A stretch of DNA of 64,000 bases. It comes from Fistulifera solaris (taxonomy: Eukaryota; Bacillariophyta; Bacillariophyceae; Naviculales; Stauroneidaceae). Of this stretch, positions 1 to 64,000 are shown in pieces. Below the pieces are notes generated by a model. It did no database searches. It was given only the letters and a program-made list of their open reading frames with translations, and had not been told where the DNA came from. The stretch spans positions 558,001-622,000 of the forward strand of contig AP026150.1 of the NCBI GenBank assembly GCA_030295235.1, given 5' to 3'. The position numbers were made by a program, and so were the translations under genes. Positions within the stretch are counted from its first letter, which is position 1, and each line of letters begins with the position of its first letter.

Positions 1-32
1 GCGTTGGGACAAAAAAAGAGACACGAAGAAGA

Positions 33-2035
33 ATGTTATTGCGACAAGATAAAAATTACTTTGCGGCCAAAGTAATTGCTTCGGTAGCGTGTTGTTTAAT
101 CGTTTTGGTGATCATTTTGACCGCAGGATTTGGTTCCGGGGCCTTTCGAAAAGACGAACAAAGCAGTGCCGTAGCTCCTCCGCCGACGATGCCGATAACC
201 ATTGCACCGACCGTGTCCCCACCCGCCGAAACCCCGGTGGCACCTTCCGTGGACAACAACAATTCCACGGTCAATCGCCCTTCGGTATTGCAAGATCTCT
301 TACGGTCATCCAGTTATAATCCCGACGCGTTCACTGATGTTCAGAGCGCCGAATCACTGGCAGCCAATTGGCTCATTGTCTCGGATCCATTGCAATTGGA
401 TCCAACGAAAGATCAATTTCGTATTCAACAAAGATACGCCTTGTTGACTCAGTATTTTGCTGCCGATGGCTCGTGGAGCAATGAAGAAGGCTGGTTGACA
501 GCGGAAGATGAATGCACTTGGTACGGTGTCCAGTGTGCCCAGGATGCTGGAGGCACTCGGAATGCCGTCGTTGCGATCAATTTCGCCGTCAACAATGTTG
601 GCACGATTACACCGGATATTGCCATGTTGACGAATGTGACAACATTGAACCTGACGGGTAATCCTTGGGAGGGTGGTTTCCCTACAGCTATCACGAATAT
701 GCCACAGCTCCGCAGTCTCGACTTGGAAAACTTGGGTCTCACGGACGACATATCGTCCGTGGATTTCTCCGTGTTTTCCAACATGGAAGTGCTTCGCTTG
801 CGAGGAAACTTTTACAGGGAACATTAAATTCGTTTTACTCCATGATCAATCTCGTGGAAGTGCAAGCCTCCGGTGGCAACAATCTTACTCTGGCAATCAA
901 CTCGAGTATTGCCAATTTGGCAAAATTGCAAATTTTGAATCTGAATGGATGTTCCATTACCGGCGGATTGGTGGCGGAATTGGGTGCGCTGACCGCCTTG
1001 ACCACCATCGACCTCGGGCGGGCGGCACCGTCTAACACAGTCGGTTTGACGGGGCCCATTCCAGCCAGTATTAATCAACTGACACAACTCACCACACTCG
1101 ACTTGTCCAGTAATCTATTGACGGGAGCGATTCCGGACATGACAGGCGTACCCTTACAGATCCTGCGTCTGAGTAACAATAATTTTGGCCAAGCTGCGAT
1201 TCCGGATTCGATTTACACTTTGACAGGTCTCGTTGACTTGAATATGGCCAATTGCAAGCTTATTGGTAGTATTGGCACCGGCATCGGTAGTTTAACATCA
1301 CTCCGAATATTGGCGCTTGATGCAAACTTTCTCAGTGGTGCTCTACCGGACGCAATGGACCAACTGCTGCAACTGCAAAGCTTGACTTTGCGCTTGAACA
1401 TGTTCGAAACGGCTATACCCGCTTCTTGGACAAGTCTTGTCAATCTTCAAATACTTGACCTACAGAACAGCAGAATCACTGGGCCTATTCCCAGCACTGT
1501 GGGCAGCATGGCAAGTCTGCGTGAACTACGCTTGTCCGAAAATCGAATCACCGGTGCGATTCCTGGTTCGCTCACGCAGCTGGTGTTGTTGGAGGAATTG
1601 GAGCTGCATACGAATGCACTGACAGGTGGAATTCCATTCGATATTGGGTCTCTCGTCAATCTCCGCATTTTAAGACTTCATGACAACACTCGCGCCGTGA
1701 TTCCTGGTTCCGGGCTGGTGGGCCAACTCCCTACGTCGCTCGGCAGCTTGACCAACTTGCTCGAGTTTGAAATCTATGACAATTTCATGAGCGGTCCACT
1801 GCCGTGGGAGATGGGAAGTCTAGTAAAGCTTCAGCTTTTGGATGTTGAATTCAATCTATTCACTGGTTTGGTACCCGATTCTTTTGCGGGACTGTCGTCT
1901 CTGCAAAGTTTTTATCTTTCAGGAAACAACTTTACCGCCGGCGCCCTACTACCCGAGTCTCTATGTTCCATTCCGAATCTGGACTTGGTATCCGACTGCG
2001 ACGTGACGAATTCCTGTAGTCGATGTCCCAGCTAA
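33..2035 (+). CDS. Membrane-anchored leucine-rich repeat protein (LRR receptor-like)
   Basis: Short cytosolic N-terminus, one hydrophobic segment at about residues 13-33 (signal anchor), then a Pro/Thr-rich stalk. A plant-type LRR cap follows, with a Trp plus CTWYGVQC signature near residues 160-170. About 17 tandem LRRs of the LxxLxLxxNxLxGxIP type come next, and a Cys-rich end (CSRCPS). There is no kinase domain, so it resembles receptor-like proteins or adhesins that bind an extracellular ligand; the ligand is unknown. The frame changes at the T4 run 810-813. One added T joins NLRR and CLRR halves seamlessly (LRGNF then LQGTLNSF) and gives about 667 aa. A tttacag acceptor-like string lies there, but removing an intron would delete LRR consensus residues, so a base-length error is more likely. 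Confidence 0.85.
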
Positions 2036-2663
2036 TCTCCTTATTTCTGCAAAAGTATTTGTACCATCTCTTGTAATGCATCCTGGAAAGCTTCTGATTC
2101 CAGCACAATTTGTTTTCAATTCCATTAATAATGCTAATCAATGCGCGCAGTAAGAACACACTATTTAGAAATTAAGCTCGAGTCGACCATAGAATGAATA
2201 GTGTTATCTGAAGGTCTGGGTTTGGTTGTGTTAAATGTATACCTTTCTCTGAATCTAAAAGATTGCGGACAAAAAGTAGCCAACAAATTTTGGTATTCCT
2301 TGCCGCTGCTGTGAAATGGTAAAAAAAGTTTCACATTGCTAGGTCAATCATCTGGGCATTATGGATGGATTTTGTACAGTGATATGTATAGTCAACACTT
2401 TGGTCCTGTACGAAATGAGCAATGAGTGTACAACATCAAATAAATAGATCTAGACATGAGCTCATGAACATTTGATTGTCAATATTGTAGGTATTAGGAT
2501 ATCATATCAATTGACAGCCAAAAAAATGCACCAGTCTGTACATGTGTTTGTCACAGCTTTCTCACGTGCTTACCACTTTAGTTGCATCAGAATCTGACAA
2601 GACAAGCCATTTAAAAGGCAATGCAAGTTGGTGAAACAAGTAGAGCAAATACATTCTCATTTG
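2036..2663. other. Intergenic, convergent 3' ends
   Basis: This AT-rich stretch lies between the ends of the LRR gene and the opposing TMEM43-like gene. I see no credible ORF, RNA gene or repeat in it. Confidence 0.6.
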
Positions 2664-3906
2664 TCAGCCCTTGAATAAGCCAGGCATTTCAACCTCATCT
2701 TCCTCTGCCTCACTCTCATCTGCATTACCGACAACGTAACCTTCTGACGTTGGCGCGTTGCGGGCTTCCTGTAACCGATTGTTGAAGTAGCCAACGACAA
2801 TTGCCAGCAGCATCAGTCCCAAGAAGGGCTGATAGGCTAACCAAGTAATGGCAATCACCACCACTTCAATCATGAGGGCAATTGGGAGCATGACGCAAGG
2901 GTCTGCAGTACCAATAATAACACGCACCAAGGGGATGCAGGTGCCAACAAAAAGAAAAGGGTTGCGCCAGGATAAGCAGAGCGGAAAAGGTAATCAGGAT
3001 TCCGACCATTCGATTCTTCCATGCTTGGAAAATGATAGTCCCCTGAGCATTATCGTACATATCAAACGCAGACAAGCTCCCGCGCTCAAAGAGCAGTATG
3101 GGATAGCCAGACCGAAAGGTTTGATATGGTGCCAATGTGTTTCCCACTTGAGCAGCAATGATGGAAACTGTTTGCGGCGAAGTTACTATTTGATAAGTAA
3201 TTCGTAGATCTCCAACTTGAGGAGATGAGGGATCATCTCCATAGTAGAATCCGTTTGAACCATACACCTGCATTCGATTGCGTATTGTTTCATTTGGAAT
3301 ATGTTCAACACTCACACCCTCTTCCATATCCTCAAACCAATTGAACTTTTGAATGATTGCATCGTTATTGCTTAGAACATAGGCTCCTAGTTGAATTGGC
3401 GTTGCTACAAACTGCTCGGATGTAAAGAGCATAGCGGTAGGGTTTTCATGGCCCTCAGGATCATGAAACTCATCCGATGGGTGCAACATTGTCTGCCATC
3501 CCTGAGTGTAGGTGAATACTGTGCCTCCTGCATCATTGCTTGAAGAAGACACCTCTTCGATCCATTGATACATTTCCACATGGCGCGCTAACCGAAGCGC
3601 TTGCGAGGGTGTGACACCCAAAACAATGTCATGAGCCGACTTTATGGCCACTGCATCTCCTGTGATATGCACCGGTGTTCCTTCCCGACTAGGATCTATT
3701 TCATTCATCATGGTAACTCCAAAAGAGACAGTATGTCGTTTTCCTGAATCAAGAGATTGATGTTGCGCAACAACATTTACTTCATTCCATATCAGTAGAC
3801 ATAGTGCGGACACCAGAACAAGCATCCCCGCCCCTGCTCGGACCGCAAAGATCAGAGCTTGATTTCCAAATGACTGGTGCACGCTGCCGGGAAACATACG
3901 CGCCAT
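2664..3906 (-). CDS. TMEM43 (LUMA)-like membrane protein
   Basis: Predicted about 413 aa. One membrane helix near residues 22-41 is followed by a long soluble region with the family's GxPVHITG and GDLRITYQ type motifs. Two or three closely spaced C-terminal helices and an acidic tail (ESEAEEDEVEMPG) follow. TMEM43 proteins sit in the inner nuclear envelope and ER; their biochemical role is not settled. The frame changes near the adjacent A runs 2949-2953 and 2955-2958 (T runs on the coding strand). Removing one base, or adding two, continues the third helix region into IPLVRVIIGTADP. It is divergently oriented to the TM9SF gene, with 933 nt between the starts. Confidence 0.75.
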
Positions 3907-4839
3907 TTGACAGGATAAGCTGCGACGTGTCTTTAAAGCCTATATATACAAGTAAGAAAGAGATTGTGACGGAGACGGAATGAAAACACTTCTTGCCTCG
4001 ACACTTTTTTTTTTCTCCTTTCGGCGCCTTTTTGCGTTGTTTTCTGTGATAAAAAGATTCAAACCGGTACTCATCTGCAGCCGACGACTCTCTCGGGACT
4101 GACTAAGACTCGGGATCTGTCTCATCACGAATGAACTCAAAGTAGCTAATGTTGTGCAACAAGACTTGCTTTTTAAAGATCATTGTCATCCTCCAGAAAT
4201 CAGACCAAGGCATAGATTTTATCTTATTTCTTTTGCCATCTGTCTTAGGCGGTAAAATAGAGGATCATGAATTGGAACTGAAAGACAAACAAACCACAAT
4301 TCTGAAAATCCCCATCTCATATAATCTTCCACGGCTGGATTCTTCAAACGAAATACAGGATAAGCTGAGTTCTTGAGTTGAACATTACAAACCTATAACC
4401 TGCAGCATTATATGGGAAATGCCGGCATTCTGTCCGTAATTCCGCTTTTGCGTGACGCGGAACGATACTCGTGACTGACTCCACACCTATGCCGCTTTGG
4501 ACAGTTTCCAGAATTATTGCCCGTCACGAACACGCAACAACTTTTGGATGCAGTCTAAGGTGCGCAGTATAAGTAACATAGTCCTAATTTTTTCATTTGC
4601 GTTTGCGCATTTTTTATTGCGCTGCTTGCGCGGCGGCACACTGTTGCCGCGTTTCTTCGTCGTCCGTTCCGTTGCCTCATCACAATGACCTACGCATTAT
4701 TTCCTTTCACAAACAAGAACCGTACCTGATAGTTAGTTAGTTTTGAAAGCTACAACAGCAGACTACGGAGTATTTGACTGTGCTGTTACGGTTTCCCATT
4801 TGTTTTTTGAATATCAAGATTTCGTTTTAAAGAAGGAGA
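3907..4839. promoter_or_regulatory. Divergent intergenic region
   Basis: Spacer between the starts of the TMEM43-like gene and the TM9SF gene, so it must hold promoters for both. Short ORFs here show no protein-like composition. No repeat was recognised. Confidence 0.5.
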
Positions 4840-7047
4840 ATGAAAATTCTTATTCGTCTTTTTATTTTGACAGCTCTTCTTTCGATCTCGTTCGCCGTCG
4901 AGCCGAAAAAGCTTCCTTCCTCGACGATTCTCAAGCAGGCTGGTTTAAAGGAAAATACTATTAAAAAGATCGAGACCGGAAAGCGATTGAATCGTACGGA
5001 ACGAAAAGAAATCAAAGATGCCGAGAAAGCCCGCTACATTGAACTCCGCAATGCCGGAGCCGATGAAGTCAGCAACACGGAAGAATCGATCGCTTTGCGC
5101 AATTACAAATTGAAGAATAAGAAGCGTAAGGGCCTCATTCGTAAGCGAGAAGCTACTTTGGCCGATATCTTGTTTCCGGGTGTTGCCGCGCAAGATTACG
5201 TCGTCGGAGAGCCCATTGCGGTCTACACGGACGTCGTCGAATCGCGGAAACGCCCGGTTCCCTATGACTATTATGACTTGCCCGGTTGCTCGCCTCCGAT
5301 TGAGCCGGAATTTCGCAAAAGGTCCGCATGCGCAAAAATCTTGGAATGCGTTTGCAAGGCCGTGATCTCAAGGTCGCGCCTTTTGATTTCCGGGTCAAGA
5401 AGAACATGGGGTGCACTCCCATGTGCTCGCACACTTTGGACTCCAAGAAGATGCGCTGGATGCGTCGGCTCATTGCCGCGCAGTATCGAGTGCAATTGGA
5501 GTTGGATCAACTTCCGGTTCTCATGCGCAGTAAGGATTACAACTACGCCGTCCGCGGTTACCCCCTCGGTTTCATCGCACCCGAAAACTTTCACGGTTTG
5601 CGTCCGGGCGAGTATTATCTTTTAATCATTTGCGCTTTGTTGTAACGTACCACGAAGATCCGGCGGAATTCACGGGTGTCCGTATTACAGGATTTGATGT
5701 ACATCCCGTGTCGGTCAAGCACCAATTTGCGGAAGGACAAGTCCCCGATGTGACCGGTGGGCGGCAAGTGCCTCCGCTGACGACTTGCAACGGTCTCGTC
5801 GACAACGACCCGGCCATGTACTTGGAATTGAAAACACAGGGAAGTGGATTACGAGTAGTGTATTCCTATGAAGTCGAATGGATCGAGTCCGAGTTGCCCT
5901 GGAGTGATCGTTGGGATGTATATTTGATTGGAACACCGGACGACGAGCTGCATTACTTCAGCATCGTCAACTCGTTGATGATTGTTCTTTTTCTGACAGG
6001 AGCCATCAGTACCATCATGATTCGGACGCTCAAGAAAGACATTGCAACTTACAGTGAGATGGACGCACTAGAAGATGGCATGGAAGAGACCGGTTGGAAG
6101 TTGGTCCACGGAGATGTGTTCCGCCCGCCACAATTTAACCCCATGCTTTTGTGTGTGCTGGTGGGAAATGGTGGACAGATTGGCGCCGCATTTGGTCTAA
6201 GTATGCTGGCGGGTGTTCTCAAAATGCTCAATCCCATGCAGAAGGGTCAAACTTTGACGTGTCTTATTATTCTTTACGTCTTGTGCGGAAGCGTGTCGGG
6301 ATACACCAGTGCTCGCTTGTACAAGTACATGGATGGAAAACGTTGGAAAATAAACATCATTTTGACTGCTGTGGGATTACCCGGAATTCTCGTGTCGATC
6401 TTCATTTTTCTGAATATCTGGTTGAGCTTCGCTGGGGCCGCCACTGCTGTCAGCATTTTCACTATCATCAAGCTATTTCTTCTGTGGGCGCTCGTTTCCA
6501 CACCGCTTGTTTTCCTTGGAGGTTTTATTGGATTCAAGGTCGATCGAATTGAAGTCCCTTGCAAGGTCAATCAGATTGCTCGGGTAGTACCTTTGGTACC
6601 GTGGCACGTGCAATCACACGCCACTTTTTCATGGGTGGTATCTTGCCGTTTGGAAGTGTTTGCATCGAATTGGCCTTCATCATGAGCGCCTTGTGGCTTC
6701 ACCAGATCTATTACGTCTTGGGTTTCCTGCTTATTGTTTGGCTCATTCTAGTCGCAACATGCGCTCAAGTCTCTATAGTCCTCACCTATTTACAACTATG
6801 TGCTGAAGATCACCGCTGGTGGTGGAACTCGTTCCTGCAATGTTCTTCTGCGGGTTTATACCTTTTCCTTTACAGCTTATACTTTTTGGTCAGCCGTCTG
6901 GAAATGGTTGGAGTGCTGCCGGTCGTTATATATTTGACCTACATGGGCATGATTAGTTTGTGTTTTGGTTTGGTTTGCGGCAGCGTGGGATTTTTATCCG
7001 CATTCTGGTTCACCAAAACGATCTATTCGGCAGTCAAGATCGATTAA
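4840..7047 (+). CDS. TM9SF / EMP70 nonaspanin
   Basis: Predicted about 736 aa. Signal peptide at residues 1-19 (LFILTALLSISFA), then a basic, probably helical region of about 90 residues absent from typical family members. The lumenal EMP70 domain follows (FPGVAAQDY, YDYYDLPGC, TPMCSHTLDSKK, GYPLGFIAPEN), then nine hydrophobic segments. These contain family hallmarks such as SGYTSARLYK and IPFGSV/LPFGSVCIELAF followed by SALWLHQIYY. Nonaspanins act in Golgi and endosomal sorting of membrane cargo and in adhesion. Three single-base losses break the frame: A4 5317-5320, T4 5620-5623 and T5 6625-6629. Adding one base at each restores the family sequence exactly. The downstream neighbour is convergent. 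Confidence 0.93.
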
Positions 7048-7328
7048 AACAAGCACTTAATATTACTTAATGAAACATATTTGTTCCGGCGATGCTATCT
7101 GATTTTCCTAATCCCTAAACAAATCATTGTGTGCTTAGAACCTTTCGAGGAAATGTGTCGTGTGAGAAACTCACCCATCGGAAGCGAGAGTGAAGAAGCG
7201 CTGCAATGTGCAGTAGCAATGAATTGGCCTACCATGCGAAATCTTATTTGTTTAGCCAATTCTCTTCGTGATAGCTGCTGTTGCACGATTCATGATAATT
7301 TAAAGTCAGTCCATTCCGCGGCTAAAGG

Positions 7329-9177
7329 CTAATTTGATTGTCTGTCGGAGACTTCCCTTTCTTCCTCCGTGTGTGGCTCGACGCGTTCAGGATTCCTTTG
7401 CTTTTGTTTAAATAAGGCAATGCGTTGCAAAAGAGAAAGATTTTCAGTTCGAGAGGATGCTGCAGCGGTACTACAGCCGGTCGTCGAGCTTATGTCTTCA
7501 TCGCATATAACGTGTGTTTCGTTCGGTTGCTGCTGTTCCAATTTTAGTTGCTCCAACAACTCTTCTTCTCGACAAACTTGCTCATTCTGCTCCAAAATAA
7601 TCTGTGCGACTTGCTCTTGTGTCCATATTCTTTCTCGCTGATTGAATAAAGTCAAATAGCGATGCAGCTCCTCGTCTAAACTCGATGTATTCGGAATACG
7701 ATTTTTGTTCGATACAAGTTCCTCATAGATGACACGAAGCTGCTGCGCTTGGTCACAGGGACTTCCGGATCGAATGGCCTGTATTGTACTCTTAACATTC
7801 CTCGCTTCTAATACCATTAAAGTAGCTGACATAGCACCACCCGCAAATCGCATCGCTCGTGCTCCACGCATGAGATTCATAGATGTTCGTGTCATCCACC
7901 GAGCTCCTTGACTTCCGGCTTGACTGCTCATTTCAGCACTCACCGCCGTACATCGCCCCAAGGAAGTCAATCCAGCAGCACTGAGCATGACACTTTTCTT
8001 TTGGTCAAGTGCTTGCTGGAACTCGGGGTCCGAAAAATGACTATACGCACTTGGATCGTCCTGGTAGAAATCCGACCGCACGTGCTCGCGCATCATCGCA
8101 TCGCGCAGTATTCCCGTAATGTGCAAAATATTCCACAACATGCTGTGCAGTGCCAGAATGCGTTTGGCCAGTTGTTGTGGTTCCGAATAATAATGCATCG
8201 CATCCGAACCGGTTTGAACCGCCGTGGATCCTCCTCCAAACAAAAGACTCGCCACGAGTAACGGTGGACCAACGGGTGTCAAAATGGTCGCTGCCGCCGC
8301 AATCCCCAATGCCCCCGATACTATTCCTACACTGGAACTGCCCAAGCCAATTTTGTTTAGGAGTTGCTTGGAGTGCTCCAATTGTTCCGCAACAGTGGGA
8401 ATGTACTGTGACGAGTAGGTCAATAACAGGACGACTCGGTCATATATATCCAATAAATGATCCAAAGATTGCTTTCGCTGGTCGTGATGCGGCTCTGTCA
8501 AAAAATCAATGACAAATTGCAACCCAAACAAGTGTTGACATTCGAGACAGACTGTTACACCTTCTGCCGAAAAGTCGGGAGATGCATGTTGTTTACAGAC
8601 GGGAGTTCCACAAATGAGACAGGAAGGTGATTTCGGTCGCTTCCATTCACTGTGAATGAACTTGGAAATACGCGGAAAGCGACTTGTTGTTGTTGTTGTT
8701 GCTGTTGTCGTATCTGTAGATGCTGATGGAACTATTTCCTTTTCGTTGTAATCTTTCGTTTCATCGTCATCTTTTTGTTTTTCTACCACTGTTGGCTCGA
8801 CTGACGATGATCCTCTTATGCTGACACAGTCTTTGACTGTTTTTTTCTTGCTGTTGCTGCTGCTGCTGCAATTGCAACGCCCATTTTGAAAGACGAGGAA
8901 AGCGCGCCACATTCGAAGTGCCGAATTTCTCGGAAAGTAAACATGTCGTACAACAGGCATCGTCATACAATACGCCATTCGCATTGCATTGCAACTCCAA
9001 ATTCAGTTTACGCATAGTTTCGAGTGCTTCATAAGCGCTGTTGATGTCCTGCGTCTCGTTAGTACGATTGTCGGTGTTAATGCGATTCGATGATGATGAT
9101 GATAAGGAAGTCATAACATCGTCCTCATCATGATCATGCTGCTCCTGTCGCTGCTGCTGGGTATCGCTTGTCGTCAT
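7329..9177 (-). CDS. Unknown protein with paired Cys modules and a glycine-zipper helix pair
   Basis: Predicted about 615 aa; family not recognised. The N-terminus is polar with Ser, Gln and Asp runs. A first Cys group (CCTTCLL) is followed by FPRLSK; a second module has FPRISK followed by CLICGTPVCKQH and CLECQHLF, suggesting a duplicated metal-binding unit. Near the middle, two small-residue hydrophobic helices (SSVGIVSGALGIAAAATIL and PPLLVASLLFGGGSTAV) form a Gly/Ala zipper hairpin, a pattern seen in apolipoprotein L-like and other membrane-inserting proteins. The C-terminus is charged coiled coil. The frame changes at T7 8840-8846 inside a poly-Gln tract; removing one base joins the halves. 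It could be a membrane-associated scaffold; this is inference. Confidence 0.7.
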
Positions 9178-9226
9178 TTTCGATGCTTGATTTTGTAGAG
9201 TTAGAAAGAATGCCTACGTGACGAGA

Positions 9227-9246
9227 ATATATATATATATATATAT
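9227..9246. repeat. (AT)10 microsatellite
   Basis: Ten perfect AT units immediately upstream of the minus-strand gene that starts at 9177. Confidence 0.95.
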
Positions 9247-9370
9247 TGCTTGCCCTGCTATGAAAATAACGAAGGAATGATCATGCTCTTATGGCTTCCG
9301 AATGAATGGAAACTACCAGGTATTATTGCGCGAGGAGGACGATGAGTCGTGATTGCGTGGAGGCATGTTG

Positions 9371-9437
9371 TATGTCCGGGTGCACCCACGTCGATAAATT
9401 TCACTACGAGAGCTACGTGAAATAACGTAGACATTCG
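9371..9437 (-). repeat. Dispersed repeat, copy A (5' part only)
   Basis: Read on the minus strand, this matches the first ~65 nt of copies B and C (GTCTACGT, then AAATTTATCGA, then GCACCCGG). The rest of the unit is not recognisable. Confidence 0.5.
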
Positions 9438-9682
9438 AAGCCAGCGCTGCATCTAATGAATCTAGTTTTAAGTAATGATGCCATTTCGATGTCGATTATC
9501 GTTCATTGTCATGAAAGAATCATGCCCATGCCGGAGAAAGCGACAATGGTGTCCATGCACAATAGAGCACAAAATTTGGTAGAGCAAATCGTTTTGGATC
9601 TTCACTCTATATCCGGGTACCCCCACTTCGATCGTCCATTCGTTTTTTATTTATTTATTTCGTCGTTTCGACACATCATCAC

Positions 9683-9737
9683 ATTCATTCATTTCATTTC
9701 ATTTTAATTTATTTCATTTCATTTCATTTCATTTCAT
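9683..9737. repeat. ATTTC pentanucleotide array
   Basis: About ten ATTTC units, some imperfect, ending roughly 20 nt before the ATG at 9756. It probably lies in the 5' UTR or core promoter. Confidence 0.9.
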
Positions 9738-9755
9738 AGTCTAACAATACTTCGT

Positions 9756-11435
9756 ATGATGAAACGTCGCCGTGTTCATCAAAGACTTCTCTTCTTCGTT
9801 ATATTGTGTTGTTGTGTTGTTCTGCATCATGCCTTTCTTCTACAGAAGCTATCACAACAACATTCACAAAGCAGTCTTTTGGGGAGACAAACGCCGATGA
9901 CAGCGACAGCCGATCAAGGGAAAGATACTTCCATTATGAACTCATTTCTTACAGAATTACAAGCCTCAATTCAACAACAAACTTTCTCATCCATTACACT
10001 CTATGGACCCTCCAAGACGACTTTGAAAAAGATTACCGATAACGAAAAAACCCGTGGTTGTTTAATTCGTATCACCGGCCGTCTGATTCAAAGCAAATAT
10101 AGTAGTAAAAACGGCAACAAAAAGACTACTTGTCCTTCAACTCAATGTCAAGTCACTTACAAGTATCATTTGGCGACCGACATTGTCAAGAATTGGCCTT
10201 TATCGAGTGTGCCACAATCGATTCAATCCTTATTGCTATGGACGACTTCTACGTCGAAAAGTGACAGCGACGGCAACAAAAGTTCTCTTCTTCTCGATCC
10301 AAGTGTTGTCGTCCCGTCGGAATGGGGGACTCCGACACCGCAACAATCGCAACTCAGATTACATACCGCCACGTTGGAAACTACAACCGCACGATATCAA
10401 TTGGATTTGCGAACCAATACTTTATCGCGTCACGAAATCACCAGCACTGCTGCAACCCATACTCCGCAACCGCACGATCGCTCCAAAGCCGTACCCGTGT
10501 CTACCGAGGCACCCATGTGGCAAGCTTTGGGTATATTGAATGAGCAAGGCAAACCGCGTCTCAACATGGCTTCCAAATACAAACAATGTCAAACCTTTGT
10601 ACAATTGTTGGCGCAGCGTATACCGTTCGGGTCCGAAACGTCATCTTCGACGATGCCGAAGAAGATTTTGGTGACGGACATGGGTTGTGGAAGAGGTTAT
10701 TTGACATTTGCCTTGCATCATTACCTGTCGGAACAGCAAGAAAAACACGACGGTTCATTTACTGTGCATTCTGTCGGAATGGATGTTCGACCCAAGTTAG
10801 TTCAAGAAATTCAAGGCATTGCGGATGGTTTGGGACCACCGTTTGATACGTTGCAGTTCATGACGAGCACGATTGAAGATTATACCTCCACCATGAGAAC
10901 ATCTGACCACGGTGAAGACTATCAGATTTTGATGGCGTTGCACGCGTGTGATACCGCCACTGACGATGCTTTGTGGGCAGGAATTCAACAAGAAATGGAT
11001 TTATTGGTGGTCGCACCCTGTTGTCATCGACAAATTCGACCTCAATTGGACTCGTATCATGCACAACAAAAGCAACACGCTCTGTCGGATGTGTGGCAAT
11101 ACAATATTTATCGGGAACGACACGCGGAAAGTGTGACGGATACCTTGCGGGCTTTGTTGTTGGAATGGGCTGGCTATCAAGTGCAAGTCTTTGAATTCAT
11201 TGGTGGTGAACATACGAGCAAGAATGTCATGATCACGGCAGTACGGACTACTGCGGCTACTAGAAGGAAGAATGCTGGTGAGTTGGAGCAACGCATTCAA
11301 TCCTTGGCATCGTTTCATGGAATTCATCAGCACACACTGGCGCAGCATTTGGGCTTAGCGTTACAACTAGTACCTGGACAAGACGTTAACAACGAGACGG
11401 TGAAGAAACGATCGAAATATGGATTGCCGCAATAA
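9756..11435 (+). CDS. Class I SAM-dependent methyltransferase, possibly plastid-targeted
   Basis: 559 aa, uninterrupted. A hydrophobic signal segment at residues 11-27 ends at HHA followed by FLL, a weak match to the diatom plastid import motif in which Phe follows the cleavage site. After a variable region, the catalytic domain shows the SAM motif DMGCGRGYLTFAL (about residue 305), then ALHACDTATDDAL and VAPCCHRQI. These signatures fit the Methyltransf_32-type family, which is widespread in bacteria and related to METTL25/RRNAD1-like proteins. The substrate is unknown; RNA or protein are both possible. It is convergent with the RPA3 gene, 182 nt apart. Confidence 0.8.
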   Translation: MMKRRRVHQRLLFFVILCCCVVLHHAFLLQKLSQQHSQSSLLGRQTPMTATADQGKDTSIMNSFLTELQASIQQQTFSSITLYGPSKTTLKKITDNEKTRGCLIRITGRLIQSKYSSKNGNKKTTCPSTQCQVTYKYHLATDIVKNWPLSSVPQSIQSLLLWTTSTSKSDSDGNKSSLLLDPSVVVPSEWGTPTPQQSQLRLHTATLETTTARYQLDLRTNTLSRHEITSTAATHTPQPHDRSKAVPVSTEAPMWQALGILNEQGKPRLNMASKYKQCQTFVQLLAQRIPFGSETSSSTMPKKILVTDMGCGRGYLTFALHHYLSEQQEKHDGSFTVHSVGMDVRPKLVQEIQGIADGLGPPFDTLQFMTSTIEDYTSTMRTSDHGEDYQILMALHACDTATDDALWAGIQQEMDLLVVAPCCHRQIRPQLDSYHAQQKQHALSDVWQYNIYRERHAESVTDTLRALLLEWAGYQVQVFEFIGGEHTSKNVMITAVRTTAATRRKNAGELEQRIQSLASFHGIHQHTLAQHLGLALQLVPGQDVNNETVKKRSKYGLPQ

Positions 11436-11617
11436 AATGCGAGCTGTAGCAATAATTCTAACGCACGTAATTTCAATCATGCTGGCTCGACTCGATATTT
11501 ATCAATACGAATACGTTACGCACTACAATCTGGTTCCTCCCAGTCATGACGAAATAAACGTGGTTCATTCCCTTCTCTTCCTCTGTTGAAAGACCTCACT
11601 GTTGACGCTTTTTTCCT

Positions 11618-12061
11618 CTATTGCTCGACGACAACCGGGGCAAAGTACTGCGGAAATTTGGCTTGCACCATCAACATGCGATTGTATGTCTCCAAATCCG
11701 TATCGGTCGATAATTCTCGAGTCACAAAAAAGCTGAAAGGGGAGAAAGGTAGATAGAATGAAGCAAAAAAAAGTGAGCGGAAAGAAACGAAGCCCATTGC
11801 AGTTTTCATTCGACGCACCGCAACTTCTTGAGGACTATTGACCTGCCCAATGACTTCAACAACCATTTCCGAAGACAAATCAATCGGTAAATCACCATGT
11901 TCGGTCGACAAATGAATCATTCCTCCGTCGGCGCATTGCATTTGTACGATACTACCGACCGGACTCGCAATCTTGCCGACGACGCTCACAATCATGTCAA
12001 CGTGTTGACCGAGTGTAGCCGCGTTGACGCGGGGATAATAGCCGTCCGGTTGTGCTGCCAT
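11618..12061 (-). CDS. RPA3: Replication protein A 14 kDa subunit
   Basis: Two exons: 12061-11819 and 11732-11618, with an 86-nt intron (GTGCGT...TTTCAG). The product is about 118 aa, close to the usual RPA3 length of 110-121. It is a single OB fold: RVNAATLGQHVD at the N-terminus, IVSVVGKIAS strand, VVEVIGQVNS strand and the C-terminal trimerisation helix ending KFPQYFAPV, matching human RPA3 in order and spacing. It acts with RPA1 and RPA2 in single-stranded DNA binding. The exon 2 start holds an A6 run (11726-11731) that is one base too long for a clean join; one base fewer gives EVALFVTREL. Confidence 0.85.
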   Translation of the reverse strand: MAAQPDGYYPRVNAATLGQHVDMIVSVVGKIASPVGSIVQMQCADGGMIHLSTEHGDLPIDLSSEMVVEVIGQVNSPQEVAVRRMKTAMGFVSFRSLFFASFYLPFSPFSFFVTRELSTDTDLETYNRMLMVQAKFPQYFAPVVVEQ

Positions 12062-12695
12062 TTTGTTGTTAGTGCGCTGTTGTGTTTTAAACGCCGTTAG
12101 AATCAGCTTCGAGGAGAAGTGAAGGAATGCAGCACAACAATAGAGGCGCCCGTCATTTGTTTTTTGCCACCAATAACGAATAAGGGCGCCAAAAAGGAAG
12201 CGGAGCTGAGGCTATTTCTCTATACACAAATAGTGTTCCATGTTTTGACTATAGCAAATTCTTACCACTTTGTCAACATGACTCCAATTATTAGCAGTCT
12301 TGAGGGGCACGTTATCATAAGCTTAGCTCTAATCTTAATCGATGGAATCTGATTGGTGCCTTCGAGCCGCATTGTGCATTGTGCATTGTGTTTCTATGAA
12401 ATCAAACTTGAAGATGATCAACATCCAAACACGATTACACACTATGTTGCTGTCGTGCTGGCTAGTCACGGTTGTAGTAGGGTGATTGATTCTTCTCAAA
12501 CACTAGAAACCTCCCACACTTCATCGCAAAGTTCCGTCATCAAGAGGCTAGACATGCGTTTTATTTCGTCCATGAAAATCACGACGACAGCAACTTTTCA
12601 TGTCTAATTCCATGACAAAATGATGCACGAGTCGAGACCTTTCAGCCCAGCAGTACCTTCTATAAAGTACATCGTAGCTCGATTCTTGAGTTGCT
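12062..12695. other. Intergenic
   Basis: Between two minus-strand genes: promoter of RPA3 on its left side and 3' flank of METTL5 on its right. No credible ORF, repeat or RNA gene. Confidence 0.5.
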
Positions 12696-13649
12696 TTATC
12701 CTAAGTTCTCCATACAAATCAAATCGACGCGGATTAAGTCGACGGCAATATCCCGTGATTTTTCTTTGTGAAATTTGTACACTTGTGGCAAATCAAATTG
12801 CATTTCAGCTACGACATGGAAGGAATATCCCCACGCCGTGACTTGTTGTTGCAAGAACGCTCTCGTCGATGTCTTATGAAACGAATATACCGTCCGTCGA
12901 GCCAAACGACAAGCCGTACGTAAAAATCTCAAATCCATGCCAGCATTTTGTTTCGTCCCAAAGGGTGGATTGGTTAATACAGTATCGACGCAACGCGAAT
13001 GGAGAGGGACGCCATCTTTATCCTGAGCAATAAGTTGTCGTGTTTCCAATGTCGATGCTTGAATCATATTGCCTTTCGGAGGAAAGCGACGTTTATTGTT
13101 GCTTTTGTTACTATTCTTTGTTGTTGTAGATGATGATGGTGATGATGATGAAATGACCGATGCCACTTGAGCATGGATCCACTCGACAGCTGTCTCCAAT
13201 TCCATTTCTTCGACATTTTCTTTCGCTAATTGCAAGGCATCTGAATCGCAATCTAACGCCAACACGAGATCCGTCTCGATGAGAGCACAACCCAGTGTCA
13301 ACATGCCTGTACCACAACCCAAATCCAAAGCTGTCGTTCCTGGGCCCAAATCGCCGCGCTCCAAGGCCGTCAGTATCACCGAGGCCGTTAATGAAGGACT
13401 GGTCGGATACTGTTCCAGCGTAATCTAGAGTATACAAGGAACGAGCAGCACGCATGAGGAAACACATTGTAAGAGTATCATGAAAGAAGGACTTTCTCAT
13501 CAAACGAAGCGACATAAAAGAAGCGTACGATTGATCATTGATAATGATTGTCATCGAACATCGAACACTTTTTTTCCCTTGCTTACCTTAGGATCCGGAA
13601 ATTCTCGCTGAATGCTCGATAGTGCGGATTCTAAGTGTTTGCGCTTCAT
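12696..13649 (-). CDS. METTL5: METTL5-like 18S rRNA N6-adenosine methyltransferase
   Basis: Exon 1 is 13649-13587 (starts MKRKHLESALSSIQREFPD), the intron is 162 nt (GTAAGC...CTAG), and exon 2 is 13424-12696; about 263 aa. The join gives the family's LEQYPTSPSLTA segment. The SAM motif is DLGCGTGML and the adenine-methylation motif is NPPFGTKQNAGMDLRFL, nearly identical to animal METTL5. The family methylates one adenosine of 18S rRNA with the partner TRMT112. A Ser/Asn/Lys-rich insertion (about residues 120-140) makes it longer than the 209-aa human protein. The frame is intact. Confidence 0.92.
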
Positions 13650-14352
13650 TTGTTATTAAAAATCATACAAATAAAGACTCAACTGTTGCATTTGTTACGG
13701 TGTTGTTATTATGGTCGTCGCTATTTCATTATTTCTCGTCACCTCGAAAATCGTTGGTGGATCTGTTGTATCGCGAATCAATCGCGACACTTGTGATTCT
13801 CCACTATCGGCCCTAATGTAGGCGACCTTTCACGACGACTGCAAATTTGTCATGAGTCATCTTTCACCATTCATCATCCATTTTTCGGGTAGATTTGACT
13901 GCAATGACATGAAACCAGAAACCAACATCGATCATTGGCAATACAATTAACGATACTCACAATCGATTTGCAGTCGAAACGTAGAAATGCGCAAAGATAC
14001 AACGCTTCATATGTCTACGTGAAATTAACGTAGGACCCGTAGTAACTTTATCGATCTAGGTAGCATACGGAAATTCTCGGATTCGACATCATCAATTCTC
14101 GGGTCCAACAGCGACAACCTCATTTTCATCGTAACGTTCCTCAACAAAGCTTCATAGACAACGTATGCAAAAATCGACATGAATTGGAACGCCTTACATG
14201 AAAAAAGAACACAGATGCAATGTTCTTGCGAAATGTCTAACATTCGATGTGCACGTTTCATTAGCTCATTAGCAAGCTTGCCCAAGTGCCAGGAAACCAA
14301 TTTCGAATCCGTAACGGTTTCTTATCAAAAGTAATTGGCATCCATAGGAAGA
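13650..14352. other. Intergenic with dispersed repeat
   Basis: Upstream flank of METTL5 and 3' flank of the coiled-coil gene. It holds one copy of a dispersed non-coding repeat (about 14012-14222). An overlapping minus-strand ORF of 91 codons (14025-14300) consists of that repeat and is not credible. Confidence 0.5.
14012..14222 (+). repeat. Dispersed repeat, copy B
   Basis: About 210 nt, clearly alignable with 21271-21482. Shared blocks include GTCTACGT, a TTTATCRAT-GTAGGT core, TCATCAATT followed by CGGGTCC, CAACAAAGCTT, and CATGAATTGG followed by CATGAAAAA. No coding potential or terminal repeats seen; family unknown. Confidence 0.6.
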
Positions 14353-17300
14353 CTAAACGTCCTTGGTACTTACGGTCGAGTAAAATCGTTTCATGGAGTC
14401 ACTCAACCGACGTAGACTTTCCGAATTTAGTTCACGTTCCAACTGCAAGCGATCAATGGCTTCGGCTCGCTTGATTTCGGATCGTTCCAGCGCAGCAGCC
14501 AGCGACACGATTTGCTGACGTAATGTCTTGACATCATCACTGGTGCTTTCTGTGGCATCATTTAAAGTCTGCGCAATCGATTTGTCTTTCGATAAGGACT
14601 CGAGTTGCCCCATTTCCTTTGTAAGGCGATCCACTTCTGCTTCCCTCGCCGCTAAACGGGCACTTGTCGTTTCCAATGACCGCTCCAAAGACTCTACTTG
14701 TTCCCTTAGGTCAGGAACATTCTGGGCAGCTGCCAAATTCCGCTTTACGCGCTTCAATTCACGTTCGATCATTTCGTACTTTTGCTCCCATTCTGTGACG
14801 CGATGAATCACTTGATTCAAGGCTTGGCGCTTTTGAGACAGCTCGTTCTCTAGCTGCTGGTGTGTAGTCGAATCGACCATTCCTTCTAGCTTCTTTTTCG
14901 CCGACAGCAATTCCTGGCTCTTGGATGCCAGAAGGCGTTCTTTTCCATCAGCACCGCCTCCAATTCTAGTACACGATGTTCAAGGTCGCCCGTATTCGAG
15001 TCTTGCGCTATAGTGTTGCGTAACCGTTCCTGAAGTAGTTGCGTCTCTCTTTCAAGATGGTTGCGCGCCTCGGTCACTTGTTCACACTGAGCCTGTAGAT
15101 CTTTGATTTGACCCAGCATTTTCAAGTTTTCAAGACGCAGCTGTTCATCGATACCAGCATTCGAGTGCAGCACGGTCAACTGTTCCGAGAGTGAATCTCT
15201 CTCTTTAGCTGCGCATTCCAACTGAAAAATCAAAGATTCCTTTTCTCTCACAAGTTCATTGAATGACACTGACGCCGCTTGAAGTTCGCGATGCAAGTGT
15301 TCAATTCCTTCCGCCTTATCGTTGTCCACAGCAATGCTTGATTTTGAACAACTAATGGACTCCATCTCAGATTGAAGCGTAAAAAGCTGATCTTCGGTTC
15401 CGTCCAGTTGCTCCTTGATCAAGGCAAATTGAACCAGCAACTCTTCATTTTCTTCGGTGAGAGCATCTCTGTCATTGATAGCTTGTGTTAAGCGACGTTG
15501 ACATTCACCGAGCGTAGCATCCGTCTCGACGATTCGGTTAGCTAGTTCATCACGCTCCGACTTGAAAGCGTCTCTTTCGCTAGAAGAGGCTGACAATTGA
15601 TTCAGCGTTTCGCCAAGTTCTGCCTGTAGCGCATCTAAACGACTCTGCTGTTCTTGTTTTGTGTGATCCATTTTCTTCAGCGTCTTTCCTAGTTCGGCTA
15701 AATGGTGTGTAGTCGTGTCTTTTTGTTTCTGTAGATTATCCTTCTCATCAGAAATACGCTTGATCTCCCTGCTTAACAATTCAATCTGACTTTCAAGGTT
15801 ATCACAGTTGACTTTCTCCTGTGCGGAACTCTTTCTGAGCGACTCAACCTCCGCCTGCAGTGCTTTATTTTCCATTTGTAGTCGTAACAGACCGTCATGC
15901 AGCTCTGAGCTTTGTAGGGTTGCGACTTCCGATGAATTGTTCAAGTTTATTATCTCATTGTCCCTTTTCACGATAGTTTCTTTCAGTAGCAATATTTCGT
16001 TTTTGAGCGATTCGAGCTCCTCCTTTGCTTGGAATTCTGCGGCCTTGGAGTTTTCTCCACTCGTCTCAACAAAATTCTGCAGAGACCTCAGAGCTATATT
16101 GTTAGAAGTCAGCGTTTTCTGTAAGCGGTCGCGTTCTTCGGATAAGCTAGTGACCTCTTTAGCGAGGAACTCGGCCTTTTCTTTATACTGCTTCAGTTCA
16201 GCAACTTGCTCCAAAAGCGCGGGTCTTTCCTCGTCTCTGGCAGCGACTGCATTCTCGAGTGCACGACAATCTGCGGTTCTCTGTTCGACAATAATGTTTT
16301 GCTGCTGCAGCTCGTGTTCATGACGTCTCTGTTGCTCATTCAACTGCCTTAATAGTTCTTCTCGTGCATGGCGTAGTTTTTGAAATTCGGCCTCGCGTGC
16401 TTGTTCGCTACGACGTGATTCAGCTTTGACTTCTTCCATCATCATTGCGGATGCTCTAGCTTCTTCTTGCTGCGCCTCTTGCACGTTTTGAAGTTCTGCC
16501 TGTAACTTTTCGCATTCAGCTTCTTTCATCGTCAACCGATCTAAGATAATAGTCTCGTGTCTCCTCTGCTCCTTGGTCATTTCCAGTTCTGTCTGCAACC
16601 CACGGTTCTGCTCCGATAAATTAGAGCACGTCCCCTCAAGCTCTGTGATATGCCTTTGGAGCCTTCGGATTTCACTGTCTAAATGGAATGTCCCGTCAGA
16701 ACCATGGGAAAGAAAGGCACGATCACCCGTCCCATGATTGGAATGAGTTGGCGATGAACCATCTTGTACTGTTATTGAAGGAAAGAGAGGGCCAGGACTT
16801 TGCGGTAACGATGTTTCAAATCCACCTCTTCTATGAGGCGTTGACGGTGGAGTATCAGCATCAGCAAACGACTTGCTCGTTCCGTCTTGTTCTCGGTGTA
16901 AATTCAAAATGTTCGACGGCTCTTCATCCACGGCAGGAATGGAATATGTGTCATTCGTAATGGAAGTATCAAATCGGACCGACATACGCTCTTGATCGGA
17001 GGCTATGGATTGACTAGAACTGCGTAAAGCTCCTCGAAGGAAGGCATTCGTTACAAGAGCAGCTTTATCAGACATACAAGCCTCCGACCCGTCGAAATCG
17101 ATCTCATCTTCCCAACCGTCTCCGTCGTCACAGCTTCCATTCTCTGATACAGTGGCTAGCGCGTCAACTGTCGATCCACCTTGTGAAGGTGCGGAGGAAA
17201 CCCCCGATGTTGGAAGATGATCAACTACTGGACCGTACTTGCTATCGTCCTCTTCATCATCCTCTGATAATTGTGAACGGGCAACAGTGCCAACAGAGTC

Positions 17301-20300
17301 AACTTTAAGAAGATCCTTCTGATCAGGTAGCTGGTCGACAACAACCTTAGTCTCCAAAGGGGGGTTCTGAAGGCGCTTCAGAGGCGTCTTCTTTGCTCAT
17401 GGCTCGGCATTCGGAAGCTGTGACCTGAGTAGCCATAGAAGCATGAGATAAACCCGGCGATAAGACAGTCGGGGTAGCATCGACAACAGGACCAAACTCG
17501 TCTTCCCTAGGATCAACCTGGAGTTGCGACTGGGCACCAATAGTCAATTCGGATGCAGCATCCCGTGCAATCTGCGCAACTACCGAATCCGGTGCAGGAA
17601 TAAAGTCTACAAGTTGCTCCTCTTCAGTCTGGTCAACCGGCTCGTCGATTCCCGATTGGGGATTGGGAGCCGCTTCTGCCGACGTTCCAGCATCGTTCTG
17701 TCCCCAGCTATCATCTTCACCTTCTGTACCGTCGGCATCGTCTAAATCTTCTGCCACCACGGAAGGTGCGAACGCGATAGTCGAAGCGGCACCGGAAGGG
17801 TGCTCAGGAGTCCCAGGAAGTGGTTGAATTGGGGTAACATCGACCACTAGGCCAAAATGAGATACTCCTTCTTGAGTAGTGTCATCGACAACAGATAATA
17901 TCTCTGACGGATCTGCAGCCACACCAGTCGACGCATCTCCGTACCTGGACGCATCGCCGTACCGTGAATCCGATCGAGGAGGTACATGATCAACCAGCTG
18001 ATCTTCTTCTGATCGCAACGGTCCTGGCATTTCCTCGTCAACAATCGTTTCGTCACCGACTAACGACCCCTCGATAACAGTGTCCTCACCCTCTAAAGTA
18101 GCCTCATCCTCTTCGCCAAGCTGGACTAAAACGGAATCTGAGCGAAGATTCATCGGAGCAGGAGTCAGCGGCGTGTAGTCAACCACATTACCGTAAACAA
18201 CCTTTTCGCCAGTGCTGTCAACATCTCCATCTTCTTTTGTCAAGCCTTCTGAACCTGTCACATCGACGGAAGCTTCGCGAACAAGTGATGACACAGGTCC
18301 TATTTCGGATGGTGTTTGATCAACTACTACAATTTCGTCACCGGCAATTGTAGAGCTTGGTTCTTCCCCATCATGACCACTCTCTTGATCTTCCAAAACC
18401 GGATCCTCCTGATCCCAGCCACTGGCACCTCCAATGGTAGAATCATAGCAACTGTCGTCTTCAAAATCCTTTTTAAAGTGAACAGCAAGAGAATTGGCCC
18501 CTGAATCGGACACAGAAGGCCTCGGAGTTTCAGGCAATACGTCAACAACGGGCCCGTAGTTCATTTCATTCTCGTCGTCATACACTTCTTCTTCCACTGA
18601 CATTTCTGTGTTGCGGGTTACATCTGCCCCAGCTGCTAGTGCAGCTACGGATGGATCCAGCTCCGTGTCATTTTCCGCTGGCATCTCCGATGGCGTATGA
18701 TCTACAAGATGGGAGTGCATGGTGAGTTCGGAAGAGAATGTGGTTATTTTCTTCCGAGAGCTCTTGCGGTCTACGCCCGTTGAAGCGGTTTTCTCACTCT
18801 CTTCGTCATCTAGAATGTTGTCATCCTCCCAACCACGTGGAGAAGCAACATCAGACGCTACTCGTTCACCAATTGTTGAATCCCCGTAATAGCTCTCGTC
18901 CATTCTGTCATCTTCCTCAAAGTCTCCTTTCAGCGCTGAAGCATGAACATCCATTGAACAATTACCCGAATACGAAACTGAACGATTTGGGGTCCGTGGT
19001 AAATGATCAACAATAAAACCAAAATTGATTTCATTTTCATCATCGTATACCTCTTCATCCTCACCGTTGCCTGTATCTCTTGTAAGATCCTCCTCGGCAG
19101 CAAGGACTTTAACAGACGGGTCTAATACAGAGTCGGTTCCATCCCCTGGCAGCTCCGAAGGAGTGTGATCTACAACGTAGATCTGAGTTGTAAGTTGCGA
19201 AGAAAACGTAGCCGTCTTCTTTTCAGGACGTTTTGTTTCCAAAGTCATGGTTGTATTTCCCATTTCTTCTCCCTCGTCCTGATCTTCATGATCATCATCG
19301 ACAAGAATATCATCGTCATCATCCCAACCGCTATTTGTGCCGCCAGCCACTATTGAATCTCCATTCAGTGTGTCGTCCATTTCTTCATCTTCTCGTATAT
19401 CTTGTTCAAGAGCTTCGGCATGAACAGCCAGTGAACCGGTAAAAGGAGCCGGTGGGAGGTCATCCAAGGAACAAAGAGATTCTTTTCGAGACGAAGCAAC
19501 AGGTGTCAAATCAACCACCAGCCCAAAGGCATGTCTACTATTTTGTGGATCGCAGTCCACAAATTCATCTTGGGCCGCAATGGAGTCTATCTCAGGAGCG
19601 AGCACATCCACAGAGGCGTCGGTAGACGGCTGCGGCTTTATCTGAGATGGAGTGTGATCGACGACAGTGGGTTCCTTTGGTTCTTCAGGCTCATCAATGA
19701 GAACCGAGAGGTCGTCTTCATCGTCGGCCCATCCGCTAGTCTCTCCGATTGTCCCGTCTCCATCATTACCTTGCACCGCCAACGAGTCTCCCCGGACCAG
19801 AGGAATTGCAGGCGTTCGCGGCAAGTTATCTACTAAGGGAGCAAAATTGATTTCGTCTTCATCGTCATAAACATCTTGCTCTTCTTCAATAAGGCGATCG
19901 TTTGGATCACCCACCGGGCCCGTATCACGAGTTCTATCATCAGCAGCGGCCAAAACAGCCAAAGAAACGTCCGAAGCCTGAATCAAGTGCTCTCCGCTTA
20001 AAGGGACGTGATCTACTACCATTGTTAAAGGATACACTGTTTGCTGAAAGCCGGCACCAGTCTCCCCATCGTAAGTAGCATGTCTAGATCCAATCTTCTC
20101 TTCTGCAACCTGATCCGTGGGCCCCGAAAGATCTAAAGCGAAATCATCGTCATTCCACCCATCATTGGTGTCAGTTGGTTCGTGTGGAGATTCTTCGTCG
20201 CGAAGAGGCCCAAGTACCACCTCGGTGTGTTGGGCAGCCGGAAGTTCCGTTTGCAACACCATTTGAGATCCGGAAAGATTCAACGAGTCATCTTCCTCAT

Positions 20301-20790
20301 TCCACCCGTCATTTACATTGATTGACTCTTGTAAACTCACATCTTTCATCGGTTGCGGAACGTCTGGTTGTCTCGACGAACACGAAACATCGAAGGCTTC
20401 CTCTTCATTTCCCCATCCTTGCTCCTCGGGTGCTGTGATTTGTGTAGCCGGCATCTCGTCGTGCAAATCCGGAATTCCCTCCCAGTAGTTTTGTTGTGTG
20501 TCTACCTGATCAAGAACTTGATCTAGTTCGTCGTCATTCTCCGCCCAGCCATCCTCTTCATACTCCTCATCGTAATCATCTTCGTTCGGTTGTGTCACTT
20601 CCGCGAGGAATTGCGTCAGTCGTCCGCTCAATCGATTGACACCGGCGGCAAGACGTGCCGAAGGGGGTATCATATTCCTATTATAGTCCTCTGCTTCCTC
20701 TTCATTCGCGCGCTCGCTTTCGGAGTATTCTTTTTCTTCCTCTTCTCCCCAACCATCCGGTTGTGTGGCACGCAATAAATTTGACCACAT
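14353..20790 (-). CDS. Very large acidic-repeat and coiled-coil protein (golgin-like architecture)
   Basis: About 2,145 aa, no intron seen. The N-terminus (MWSNLLRATQ, then RLAAGVNRLSGRLTQFL) resembles the short amphipathic start of some golgins. Residues 1-1,250 are very acidic and built from a repeated cassette: a Gly-Trp plus acidic motif (11 seen), an hVDHTPSE-type motif, a DPSVxxLAAxxDxTR block and a VYDDENEINFG block leading to hVDxLPxTP. The hVDxxP motif occurs 16 times. Residues 1,300-2,140 are almost unbroken heptad coiled coil (Glu/Lys/Leu/Gln rich). No membrane helix or known catalytic domain. Two frame breaks: G6 17359-17364 (one base too many) and T4 14941-14944 (one too few). 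A GTAAGT lies in the last codons, so a further 3' exon cannot be excluded. Confidence 0.8.
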
Positions 20791-21721
20791 TGTGATTTCA
20801 GCGAAGCGACTACGGAGTGACTGAAAGGATTCTGAAGAGTCTTTTCGTCGAACAAGCAGCTTCTCTTGTCAGACCTTGTCAGAGAAACAAAATAAGAATG
20901 AAAAGTCAATGAAATAGAGGCTTTTTGTTGATGCAAATAATAGCAAAATACAACATCAACAACAACAACGAGCGACCAAAAACGCGATCCTCTCTGCGAT
21001 CTCGTCTCCTTGTCCCTTGCCTCTCGCCGTGACCGCGAGACTACAATCAATGTGACAGTAAATCGAAAGGGATCCGTTACGAACACGTACATTTTCAACG
21101 GATGGCACTGGCACTGACGACTCAGGGACAACACGGCAAAAACCAAAACCGCCTTCTACCACATTCTTTTAATCCGCTAGAAACGGAAGATTATTTGCTT
21201 ATCATGCCAAGGCAAGTGTCGACATTTCTTTCAACGCAAGAAAATGGAGGCAATTTTTTGTAATGTATCAAAAGTCTACGTCTAACTCAAGTAGAATCTC
21301 GTAGGGAAATTTATCAATGTAGGTGGCACCCGGAACGTATCGAATTCGGTCTCATCAATTATTCCCGGGTCCGACAACAACAAGATTCGTCGATACATCC
21401 CGCAACAAAGCTTTATAGAATCCGTTAACAAGAATTGGCATGAATTGGGACATCAAGCATGAAAAAGACAACATATGCAATGCTGCAAATGTCTACGTGA
21501 AACCCACATCGGCCCTCGTAGAAAAATTAATCGACGATATCTTTGCCGCGATTGTCGGTATCGTCGCTTTTCACAAACGTAGCAACTTAACTTGTGTTAG
21601 TTTAGTTTTTGCAGCTTTTTGAACACTAGTTTGCTTCTGTCAGTTAGCATACTGAAACAATATGTTCTATTCGTTACAAGATGTAATAATGTATAAGTCA
21701 GAATCATGGTGTCCCCAGAGT
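20791..21721. other. Intergenic with dispersed repeat
   Basis: Promoter flank of the coiled-coil gene and 3' flank of the receptor gene. Holds repeat copy C. A 158-codon minus-strand ORF (20670-21146) is out of frame with, and overlaps, the real start at 20790; it has no protein-like signature. Confidence 0.5.
21271..21482 (+). repeat. Dispersed repeat, copy C
   Basis: Same family and orientation as 14012-14222, on the other side of the large coiled-coil gene. A second partial start of the same unit (AATGTCTACGTGAA...) follows at about 21487-21530, suggesting a degraded tandem. Confidence 0.6.
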
Positions 21722-23075
21722 TTATGGATCAAATGGACAAACCGGTAAGTTGCTTTCGTCCTCTTCTTCTTCAATATGAAAGCAGATTACGTCGTCTGGA
21801 TTGTCGGGCTCGAGCTCGTCATCAAATTGGTAATGTAAGTCACTTTGTTTGGGTACGTCTTCGTATACGTCTTTTTCCGCCGCATTGTCTGTGGTTGGGG
21901 GCGGCGGATGCTCCGATCCTCGCCAATCGAGTTCCAAGCCTTCCATGTCACTTTGTTCTTGATACAACTCTTCGGAAATGCGACCGGAAAAGGGCGTGAT
22001 GGAGGGCCTTACAACCCTTGAACTGACGGGCAGGTTCATTTGTGATGATACAGTCAACGTTGAAGAGAATATGGAAAGTCTCGATCCTGTTCGATTGCAG
22101 TGACTTTGGTGGTCGCTTCCTTCTGACTGTTTTATTCCTGATTGTGTCGTGCAGCACACCGAACATCCCAGCCACGAAAACAACACCTGGACTGCCAATT
22201 GAATATCTGGTTTACGTAGGGAGAGCATTGCCGTCAAAAATACCTGAAAGAACGCCAGTAATATAGCCGACCAAGTCGCCCAAGCGTTGCGGATAAAGAG
22301 CAGCAGAATAGAAGGTGCAATTATACATGCGTAGCAAATAGCGATTCGAAAAAAGAATACAGTGATTGTTCGCCTTTGCCCTTTCTTCGGAAGCAGTTTG
22401 TTGCGTCGAGTTTTCCAGACTAACCACCCTACGTAAGAAAACGGAATCAAGCAGGAAATAGGGATCAGAGCCAGCCACAGGAAGAGTAGCGATTTTTGAT
22501 CGTGGTTGATCGGTATGCACAAAACGTCGTTTTGCATGACAGGTTCAATCGGAAAGCTCGGATATCCGAAGGACGAACACGTCGCAATCACCGCCGCCCA
22601 TGAATACACAAATAATGCATTCCGTGTGGCTCTCTTTCGTGTTGGAGGTAAATAGCGCAAACAACACATACTACTGCAGAGCATAAAGTGTAACTCGTAA
22701 CCGATGACAGCAAAAAGCCAACACGTTGATGTCACGTGCCATATCAACATAAATGACTCGAACCGACAGAGGCGTAAGGAAAAGTTCCCGTTAGATGCAT
22801 TGATGACAGAAAGAATTGCAAAAGTGATGGAGACGGCACCATTTGGAAGAAGCAAGGCTAGAAGGTAGCTCTACAATAAACACTATTAGTGAGCGAATGA
22901 AAAAGAATACCGATTGACAAGCGTATCAACTTGTCAACTTACGTTGAAAGGACTACTGCGCGCTTTCCGGGAAAGGAGGATTGCCAAGGCAATTATCAAA
23001 GTCAGGGTTCCGTATATTATTGTGAGGGGCTGTCGCCGCCGATGATAATATGACTTGAAGGAAATACGAGTCCAT
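21722..23075 (-). CDS. Seven-helix G-protein-coupled receptor-like protein
   Basis: Exon 1 is 23075-22943, the intron is 72 nt (GTAAGT...TGTAG), and exon 2 is 22870-21722; about 426 aa. Exon 1 encodes helix 1 (LTIIYGTLTLIIALAILLS), and the splice joins RKARSSPFN to SYLLALLL, a typical loop 1/helix 2 junction. Six further hydrophobic segments follow, with Cys in the outer part of helix 3 and loop 2, as in receptors of the cAMP-receptor/secretin-like superfamily. A cytosolic tail of about 165 residues is Ser-rich, then acidic. Ligand unknown. Exon 1 needs one base fewer in G4 23026-23029 to link its ATG with helix 1. Class assignment is by topology only. Confidence 0.65.
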
Positions 23076-25218
23076 CACTGTCGCTCTTTATCGATTGCAG
23101 TCAACCTTGGCAGGGATCGAGGCCTCAGAGAAGAAACAAGAAGAAGAATAGAGAATCAATTTTGGCTAATACCGGCTCCATGCATTATCATGCTGTGCAG
23201 TTTGCGGCGTCTAGCTCGTCGATCAACAAAGACGGGTTTGATAGAAACGAAAAAGCCTCGGTGGAGGTGGCAGGGGCAAGCGGCACCCAATCCCAGAGTT
23301 CTTGTACAATCCATACTATACTAGAATCATCTTTCTCGCCAAACGTGTCTTTCATAATTCCGAATAGTTCTTTTTGAACCATAATCGTAAAACACTACTG
23401 TCAAAAAATCTTGTCTGTTGTCAACAAATGAATAATGTTTGAGACCTCACATCAGGTTACAATAAAACAATAACGGTTTCGATTTCGGAGTAACAAATAA
23501 TTGGTTGCAACATGACGTCATAAACTGGATACAGCATACCTGGTACCTGGTACTGGTACAGCTTTTCTACAGAGAAGCCATTCAACATTCAACCTTCAAA
23601 AAATCCTTTTGGTGGTTCCTTTATGATCTTCTGTGTTCAAGCTTCAAGCAGGCAGCCACAAAGAGTACCGCACTGTTCCACTGACCGCTGTGCAGTCTTT
23701 TGGTCGGGTCATGTGAAACGTCCAATCGCTGTGCAGGAATCGGCTGGAAAAGGGAATCCGTAAAAAAATCCGTTCACTTTTCGACGGAAGGAAGAATGAT
23801 CCTTTCTCTTAATAGTCTATTGAAGTTCACGTCTTGCTGGAAAGCGGGTAATAAGTTGATTCTTACGAAAGAGAGAGCAGGCAAGGACAAGGTTGGATAG
23901 GTCAACTCCAATCTTCAGAGCAAGAGCAACAGTTCGGAATTGATCATGGATCGTAAATGATGATGAAGCAATACGAGAAGCCTCAAGTTAGCGGACAGAC
24001 AAGAGATAAAGTGGGAAGAAGCAGGCGAGAAATTGGCAAAGTAAACTCTTGAGCAATTTTTCTTGGGACAAGCGAATAACTTTACTCCGCAATATTCTAA
24101 TTATTAAATCCTAGTCTAGGTTCATTAGAGATTCCAATAGAGAGCAAAACTACGCGAATTCAGCCGAGACTGTAAGTCCAGAGTGACGAAGTAAAGTTTG
24201 TTGCTTTTGTAGCAGCGAAGTAGGTCAAGTGTCTGGGCAGTGCGAATGGGGTCACAATTCCTCTTTAGCAGACGACAAGGGAGTGAAAGCCGACTCGTGT
24301 TGAGCATCCTCAGTTAGCATTGTCTACAGTCGCAGGATAGTAGTGAAAGGGATCTTTTACTAACGAAATGTCACTAAAAGCATCGACCTAGTTTTTCGTG
24401 TTTGGCCTCTCCCTGCTCCCTGGGTTGATACTTGATACCTTTTCTAAAGCTGGTGCGACATTATCGAGATTTGGCAAAGGATATCGTTCCACTGTAACGA
24501 AAGTGCAGCGTGGTTGTAGAAAGAGTACCTACCTCTACACGATCCTTCGCAGTCGACGCATCAAGTCAAGCGATGTTTGATCGAGGCCGTTTTAATGACA
24601 ACAACGAACTTGAAACACACCACCTGTTGCGTCAAACAACCTCCAACACGTTTCGAAAGAACAAATCTTTCTTCGTCTATCATCGCAATCATTGATCGTT
24701 CCCAATGACGAATTGCTGTTTAGGAAATTACTGTAAAAGCCCTTCGAATAAGCCGTAAGTACTTGTGACACGCTGTTGTTGTGAAAAGCTAATTTGCAAC
24801 GAATGTTTTCTTTTAAGAATCATCATTTACCTCAACTTTTCGTGAACAGAACCTTGATTTGCGGTCTCTGTCGCAAACAGGTACACTCGGTTGTATTGGG
24901 ATGTTCCATCGGTCCAGGTAAGTCAAGCAAGAGTGCAGCAAAGAGAAAGAGAGAGGTCCAGATAAACATCATCGCTTGGCTTTCATTTGTCACACTATCC
25001 ATCCGTACATTTTCTCACACGATGTGATCTCGCCTTCCGCTTGCTCGACTCATTTCCTTTTACTTTCAAAAGCATGCGAACTGCCTCCCCATCATCATGT
25101 TTATCAGCGAACCTTACTACCCTTCGGCGACCCCGGTCGCCTTTCGTCTTCCGCGTACATTTGCTTGGCATGCAGTGATAATGCGACCAAAAACATTGTT
25201 CCCCTTTCGACGACGGTC
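23076..25218. promoter_or_regulatory. Long divergent intergenic region
   Basis: About 2.1 kb between divergent starts. It contains two overlapping copies of TACCTGGTA at 23537-23552. One small minus-strand ORF (23188-23382) is listed separately. The rest shows no protein-like ORF, repeat or RNA gene. Confidence 0.5.
23188..23382 (-). CDS. Possible small protein (64 aa)
   Basis: ATG-to-stop ORF with normal amino-acid composition (EKDDSSIVWIVQELWDWVPL is its most structured part). It lies upstream of, and on the same strand as, the receptor gene, so it could be an upstream ORF in that gene's transcript. No family recognised; only composition supports it. Confidence 0.25.
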   Translation of the reverse strand: MVQKELFGIMKDTFGEKDDSSIVWIVQELWDWVPLAPATSTEAFSFLSNPSLLIDELDAANCTA

Positions 25219-26632
25219 ATGGCGCTGCCGGATCTTTCGTTGACACACGGGAATCACAACGATGAAGACGATGGTGATACTGACGATGCCGCTGACTTAT
25301 TACTAAAGAAAGACTTGGCTTCGACATTATCACGTCGTCGTTACACGCTAGAAGACAAATACGACGTCGTTACGAAAGTCAAAGATGATGGAACTAACAA
25401 GAAAGAAATAGCGGAACAGTTTGGTATCAACAAAGCCACGCTGAATGCGTGGTTGAGGCAGAAAAAGTCGATCATTAAACAATGCAAAGGCGTTCAAGAA
25501 CGACAACGCTTTTCGTATCAACAAAAACACGAAATCCTCTCCAAAAATCAAGCATGACAAATCCAACAAGAAGGAAATTATGGACGCCTTTGGTATCAAG
25601 AAGCATACACTCAATACGTGGTTGCGGCATCGCACGGACATTGCCCGGACGAGTGAAGAGCTGCCAGCCCGGAAAGCAAATTATCACAGTGCCATTTGGA
25701 GGATACATGAAGGCGTCGACGCCTTTTTCGCAGAAAATCAAATGCGACAAGGGAAGGATCGCATCAATATTACGGGATACGTATTGGGCGTACACGCCAA
25801 CAAAGTCAAAGAGGAACTGCTCGAACGACACGCCAATAAAGAGATTGTATTGGACGAGCAGGAAGTCAAGCATTTGATGAAATTCAAAGGAAGTGATTCA
25901 TGGGGCAGAAAATACGCCAAAGCAAAAGGATGGCGTGGACCCGAGTTCCGGAAAGGCGGTCGTGATGTAGATGTCGATGAGAATCCTCATTCGAGCAGTA
26001 GTATTTTGATCCATCATCACCAGCATCATCCGATGGAAGATACGTCCGACAGTTTAGAGCAACACACGACCCATCATCCGCATCATCATCACCGACAGCA
26101 GCATGGTGGCTTGAGTGCTAGTACTATAGACAGTACGAATATGAACCTCAGCAACATGGATAACGGCCACAAATCGGACGAGTCGTACGGGTACCATTTG
26201 TATGCACACAATTTACAGCAAATGACGGCGAGCCATCATCTGACAATGGCCCAAGCTAGTAGTATCGACCCACTCAACAATCTGCAGCATGCTCATATGC
26301 ATCATCAACAGCAACTACATTCGTCTAATGAAAACGCAATGTCCCAAGCGAATATGCTGGCGCAGCATCAGCAGCAGCAAGTTCTCCAACAGCAAATACA
26401 ACAGCAGCAGCTCCACCACCAGACACTACAGCAGCAGCAACAAACGATGCAACATCATATTCAACAATTGGGGGAACAGCACACGATCGATCGCAATACT
26501 CTCGTTGGCCACGATCCTAATCTTGCCATGGGTATGTCACAGCAACAGTCTCTTCAAGAACAACCATCGCATCTTCACAGCGATTTGTCTTCCAACGTGC
26601 CCGATCCTCGGTCATACAACACATATGTGTAA
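25219..26632 (+). CDS. Tandem psq/CENP-B-type helix-turn-helix DNA-binding protein
   Basis: Predicted about 470 aa, starting at MALPDLSLTHGNH (an upstream in-frame ATG at 24976 adds non-conserved sequence). Acidic start, then two tandem HTH units. Unit one has the core TNKKEIAEQFGINKATLNAWL; unit two has KSNKKEIMDAFGIKKHTLNTWL. They match the psq/CENP-B N-terminal fold of pogo-family transposases. A conserved-looking block ending KYAKAKGWRGPEF follows, then a His- and Gln-rich tail of about 200 residues. No DDE catalytic domain is present, so it is probably a transposase-derived regulator acting in the nucleus. The frame changes at A5 25543-25547 between the units; one base fewer joins them. 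Confidence 0.75.
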
Positions 26633-27391
26633 CTACTTAGTCACTGAGACTGTAGAAGTTTCAGTGAACATGACCACGTAATTTTTACTGCCCGTCTGAC
26701 CATCTAAACGGGCGCCACGATGCCAAAATGACAAAAAAAAGCCCAATAGCGAGACCCTCACAACTCATCAACTCCATCCGCTTGCGCTATTGGTCCAATA
26801 TTGTGCTTGTTTAACGTCCAGGCTACGTTTACGGATCTAAAAACACACAAAAAATGAAAGGGAGCAAAAACGTGGATTGCGTCGAATTGAGGGGGAAGGT
26901 AGTACAAACAGCAATGGAAAGAATCACTGTTATGAACCAATATTTAGCGCCGCAGTTATTTTCAGACTTACTATCCGGGACTGAAATTAGATGAGTCGGG
27001 TTACGGAAGCCTAACACACTTCGTTGACGCAATTCAATTAATCCAGGGGACTAGATCAAGATCCTATTGTCAAATTATTGCTGTTGAATCATCCTCTCAA
27101 TTTATTTTTTCAAGGACCTTGGTATTGTCGGTGCAGTAAGGAAGGAGTGTATGTCCATCGCCTCCTAGAAAACACAACAACGTTGACTATTTCGTAAACA
27201 GTTTGTAACTGGTTGTTCTCATCATCTCCGGACTCAACTGCCTTTCAGTCCCGGTGCTGGTGCGAGATAGTGAGTCCAAGCAATAACAAAGGTGCGCAAA
27301 TGAGAAACGCGAAACGCTTTATTAGCACCGCATTTTGCGCTTTCCTTATAATCTTACTATTGATTTTTGTTCGTGTTGCTAGCTTTTCACC
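26633..27391. other. Intergenic
   Basis: Between two plus-strand genes; presumably the 3' end of the HTH gene and promoter of the small plastid-type gene. No credible ORF on either strand. Confidence 0.5.
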
Positions 27392-27724
27392 ATGCAAATC
27401 TCAAGCATCTTTGCCGGCTATTGGCTTCTGATGTTCATGGCAGAGTGCACATTTGCCTTCGTGATTCCCATTCAACATTCGTCTCGATTGAATACCTCAT
27501 TGAATTGGTTCGGAACAAACAATAACAAGAAAGATTCTAGTTCGAAACAGAAGAAAAAACCTATTACAAAAGATAATGACATCAACAACAGTGGTCCTCC
27601 GCCCTTTATCTTTTTGTACGGAAAACCACAGCACGATTGGTCTACGGGGAAACCGATTAGTGAGGACTCGTGGGTCAACAAGAAACGAGCCAATTGGCTT
27701 GTCAAGCCCAAAAAGGACAAGTGA
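27392..27724 (+). CDS. Small hypothetical protein with plastid-type presequence
   Basis: 110 aa. Signal peptide (residues 1-23) ending in CTFA, followed by FVIP, fits the diatom plastid import motif with Phe at +1. A Ser/Asn/Lys-rich transit-like stretch follows (residues 30-66). The short mature part has PPPFIFLYGKPQHDW and a basic end (WLVKPKKDK). No family recognised. Its stop is 62 nt from the stop of the opposing TLDc gene. Confidence 0.6.
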   Translation: MQISSIFAGYWLLMFMAECTFAFVIPIQHSSRLNTSLNWFGTNNNKKDSSSKQKKKPITKDNDINNSGPPPFIFLYGKPQHDWSTGKPISEDSWVNKKRANWLVKPKKDK

Positions 27725-27786
27725 ATAGGGCTAGTGACAGGTTAAATATATTGTATGAGCGCGTTGATTGATTCAGTATCCGTTAT

Positions 27787-29436
27787 TCATTTCTTATCTT
27801 CATCATACGTTCCAGCCCGCCCATGATCGACTTGATTCCTATGCGCAAACGCTTTCGATTCAATGACACCCGACTGGAAGTCATCCAAGAACTGCGCCCG
27901 ATCCACCGTCCTCGCTTTGCGTAAATTCTCTGCCTTGATCTCTCGTGCTTGATGCTGCGCTCCCAGCGCTGCTGCCACTACTTCGCTGCCACCGACACCC
28001 CACACTTCCAAACTATCCAACTCAAAAATCGCTGTCCATCGGGCAGTAGCTGCCCGTGCGCAAATGTCATATCCCGCGAACCGGCGATGCATTGTTCGAA
28101 GGATTCTGGAAAAAACAGACGAGGTTCTGTGGTGGTGCCACCGAATCCGATACCGTGCGCTTGTTGATCGTAGCCTTTGCTGCGCGCGTACGAATTGCAG
28201 TACATGAAATTGCGGTCCGAACCAGAAGGCCGGAATATGCTAGTACGAGGTGCGACTTGAAAGAGGAAGCAATCCGTATTGCCGTAAAAGTCTTTCGATT
28301 CCTTCCAGGGGGATGCGGTAAAGGCTCCCAAAATACTACCTTTTTGCCAGTCGTGCGCGCTAAAAGTAATGTCGGGCCCGAGTATCCCAGCAAGGCGTTC
28401 TGGAGACGATTAAACGAGAGTCCGTCTTGTGTGGAAGTGTACAAACAGTAATAGCTACCGCCCAATGCCGGAGACAAGCAACCAAAGGTAAAGAGCAGAG
28501 ATGAAGTAGGGTGTTGAAAGAATGAACTGGGCTTGGAATCGTCTGTAACCCAGGGAAATTCGTAGGTCGTTCGTCCTGTCGAGCTGTGTGACATTCCGGG
28601 AAACAAAATGGTATGAAACAAGGTCGGTAGAATCGAAGCAAAGATGGGTGCCACGGCTTCCGACCATTCCAGAATATCCTCGAACGTTACCGAAAAATCG
28701 TCTTCATCATTCTTCGTGCTGTCTGGCTGAACATAAGTCAACCGCTTCTTCCCTTGTTCCACAATGGATTGTGCCAAGGCTAGAAGCGTTGCGTCGTGTT
28801 GTTGTGTGTATTCCACTATAGGTATAGAAGCATGATTGCCTTGCAAATATTCGGACGCCAAGGCCAATCGATACCCCAATCGAATGAATTCCGTTGCTTG
28901 TATAGTTGTTTCATTGTGGTCTGCCTGGCAACTTCGAAACATGACTTGCAAGGCTGCTCTCGAACCTCGACGTGATGCATTCGAAAGTCCCTCAAAGAAA
29001 GCCTCCAAGTCAGCACGCGATGTCGAACTCTCCGGTGGTTGCGTTCCGTAAGCATTTTGTGATGCCGTAAACACAGCTTGATACAATCGATTCCCAAAGT
29101 CAACCGGCAATACCTCCCGTTCCAGTTGCGCGATTTTTTCACATACTCCTCAAGTGTCATTTGTTGTTGCGAGGAGTCATCTTCTTTTGCTTCTGTATTC
29201 CGTACCTTACTACGACGAGTCCAACATTCTCCTGCCCAGTCTTGTAGAAAGGTTGTTTTGGACGGCTGACGCTGCCACGCTTGATAGCAGCGATACAAAT
29301 GCCACAATTCGGCGTCCCCGAACGGACAGCGTTCGCCCAAGAATTGCACATCCAGTTGTTCGGGTGTTTGTGAATGATTTGCTGTGCTGGACGAGACACC
29401 CATTTGTCTATAAAGAGAAGGGGCTATTCCGCTCAA
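27787..29436 (-). CDS. TLDc-domain protein
   Basis: Predicted about 550 aa. The N-terminal half is helical with Trp-rich segments. The C-terminal TLDc domain starts near LLFTFGCLSPALGGSYYCLY and includes the hallmarks LLGYSGPTLLLARTT, AFTASPWKESKDFYG, CFLFQVAP, HGIGFGGTTTEPRLFF and FELDSLEVWGVGG. TLDc proteins are linked to oxidative-stress resistance and bind or modulate the V-ATPase; a similar role here is inferred. Three single-base losses interrupt it: T6 29134-29139, A4 28330-28333 and A5 28024-28028. Each repair continues the domain exactly. Confidence 0.85.
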
Positions 29437-30327
29437 GAAACAGATGCAAGTGAATTATTTTTTCCTTTCATAAGGTTGTTTTCTTTTACGATACGGTGCA
29501 TCGTTCGCGAAATACATAGAATTCCAGCCTCCCAGATTTTCTGGGGACGTGAAAACACCGCCCATTTTTGACACAGCGGTTCAGAATTTCCGTCTGCCTC
29601 AAATAATGGCAAATGGATCCACTATGGTCGAAAGTCTAGTATCGCGACAATGTTGCCTGCCATTCTTTCGTTCAGCAAAATTTCTTGAGCTCAATTTGTC
29701 GTTGTTGCAATAAAATAGGCTTTAGCAGCGTTTGCATTACACGTCACTATATTTTACGATGAACGGGCCTGCGTAATGTTGTCTTCCGTACCAGGTACTT
29801 ACTATGCACCGAAGTGTTGTCTGTTTTTCGCCACGACTGCATTTCAGTCATGAGTCCTTGCTCAATATTTTTTGTCCGTGCCAGCTTTTCAGCTTTCAGC
29901 TCCATTTTGCTAGTTTGGAATCGCAATAACGATGGAGGCTTTCGATACATTATTTTGCACGAAAATGTTTGATTGATGACTGAAATGGCAGTCGTGAAAA
30001 AGGTCGCCTTCACTAATCAGTCCTTTTAAAAGTCCTTTGTGTACTAATCGATCAACTATCAATTAGCCGCAGGAACGAGCAACGAGCAGACCGCACCTAA
30101 AAACCACCCCCCATACCCCGTACCCGGCAAGCCTTTATTCTTTCGCATTCGTTTTCCGCTGCAGTGTTTAGCAAGTCGAGAAGTAAAGGACTACGTAGCA
30201 GCAACGACATTCGCATTGAATACCCACTAAATTGTTTATTACTTTGCAATTCGAAAACTAAGAGAATTAGGAGGCGTTCATTACGGCGAGAAAAGCGATT
30301 TCTTTTACAGCAAGCACACGCACAACA
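29437..30327. promoter_or_regulatory. Divergent intergenic region
   Basis: Promoter region shared by the TLDc and U2AF35 genes. Contains TACCAGGTA at 29789-29797. No credible ORF. Confidence 0.5.
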
Positions 30328-31057
30328 ATGGCCCATCATTTGGCTCGCATTCACGGGACGGAAGAAGACAAAGTCAATTGTCCTTTCTATTTCAAAATTG
30401 GTGCTTGTCGACACTCCGATCGCTGCAGTCGCTTACATCACAAACCTCAATTCTCACAAACACTCCTCGTCAAGCATTTGTATCAACATCCCGTTCGACA
30501 AGCGGAACTGCAACAAGCTGTCGGGCAACCCGCTGCCGCCATTCCGGAAGAACAGGCTGTAGAAGAGTTTTTTGCTTCTTTGAAGACATGTTTATGGAAT
30601 TTAGTAAATTTGGACGCATTGAAGAAATGCACATTGTTGATAATCTGGGCGATCATCTGATTGGCCACGTGTACGTCAAATTCAGTGACGAGGAAGACGC
30701 GAGTGATGCCTTGGCCGTCATGAATGGGCGTTACTACGACGGAAGACAAATGCAAGTGGAATTCTCGCCTGTGACAGACTTTCGGGAAGCGCGTTGTCGA
30801 GATTATGACGATGATGTATGTGCTCGAGGAGGCTTTTGTAATTTTTGCACTCCAAACCCGTGCCGATGTGCCTGATTCGGTCGCTGGAAGAAGATGCGGA
30901 ACATGATCGTGAGCATGAAGAACGAGACAAGAAGCACAAGAGTAAGAAACGCAAGAAAGATCACGAATCACGGCATCATCATCGGAAGCGTTCCCGCCAT
31001 AGTCGAAGTCGCAGCCGCGATCGAAGTCGGTCCGAAGATGGCCGTAGTAGTGACTAG
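30328..31057 (+). CDS. U2AF1: U2AF small subunit (U2AF35)
   Basis: Predicted about 243 aa, the usual family length. Order: first CCCH zinc finger (C-x8-C-x5-C-x3-H, starting NCPFYFKIGACRHSDRC), atypical RRM/UHM (FGRIEEMHIVDNLGDHLIGHVYVKF, then VEFSPVTDFREA), second CCCH finger (C-x7-C-x5-C-x3-H, GGFCNFLH), then an Arg/Ser-rich tail. The protein recognises the AG at 3' splice sites with U2AF65, consistent with the AG acceptors throughout this window. Two single-base losses: T6 30568-30573 and T5 30842-30846; adding one base at each restores the family sequence. Confidence 0.93.
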
Positions 31058-31409
31058 TTGCTGTAAAACTGTATGAAGCGCTTACATGTACTTATGGATT
31101 TTGTGTAAAATTGAGATTTTGTCTGGAATAATTGGTACTTTGAGAGAGGATGAATTCCGCAAAGCTTGAAGCTTAGCTTTCAGTGCCGCACAGACACGAA
31201 GGTGCCGAAAGTCTTCAACAAAGTCGTCTGGTTTCGTCCGCAGCACTTTGTTTTTTGGTCTAATGACTGACGTACGCACTAAGAAAGTCTACGTAGCCCA
31301 ACGACCCTACGATTGTTGGCGCAACAGGCATCTTTGCAGGAAAAGGAGAACAACGAACCTTGCTATCAACAACAAAATTGCATTGCATCCCATCTCTCTT
31401 TGTAAAATC

Positions 31410-31977
31410 ATGATGAAGCAAACTGCTCTTTTCGTTGCTCTGTTGGCCTCTGTTTCGGCTTTCGCTCCCGCTAGCAGGTGTGTTGATGATTGTTTACTTG
31501 TCCGTTCGGTTCGAAAGGATTTTGTATTTTAGAAAGTGGAGGGAGACTTCCTTTGTAGCGCTGTTTGAACGCCAAGCATAAAATATGGCTTAAGAATCTC
31601 ATCACGGTATTTTCTTGCGCTGATAGTTGTGATGAAGCTGGGCTGTTCTCGAGTACGGAGAATAGATACAAATGAAAAAAAATCAACTAACGTTTCGTTT
31701 ACTACGTTTCGCATCAACGTGTTCTTCTCTTTTGCATTGTCGTCATTTAATCTTTATATGTCTATTTCTCACTGGTTGTTTCTTGTTCATTTTTTGTGAA
31801 ATCAGATTCGGTGTCAGCACAAAGTTGGCCGCCGAGTGGAAGCCTGCGGACGGTGCCAAGTGGGAAGAGACTGACTTTGAGAAGGAAATCACAAAGCTTG
31901 AGAAAGAAGCCGAAGAACGCATGGACAAGAAGATCGAGGAATTGAAATCCAAAATTCAAGCTACTGGTGCCAAGTAA
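31410..31977 (+). CDS. Small plastid-targeted helical protein
   Basis: Exon 1 is 31410-31477, the intron is 328 nt (GTGTGT...ATCAG, phase 2), and exon 2 is 31806-31977; 79 aa. The presequence MMKQTALFVALLASVSAFAPASR contains the classical ASAFAP-type motif, so import into the complex plastid is well supported. The mature part is about 55 residues: KLAAEWKPADGAKWEETDF followed by a single charged helix of Glu/Lys heptads. No family recognised. The intron is the longest in the window relative to gene size, and it separates presequence from mature protein. Confidence 0.8.
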
Positions 31978-33098
31978 ATAAGCAACTTTTTATGTAATAG
32001 AAAGGAAACTTTGGACACACAAGCGGAAGGATATGTTTTCTCTGCTTTGTGAATAGTCGTACGAGCGCTTGTTTCATTTGTGTTTATGCGTGAAAATGTC
32101 GCAATTGAATGTAGCAGCGTTTTACTTGATCATCTAGATTCCTTTTCACACCCTAGCTTGGAGTTGATAGTAATGCGCTGGCCTGATCTAGATATTCTCC
32201 AATAGAAATGGCTTTTCGGAAATACGACTTGAAAGTGGAACTTTCGGCGTCGATAAGATCGCGCGACAATCAATTCCTACATATATTTATAATTAGTTTC
32301 GAATATTGTTTAATTTACAAGGTGTTTTTTTTGCTCAGGAACCCCGAAGCTGTTTTCTCCTTTTCTCAATCAAAGTCAAATAAGTTTGGCGCACATACAA
32401 TGAAAATTCACAAAAGCTAAACTGGTGTAAATTGGCTTTGATGTGAAGACCAGTACAAGTATAGACCTACAATCTGTCCAAAATCATTTGGTTTTCGGTG
32501 GACCTAGACGCCAAAAACAATATATTATTGAGTCATGAGTCATGACTCGACACAATGCTCGAGAATTCCTTTGGAGACTGGAGACTTGACATGTATCTTT
32601 TTGACCATTAAAGATGGTCTACGTGTCGTTATTCTTATTGCCTTGATTTAAATGAATATGTAGCTCTACTGCGGACAAGTTCATTGTTTGTAGTGCACCA
32701 TGTCTCGGTAACTCGCGTCGAAAAATGGTGGATTCCCTAATTTACTATACACTTGCCACGACTGGGAAAAACAGTTGAATCATGAGCCCGAACCATTGTC
32801 GAGCGTCGATGATTTGACAGGACCGCGCGCATTTAGCGCACCATAAGATCGGAAACGAGGCTTCCGTTTTTGTACAGCGCACGTACAAGTAGTACAGTAC
32901 GCTTTCAACGTCACATTTTAACCGTGAAGACTCGGACGAGCACCTTTTTCTGTTCCGTCATTCAAGCATCAGCATCGCTGATCTTCACAGAACATCGGAG
33001 CAGATCCTTAGATTCATTCATTTCTTTGCTGTGTCAAGCTTCACCCGTCGTTTCTCTGCGATCGCCTCACAAAAAGGAAAGAAAAGACTGCTGCAAAG
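31978..33098. other. Intergenic
   Basis: About 1.1 kb between two plus-strand genes. Short ORFs show no protein-like signature. Near 32534-32550 a short palindromic ATGAGTCATGACTC string (AP-1-like) is present; significance unknown. Confidence 0.45.
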
Positions 33099-35309
33099 AT
33101 GAGATATTTCCCGAACATCATCATCAAATTGGGCTTGGAGGATCATCCGGAAGGTACGATTCACTTGTGTGTCACCTGGAGAAGCACGAGTCGCGGTTCT
33201 AGACCAGTTTTCGTGTGCTTCTTATTACCGAAATCTTTCTCATGTTCTGCATCCCCTTGCGTTGCTGATAGGCAAAGCGTTGTTTCGTAGAATTACTCCA
33301 AGACAACTCCGAGAGAACAGCGGAGATGAACCTCTCGCTTATCTTAAGAAGCAGGCTGTTTTGCTCTTTCAGAAAGCATTTGAAGATACCGATGTCAATC
33401 TGGCTTGCTTTAATGTTTCTCTCACGTACAAGGACATGGATGGAGATCATATGATCATTCATAATCCGGAAGATCTAACGGCGGCGTTGAAGGAATATGC
33501 GGAAGCGGGCAAAATCAAGATGTTCGCGCAAGTGCGAGACAAGCCCTTGGCACCGAATACTGCCAGCTCTTCTCCCTCCGTGCACACTTCGACGCAAACC
33601 ACCAATATTACAACGGATCAGGAATCTCTGAATGTCACGGATGCTGTGGAGCATGTTGTGGGGGCGATTGCATCTGCCACGATCATGGCAGCCAATCAAG
33701 TCACTCGTTCTCTGCGCGATATTAAGCGGGCGGAACGCAAGATCATTCAACCGATTCGGGTGGCGACCGTGATGCGTGGTAGCTGCAAGCCAAATGCGTC
33801 CAAAAGACAACGAAACCTTCCCCTGTTTATCGCAAGGAGGAGGAGAAGGTCGAGGAGAAAATCTCGTCTGACGAGGTTTCCCCGCAGCTAGTGGAAGAAA
33901 AAGCCTCAAGCCCCTTCGAGAACGTGGAAAGTGAAAGGAACACCGCCGAGAACGACGAAGCATCGGAGAAGAAGCCAGGTTTAACGTTACAGGAGGATTG
34001 CGCCGTTCCGGAAAAGACCAGCGACGAACCACTTTTCATCCACGGGCGTCACACATGCGACGGTTGTTTGTCCACGCCCATTGTAGGAAAGCGTTTTCAT
34101 GCGATACCCGACTATGATCTCTGTGAGACCTGCTTCAAGAACTACAGCGGGGATCGTGAGTTTGCTGAAGTTGAACTTGGTATGTTAACTATTGCATTTC
34201 CCGTTGTCGACGTACAACGCGTTGCGGTCGTGTCTAACGTGTTTCGCTTTCGTTTAGATCAAGATCGGTTGTTTCAAGATCGCTGGACGACACGTTGGGA
34301 TCAGTTTCGTCGAAAGGGCTGCGCATTTGTATGCAAACCATTACCCAAGAGCCCTCCTCAAACGTCGCCTACCTGTCCCTTCCCACAGAGTGGCGACAGA
34401 AATGAACTGGAGCATGATCTCGCTCTTGAAGAAGCAGTTCGTCGAAGTCTTGACGTTTTGAAAAAAGAACCAATGGAAGTGGAAGTCAAGCCCAGTGAAT
34501 TCATCGTAGAGGAAGTTTTACGCCGCAGTGACGAGGAAGCCGAAGCAGAAGAAGCAGCGGCGGTTGAGAAAGCTATCCAGATGAGCATGGAGGAAGTCAA
34601 CAAGTCGGTTACTGCAGACACACCGATTTCCGCCCGTAGTTTAGCATCAAAGTCGTCCTTTGCGCAAGATGCAGCTGGCTGCGGTGATATCGCGAATGAT
34701 CTTGGCGAAGCTTTGGATAAAATCGCAAATGAAATCGATGAAATGACTTTGACGTTGGGACGTCCCGATGAAGAAAAGGAAGCTGATGACGTTGATAGTT
34801 ACATGGAGGAAGAGAGCTCGAAAGCCATTGATGATGCTTCTTTGGACGGAGAAAAGGGTGCTACAATTATTGAAGGTTCGGATACTGCGTTGACGCGTGA
34901 ATGGAGTGATGCGGGGAGCAGGAATAGCTGGCACGTGGTAAATAGTGACGAGGATGGCGTCGTGGTGGATGCGAACGCAGCTTTAGGTCGTGCCGCGCAA
35001 ATGATCGGATCAGCGTTGTTCAACAGCGATATGGAACGGTCCGCGCCTACTGCACCTTATGAATCAGTTGCCTCCGTCTCTTCTGTTCCAGCCACGGTCC
35101 ACTTGGATAGGACAGTGCCAACTACCGTCGTTCCCGATCAGTTGGAGCGTTGGGCTTTGCAGCTCACCCAACTACATGAGCTTGGCTTTCTAAACGACCA
35201 AGTTAACGTGGAAACCATCGAGCGCCTTGCTGCTGCCAACATTGGGGTGAACTCTACTGATGAGGTCTCTGTTCAGCAGGTTATTGACGAAATGATGAAA
35301 GACTGGTAA
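33099..35309 (+). CDS. p62/NBR1-like selective autophagy receptor (PB1-ZZ-UIM-LIR-UBA)
   Basis: Exons 33099-33153, 33272-34179 and 34258-35309; introns 118 and 78 nt; about 671 aa. PB1 domain at the N-terminus, with a basic Lys in IIIKLG and the acidic OPCA motif YKDMDGDHMIIHNPEDL. ZZ zinc finger near residue 320 (HTCDGC, then YDLCETCFKNY). Two UIM-like helices (EEAVRRSLDVL and VEKAIQMSMEEV). A candidate LIR, SWHVVNSDED, binds ATG8 in such receptors. The UBA domain at the C-terminus runs RWALQLTQLHELGF to the end. This matches the p62/NBR1 plan: polymerise, bind ubiquitinated cargo, dock on ATG8. No NBR1 FW domain was seen. One base is missing at A4 33802-33805. Confidence 0.85.
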
Positions 35310-35714
35310 CCTTAGGATGAAAATGCATTAAAAAAACGAGAAAACGACCTATTGCTGGAACTGTAGGTCTTGAACGCTCCTTTGCCCTTCCAAGGTAGTT
35401 TATGTATTTGGTTTAGCTTCGTTGACCCCTCGTCGCTTATCGGCTCCCGCCTACCGTTTCCTAATATAATCGATAACCGTTAGTAGGATTGACTTGTCGT
35501 TATCTAGATTGCTGATGGATGAATTGCCTAATGAAATAAGTCTGTTGTCTTTGTAAATTGCAAAATGTTTACTGTAACACGAAGAGTGGACTTGTTTTTT
35601 TGCGACTCAACTCAGTTCCAGTCCCGGTATTTGACAACATTATTGTAGCATAAATCGCATGTTTTTTATTGTCTGTGTTGCTTCCATCACATTATCATAT
35701 CTTCTCTTTACTTA
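35310..35714. other. Intergenic
   Basis: 3' flank of the autophagy receptor and promoter of the next plus-strand gene. Nothing further recognised. Confidence 0.5.
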
Positions 35715-36650
35715 ATGCTGAATCCGGGTTCATCTTCACGAGCATCGGCAATGCGGTTACAGCATCCATTGCAGAAAGTCTCTCAAACGAGTCGAGAGTC
35801 ATGGCAATTGACTCGAGCGTGCTGGAAGTCATCGCCGTCTTCGTCGTTATCAGCGCTGTCATCGGATCGCTTTAAAGCAATCCTCTTGGAACAGGCTCAA
35901 TTGAACAATCGAGTTGCTGCACGAATTCTCTTATTGGAAAAGGAGTGGAGTTTGTTGAAATATCACGGCGCCTCGAAATATTTACAGCAAAAATGGAGCA
36001 GTCGAAGAGCGTTACCTAGTGCTAATCACAGCAATCAACAACCGAATGCCGAACAACGAAGCAATAAAAACAAGGAAGTCCTCACTGAAACGGCACAAAT
36101 AGCATTCATGATTACATCGCGAATGAAACAGCAATTACGGGAGGAATTGGGGTACAACGAAACGCTTTTAAAAGACATGACGCCATTACAGGCAAGTTTG
36201 GTATTGCAAAATCAAATCATTGCTGACAACTATAACGACGAGCTCCCTCAACTTGAGGAAGATTATCATAAACAGCAAGAGCTCAAGAGAAAAGAGGAAG
36301 GGGATCTACGGGTGCGAATAGAGCAACGTGAAGCAGAAGGAAACCAAGTCGAACCTGTAAATGAGTCGCCTCGTTCCACTTACACGGATTCATCCCATTC
36401 AAAGCAAGTACCTCCCCAAACACCCTTCTTACAGCATTCATCCGTCTCCAGTGTCAATCAATCTACAGGAGGCAACAAAGTTATATGGTACGAGGTGATT
36501 CAAACTCAACCTGATGGCGAAGAACAAAAGATGGGACTGTACAAATGTACGGAAGAGGCACAAGAAGGGATCGATGCCTTGCAATACATTGCAGAAAGAC
36601 GGAAAGAGAAGAAAGATGTGAAGTTTTCTATTCGCCCTAGTCTTCGCTGA
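35715..36650 (+). CDS. Hypothetical protein, possibly mitochondrial
   Basis: 311 aa, frame intact. The first 50 residues are rich in Arg, Ser, Gln and Leu with almost no acidic residues, like a mitochondrial presequence. A helical region (residues 50-80 and 110-200) includes EELGYNETLLKDMTPLQASL. The C-terminal ~70 residues look like a compact domain (KVIWYEVIQTQPDGEEQK, then EEAQEGIDALQYIAERRKE). I do not recognise the family. Confidence 0.6.
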   Translation: MLNPGSSSRASAMRLQHPLQKVSQTSRESWQLTRACWKSSPSSSLSALSSDRFKAILLEQAQLNNRVAARILLLEKEWSLLKYHGASKYLQQKWSSRRALPSANHSNQQPNAEQRSNKNKEVLTETAQIAFMITSRMKQQLREELGYNETLLKDMTPLQASLVLQNQIIADNYNDELPQLEEDYHKQQELKRKEEGDLRVRIEQREAEGNQVEPVNESPRSTYTDSSHSKQVPPQTPFLQHSSVSSVNQSTGGNKVIWYEVIQTQPDGEEQKMGLYKCTEEAQEGIDALQYIAERRKEKKDVKFSIRPSLR

Positions 36651-37084
36651 AAACGAACCAGTCCTGATAAAGAGGAATTGGGCGCGTAACGTGTTTTATA
36701 TGCTTGAAAGGTGCATAAAACTAGACAAAATGCGTAAACGCATTTCGGCGAATCTAGAGTGTTTTGGCGAGCTAAGCATAATGATCAAATTTCAACTGAT
36801 AAAAACATGTATAGGTTTGGTCGCTTTACTATACAACAAAAAATTATTATAAAAAGTCGTCACAAGTGAACAGAAAAGAACACGACTGCAGTACGAGCTG
36901 ACGAGGTCAAAGGACGCTTAAAGTCTCGGGATCACACACCTGCCGACTCCGATTCCAACTTCTCCTTCTCGCTTCACCTTATCACATTATCGTAATTATG
37001 CCATGCGATTACAAACCCACAAACACTTTCCCATTTTACTCGCAATGAAAGTGGTGTGCTACTCTTGTTACTTTACATACGTCA
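36651..37084. other. Intergenic upstream of glycosyltransferase copy 1
   Basis: AT-rich spacer and probable promoter of the first glycosyltransferase gene. Not similar by eye to the region upstream of copy 2. Confidence 0.5.
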
Positions 37085-38961
37085 ATGAAACAGGCAACAG
37101 ATAAATTTGATCGCGATGATCCGTGGCATCAAGTGTTGCTGTTAGTCTTTTACGGATCAGTCAGCATGCTCTGGTTCTATTCTATTTCAAGATGGACAAA
37201 CTTAATCAACTCGCTGCAAGTCATCTACAACGATTGGGGCAGGACGCCTCTCGATCCTGTTCCAGGTCAATACGCGGAGGAACCCGTTGTGACGGTTCAA
37301 ATTGCTACCTACAATGAGGGCACCGTCGTTGGAGATTCTATTGCGAGAGCGTGTGCGCTCGATTGGCCCCGAGACAAGCTCTTCATTCAAGTTTGTGACG
37401 ACTCGACCGAGAAAGAGAGTATCGCGATCATCGAGAACTTGATAATGAGCTGGAGAGAAAAAGGTTTTAATGTCGAGCGCTTATTTCGACATGATCGAAT
37501 CGGCTATAAGGCGGGGAATCTTCAGCACAACTTTCAGTTCATCAAAGGAGATTACGTTGCATATCTGGATGCCGATCACATGGTAGAGCCTCAGTTTCTT
37601 CGCCGAACTATTCCTCACTTTTACGACGAGAGCGGAAAGGCAAAGACTCATATTGGGCTCGTACAAACACCCTGGTGCTACTACAACACACATCAGAATC
37701 TTCTCACAGAATGTGGTGAGTTGTCGCGCTCTTTCAACTCCTGGAAGGCTTGATAATAATTCTCACGTTTGATTGTTTCTCATTAGACGCTCTCGGGCTC
37801 GACATTCACCATGTTATTGAACAGGTCGGTCGATGTCGCTCGTATGATCTTTTTGGATTCAATGGCACGGGTGGAGTATGGAATAAACAAGCGGTTGAAG
37901 ACGCGGGTGGGTTTTCATGCGACACAGTCACAGAGGACTTGCTGCTGTCTTACAAGGCCTATCTTGCGGGTTACGTCTTCATGTACATACGTGACGCTCC
38001 CCAGGCTCTCGAAGTCCCAAGTTGCATTCTCGCACATGTACAGCAAAAACAACGGTGGACCAAGGGATGCTTGCAGGTACTGCGGATGCATTACAAAGAG
38101 ATCTTATGTTGCAAACAAACTTCAGTTGCTGTCAAGCTGGAGGCTTTCATGCATCTGAGCGGCCCACTTCAACTGATTGCTGCAGTGACGGCTTTGCTAA
38201 GCTGTCCCTATCTCGTTTTTAATGGAGTAGACTCTATCCTGGTCAAAGTCGTTTCTATCTTTGCTCTGATAGAGCCTTTTGTCGCTGCACTCCACGCCAT
38301 TGTATCGAAAGTCCCAGGCGAAAACGGGCACTACAAACACTGGTCGTCGAAAGTTGCGCGCACTCTGACAATTTTCCCTCATGTTGCCCTCCGATGCGGG
38401 ATGGCTCCATTTGAAGCCAAGGCGGCAGTAGAAGGAGTATTCTCGAACGATGCTACCTTCCACACTACCCCAAAGGAGGGCAGCGATTCCTCAAATTCAA
38501 ATGCAACGAAAGCCAAGAAACTCGCCCGAGCAACAGGAGACGACATTGCCGCTACTGTAGGGCTTGTTTTAGCCATTCTACAGTTCTTCAACATGTTTGA
38601 TCTTGATTTGCGTATGCTGCATTTTCTGACTTTCGATTTTGCTGTTTTTGCGCTGAACATTTTGATGAGCATCGGTCTCTTTATCGTTCCTCTGACGTTT
38701 CTAATTGCAAAGTACCCGTCGGTAGGCCTACGGGCACTCCATTCACTCGCAAAAACACGACATATTGTTCTTACGGTCTCACTGTTTGCATACATAGTCG
38801 GGTACATGACATGCTTTATGTCGGGAGATGAGGTGAGTATGTCAATGTGTTTCGTGCAATGTTCTCTCTTCGCCCAGTCTCATTCAAATTTTTGCAAATA
38901 AATCTAGATTGGTCTCGGATTCGCTGACTCGCAATCCACCAGTAGTATCAGTCGTTATTGA
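37085..38961 (+). CDS. Family 2 glycosyltransferase (CSLA/CSLC-like), stand-alone copy 1
   Basis: Exons 37085-37715, 37787-38832 and 38908-38961; introns 71 and 75 nt; 576 aa, no frame error. One helix near residues 17-34 precedes a cytosolic GT2 domain with all catalytic signatures: CDDSTEKE, DAD in YLDADHMVEP, TED, and Q(Q)KQRW. FGFNGTGGVW is typical of plant CSLA/CSLC and bacterial glucan/mannan synthases. Five helices follow. The last exon encodes only 17 residues (IGLGFADSQSTSSISRY) and a stop. It probably builds a beta-linked polysaccharide backbone from a nucleotide sugar in the Golgi; the sugar cannot be read from sequence. Exon 1 is almost identical to copy 2, exon 2 is not. Confidence 0.88.
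37124..37715 (+). repeat. Near-identical exon-1 block, copy 1
   Basis: 592 nt matching 40517-41108 with three mismatches by my reading, all changing the amino acid (Gln/Glu, Ser/Thr, Ala/Thr). Similarity drops sharply at both edges. Confidence 0.9.
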
Positions 38962-40477
38962 ATTGTGTTAATCTCCTAAGCATGACGTTCGGTTCGTTGG
39001 TAACCGAGCGCTTCACCGCACAACACTCAGGTTATGCCCTCTAGATTCTCCCGACAGATCACAGCGAGCACAGAGAGTGTCCATTAGTTGGGGTTAGTGA
39101 TGATGCGATGACCGACACCCTTCCTGCTAGAGCGTCAGAGAGCGTACGGTATGAGTTAGCTTGACCAAAAAGGTCTCACTCCAGTCAAAATGAAAATATC
39201 TTCTTGAAAGTTGCGCTACGATCTGCGTTGCACAAGCTCTTTCTCCATTCTTAAGCGCTTTACCAGCTGCTTAAAGCCGTTCGATTTTCAATGCGCACGT
39301 TACATCATGTAGAATGTGGAGTGCTTTTACATACTTGGTGTTCCTGCTCTCGGAGAACCGCAGACCTTCTATCTTCTATGCAAGTTATACGGGTTACGGG
39401 TTGCGGATACCGGTACGGTACCAGGTACCGGTACCGTAGACCTAAATCAATACCAGTACCAGAGATAAGAGTCGAAACTGGTGGTTCATAATTACCAGGA
39501 AGTAAGATTTAATGATGTCCCAGTGACAGTGACAGTGCCAGTGACAAACTTCATTCATCGGGTAACAAGGAATTCGAAAATACTTCTAAAATAATGGCCG
39601 TCGTCGTCAATTGTGATTTAATCACGAATCGAATCATCATCATTATCATTGTTATTGACCGGAGCAGCGCGCTGCCTGCGCGCAAGCGCGCTCGTCAACG
39701 CGAATACCAGGTAAATGTTTGAAAAACGGATGGTTTCAATCCCCGGAAAGTTCACAGTTTTCATTCAGAAAGCATTGAGTCTTGAGTGCCGGAGTTCCCA
39801 CTTTCTTGTCGATAGTATCTTGCATTCCGATTGTCTCAACAGATTACAGTTTGAAATAATGTGAAGTGCTAGAGTGAAAACGTGTAAACTAGGGCGTAAG
39901 AAGTCTATACGGAGTCTCATTATGAATTTGGCGTCTGCTTACGCTCCGTCGAATTTATAAACAAAACGAGTTCCCTTGTCACACAATGACACCTTTATTA
40001 TTGCCTTTTGGCATTCCGATGGGCGGGTTCTTGCTACGCAAGACGCTGGTGGCTCCAAGCTATTTCACTGTACAGTTTCTCAGAAATTGTAGTGATGATG
40101 TATCCGGAACAACCCGGAGCAACTCCTTTTGAGTACCTTTTAGGGCGCACTCAAGTACCCACTCGTGACTTAGCTCATATAAGCCCCTTAAACACAACTG
40201 TGAAAACTGTGCAAGTTTTGTAAGATTTACGCTTCGAATTTCGAAACAGTGAGCCTGCAATCTCGATAGCTTCGGAGTGTTTGATGGTAGGGAATAAATG
40301 GGAAGACAAACCAAGAAGAAAGACAAAAGAGGCTGTGCATTAAATAAATCATAACAAATAAATACTCTACCCAAAGGATATAGAAGAGGTGAAAGCGCAT
40401 TCCAACTCCATATCCAGCGCAGCGATCATCATCAGAGTGAAGCGCGATCAGCATTTGTATATAAAATTGAAATCAAA
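38962..40477. other. Intergenic between the two glycosyltransferase genes
   Basis: About 1.5 kb. It holds two copies of TACCAGGTA (39419-39427 and 39705-39713), a local palindrome-rich GGTACC cluster (39409-39440) and a GC-rich alternating stretch (39665-39702). No sulfotransferase remnant is recognisable behind copy 1. Confidence 0.5.
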
Positions 40478-43400
40478 ATGACAAGAGTACCAGACTCATT
40501 CGATCATAGAGATCCCTGGCATCAAGTGTTGCTGTTAGTCTTTTACGGATCAGTCAGCATGCTCTGGTTCTATTCTATTTCAAGATGGACAAACTTAATC
40601 AACTCGCTGCAAGTCATCTACAACGATTGGGGCAGGACGCCTCTCGATCCTGTTCCAGGTGAATACGCGGAGGAACCCGTTGTGACGGTTCAAATTGCTA
40701 CCTACAATGAGGGCACCGTCGTTGGAGATACTATTGCGAGAGCGTGTGCGCTCGATTGGCCCCGAGACAAGCTCTTCATTCAAGTTTGTGACGACTCGAC
40801 CGAGAAAGAGAGTATCGCGATCATCGAGAACTTGATAATGAGCTGGAGAGAAAAAGGTTTTAATGTCGAGCGCTTATTTCGACATGATCGAATCGGCTAT
40901 AAGGCGGGGAATCTTCAGCACAACTTTCAGTTCATCAAAGGAGATTACGTTGCATATCTGGATGCCGATCACATGGTAGAGCCTCAGTTTCTTCGCCGAA
41001 CTATTCCTCACTTTTACGACGAGAGCGGAAAGACAAAGACTCATATTGGGCTCGTACAAACACCCTGGTGCTACTACAACACACATCAGAATCTTCTCAC
41101 AGAATGTGGTATGTCGACGAAATGTTTGTGCTTCTGAATTCAATCGTTTAGAAAGCTTCGATTCGATCTAACATTCTGCTTTTTTTGTAAGATGCGCTCG
41201 GGCTCGACATTCACCACGTTATTGAACAAGTCGGTCGGTGTTGCTCGTATAACATGTTCGGTTTCAATGGTACTGGCGGTGTATGGAGAAAGCAAGCGGT
41301 TGAAGACGCAGGTGGCTTTTCTTGGGATACTGTGACAGAAGACTTGTTGTTATCGTACAAGGCACATCTGGAGGGGTACGAGTTTGTTTACGTGCGAGAT
41401 GCTCCCCAAGCTCTGGAAGTACCCAGTTGCATTCTCGCTCATGTGCAACAGAAACAGCGATGGACCAAAGGGTTCATGCAGGTCCTTAGAATGTACTACA
41501 CCGACATTCTCTTCTCCAAGCAAGCGACCTTTGCAGTCAAGCTGGAGGCGCTTATGCACTTGAGCGGCCCTCTCCAACTTGTTGCTGCTATGACTGCGCT
41601 ACTAGCGTACCCCTACCTCGTTTTCCACAAAATCGATTCCTTTTTGGTCAAGATCGTATCCATCTTGGCTTTGACTGAACCCGTCGCTGCCGCAATCCAC
41701 GCCATCGTATCAAAAATCCCAGGTGAAAACGGGCACTACACGTACTGGCACTCCAAGGTAGCGCGGCTTCTAACAATTCTTCCGTACTTTGCGCTCCGTT
41801 TCGGGATGACTCCTTTTGAGACCAAAGCTATCTTTGAAGGCTTCTTCTCAGACGATGCAACCTTCCACACCACCCCTAAAGAAGGTAGTAACTCCGCAGT
41901 TTCGGCTGTAAAACGCGCCAAGAAAGTAGTGCGAACCGGAGGCGATGACATGGCTGCCGGAGTTGGGCTTTTCCTGGCAATCCATCAATTCATCTACGTC
42001 TTTGCATTCGATATGCACATGCCCTGCCACACTGTATTCGACGTGGTTGTGCGAGCGTTGAATCTTCTCATTTGCATAGGCCTCTTCACTGTATCCATAA
42101 TGTTCTTTCTTTCAAAACACCCATCTTTGGGACAGCGAGCCCTTCACTCGCTAGCCAATACGAGACATGTGTTCCTTTCGGTTGCTCTTCTAGCATACAC
42201 GGTAGGCTACATGACGTGCTTCATGTCCAGCGGCGAGGTAAGTCTTTCTGCAAGTCTCATTCAACTCTTACATTCGATATCTCACAAAATGACATTTGCA
42301 CGTAATTAGATCGATTTTTCAATAACTGAGAAGCACACCATCAATAACACAATGTTTGCAAGTAATAATGATGATGGAATCGTTTCTCCGTCAAAGGCGT
42401 TCGAAGTGATCGACACAATTCGTCCATTGGCATGCCGACCCAAGGTAGCAGCGAAAGCGTTTTCATCTGTGATCGCCCTTGGCCTGCCTCGTACGGGTTC
42501 GACTCTAATGTTCAATTTCCTGACCGAACTCGGAAAGCACTATCCGAACATCGACAACTTGAGCCTGTTCGAGACTTTTGCGCCTGTATCAACGATGCAG
42601 CTTCCCGGTCTGACGCAAATTGTCGACATTCTGAGAAGGAATTGCGACGGGCTGGAGCCTGGCGAAAAGACAATGTTCCAGCAACGATTTGACTTTCAGT
42701 CCGAACAAGAGCTGTACGAGTACCTGCGCAAGGATGGACATCCCGATATCTATGAGCCGCTTATCGCAGCCCATTCCAATAGGTACAAGGATCCGCTGAG
42801 CTGGTTGCATTATGTCGAGAGCGTACCGTCCACCGGAGATTACGGCTACGTGGAGTACAAGGTGTTCGACCACGACATGTTGGAAATCGGCATTAGCTCC
42901 CCCGAGCTGATCGACTCGATGCAATCCCCCAACACAAAGTTCGTCATCAACTACCGCCGCAACCTGCTGGAATCATACGTGTCGCAGAAAATTGCCGAAG
43001 CCAGCGGTAACTGGGTCGGAGCAAAAACGACATCGGATGACGCCATCACGATCAACCGCCAGGAATTCGAAGACTACATCAAAGCCAAGGTAACTTATTT
43101 TCAAGAGATTCGTGAGCATCTAGATGGCAAGAATATCCCGTACTCCGTCTTCGAGTACAACACCCATTTGGGAGCAGAACCTCAGCAACGAGACACGCTT
43201 CGACACTTGCAGAAGCTGCTACGTTTGCGTGTCGATGATACGATCGTCGAAGATATCATGGCCGGACTAAGAAGGAAGAAACAATCGACGGTTCCTGTCA
43301 GGGAGCAGATTCGGAACTGGGACGAAGTCGTGCAGTGGGGACTCGGCAAGGAAAAGGACGAAGATTGGGAAGACTTGTTTGCATCGGTCGATAACAGCAA

Positions 43401-44418
43401 GGCGCTTGTGGCATACCAGCCTCCTACGCAGCTTGCGTGCAAAGTCGGCGCCCCGGCGAAACCCATGTCGTCTGTGATCGCCCTTGGCCTGCCTCGTACG
43501 GGTTCGACTTTAATGTTCAATTTCCTGACCGAACTCGGAAAGCACTATCCGAACATCGACAACTTGAGCCTGTTCGAGACTTTTGCGCCTGTATCAACGA
43601 TGCAGCTTCCCGGTCTGACGCAAATTGTCGACATTCTGAGAAGGAATTGCGACGGGCTGGAGCCTGGCGAAAAGACAATGTTCCAGCAACGATTTGACTT
43701 TCAGTCCGAACAAGAGCTGTACGAGTACCTGCGCAAGGATGGACATCCCGATATCTATGAGCCGCTTATCGCAGCCCATTCCAATAGGTACAAGGATCCG
43801 CTGAGCTGGTTGCATTATGTCGAGAGCGTACCGTCCACCGGAGATTACGGCTACGTGGAGTACAAGGTGTTCGACCACGACATGTTGGAAATCGGCATTA
43901 GCTCCCCCGAGCTGATCGACTCGATGCAATCCCCCAACACAAAGTTCGTCATCAACTACCGCCGCAACCTGCTGGAATCATACGTGTCGCAGAAAATTGC
44001 CGAAGCCAGCGGTAACTGGGTCGGAGCAAAAACGACATCGGATGACGCCATCACGATCAACCGCCAGGAATTCGAAGACTACATCAAAGCCAAGGTAACT
44101 TATTTTCAAGAGATTCGTGAGCATCTAGATGGCAAGAATATCCCGTACTCCGTCTTCGAGTACAACACCCATTTGGGAGCAGAACCTCAGCAACGAGACA
44201 CGCTTCGACACTTGCAGAAGCTGCTACGTTTGCGTGTCGATGATACGATCGTCGAAGATATCATGGCCGGACTAAGAAGGAAGAAACAATCGACGGTTCC
44301 TGTCAGGGAGCAGATTCGGAACTGGGACGAAGTCGTGCAGTGGGGACTCGGCAAGGAAAAGGACGAAGATTGGGAAGATCTTTTTCCTGGCGCTTCGCAG
44401 TCTGTGTCGTTTAGATGA
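40478..44418 (+). CDS. Glycosyltransferase-sulfotransferase-sulfotransferase fusion protein
   Basis: Exons 40478-41108, 41192-42237 and 42310-44418; 1,261 aa, all junctions in frame. Residues 1-559 are a CSLA/CSLC-like GT2 enzyme: helix near 17-34, CDD at 104-106, DAD at 162-164, TED at 259-261, QKQRW at 297-301, then five helices. The second intron (GAG|GTAAGT...TTAG|ATC, phase 0) sits exactly where copy 1 has its last intron. Exon 3 continues into two sulfotransferase domains, about 612-917 and 947-1252. Each has a PAPS 5'-phosphosulfate loop (GLPRTGST at 617-624 and 952-959) and a 3'-phosphate motif (NYRRNLLESYVSQ), closest in style to Stf0/NodH carbohydrate sulfotransferases. Likely makes a polysaccharide and sulfates it. 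If unspliced, exon 3 could be a separate gene starting at 42352, only 42 nt downstream. Confidence 0.8.
40517..41108 (+). repeat. Near-identical exon-1 block, copy 2
   Basis: Partner of 37124-37715. The block ends at the last base of exon 1; the following introns are unrelated by eye and the second exons are clearly diverged. Confidence 0.9.
42466..43373 (+). repeat. Sulfotransferase tandem repeat, unit 1
   Basis: 908 nt repeated at 43471-44378 with an offset of 1,005 nt (335 codons). I find a single, synonymous mismatch (CTC/CTT context in GSTLM). Confidence 0.92.
43471..44378 (+). repeat. Sulfotransferase tandem repeat, unit 2
   Basis: Second unit. The 97-nt linker between units and the sequences outside them differ, which argues against a simple assembly duplication. 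Confidence 0.92.
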
Positions 44419-44644
44419 AACAGGAATATTATAATGTATAAACTCATGACGCTTTTAGCCCGATCGAAAGATTCCGCTAGATTGTTTTGCCAATTCAATA
44501 GATTCTTTTTAATCAGTAATCTATTCCTCTCTGGACGCTTTTAGTTGCTGCCGTTTGACAGTTCGCTGAAACGCAAGAATTTATCACGCCAATGAGAGTT
44601 GAGGTCAACAAGACGCGGCAAACGATAATCGTCATATGTGCTAC

Positions 44645-47410
44645 TTACCGTTCTACGGCTTCAGCGATGCGTGATCGCCACTTAGCGAAATGGTCGTCTC
44701 CGTTTGTTGTTGGAGCATCCTCCATCAGTACGTCGACCAGCCGGAGTAAAACTGGACTTGTGTCTTTACCGGGAGGGGTCAATTCGTAAAAAAATCGGAG
44801 GGGATACACGATAGCTGCTAGCCGCGTCTTTTATCGCAACCGCTAAAGCTGGACTTATGTGAGCCGATTTAGGACTGCGGGTGGTGACAATATGCGCCGC
44901 ATGCAGGACTAAGATTTGATCAGGTGCATCCAAAAACAACAACAGAGGGCGCTTCGATGTCTGATCGTACTCCATGACAGCTTCCTGAACGGCAGAAGAA
45001 GACAAATCCATAACATCCATTATTGGCTCATCCTCCAATTCGAGACAACCAAGATTACTGCTAGGAACGCTGGGTGAACTCTCCCATAATTGTAGACGGG
45101 GTGCAATAGCCCGGGCCAAGACACTAGGAATCATATTCGACATTTGACAAAGCGTTTGTAAACGGTAGTCCAAATGAGTCGGAAAAGACCGCAAGGAATC
45201 GCATTGCGTCAATAAAAACACCATCAGTGGTATCAATGCAAGCTTAGCGTGACCTTGAGCAAGCAACACATCTTTCGGACTTAACCCACCAACACGATCT
45301 AACAAGCGCTCCGCCGCATGAAAATATCCATCTGTCGCAGTTTCCACGTTCTTCTTCTTTTGTTCTTTTTCCAAGATAGCCTGCTCTTCGGCAGATTGGT
45401 ACGCGCATACCAGAAGTGACTGCAGCCACTGTTCCCCCAGCGTAAAATAGTCTTCACTTTCATCTTGCATCGATGAAAGCACTAGTTTATGAAAGAGGAC
45501 AACGGCTAGTGCTTCTGGGTCAAGAGAATCATAAAGATCTTCAACATTGTTAGCAAAGGGCATGCGACGACTTGAAATGCGCATTCGTCTAACGGTAGAA
45601 TGTTCTCCCGTTGCAGCATCCTTCACAATTGTGGTATAGGCAAAGCAGGTCTGTAATACTGGCTTGAGTTGAACTTGTCCGAATCCACTGACGAGCATGC
45701 GTTGCTGTACCGAGGATTTTTCCAACGTCAAGTCGACAGCAAGATTGGTATGCGAATCGCAAACTCCCATACGCCACAACTGACTCGAATCTTCCTCCGG
45801 ACAAATAGGGCCAATCATTCCAGCTTGTGAATAAAGCGACGACAGTTGAGGCCGCGGCTGATGTTGTTTTGAAGGGGCAACAACAGGTTCGGAATCCACC
45901 ATCAAACCAGGGGACAATCGAACGCGCAGTTCAGCCCCAAAGACGCATTTCCAGGGTGCAATCTGGTGTAAATGAGAAGTCATGAAGGAACAATCCACTT
46001 CGCCGTTGGGCTGAATCGGAATATTCACAGGACCATGTGGACATCCACTGTTGGAAAGCAACGCAATGGCCACGGCACATTCAGCTGTTTCGTGACACAA
46101 AAGCAAATCAACTCCCATGGATGCCGATGCACACTGCTTTCCTAGATCAGCATATACCTGATCCCAGTCTCCAAACTCTTCTAAAGCAGATGGCGTCCAT
46201 TTTGCGTTGTGTTGTGTCCTCTGCATCCCATTTGTTGTGTCCCTAGGGACGCCTTCCTCATCTGGTGATATGCCTGATGCTTCCGTCGAATGCATTCCAT
46301 CGGGGACAGAGAAACGTGACCCTAATGGTAGTGTACCATAAACTCGGCCGCCCAAACAGTAAGCGGCGGAATCACGTCTTTGTTCCCAGAAGATGAATTC
46401 CATTTCCATTCCGAGGGTCGACTGGCAAGAAAACACGTCAACTTAGCCCCACAATACGGTAGGGCTCCTTGTGTTGTTGGAGTAGCAGCTGTAGGTGTTG
46501 ACGCTGTTCGAGCTTGTCGTCCAGCAGCTACTGCATTCTCTTCCAAGGCGGACAGTACGACCTGTGTCGTCCAGGCCAAAGGAAAACCCGTCCCTGTAGC
46601 CGAATACTGCTCTAACGACTGCATAGCCGTTTGCATCTGTGCGCGATACTCCGACAAAGGGACACAGGAATTCAAGACGGCTTGCAATAGATCTTGTTGC
46701 GACCTTGTGCAGTCGGCTTGGGAAGACATTTGAATGAAATAAGGGACATTGGAAGTGAGTTGGTAGATCGAGAGTTTCATGATCGATTCGAGTGAGTTGC
46801 TATGTGTACTTTGATTCTCAGCCTCTTCGTTATCGTTCACAGAAGAAGGAGAAACGAGTGTGTGCGCTATTAACAAGCTGATGTGCACATGCGACGGAGC
46901 CTGTTCGAGTACTTGCAATATTGCACAAGATGTGGCCTTCCAGTAATGTGAATTGCGACAGGATCCATCCAGCACAAAGAACCAAAGTGGTGGACACGTT
47001 ATGGCGGGGACACGATAGAGACTCGACGGTGAGGAAGACGAAGACGATATCCGCAAGGGTAAATGAAAGACTTGCCCCGATGTGGATGCCTGCGATTGTT
47101 TGTCCTGTTGTTGCTGATAAGAATCAGAAGAAGACGAGACGCGCCCACACAAATAACATAAAATCATTGACGAAGAACCCAATTGGAAATGAGTCGTTCG
47201 ATTCGGATGTGGTGCTCCACATTGCGAACACTTAAGTATTTGTGTCAGATAACGTGGTTCTTCGTCTTCCTCTGTAATATCATGATTCGTCGGAGGTAAA
47301 GGCGTCAAAGAGACAGCAAACGGTAAATTGGAGTCATCGAGTATTTGTGTATTAACAGGAAAGCGAGCGGTTACGGGTCGTATACTATCATTCCAGAATT
47401 CGCGCGTCAT
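44645..47410 (-). CDS. Divergent Sec23-like COPII coat protein
   Basis: Predicted about 921 aa. N-terminal beta segment (SIRPVTARFPVNTQ), zinc-ribbon (CSQCGAPHP, then CYLCG), trunk-like domain with WFFVLDGSCRN and GAKLTCFLASRP. A beta-sandwich/helical part follows (WKCVFGAELRVRL, SQAGMIGPICPEE, SSQLWRMGVCD), then a gelsolin-like C-terminus (ALAVVLFHKLVL; YELTPPGKDTSPVLLRLVDVL). The order matches Sec23, which with Sec24 forms the inner COPII coat on ER exit vesicles; similarity is weak, so a Sec24 paralogue is possible. Two frame changes: one base missing somewhere in 46322-46436 (site not certain), and A7 44788-44794 one base too long. The second repair extends the protein from the apparent stop at 44766 to 44645. 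Confidence 0.7.
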
Positions 47411-48461
47411 TACTTAGATTTTGGAAGTAAATAGCGACACAGAAAAGAGAAAACGAGATCAATGAAAGGCATAAGTTTGCTTTTGTAACACAAGAAACAA
47501 TGCCCTCGCTCGCCTTTCGTTCAATCTCAACGGAGCCCTTATCCGCACACCGGTACCTGGTAATGACGAATGACGACTGCCTCGTGAGCACATCCAGTCG
47601 TGAAGAAAGGTCGTCTACATTTCAGCACATAGCAGTTTGACAATTACGAACTATCCGAAACTTTTTTCACGCATATTTTAGTGTTAGTGGAAAAAAAAAT
47701 GCAAATGGCACAACTTTTTTCATTAGCACTTACGCCCGAGTCAAAATTGCATGAAATGTCACTTTTGGTATCACATTTGAAGACGTATTTGTCGCTTTTA
47801 ATCGCTTTCCAATCCCTTAGTACATGACTGAGTCATTTCGCAGCACCTTATCGAATAGGTGCAGCGCACATAAGCTCGTATTTCGATATCTGAACGAAAT
47901 GAACTTAAAATAAGTTGCATTTTCTGAGTAAACCTTGCTCCTTCCGCTCGTAAATGCTTACGCTTACGGATCATTGTCTTGTGTATTTACTATAGGCTGA
48001 ACTGTTTGTTCACAACAGGGACGACTGCCCTTCCGTCATAGATGTTTTAACACGTTTTTGAAGCATAGGTCTACGCAGCTGGTATGAATATGATTGCGCA
48101 GACTGAAACTGAGACTGTTACCGTTCTATTGCTGTACAGTACTGGTATCTTCGTTGTTGTTGAGGATGTGGACTGTTAACGACTAGCGAGTTGAAGAAGT
48201 ATCAGTAGCGAGCATCCATTCAAAGTTAAAAGTCCGAACGCCTGTCAGTCGCTCATTAGCCGCGTGAAATACTTCCACGTGGAAGTGGTTTCGACCGGAG
48301 GAACAAGCGAAATGACGCGTGTGGCGTGCGGACGAGCCAACAAAAGCCGCCGCCGCCTTTCTTCAAACTTAGACGTAGAAAGACAATAAATAATAAGAGA
48401 TCATTGATGGATCGAACACAAGTCGTCCTTTTTATTGTATTCTTTTCCTGTTGCTAGCAAA
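47411..48461. promoter_or_regulatory. Divergent intergenic region
   Basis: About 1.05 kb between the starts of the Sec23-like and IleRS genes. TACCTGGTA at 47554-47562, about 145 nt upstream of the Sec23-like ATG. A TTCCACGTGGAA palindrome lies near 48272-48283 upstream of IleRS. No credible ORF. Confidence 0.5.
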
Positions 48462-51400
48462 ATGACTTCTCTTCCCGCAAATTTAGACTTTCCCGCAATG
48501 GAGAGTAAAATTTGTGATGAATGGAAACAAAACGATACGTTTCAGACGCAAAATAAACTGAGTTTAGAGCGCAACGATGAGGTGTGTTTTGTTATTTGCT
48601 AATTACTGAGTCTCTTTCCTGATTTAAATGTAGACTTCTTGTCGCTTGGTTCTCCCGTTCCTGTTCTGACAGTGTCTATCCTCCATCCTCTTTCCTCATT
48701 TTCCTCTTAACACACTCACAGCGCTTTACGTTTTACGATGGTCCTCCCTTTGCGACGGGTTTGCCGCATTACGGTCACATTCTCGCCGGCACCATCAAAG
48801 ATACGGTCACGCGTTACGCTGCCATGACGGGGCATTACGTCAGTCGTCGGGCGGGTTGGGATTGTCACGGATTGCCCGTCGAGTACGAAATCGATCAGAT
48901 GCTCAACATTACGCATCGTGATCAAGTACTCGAAATGGGGATTGATAAGTACAACGATACTTGTCGCAGTATTGTTACGCGATACACGGAGGAATGGGAA
49001 ACCACGATCCTTCGTTTGGGACGCTGGATTGATTTTCAGAATGATTACAAGACGATGGACCTAGACTTTATGGAGAGTGTTTGGTGGGTGTTTCGACAGC
49101 TTTTTGACAAGCAACTCGTCTATCAAGGATACAAAGTTATGCCCTACTCGACAGCATGTACAACTCCGCTCAGTAACTTTGAAGCCGGTCTCAATTACAA
49201 GGATGTCAAGGATCCCGCCGTCGTGGTGAGTTTCCCCGTCAAGGAAGGCAATGCTAAGTTCGTCAACGCCAGTCTTCTCGCCTGGACGACGACACCATGG
49301 ACATTGCCTTCCAACTTGGCACTCTGTGTTAACCCGCAGATGGAATATGTACTTCTCACGGACAAGAAGACACAACATAAGTACATTTTGGCGAAATCGA
49401 GATTGCCGCAAATCTACGAAGCCATGAACAACAAGAAAAAGTGGAAACCGGAAATGGCCGATGATTTCTATGAAATTCATGAAAGCTTCCCTGGCACAGA
49501 GTTGGTGGGTCTGCGTTATGAGCCTTTGTTTCAGTTTTTGAATCACCAAATTACTTTCAAGTGATTTCCGACTCGTACGTGACTGACGATGCCGGTACTG
49601 GAGTGGTTCATCAAGCGCCGGCTTTTGGTGAAGACGATTACCGCGTGTGTTTGGCGCACGGAGTCATTCAGAAAGGCTCAGATATTCCTTGCCCGGTCGA
49701 TGCCAATGGAAATTTCACAGATCCAGTCGAACCCGTGAAAGGAGTGCACGTCAAGGCAGCGGATCCTACTCTCATTCAACTCATCAAAGACAAGGGTCGC
49801 TTGGTACAAAAGGCTGTTCTGGATCACAGTTATCCATTTTGCTGGAGATCGGATACTCCACTCATTTACAAAGCCGTTCCCTCGTGGTTTGTCAAAGTTG
49901 AAGAAATCCGTGATCAGGTCGTGGCTTGCAATCAAGAGACCTATTGGGTTCCGAACGAGGTTAAAGAAGGGCGTTTCCACAATTGGCTATCAGACGCACG
50001 TGATTGGGCTGTTTCGCGCAATCGCTTTTGGGGTACGCCGATTCCTATCTGGGCCAATGAAGATTTGTCGGAAGTGGTTTGCATTGGAAGTTTGGACGAA
50101 TTAGAGGAAAAAACGGGGGTCCGTGTAACAGACTTGCATCGAGAAACAGTTGATTCATTGACTATTCCCAGTCAGAAGAATCCTGGAACTGTACTAAGAC
50201 GCGTCGAAGAAGTCTTTGACTGTTGGTTCGAGTCGGGTTCGATGCCATATGCGCAAAGTCATTATCCATTTGAAGATAAAGAGGGGTGGGAAAAGGGCTT
50301 CCCGGCTGATTTTATCGCCGAGGGGTTGGATCAGACTCGTGGTTGGTTCTACACGCTCATGGTTCTCTCGACGGCCCTTTTTGGCAAGCCGGCGTTCAAG
50401 AACAACATCGTAAACGGTATGGTGTTGGCAGCCGACGGACAGAAAATGTCAAAGCGCAAGAAGAATTATCCGGATCCCAACCTCGTCATATCCAAGTACG
50501 GCGCTGACGCCCTTCGTATGTACCTAGTCAATTCACCCGTTGTTCGTGCGGAATCTTTGAAATTCAAAGAGGAAGGTGTATTGGGAGTCGTCAAAGAAGT
50601 CTTTTGCCTCTTTACAATGTGTTTAGATTCTTCTTACAAAACGTGGAACGCTGGGAAACAGAGTCAGGCATCAATTTTGTCCCGGATGCAGTTAAGGTTC
50701 GCTCCACCGAAAACGCCACTGACATTTGGATCGTCGCGGAAACACAGGGGCTCATTCAATATGTACATGCCGAGATGAAAGCCTACCGTTTGTACACAGT
50801 GATGCCCGCTTTGGTCAAATTTGGGACTCAGCTGACGAATTGGTACCTACGCCTCAACCGCGACCGTTTGAAGGGACAAGAAGGCGACGAACAGGCTGAA
50901 TCTGACACCGAGGTGGGGTTGCAAGTTCTCTACGACGTGTTACTGGACGTTTCGACGATGATGGCCCCGTTTACACCGTTCTTGACGGAGTATTTTTACC
51001 AGCATTTGCGTAAATATCAGCCATCCTATGCCGAAGCTGCCAACGGGGGAGGTACATCGAATCCCGTCAAGCCAGGCAAAAGTGACTCTATCCATTTTTT
51101 ACGTCTTCCTGACTACGATGAAACACGGCTCAATCCTAACGCGGTGGAGGCAATGGAGACATTGCAAAACATTGTGGAACAAGGTCGAAACGCACGCGAG
51201 AAGCGTAATCTCAGCCTTAAGTTCCCCATCAAAAGTGTCAAGGTCATTCTTCGAAATCCTCCCGAGCATGTTGTTACAGCGATTACTGGTCCGCTGAAGA
51301 AATACATTTTGAGCGAACTCAATGCTTGGGATCTCACTGTTGTACCAAAAGAAGAGCACCACGACTGGGTTACACTCTCGTTATCGCCAAACTTCAAAGA

Positions 51401-52204
51401 ATTAGGCTCGCGCTTAAAGCAAAAGATGAAGGCTGTAAAAGCAGCGATCACCGCTCTCACGCATGATGTAAGTACTTTTTACCTGATTTATATCTCGGAA
51501 TGCATTTCGTAATTAACACCTTGTTACACCACGTGCCACCGTATTCACAGGAAGCGGTCAAAGTCATTGAAGATGGTTCCATTGAGGTTGAAGGCGAAGT
51601 GCTTAACGCAGAGACAGAGCTGGAGTCAAAGATTGACTTTTCGCGAGCGGGAGAGGAGTGGGAGGCGACGTCAAAGATGGACGGATCACTGGTTGTGGTT
51701 ATTGATTGCACTCAAGACGAGGCAACTCTTTCCTCTGGTATGTCTCGCGAGCTCATGAATGGTATTCAACAACTGAGAAAAGCAGCCGGGCTTGAGCTGA
51801 AGGACGTCGTAGAAGTGTTTTTCACGGAACACGACGATGTAGATGTCGTCGAGAAGGTAGTGGCAAGAAATGTGTCTCTCTTTTCCGCGAAATTTAAAGG
51901 TTCTGTGCCACTTCCTTCGCGATTCGCTCCCAAATGGGCTGTTTCTCTCAAGTGCGATACTGTTGAAGTAGGAGGATCTCGTGTCGACGTCACCATCTGT
52001 CGTCCAGCGGTAGCTGTGAAAGATGATCTGGGCGAAGGACCCGTCAATGTATTGTCTACTTTAGAACCTTCCACACTTGGAAACGGGGAGGCATTTGAAT
52101 GCACTATTGATGGTGAACGCTTGTCTTTGAAGGAAGGGGTTGACTTCTGGAAAAGTAGCGCAGCCAAGGTTCGGAGCATGAAGCTCGTGGACTGGCTTTC
52201 GTAA
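48462..52204 (+). CDS. Cytosolic isoleucyl-tRNA synthetase
   Basis: Exons 48462-48581, 48722-51467 and 51551-52204; introns 140 and 83 nt; about 1,173 aa. Starts [21 protein letters not shown], as in eukaryotic cytosolic IleRS. Class I HIGH-type motif in [17 protein letters not shown]-type motif [13 protein letters not shown], editing-domain segment [20 protein letters not shown], and [13 protein letters not shown]. The anticodon-binding domain and C-terminal extensions follow. No targeting peptide. Two bases are missing: T5 49535-49539 (repair gives [16 protein letters not shown]) and T4 50602-50605 (repair gives [13 protein letters not shown]). Charges tRNA-Ile with isoleucine. Confidence 0.94.
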
Positions 52205-52379
52205 TAAGTTAACGAATGAAGGCTGTTATTTTCAAACTTTAATTATAACATCAAATCAATCATCGTAGGAGACTGAGATGCCCGCGGTAACAAGCGGCGA
52301 GCAGCACCTTGCAACGCAGACTTCTATCAAGTAATCGTTACTTGCAATTATTTGCACGTTGCGGCGTATAAACAGTCTT

Positions 52380-53703
52380 TCATCCAATACTTTTCGACAG
52401 GCCAATGGGAGACATGCTCTTTTCTCTCGCCATGCCGATGACTCTCCGCTTGTAGCTACTAAGCTCCAGCACCTTGAATGTACGCCCTGCACATTTTTCT
52501 CGTCTCGCCAGTAACTCTAAATCTCGTTGCATCAACGTTCCATCCTTGTCAACATCCAGTTCACGAAACATCATTCTTAGTTTATCCCATAGTTCTTCAT
52601 CAACCTTTCCCATTGTCTTAAGCATGTATTCAATAAATTCAAGTTCCGTGACATCCCCATCTTTGTCGGTGTCCATTTTTTTGAGGTCGTCTACGGTAAT
52701 TCGACTATCGAACAGCTGCGTTTGTGCCTGTTTAAGTTGCCGATCGATGAATCTATGTGCAATGGTCGCGACAACTTCCGTGACAACCGCTACCGAGAGA
52801 GGTATAAAAACAATACAGAGCCAGCGCGTCCGGTCGGAGACGGGTCGAAAATCCCCGTATCCGAGCGTGAGGGCGGTTTGAAAGGTCCAATACAAGGATT
52901 CAATCGGCGTCCATCCTTCCAGTGTCATCATGGCTACCGTTCCAGTCATCATGATAAGAAAGACTCGACACAATGGCGCAAAGAAAGTTGAATTATTGAG
53001 AAGCCACTCGTGCACAATTTCGTTATCGTCACAAAGAGCGTCCATTTCCATTGAAGCATCGTCGTGTGCCAGTTCATGTATCATTTCGGAGGCGATTTCT
53101 CCATTGCGTTTCTCCCATTTGTTCATTTGGTAGGAAATGTAAGCTTGACCGACTACACCGAGCAGCATACCTGTCATACAAACCCCACAGGCGGCGTATA
53201 ACATCGTAAATACTTTCATTGCGTCCGTCGAAGGATACAGGTCTCCATAGCCTGCAAGAAAAAGAGAATGAGGGTGATAGCGCAGTAAGAACCTGTAGGA
53301 AATAAGTCATACACGAACCTATAGTAGAAAGAGTGACCATGACAAAATAAAGAGAATCCAGAATTCTCCATCCTTCTCCAATCGCATAAATGATAGCTCC
53401 GACATTGATAAAAACGATACTCGCCAGTCCTAATGGTTTGATCACATTTACCGTAAATCTTCTTGCCGATTGTTTTGCCTCATGTAACGATGTTTGTAAG
53501 GACCGAGTCGAAGAACGTTGCTGACTGTAATGTCCATTCAAGACGGCACGTCGCACAATATTCCAGTGTCGTTGCGATCTCGTCAATCCGTCTTGCCCGG
53601 ACATCAAATTGTAGTTGCATTGACTATCATTATTATTTGTTATCTCATTGTATCTTAACGGTAAAATAGGAGGAAGAGGACCTTCCTTGGATTTGAATTG
53701 CAT
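52380..53703 (-). CDS. Two-pore-domain K+ channel with EF-hands (TPK-type)
   Basis: Exons 53703-53319 and 53251-52380; intron 67 nt; 418 aa, frame intact. The intron splits the first selectivity filter: STIG|GYGD becomes LSTIGYGDLYPS. The second filter is TLGYGDFRPVSD. Four membrane helices surround the two pore loops. The C-terminus carries two EF-hands (DTDKDGDVTELEF and DVDKDGTLMQRDL), as in plant vacuolar TPK channels that are activated by cytosolic calcium. K+ selectivity follows from the GYGD filters; tonoplast location is inferred. An in-frame ATG at 53880 would add 59 residues without recognisable features. Convergent with IleRS, 175 nt apart. Confidence 0.9.
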
Positions 53704-53989
53704 TCTTATCGCCTTGTTGTGGTTGTTGGTGTTTCGTTCAATGATGTTGTGAAGGAAGAGGCATTTGGAGACGAAGCTGTTCCGTTGAAGACACGACTTA
53801 CTATAATGACGGATCGGGCTCGCCCGGAAACGTGGAAGTCCGGCGGAGATGAAGACCCCGTGTGAACGTGAGCTCCTCAACGGAAAGCACTAAAAGAAAC
53901 CGAGCCGGCCGAACCCCTGGGCATAACAAAAATCAAACCTTTTGTTGCTCCGCTGCTCGCTCCGAGTATTTACAACATCTACAGTAGAG

Positions 53990-54075
53990 GGAAGGACGTT
54001 AAAATTCTGCATCCCAGTCGCAGTACAAGATTCGACGTAGCGTCCACGACGAGGCAGAATTTTAACGTCCTTTCC
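53990..54075. repeat. Inverted repeat with 43-nt loop
   Basis: Arms 53990-54010 and 54054-54075 are perfect complements over 19 bp (AAGGACGTTAAAATTCTGC and its complement), plus an imperfect GG/CC end. Could be a hairpin RNA, a short MITE, or a replication or recombination structure. Confidence 0.85.
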
Positions 54076-54191
54076 ATGAAAATTGAACACTTCGTGATGA
54101 TGCATGATGAAATGCTTCAAGACTCAAGACTGGCAACGCCAGAAAAAGAGGCAGCCGGCAGCCCATCATCCAGATAATGCTTGTTCAAGCA

Positions 54192-54364
54192 GTTCAAGAA
54201 TTTCTTGAACATCGTTGAATTTGCTGAATATCCAACGATATGCTTCCAAAAATATCAGGAAAGCACACAGAATTACTGTATGTCCAAAAATACAGTTTCC
54301 AGAATTTCTGGAAGATGCGCAGAATTTCTGTATGATTAGAAACAAGTTGTCAGAATTTCTGGAA
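54192..54364. repeat. Cluster of AGAATTTCT palindromes
   Basis: Four copies: GTTCAAGAATTTCTTGAAC at 54192-54210 (perfect), TTCCAGAATTTCTGGAA at 54297-54313 (perfect), and partial ones at 54320-54330 and 54351-54364. Spacing of GAA and TTC is one base short of a canonical heat-shock element. Confidence 0.8.
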
Positions 54365-54430
54365 ACTGCATTCTGGATTTGAAATTGGACGACAGAAAAC
54401 AGAACAGGGCTATAGCGAGGCTCATGCTAC

Positions 54431-54508
54431 TTCCGTACTTTCCGTTCTTTTACTTCCGTACGAAGTACTTTCGTACTTTCCGTTCTTCTACTTCGGTACG
54501 AAGTACTT
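54431..54508. repeat. 39-bp direct tandem repeat, two copies
   Basis: Two imperfect copies built from TTCCGTAC, TTTCCGTTCTT and ACTTCCGTACGAAGT elements. The last element is itself nearly palindromic. Confidence 0.85.
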
Positions 54509-54912
54509 TTAGTATATCAAATTACAATCCTCGTCACTAGCATCTGTTCATCTTTCATCTGTTCAGCAACAGCAACAGTTCACTCTTCACAGAGACGCAT
54601 GTTTTTCTGAACTTTGAAAATTTTTTTCTGGATGTTGGTTGGTAGAAAAGTTGTGTAAAATCCTACGGTGAAATGCGCGACTTGACAACAGCAGCTGCGT
54701 CTCCCGCGCTAACACCACACAAGCTTGTCGACCCACGGAGACAACAAAGCGTCAAGCTTTCAACATAAAGGAACGTTAATCTGTAGAGCACGTGTAACTT
54801 TTCACGTCTGCTCGACTAGTTGAAGGGTGTTTTTCAATCTCGGTCCTTAATAGGTGAAACGTTCCATTGTTTGGCTTGTTGTGGAGCGAAATAGCCTGGC
54901 AACACACCAAGG

Positions 54913-55627
54913 ATGGAATACGCTAGAGTCGCTGCCTTGATACTCCCACATCTCCCAGTCCTCAGGGAAACTTTCGACTTCTCTGGCAAGAAGACTGTGC
55001 GGAAGGAGATAGAACGGGCAAGAGCCATCAGCCCGATTGGATATGGGACGACCATGATGACATGGAGGACCGAGAGCTGGTTTCTTGCCGTGCGAAATGG
55101 GAGCAATTGGAACATGACACCACAAGGTGAAGGCCCCAAGAACAACTACCGGTGGGGATCTGGCGGCGCGATAAAGGCACTGTGCTCCAAGACGCATCTA
55201 CTCATCTGGAAGTTGGACTCGTGTCTTCAGCTGTACGATGCGCGCCTCTCCTCGATCTCCAGTGACAACCTGATTCGACGATCAGAGATGGTGCCGATTC
55301 CAATGGATCCCACAGACAGGCAAGGCTCCAGGCGCAAAAAAACACAGCTGGGCCCTTGGTGGTCGCTGGATTGACGATAAGCATGCCAATCTGGTCCCAG
55401 ATGCCGATGTGACAGTCACGCTCCATCTTTTGGTGGAAGGGAGCGATGGTGCCTTTGTGGGGCAAACGGAATCTGGAAGAATCAATGCACGCACATTGGC
55501 CTCCCGGCCTTCCTTGGAGGCCCTCTTAAGTGCCATAGGCAATCCCGCCACCATGGATCTTCCAGCTCGATGTCACATCTACTTCTCCACTGAACCCATG
55601 GTTATTGGCCGCAAAACTGTTGGATAG
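54913..55627 (+). CDS. Orphan gene of unknown function
   Basis: Predicted about 237 aa when A7 55336-55342 is shortened by one base; the ATG at 54913 is the first after an in-frame stop. No signal peptide or membrane helix. Notable segments: KKTVRKEIERARAISPIGYG, MTWRTESWFLAVRNG, RKKHSWALGGRWIDDKHANL, VTVTLHLLVEGSDGAFVGQT. Regular strand-like alternation late in the protein suggests a folded domain. No family recognised. A retroelement-derived gene is possible given the repeat-rich flank, but no reverse transcriptase or integrase motif is present. Confidence 0.45.
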
Positions 55628-56121
55628 GTTTCTTCTTTTCCCCCGTCTTGCCTGCTCATTCTTGTCGAGGACCCCCCAAAAACAAAACGGTGCAGCCGCT
55701 ACGCTTAGTGACTCAATCATAGGTCGACTTGTTTGCAACTGCCCCAGAGTTCTGTTTTGTCTATAGTAAAGAGAGCCAGCCTACAATGTGACTAGAAACC
55801 AACCGGTACTAAACGTGCGTGCTCGCTCACCTCACTCACTCATTCACTTCGTATATCTTTCGTCCGTCTGTCACCCGAAAAGTCGCCTCGATCCCTGGAA
55901 ATACTTGTACCAGTGTTGCTAAGGGTTAGAAGTTAGAAGGCCTTTTTCGTCGTTCTTTCTAGCGATTTTTGCATCCGATAACGAAAAGCATGAAACGAGA
56001 AAGAAAACGCACTTCATCTCCACTTACCAGGTATGCACTTTAGATATGCCATAGCCACCAAACATTTGTTTACTTTCAAATGACGATGGCTTTACGAGCC
56101 CATACAGTAGATTGAGAAATC
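55628..56121. other. Intergenic
   Basis: Between the orphan gene and the MORN gene. Contains TACCAGGTA at 56025-56033, overlapping a possible splice donor of an alternative short first exon (ATG 55990-56030). Confidence 0.45.
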
Positions 56122-57197
56122 ATGGCTTCGTCAACGCCGCACATTGATGGAAGTTCAAAAGAAGCTCACAGGCTGCTGCCGACGGCAAATGCGTAGGATG
56201 CAGGCAACAACTTTACGTCCTCAAAGAAAAGACCAAACTATTTTCCCTGTCTCGTAAAGCGCAAGAATATCGCAAAGTGCCCATCTCTGTACCCAATCTA
56301 GTCGAGAAAGGACAATGTTTGAAGTGCGCGACCGATCGAACGGTTTCGGTGAGCTCACCATCAAGATCGAAATACTCCTTGTGCTCGCTCAGTTCAATTC
56401 CCGAGCCTCCGCGTCTCGGCGGATCTATAACTATTGTAAAGAAGAAAACGGATAGCGAGAAGACATCTACAAGAGAAAATAATGAGGAAAAGGAGTTGGA
56501 CGACTCGTGTTGCGTGGGGAATGGTGACAATAACGCCATTTACAAAGGAGAATACAAAAATCACATGAGACATGGGGAAGGTGAGCTGTTATGGACCAAC
56601 GGTGATAAGTACAGGGGATCATTTCGTGATAATATGATGGATGGAAAGGGAACTCTGGTATTTGGTGACGAGCGTGGGGAGAATACGTTGGGGAATGGTG
56701 CTGCAATCAAATGCACGGACAGGGGACTCGCACCTACCCCAATGGCGATGTTTTTGTAGGATCCTACCAAAAAGGTTCGCGGGAAGGCGAAGGGCGCTTT
56801 TATTTCACCAGCGGTGATTTGTATTGGGGTGAGTTTCGGAAGAACTTGATGCACGGAGCGGGGCGGTATTACTTTGCAGGTGGCCAATCGTTTGCGGGTA
56901 CATTTGTCAATGGAAAACGCATGGGTAAAGGAAAAATACAGCGCAATGACGGTTCCATTGAAATATATCAATATGTAAATAATTCCCGAGTCGGACAAGG
57001 TGTACGATGGTCCAAGGATCGTACGAAGGCATGGAGGTTATGGAAGAAAGCCAGCGCGTCGCCCAAGAGCACGGGCAGCACCACCGAAGAAAAAAAGAAT
57101 ATCCGTTACAGAAGCAGCTGTTTTAACTCAAGAAATCGATCAAGCATCGAAGGAGATCTTGGCGACTTACGACATTCTGCCCAATCCAGATGTCTGA
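56122..57197 (+). CDS. MORN-repeat protein
   Basis: Predicted about 358 aa. Start chosen at MASSTPHIDGSS (56122). Near the N-terminus are CVGC and CLKC Cys pairs about 50 residues apart, a possible zinc site. A Ser-rich linker leads to five or six MORN repeats (YKGEYKNHMRHGEG, YRGSFRDNMMDGKG, YVGEW..QMHGQG, FVGSYQKGSREGEG, YWGEFRKNLMHGAG, FAGTFVNGKRMGKG). The end is a basic linker and a helix (VTEAAVLTQEIDQASKEIL). MORN repeats bind membranes or proteins and often mark cytoskeletal scaffolds. Frame repairs: one base added at A4 56157-56160 and G4 56676-56679, one removed at A7 57090-57096. An alternative first exon at 55990 needs a poor acceptor (AAAAG). Confidence 0.8.
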
Positions 57198-57574
57198 AGA
57201 CACAAAATAGCCGTACATGCTAAATGACTCGAAATCAGTCTTGGCGAATGACACAAAATATGTGGTCCGATACGAAAATTTTTCAATTTGGGAAAAAAAG
57301 CATAAGCTGTGGCACTGATGAATGAGACAATTAGAGAAAAATGTGTCTCTCAATAACAATTGAGTCTCTCGAAAAGAAAAGGGCCTTATTTCCGAGTAAG
57401 GATCAACGGGTAAAGGTTTGTTGAGCTTTGATCTTGCTCCACGGCGCGTCGTTCTCTCTACATACAACACAACAATACTTAATGAATGCTTTATCTGGAG
57501 CATATTTCTATAAATTTACGCTCAGTCAACCTATGTAAAAGTGAAAAGGACCTTGATTTTGTCTTAAAACACAG
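57198..57574. other. Intergenic, convergent 3' ends
   Basis: Between the MORN gene and the secreted-protein gene. Short ORFs on the minus strand only; nothing recognised. Confidence 0.5.
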
Positions 57575-58710
57575 CTAAACGAAAATGACACACAAAAGGA
57601 AAATGCAAAAACACGCGCCGTCAGTCATTCCTGGTCGGCTAGTCTCAGATGTTGGTGACGGTCCTGGAGTTACAACCGGAGATTGCGCGGGAGAGGTCCC
57701 TTCGTTGCTAGCATTTGGTATCGAAGGAGGTGTTTCCATGGGAGCAGGTCCAGGTGCGGAGACAGGCAATGACGGAGCTGGTTCGAGTTGGCTGGCGCCG
57801 TCGGCGACTGTAACGAGCCGAGGGACTGCACGATCAACGCCAATGGCCCATCGATTCTCGGAACAAAATTTCCAATAAGAATGTAGTATTCTACGTTGGC
57901 ATCGGCAATCCATTCTACAGATTTTCTCGTGTTACTTCCGGTGGTAACACATGTGAAGGAGCTGCCATCCCAAGCTTGCACTCCAATAACATTACCAAAG
58001 GACAAGTTATCTCCTGTTGTCGCCTTCAGTACGACTTGTTCTGAAGGAATAGTGGTGGTGTAAGTAAACCACACTCCGAAAGACCCATCTAATGCACAAG
58101 CGTCCTCACTAAAATCCGAAAGTGCTCCATCCAAAGTATATTCACCTGCATAAGGTACATCATCTTGAGTCAATGCAATGGCACCCTCCATTTCATCGTT
58201 CACGGGTGCGTCGTATTCTTCCAATACAACCAAGTATGGCAAATCCCAATATTCGCCTTCATGTCTGTAGAGCAGGATGTAGTACTGGTCACCTGGTGCC
58301 GTTTGCAAAAACTGCTCCTGAAGAAAATAATCCTTTACACAGGTAAGGGAATCGCAAGTTCCTTTGAAGATGATAACTTCTAGAGGGGAGGTAAAAGAAT
58401 CCAAATAATCCAGGGAGATACTTGCAATTACCGATTTGGAAGGCTTGTAAACGAGCCAATGGCCTTGCGGCAAATCTGAAACGCTGCTTGTGCATTTGTC
58501 GACATAATATGATTGATTATCAGTGCCGACAATACTTTCGCTGAATGAAAAAGGAGCCGCAATACTTTGCGCAGTGCTGCAGGATGATTGAGCCTGCACA
58601 ACCGCTGATTTATGAATGGAGAAAATCAGCCAAGTCAAGAGAGGCAGCATGTGGGTAAAGACACGGCTCGGAGAGAACGAAACACATTTCGGGTTGATCA
58701 TAATCTTCAT
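57575..58710 (-). CDS. Secreted protein with two PPC-like domains and GPI-type tail
   Basis: Predicted about 378 aa starting at MKIMINPKCVSF. Signal peptide ends near SAVVQAQ|SSC. Two related beta-sandwich units follow, each with the pattern STAQ/AIALT...VWFTYT or HWLVYKP...SPLEVIIFKG/VIGVQAWDG, then SLTCVK/FTCVTT and YYILLYR/YYILIGN. This is the pre-peptidase C-terminal (PPC) type pattern found in secreted bacterial and algal proteins. The end is Pro/Ser-rich and closes with a hydrophobic CFCIFLLCVIFV, like a GPI-attachment signal. One base appears missing near 57822-57824; the frame downstream gives the Pro-rich tail and hydrophobic end, while the uncorrected frame stops at 57670 without them. 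Likely on the cell surface or wall. Confidence 0.65.
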
Positions 58711-59348
58711 GATGACGGCAACGGCAAAGATTCGCAATAGTGAGAAAAATTCAAAGTTACAGTCCAGCAAACCGAATGGAAATGGAATGCAGGAACACTT
58801 GAACACGCAGCCAATCCTTTTGATGCCAGGATCGAGGATAACATGATAAAAGATGAAAGATCCATTCTCCATTCCTCCACTCTCCGCTGTAATTGTACAC
58901 TGTACTACCTGCTGCAAACAAAACAATATTCATTGATTAGTGATTACTACTTAATCAATGGCAGGGGGATGTCTCCGTTACAGTACCTGGTGCAGTAGAA
59001 GATAGAAGAGAGAACCACCAAAACAGCTGGCTGCCGGCTGTTATCGTTCCACTCCAAAGTATGTGCAATGAAACGTGACTTATGAAAACTACTTAAACTT
59101 CATAGTTCGAACAAAGTACGGAGTAGTAAGTTATGAAGTCACAGAAACCAGAAGCATTGCGGGAGAGACGTCGTACGGAGTAAGAAAGTACCAGTAGGAA
59201 ATGCATAGCTCAAAAAGCTCAAACGTAACCCGACCTCTATTCGGCACTTATTAGTATTGTGACCCGCGATGATGATTTCATAGCGATAAAGCGAGAAAAA
59301 CCTCGCGAATGGCAAAACACGTGCATGTATGATTCATGTTTTTAAAAG
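58711..59348. promoter_or_regulatory. Divergent intergenic region
   Basis: Between the starts of the secreted PPC-like gene and the hydrolase gene. Contains one near-match (TACCTGGTG, 58985-58993) to the recurrent 9-mer. The minus-strand ORF reading on to 58926 is probably 5' UTR. Confidence 0.45.
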
Positions 59349-60659
59349 ATGAAGCCTTATCAAGTACTGCAATTCCAGCGTCATTTCTTTTCCTTAAATC
59401 TGTTGTTTTTATTCCTGATTCCAGTTGCATGGAGTTTATTGACCTCGACACCACCGCAAAGGGCCCATTCGTTTCGGACGACAAGAAACAGTGCGTTACA
59501 AGACTCCTCGTCCTGCCTACAACTCCATCATTTATGTCGTCAAGAACGCTTTTGTTGGCAGACGAGCACCACTCCAGAGGACGCATGCATCTGTCATGAA
59601 GCAACCATTACTGATCTTTCTGCTTTAAAGGCACCCCCGGATCCTTCATTGAATTCAAAGGATGATTTCTTTCGCAGTTTTCGAGCGACAATTCCAGTAA
59701 AACTGCAATATGCTTTGCGTGATTCTGGTCTTTTACGTCTCCTTGTCGACATTTTGGTCTTTTGGGGGTTCCTTCTCTTTTACAAGCCTATCCAACGGCG
59801 TGGAGGGACTTTATGGCGTTTTCCGGTCGTTCTCCCTCCACTACGAACGAAAATAATATACAATTTCAAAGTGTGCGATACGGAAAGCACCGTTCCCAAC
59901 GTATGGATTTGATACAGTCTGGGGAGCCTGTTGAAAACACTCGCCGAAAGAAATGGGTCGTTTTTGTTCACGGCGGAGCTTGGGGATCAGGATTTCCCCT
60001 GCTCTACCGACTGGTGGCGAACTCCTTTGTATCACAAGGGTACGAAGTGGCAATTGTAGGGTATCGTACGTACCCTGACAGTGTTGTAGATGGTCAGATT
60101 GACGATATTATGCAGGCGCTTGAGTATTTACAACGCACAGATAAGGAAGACGAACGAAACGACAGCATGTTAGACATGACTCTCATTGGCCATTCCTCGG
60201 GTGCTCATATTTGCATGCTGGGTATCCTGCAATCCAAAAATACAAGGCATTCAACGGTTTATAGGAATTTCGGGCGTCTATGATATTCCGCGGCACTATC
60301 AATTCGAGTCGAAACGGGGCGTCGAACGTATTTCGCCGTTGGCTCCCGTATGTGGCGGAAATCTATCCCAATGGAAACAAAATTCGCCGTCGCTACAGAA
60401 GAGTAATTCGCCCACTACACGGAAGAAGCTTCCGCCTATATTCTTAATTCACGGTGAATTCGACTCGACGGTACCTTATACTTCCTCGGTGGGTCTCTAC
60501 CATTCACTGATCCAACAGCAACAAATTAGAGGAAATGAAAATCAAGACCATCTGGTCGATCTGAAAATATTGAAAGGAGTAGAACACTCCGAAACAATTT
60601 TTCATCTCATGTTTGGTGGAGAAACAAGAGACGTTCTGTTAAAGTGGATCAAGAACTAG
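59349..60659 (+). CDS. Alpha/beta hydrolase, carboxylesterase or ICME-like
   Basis: Predicted about 436 aa. N-terminal membrane or signal segment (residues 14-31, SLNLLFLFLIPVAW), a poorly conserved stretch, a second hydrophobic patch, then the hydrolase fold. Visible features: FQSVRYGKHRSQRMDL entry strand, oxyanion loop VFVHGGAWGSG, nucleophile elbow IGHSSGA, acid site IHGEFDSTVP and His in GVEHSE. The layout matches isoprenylcysteine methylesterase-like and other HGG-type carboxylesterases; the substrate is unknown. Frame repairs: one base added at T4 59760-59763, one removed at A5 60236-60240. The N-terminal start is uncertain because another frame is open there. Confidence 0.75.
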
Positions 60660-61102
60660 ATAGATTCTTTAGCCGCAAACCCATATGAGTTAGACCGATG
60701 TAACTTGCGTTATAGCCAGTTGCGTTTGCCCCTGGAATTGCTAAGATACAATCAATATAGCACCGGCTTCTCAAATCATGGTTTTATTTTGTGTCATTCC
60801 GACCCTCTTGCTGACTTTCGGACGAGCATCGCCTTTCACTGTAGTTTTGCGTTATTCACTCGCTTGCAACGTCTGTACCTGGTAGGCGGTCGGGAATTTT
60901 CTGTATGCTAAGAAAGATCTCGCACGCTTCACCATCACCGCGCTCTGCGTGTTCGAGGTTTTATTGCGTCCTTTGACAGCCGCAAAAAGGCGACGAGAAT
61001 CAGGAGTTGTCACAATCTAAATATCAAGAAGACACATCATAAACAATATACTTCATCAATAAGTAACCCTTTCTTTTACCTTATCATTAGTGCAAGGATA
61101 CC
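60660..61102. other. Intergenic
   Basis: Promoter side of MetRS. TACCTGGTA at 60876-60884, about 220 nt upstream of the ATG. No credible ORF. Confidence 0.5.
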
Positions 61103-63443
61103 ATGTCAACCGCGGAAGCCCCATTCGATCGCTGGAAGTTGCAAGACGATGCCTCAATTTCGTACGGATATCTCGGACGTACTGCAGGGAAAGCACCTGC
61201 ATCGACATCGTCTCCGCAGTCGTCTTTTTATCTCACAACAGCTATCAATTACACGAACGGACCCGCTCACATGGGGCATGCTTACGAAGGCGTGACAGCG
61301 GATGTTTTAGTGCGCTTTCATCGTTTGCTGGGCACGGAAAAAGTGTACTTTGTCACCGGAGCCGATGAACACGGTCAAAGATTGCCAACGCCGCGGCGGA
61401 GCAGGGCGTGGAACCCATTGATTTGTGCAACAAATATGTGACAGGCTTTCAAGTTCTCAATCAACGTCTCTTAGTGTCGAACGATGATTATATTCGTACT
61501 ACCAGTCCTCGACACAAGGCAAACGCACGGGCATTGTGGAATCGCATTCAGCACGATATTTACTTGGATACGTATTCGGGATGGTACAACGTTCGGGAAG
61601 AAACTTTTGTTACCGACAATGAAGCCGCATTGTGTGATTACAAGGACCCCGTATCGGGTGTACCTTTGAAACAAGTCAAGGAAGAATCGTATTTCTTCAA
61701 AATGAGTCAATATCAAGAGCAACTCTTGCAATACATTCAAGAAAACCCCAAATTCATTCAACCGGAACAGCACCGCAATCACATTCTTGCGCGTTTGCAA
61801 GCGGATGAATTGCGTGATTTGAGCATTACTCGCACGACATTTTCCTGGGGCATCCAAGTGCCCGAAGGGTTTCATGATCATCACGTCATGTACGTTTGGG
61901 TGGATGCTTTATCCAACTACTTGACGGGAGTCAATGCCTTACAGACAGATCCCGATGCATCTCCTGAACTGGCTAGTTTTTGGCCGGCACAAGTGCACAT
62001 TATTGGAAAAGATATCTTGTGGTTTCATACCGTCATTTGGCCTTGTCTCTTGATGAGTGCGGGTTTGCCGTTGCCACAAACGGTTTTCGCGCACGGCTTT
62101 GTCAATGACAAGGATGGAAAGAAAATGAGCAAGAGTTTGGGAAATGTGGTGGATCCACACGATATGCTGGATCAGTTCACGACAGATACCTTTCGATGGT
62201 ACGTATTTCTACGACAGACTGTTGTCATTTGTTTTTGTTTAAACTCATATTGAATGCTTTTGTTCTCTGCAGGTACTTGTGCAAAGAAGCTCCATACGGC
62301 GGGGAACTGAGTTTCGGTCCTGAGAACTTGCGGGAAATGCACCACGCCGACTTGTGCGATACGTTGGGTAATTTGGTGCACCGCGCTACACATCTGTGTC
62401 AGAAGTACTGCAACGGCGTTATCCCTTCCGTTGCCGCCGTCTCGCCATTACCGATCGACGTTGCCGAATTGATTGCCACATATCAAACGAAAATGAATCA
62501 AATCGAATTACAAGGGGGTGCCATGACCGCCATTCAAGGGTTTCGTGATTTGAATGGGTATTTGCAGGAAGCAGCCCCTTGGAAGTTAAAGGATGCTTTG
62601 GAAGAACAGCAAGTCATTGTTCGAACTACGCTGGAAACTATTTATATCTTAGGGCACTTAATCTTGCCCTTTCTGCCGCAAGGTGGAGCGTTATTGTTCC
62701 AGAAATTGAATACGCCGCCACAAAGTTTAGCAGATTTAAAGCTGGATGGAACGAATTTGAAGGAAGGCAGAGTAATTGAGATTGGTGATGTATTGTATTC
62801 TAAAGTATTGTCGGAAGAAGAGAAATCCGATGCAGCTGCTGCGGCCATGAAAAAGAAAGAGTCGTTTGCCGAGGCACAGCAGCGCAAGAAAGAAGCCAAG
62901 GCGAAGGCTAGAAATCAACAACAGCAGCAAACTGAAGGCGACTCGGATCAGCCCGAGTTCACAAAAATTGACATTCGTGTGGGTCAAATTACAAAGGTTT
63001 GGTACCATGAAAGTGCAGCGAAGCTGTTTTGCGAGGAAATTGACCTAGGGACCGAGAAGCGCCAAGTTGCTTCCGGTCTTCGAGATCATTATACCCTGGA
63101 GGAAATGGAAAACCGCAAAGTATTGGTTGTATGCAACTTGAAAGCAGTAAAGTTACATGAGTTTGTTTCTGAGGGCATGGTGTTGGCAGCCAAAGGGGAA
63201 GACGGCGAGGTGCAATTGATCAGTCCTCCGGAGAATGCCGTCGTCGGTGAACGCGTATTTGTTGAAGGTCTGGAAGGTGAGGCTGTTTCCTCTACACAGG
63301 TGAAGAAGAAAAAGATCTGGGAAGAGGTAGCAAGTGGCTTGAAAACCGGTGAAGGAGGGGTTGCGCAATGGAGTGGGAAGAATATCATGACAAGTGCTGG
63401 CGTTTGTGTGGCAGCCTCTCTCGTGGGTGCCCCGATTTCTTAA
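61103..63443 (+). CDS. Methionyl-tRNA synthetase with C-terminal EMAPII/Trbp111 domain
   Basis: Exons 61103-62198 and 62273-63443; 74-nt intron (GTACGT...TGCAG) rejoining FRWYLCKEAPYGG; about 755 aa. Class I motifs: HIGH-type PAHMGHAYEG and KMSKS in KDGKKMSKSLGN. Further hallmarks are GADEHGQ, MYVWVDALSNYLTG and FAHGFVND. The catalytic core is of the short bacterial/organellar type without an obvious zinc knuckle. The C-terminus (KIDIRVGQITKVWYHE, then VASGLRDHYT and GMVLAA) is the tRNA-binding OB domain also seen in plant MetRS, Arc1p and EMAPII. No presequence was seen, so cytosolic use is likely. One base is missing in A3 61377-61379; repair gives HGQKIANAAAEQGVEP. Confidence 0.93.
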
Positions 63444-63903
63444 ATAAAGCGAGTCCGATCGCCGTGCTACGCAAGCGAAATAGAGTTGGATGGTAAATCT
63501 AGCTATTTAGTCGTTCAGCAGTACCTGGTATGGCCGTAGAGTTTGTAGTTGCTGGGAAAAATCATGACTGCTCTCCGTTTCCTGTTGTGCCCAGGCGTTC
63601 ACTCCAAACTAGTGCGCTTCAACTTAGCCAGTCTATCATCTTCCTACCCTGTATTTAAAACGTTTTCGTTTGTACAAGACGTCCTTCCATTTTGTGACGT
63701 CTGACTATAAAGAGGCACGAAAGACACGACCACGTAGAAAAAGACCCATAGGGCCCAACTTCTTACTCTTTTCTCACCTCTCGCATCATCGAGCAGAAAA
63801 CTAAGCAGAGCTGTACAAGTAGTCACTTTTCCTCCTTTCATCCGTTGTTGTTGCTCAGGCGTTTTTGTATCTATTCCTATCGCTTTCTTTGATTACGCTC
63901 ACC
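63444..63903. other. Intergenic
   Basis: 3' flank of MetRS and probable promoter of the gene entering at the right edge. TACCTGGTA at 63522-63530. No other feature seen. Confidence 0.5.
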
Positions 63904-64000
63904 ATGTTTGTTCTCTTTTCGCTGCTGGTCTTCGTTTCGTCACTAAATAATATCAGCTGTAAGTTCGTCGTGCGTAATTATCAAGATTATCCGATCGCCT
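63904..64000 (+). CDS. Partial gene start, secreted-type N-terminus
   Basis: ATG followed by a hydrophobic signal-like stretch (MFVLFSLLVFVSSLNNISC), open to the window edge. A GTAAGT directly after ...ATCAGCT could be a splice donor, which would end exon 1 at 63959. Too short to identify. Confidence 0.35.
   Translation, partial: MFVLFSLLVFVSSLNNISCKFVVRNYQDYPIA

Follow-up and report, generated by a model that had tools for sequence, protein, structure and literature searches.

In BcsA, both the glycosyltransferase (GT) and the C-terminus are cytosolic. Among the sulfotransferases (ST), Stf0 is a soluble enzyme that acts on a small sugar, and NDST (heparan sulfate N-deacetylase/N-sulfotransferase) has no polytopic membrane part. 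The complex of BcsA with the E. coli pEtN transferase (entry titles of PDB 9fmz and 9fmv) contains a separate modifier that adds pEtN, whereas in the gene described here the modifier is predicted to be covalently attached to the synthase and to add sulfate. NDST (entry titles of PDB 8ccy and 1nst) carries a deacetylase where our gene has a glycan synthase. Two stramenopile fusions are described in print: brown algae have GT74 joined to GT2 (PMC11468063), and Nemacystus decipiens has ST joined to an alpha/beta hydrolase (PMC6418280). Like our gene, they join glycan enzymes to GT2 or ST, but as described there neither joins GT2 to ST.

Sulfated polysaccharides are major diatom products. For brown algae, one study says that the gene set for sulfated glycan synthesis remains unknown (PMC11468063). 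If a synthase and a sulfotransferase are tied together in one protein, a single gene could be named for the two steps. We analysed a stretch of 64,000 nucleotides (hereafter the window; GC content of 46%) of the diatom Fistulifera solaris, which is described as allodiploid (PMC5935921) and for which RNP genome editing has been reported (PMC13276009). It includes a gene that we consider rather likely to encode, in one polypeptide, a BcsA-like GT2, an extra helix and two Stf0-like ST domains, and to sulfate its own glycan as it emerges into the Golgi lumen. Both halves are recognisable. The earlier note on this DNA knew of no described protein with this domain order, and we likewise found no description of a GT2-ST fusion in open-licence papers, judged by titles and the starts of abstracts; within the scope of these searches, both the combination and the variable number of repeats are new.

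Gene structure and the identity of the two halves

The gene at 40478-44418 consists of three exons that, with the predicted splice junctions, form one open frame of 1261 aa (Table 1). The coordinates, splice sites and phase in the earlier note were right when checked on the spliced frame, as were the 14 codons without ATG that open exon 3, where the first in-frame Met is residue 15. If intron 2 is left unspliced, the TAG formed by its last three bases (42307-42309) stops the GT frame, so that retention of this intron would give a GT-only protein.

Table 1. Positions in the window of the fused gene, its parts and its tandem paralog.
Feature	Position	Strand	Description
GT2-only tandem paralog	37085-38961	+	exons 37085-37715, 37787-38832, 38908-38961
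Exon 1	40478-41108	+	start codon, TM1 (aa 17-35), first part of GT2 (DDST, DAD)
Intron 1, predicted	41109-41191	+	83 nt
Exon 2	41192-42237	+	remaining GT2 (TED, QQKQRW) and TM2-TM6
TM6	42169-42225	+	aa 537-555; after the BcsA-like part; from hydropathy; predicted to take the C-terminus to the lumenal side
Intron 2, predicted	42238-42309	+	72 nt, GAG|GTAAGT...AATTAG|AT, phase 0; leads from GT2 to ST in frame
Exon 3	42310-44418	+	2109 nt: linker, ST1, ST2, stop
Linker TM6-ST1	42310-42450	+	sequon NNT at aa 571
ST domain 1	42451-43380	+	PAPS-loop motif GLPRTGST 42481-42504; RRNLLESYVS 42955-42984
ST domain 2	43456-44385	+	repeat of ST1 at +1005 nt

The first half of the protein (residues 1-559) matches the Pfam GT2 profiles PF13632 (79.8 bits, cut-off 27), PF13641 (57.5, cut-off 27) and PF00535 (47.1, cut-off 23.3). 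Its translation contains DDST, DAD, TED and QQKQRW, which we take to be the GT2 motifs. This half may be CSLA/CSLC-like, as the earlier note labelled it. The nearest solved synthase by sequence is BcsA; the match begins just ahead of TM1 and continues through the helices that follow the GT, and the predicted model has both the GT fold and the membrane helices of BcsA.

For the second half, the predicted ST model has a sulfotransferase fold. Its best match is Stf0 (PDB 1tex), the enzyme with which Mycobacterium smegmatis sulfates trehalose, at ~14% sequence identity. Together with the conserved positions of what we presume to be the PAPS loop and the 3'-phosphate site, this agrees with the earlier assignment as sulfotransferase. 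Thirty columns are invariant in the eight ST domains compared; R16, G18, S19, E43, R171 and S180 (numbering of the first row) remain so in an alignment extended by two bacterial NodH/Stf0-like proteins. No single ST domain reaches a Pfam cut-off. For PF13469 (Sulfotransfer_3, cut-off 27 bits), the single domains score 16.3 and 16.6 bits; the exon read from ATG 42352 with both repeats scores 29.3, and no stretch passes alone. The cut-off of PF09037 (Stf0) is not reached either, and one of the eight domains matches it at all (best E 0.013); the resemblance of the predicted fold to Stf0 stands apart from this result. The NCBIfam model of trehalose 2-sulfotransferase weakly matches three of the eight (best E 0.0027), and a search of the PDB with the ST sequence gave no convincing match. 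Our ST profile found only two weak matches outside the fusions, both bacterial Stf0-like proteins, among the 7997 candidates of the protein collection that were scored for sharing the most words.

The tandem paralog shares the second intron of the fused gene, at the same place and in phase 0, as had been noticed before; yet its third exon encodes 17 residues and a stop, without ST. The first exons of the two genes are 97.0% identical (612/631), with 16 of the 19 differences in the first 39 alignment columns, and the identity of exon 2 is 69.8%. The pattern resembles the outcome of gene conversion in exon 1. Further along, the window has an open frame encoding a class I tRNA synthetase domain (49561-50778, +) and another with an ion-channel domain plus EF-hands (52380-53219, -). 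No further carbohydrate-enzyme domains were found in the 10 adjoining frames scanned.

The fusion in other gene copies and in database proteins

We used the GT exon 2 as a query against the genome and found six matches. Four are followed by ST, on contigs C37 (that of the window), C36, C35 and C34; the other two are the tandem paralog on C37 and its partner on C36. The homologous contig C36 carries the same gene, with an intron 2 of 71 nt; its single open frame, 1929 aa long, includes four repeats of the ST. C35 and C34 carry a diverged pair, in which GT2 leads through TCG|GTAAGT and a phase 0 intron of 62 nt, matching intron 2 of the window gene in place and phase, to a single in-frame ST. 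Between C35 and the window gene, identity is 56.6% in the GT and 29.1% in the ST. In the ST exons of C35 and C34, the PAPS loop lies at +45 and +46 and the first Met at +72 and +73, and their open frame has no Met upstream of the acceptor. Because the first in-frame Met follows the PAPS loop, an intact separate ST could hardly be made from these genes.

Between C36 and C37, dN/dS is 0.026 over the 559 codons of the GT; the first and the last ST, compared over 302 codons each, give 0.051 and 0.037, indicating that both halves are under purifying selection. Between C34 and C35 the values are 0.117 for the GT and 0.298 for the ST, which is less constrained. The short linkers are looser (0.40 and 0.37). 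Two estimates for C35 vs C37 were saturated and were left out. These values bear on the idea that the ST domains of the fusion have no catalytic activity and instead bind the chain or act as regulatory modules. Their divergence would suit such a role, since the seven other members are 27-30% identical to the window ST, but the 30 columns invariant in eight of eight domains, six of them kept in bacterial NodH/Stf0-like proteins, and the ST dN/dS of 0.05 between C36 and C37 make it very unlikely.

In a protein collection, six proteins (P0002-P0007) have GT2 and ST together in one chain, with one ST each by the ST profile. With residues 230-930 as the query, the alignments span 98% of this stretch in five of them and 44% in P0005. 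The source of P0002 is a Bacillariaceae MAG. A further metagenome protein (P0001) has two ST by profile, and its repeats are alike in 301/302 aa. Five others (P0017-P0021) appear to read into the intron, and the end of P0017 is nearly that of the unspliced C34 frame. They share their kinds of source (jgi, lgn, ena) with P0003-P0007, and because proteins from these sources seem unspliced, P0003-P0007 are probably encoded by uninterrupted ORFs. The order GT2 then ST is common to all 10 fusions compared, even though the ST of C35 and C37 are only 29% identical. A pattern search in bacterial and archaeal genomes gave 12 matches, none of them a relative. One of the proteins, P0007 (1468 aa), has a protein-kinase-like domain ahead of GT2 and ST, and would be a three-part fusion if it is one gene.

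We rejected the possibility that the fusion is an assembly artefact, as the forms with one ST (C35, C34 and P0002-P0007) need no repeat. Alternatively, the locus could make two proteins: a GT2 ending in or at the intron, and an ST that starts independently at ATG 42352 or has a separate transcript. The unspliced GT frame does stop at 42309, shortly before this ATG, a regulated unspliced form may exist, and P0017-P0021 end in apparent read-through introns. Against this, no in-frame Met precedes the PAPS loop of C35 or C34, P0002-P0007 carry both parts in a single protein, and intron 2 offers no space for a promoter outside the GT coding sequence. We regard two proteins as very unlikely, and a separate ST gene was rejected as the main reading on the Met position in C35/C34 and the database fusions P0002-P0007. 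The single in-frame GT2-ST polypeptide proposed in the earlier note is supported by the open frame across canonical splice sites and by the recurrence of the order in other copies and proteins.

Repeat number and origin of the fusion

The number of ST repeats varies between gene copies: one in C35 and C34, two in C37 and four in C36. The two ST domains previously read in exon 3 of the window gene are present and are, in addition, near-identical repeats of each other, with 902/906 nt (99.6%) and 301/302 aa identical over the compared core. In the C36 array, ST2 and ST3 are the same (906/906). ST1 differs slightly from these two (98.8% identity), and ST4 is the most distant, at 93.6-94.8% identity to the other three. 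Repeats of C36 and C37 share 89.3-92.1% of their DNA. This suggests that the repeats were recently homogenised within each array. The copy numbers two and four come from a single assembly; two repeats are also seen in P0001.

We built a GT tree of 28 rows, including the 10 fusions, the window paralog, four intron-reading ORFs and 13 others taken from the 120 matches listed of 4833, with few bacterial rows. (For the alignments and for this tree, only the GT2-ST stretch of P0007 was used.) All 10 fusions fall in one clade of 16 rows with support of 100/100. The other six rows of this clade are P0022, the tandem paralog and the four ORFs that read into the intron. If these four ORFs and P0022 are scored as unfused, the label 'fusion' changes six times in the tree, five of them forced, and the intron-reading rows may themselves be fusions cut at the intron. 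P0022 has a C-terminal part of ~300 aa without Pfam or ST match; another module may have taken the place of the ST there.

The same genome also encodes ST without GT. Clusters of ST-only open frames are found at C23:70000-88000 and C24:67000-82000, on contigs that look homologous, and several of the frames have more than one ST stretch. Of the 18 open frames read there unspliced, none of those with at least 100 aa matched the GT half. One or two hydrophobic segments precede the ST in four of the 18, which would suit membrane-anchored enzymes. An ST tree with seven stand-alone stretches of near-full profile coverage, drawn from the 18 frames, splits fused from stand-alone ST, but because the support of this split is only 78/82 it does not prove a single origin. 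One ancient fusion, followed by loss or replacement, would be the simplest account.

The stand-alone relatives show that the ST fold works without the GT of the window gene, and they favour another reading of the fused polypeptide: its ST would act on some other glycan, glycolipid or glycoprotein, and the fusion would only place it in the same compartment. The conservation of the GT2-ST order in 10 of 10 fusions, despite ST as different as those of C35 and C37, argues against this, as does the single clade formed by the GT parts of the fusions. We think it unlikely that another acceptor is the target, and favour sulfation of the protein's own glycan.

Predicted topology, mechanism and product

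In C37 and C36, hydropathy predicts six helices: TM1 ahead of the GT, and TM2-TM6 behind it. The remaining eight members each lack a call for one or more of the six. The model of P0004 (pTM 0.60) has helices at all six places, with a pLDDT of ~47-59 at the equivalent of TM6. The loops TM3-4 and TM5-6 are net basic in C37, C35 and P0003, as would be expected of cytosolic loops. Less in line with the proposed topology, the loop with the GT has a net acidic charge, and in C37 the TM2-3 loop is slightly basic. A sequon is present in the linker of 8 of 10 members, which include close pairs, vs 3.1 expected from shuffles; for the C37 linker, about half of the shuffles contain one by chance. In P0007, a hydrophobic leader and the kinase-like domain precede TM1, which would suit a lumenal N-terminus. 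Overall, the number of helices, the charges of the loops and the sequons in the linker speak for a GT in the cytosol and an ST in the lumen. Since TM6 has low confidence in the P0004 model, the side of the ST is taken from the helix count and from the topology of BcsA: with a cytosolic C-terminus in BcsA, one extra helix would carry the ST across the membrane. Golgi PAPS is lumenal.

From these elements we propose the following mechanism. The active site of GT2 would face the cytosol and use its nucleotide sugar there. TM2-TM5 are predicted to form an exit channel, as in BcsA, and TM6 to put the ST on the opposite side, where Golgi PAPS would be available. The chain would be extruded past the tethered ST domains and sulfated on the exit side, and the number of ST repeats (1, 2 or 4) may affect the density of sulfation. 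More tentatively, and with somewhat less confidence than an even chance, we suggest a co-synthetic sulfation machine, in which the chain is threaded past a tethered row of lumenal ST, density is tuned by the number of repeats (1, 2, 4), and unequal exchange homogenises the repeats, which differ between the two homologous gene copies. If true, this would be a one-polypeptide counterpart of the bacterial complexes of synthase and modifier, in which the number of ST repeats acts as a natural dial.

As GT2 enzymes are inverting, they would form a beta linkage from GDP-mannose. Because of this, we did not adopt a sulfated alpha-mannan as the product. The link to sulfated mannans drawn in the earlier note is accordingly doubtful, the reported mannan being alpha-1,3 where an inverting enzyme would give beta: diatoms are reported to exude a C6-sulfated alpha-1,3-mannan (PMC13063451, in whose main text the words sulfotransferase, glycosyltransferase, mannosyltransferase and biosynthesis do not occur). 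A diatom wall polysaccharide is described as built of 3-linked mannose and as also containing glucuronic acid and sulfate (PMC4584364). Speculatively, a beta-glycan, or an alpha-L-fucan made from GDP-beta-L-fucose, would fit the window gene better than an alpha-mannan.
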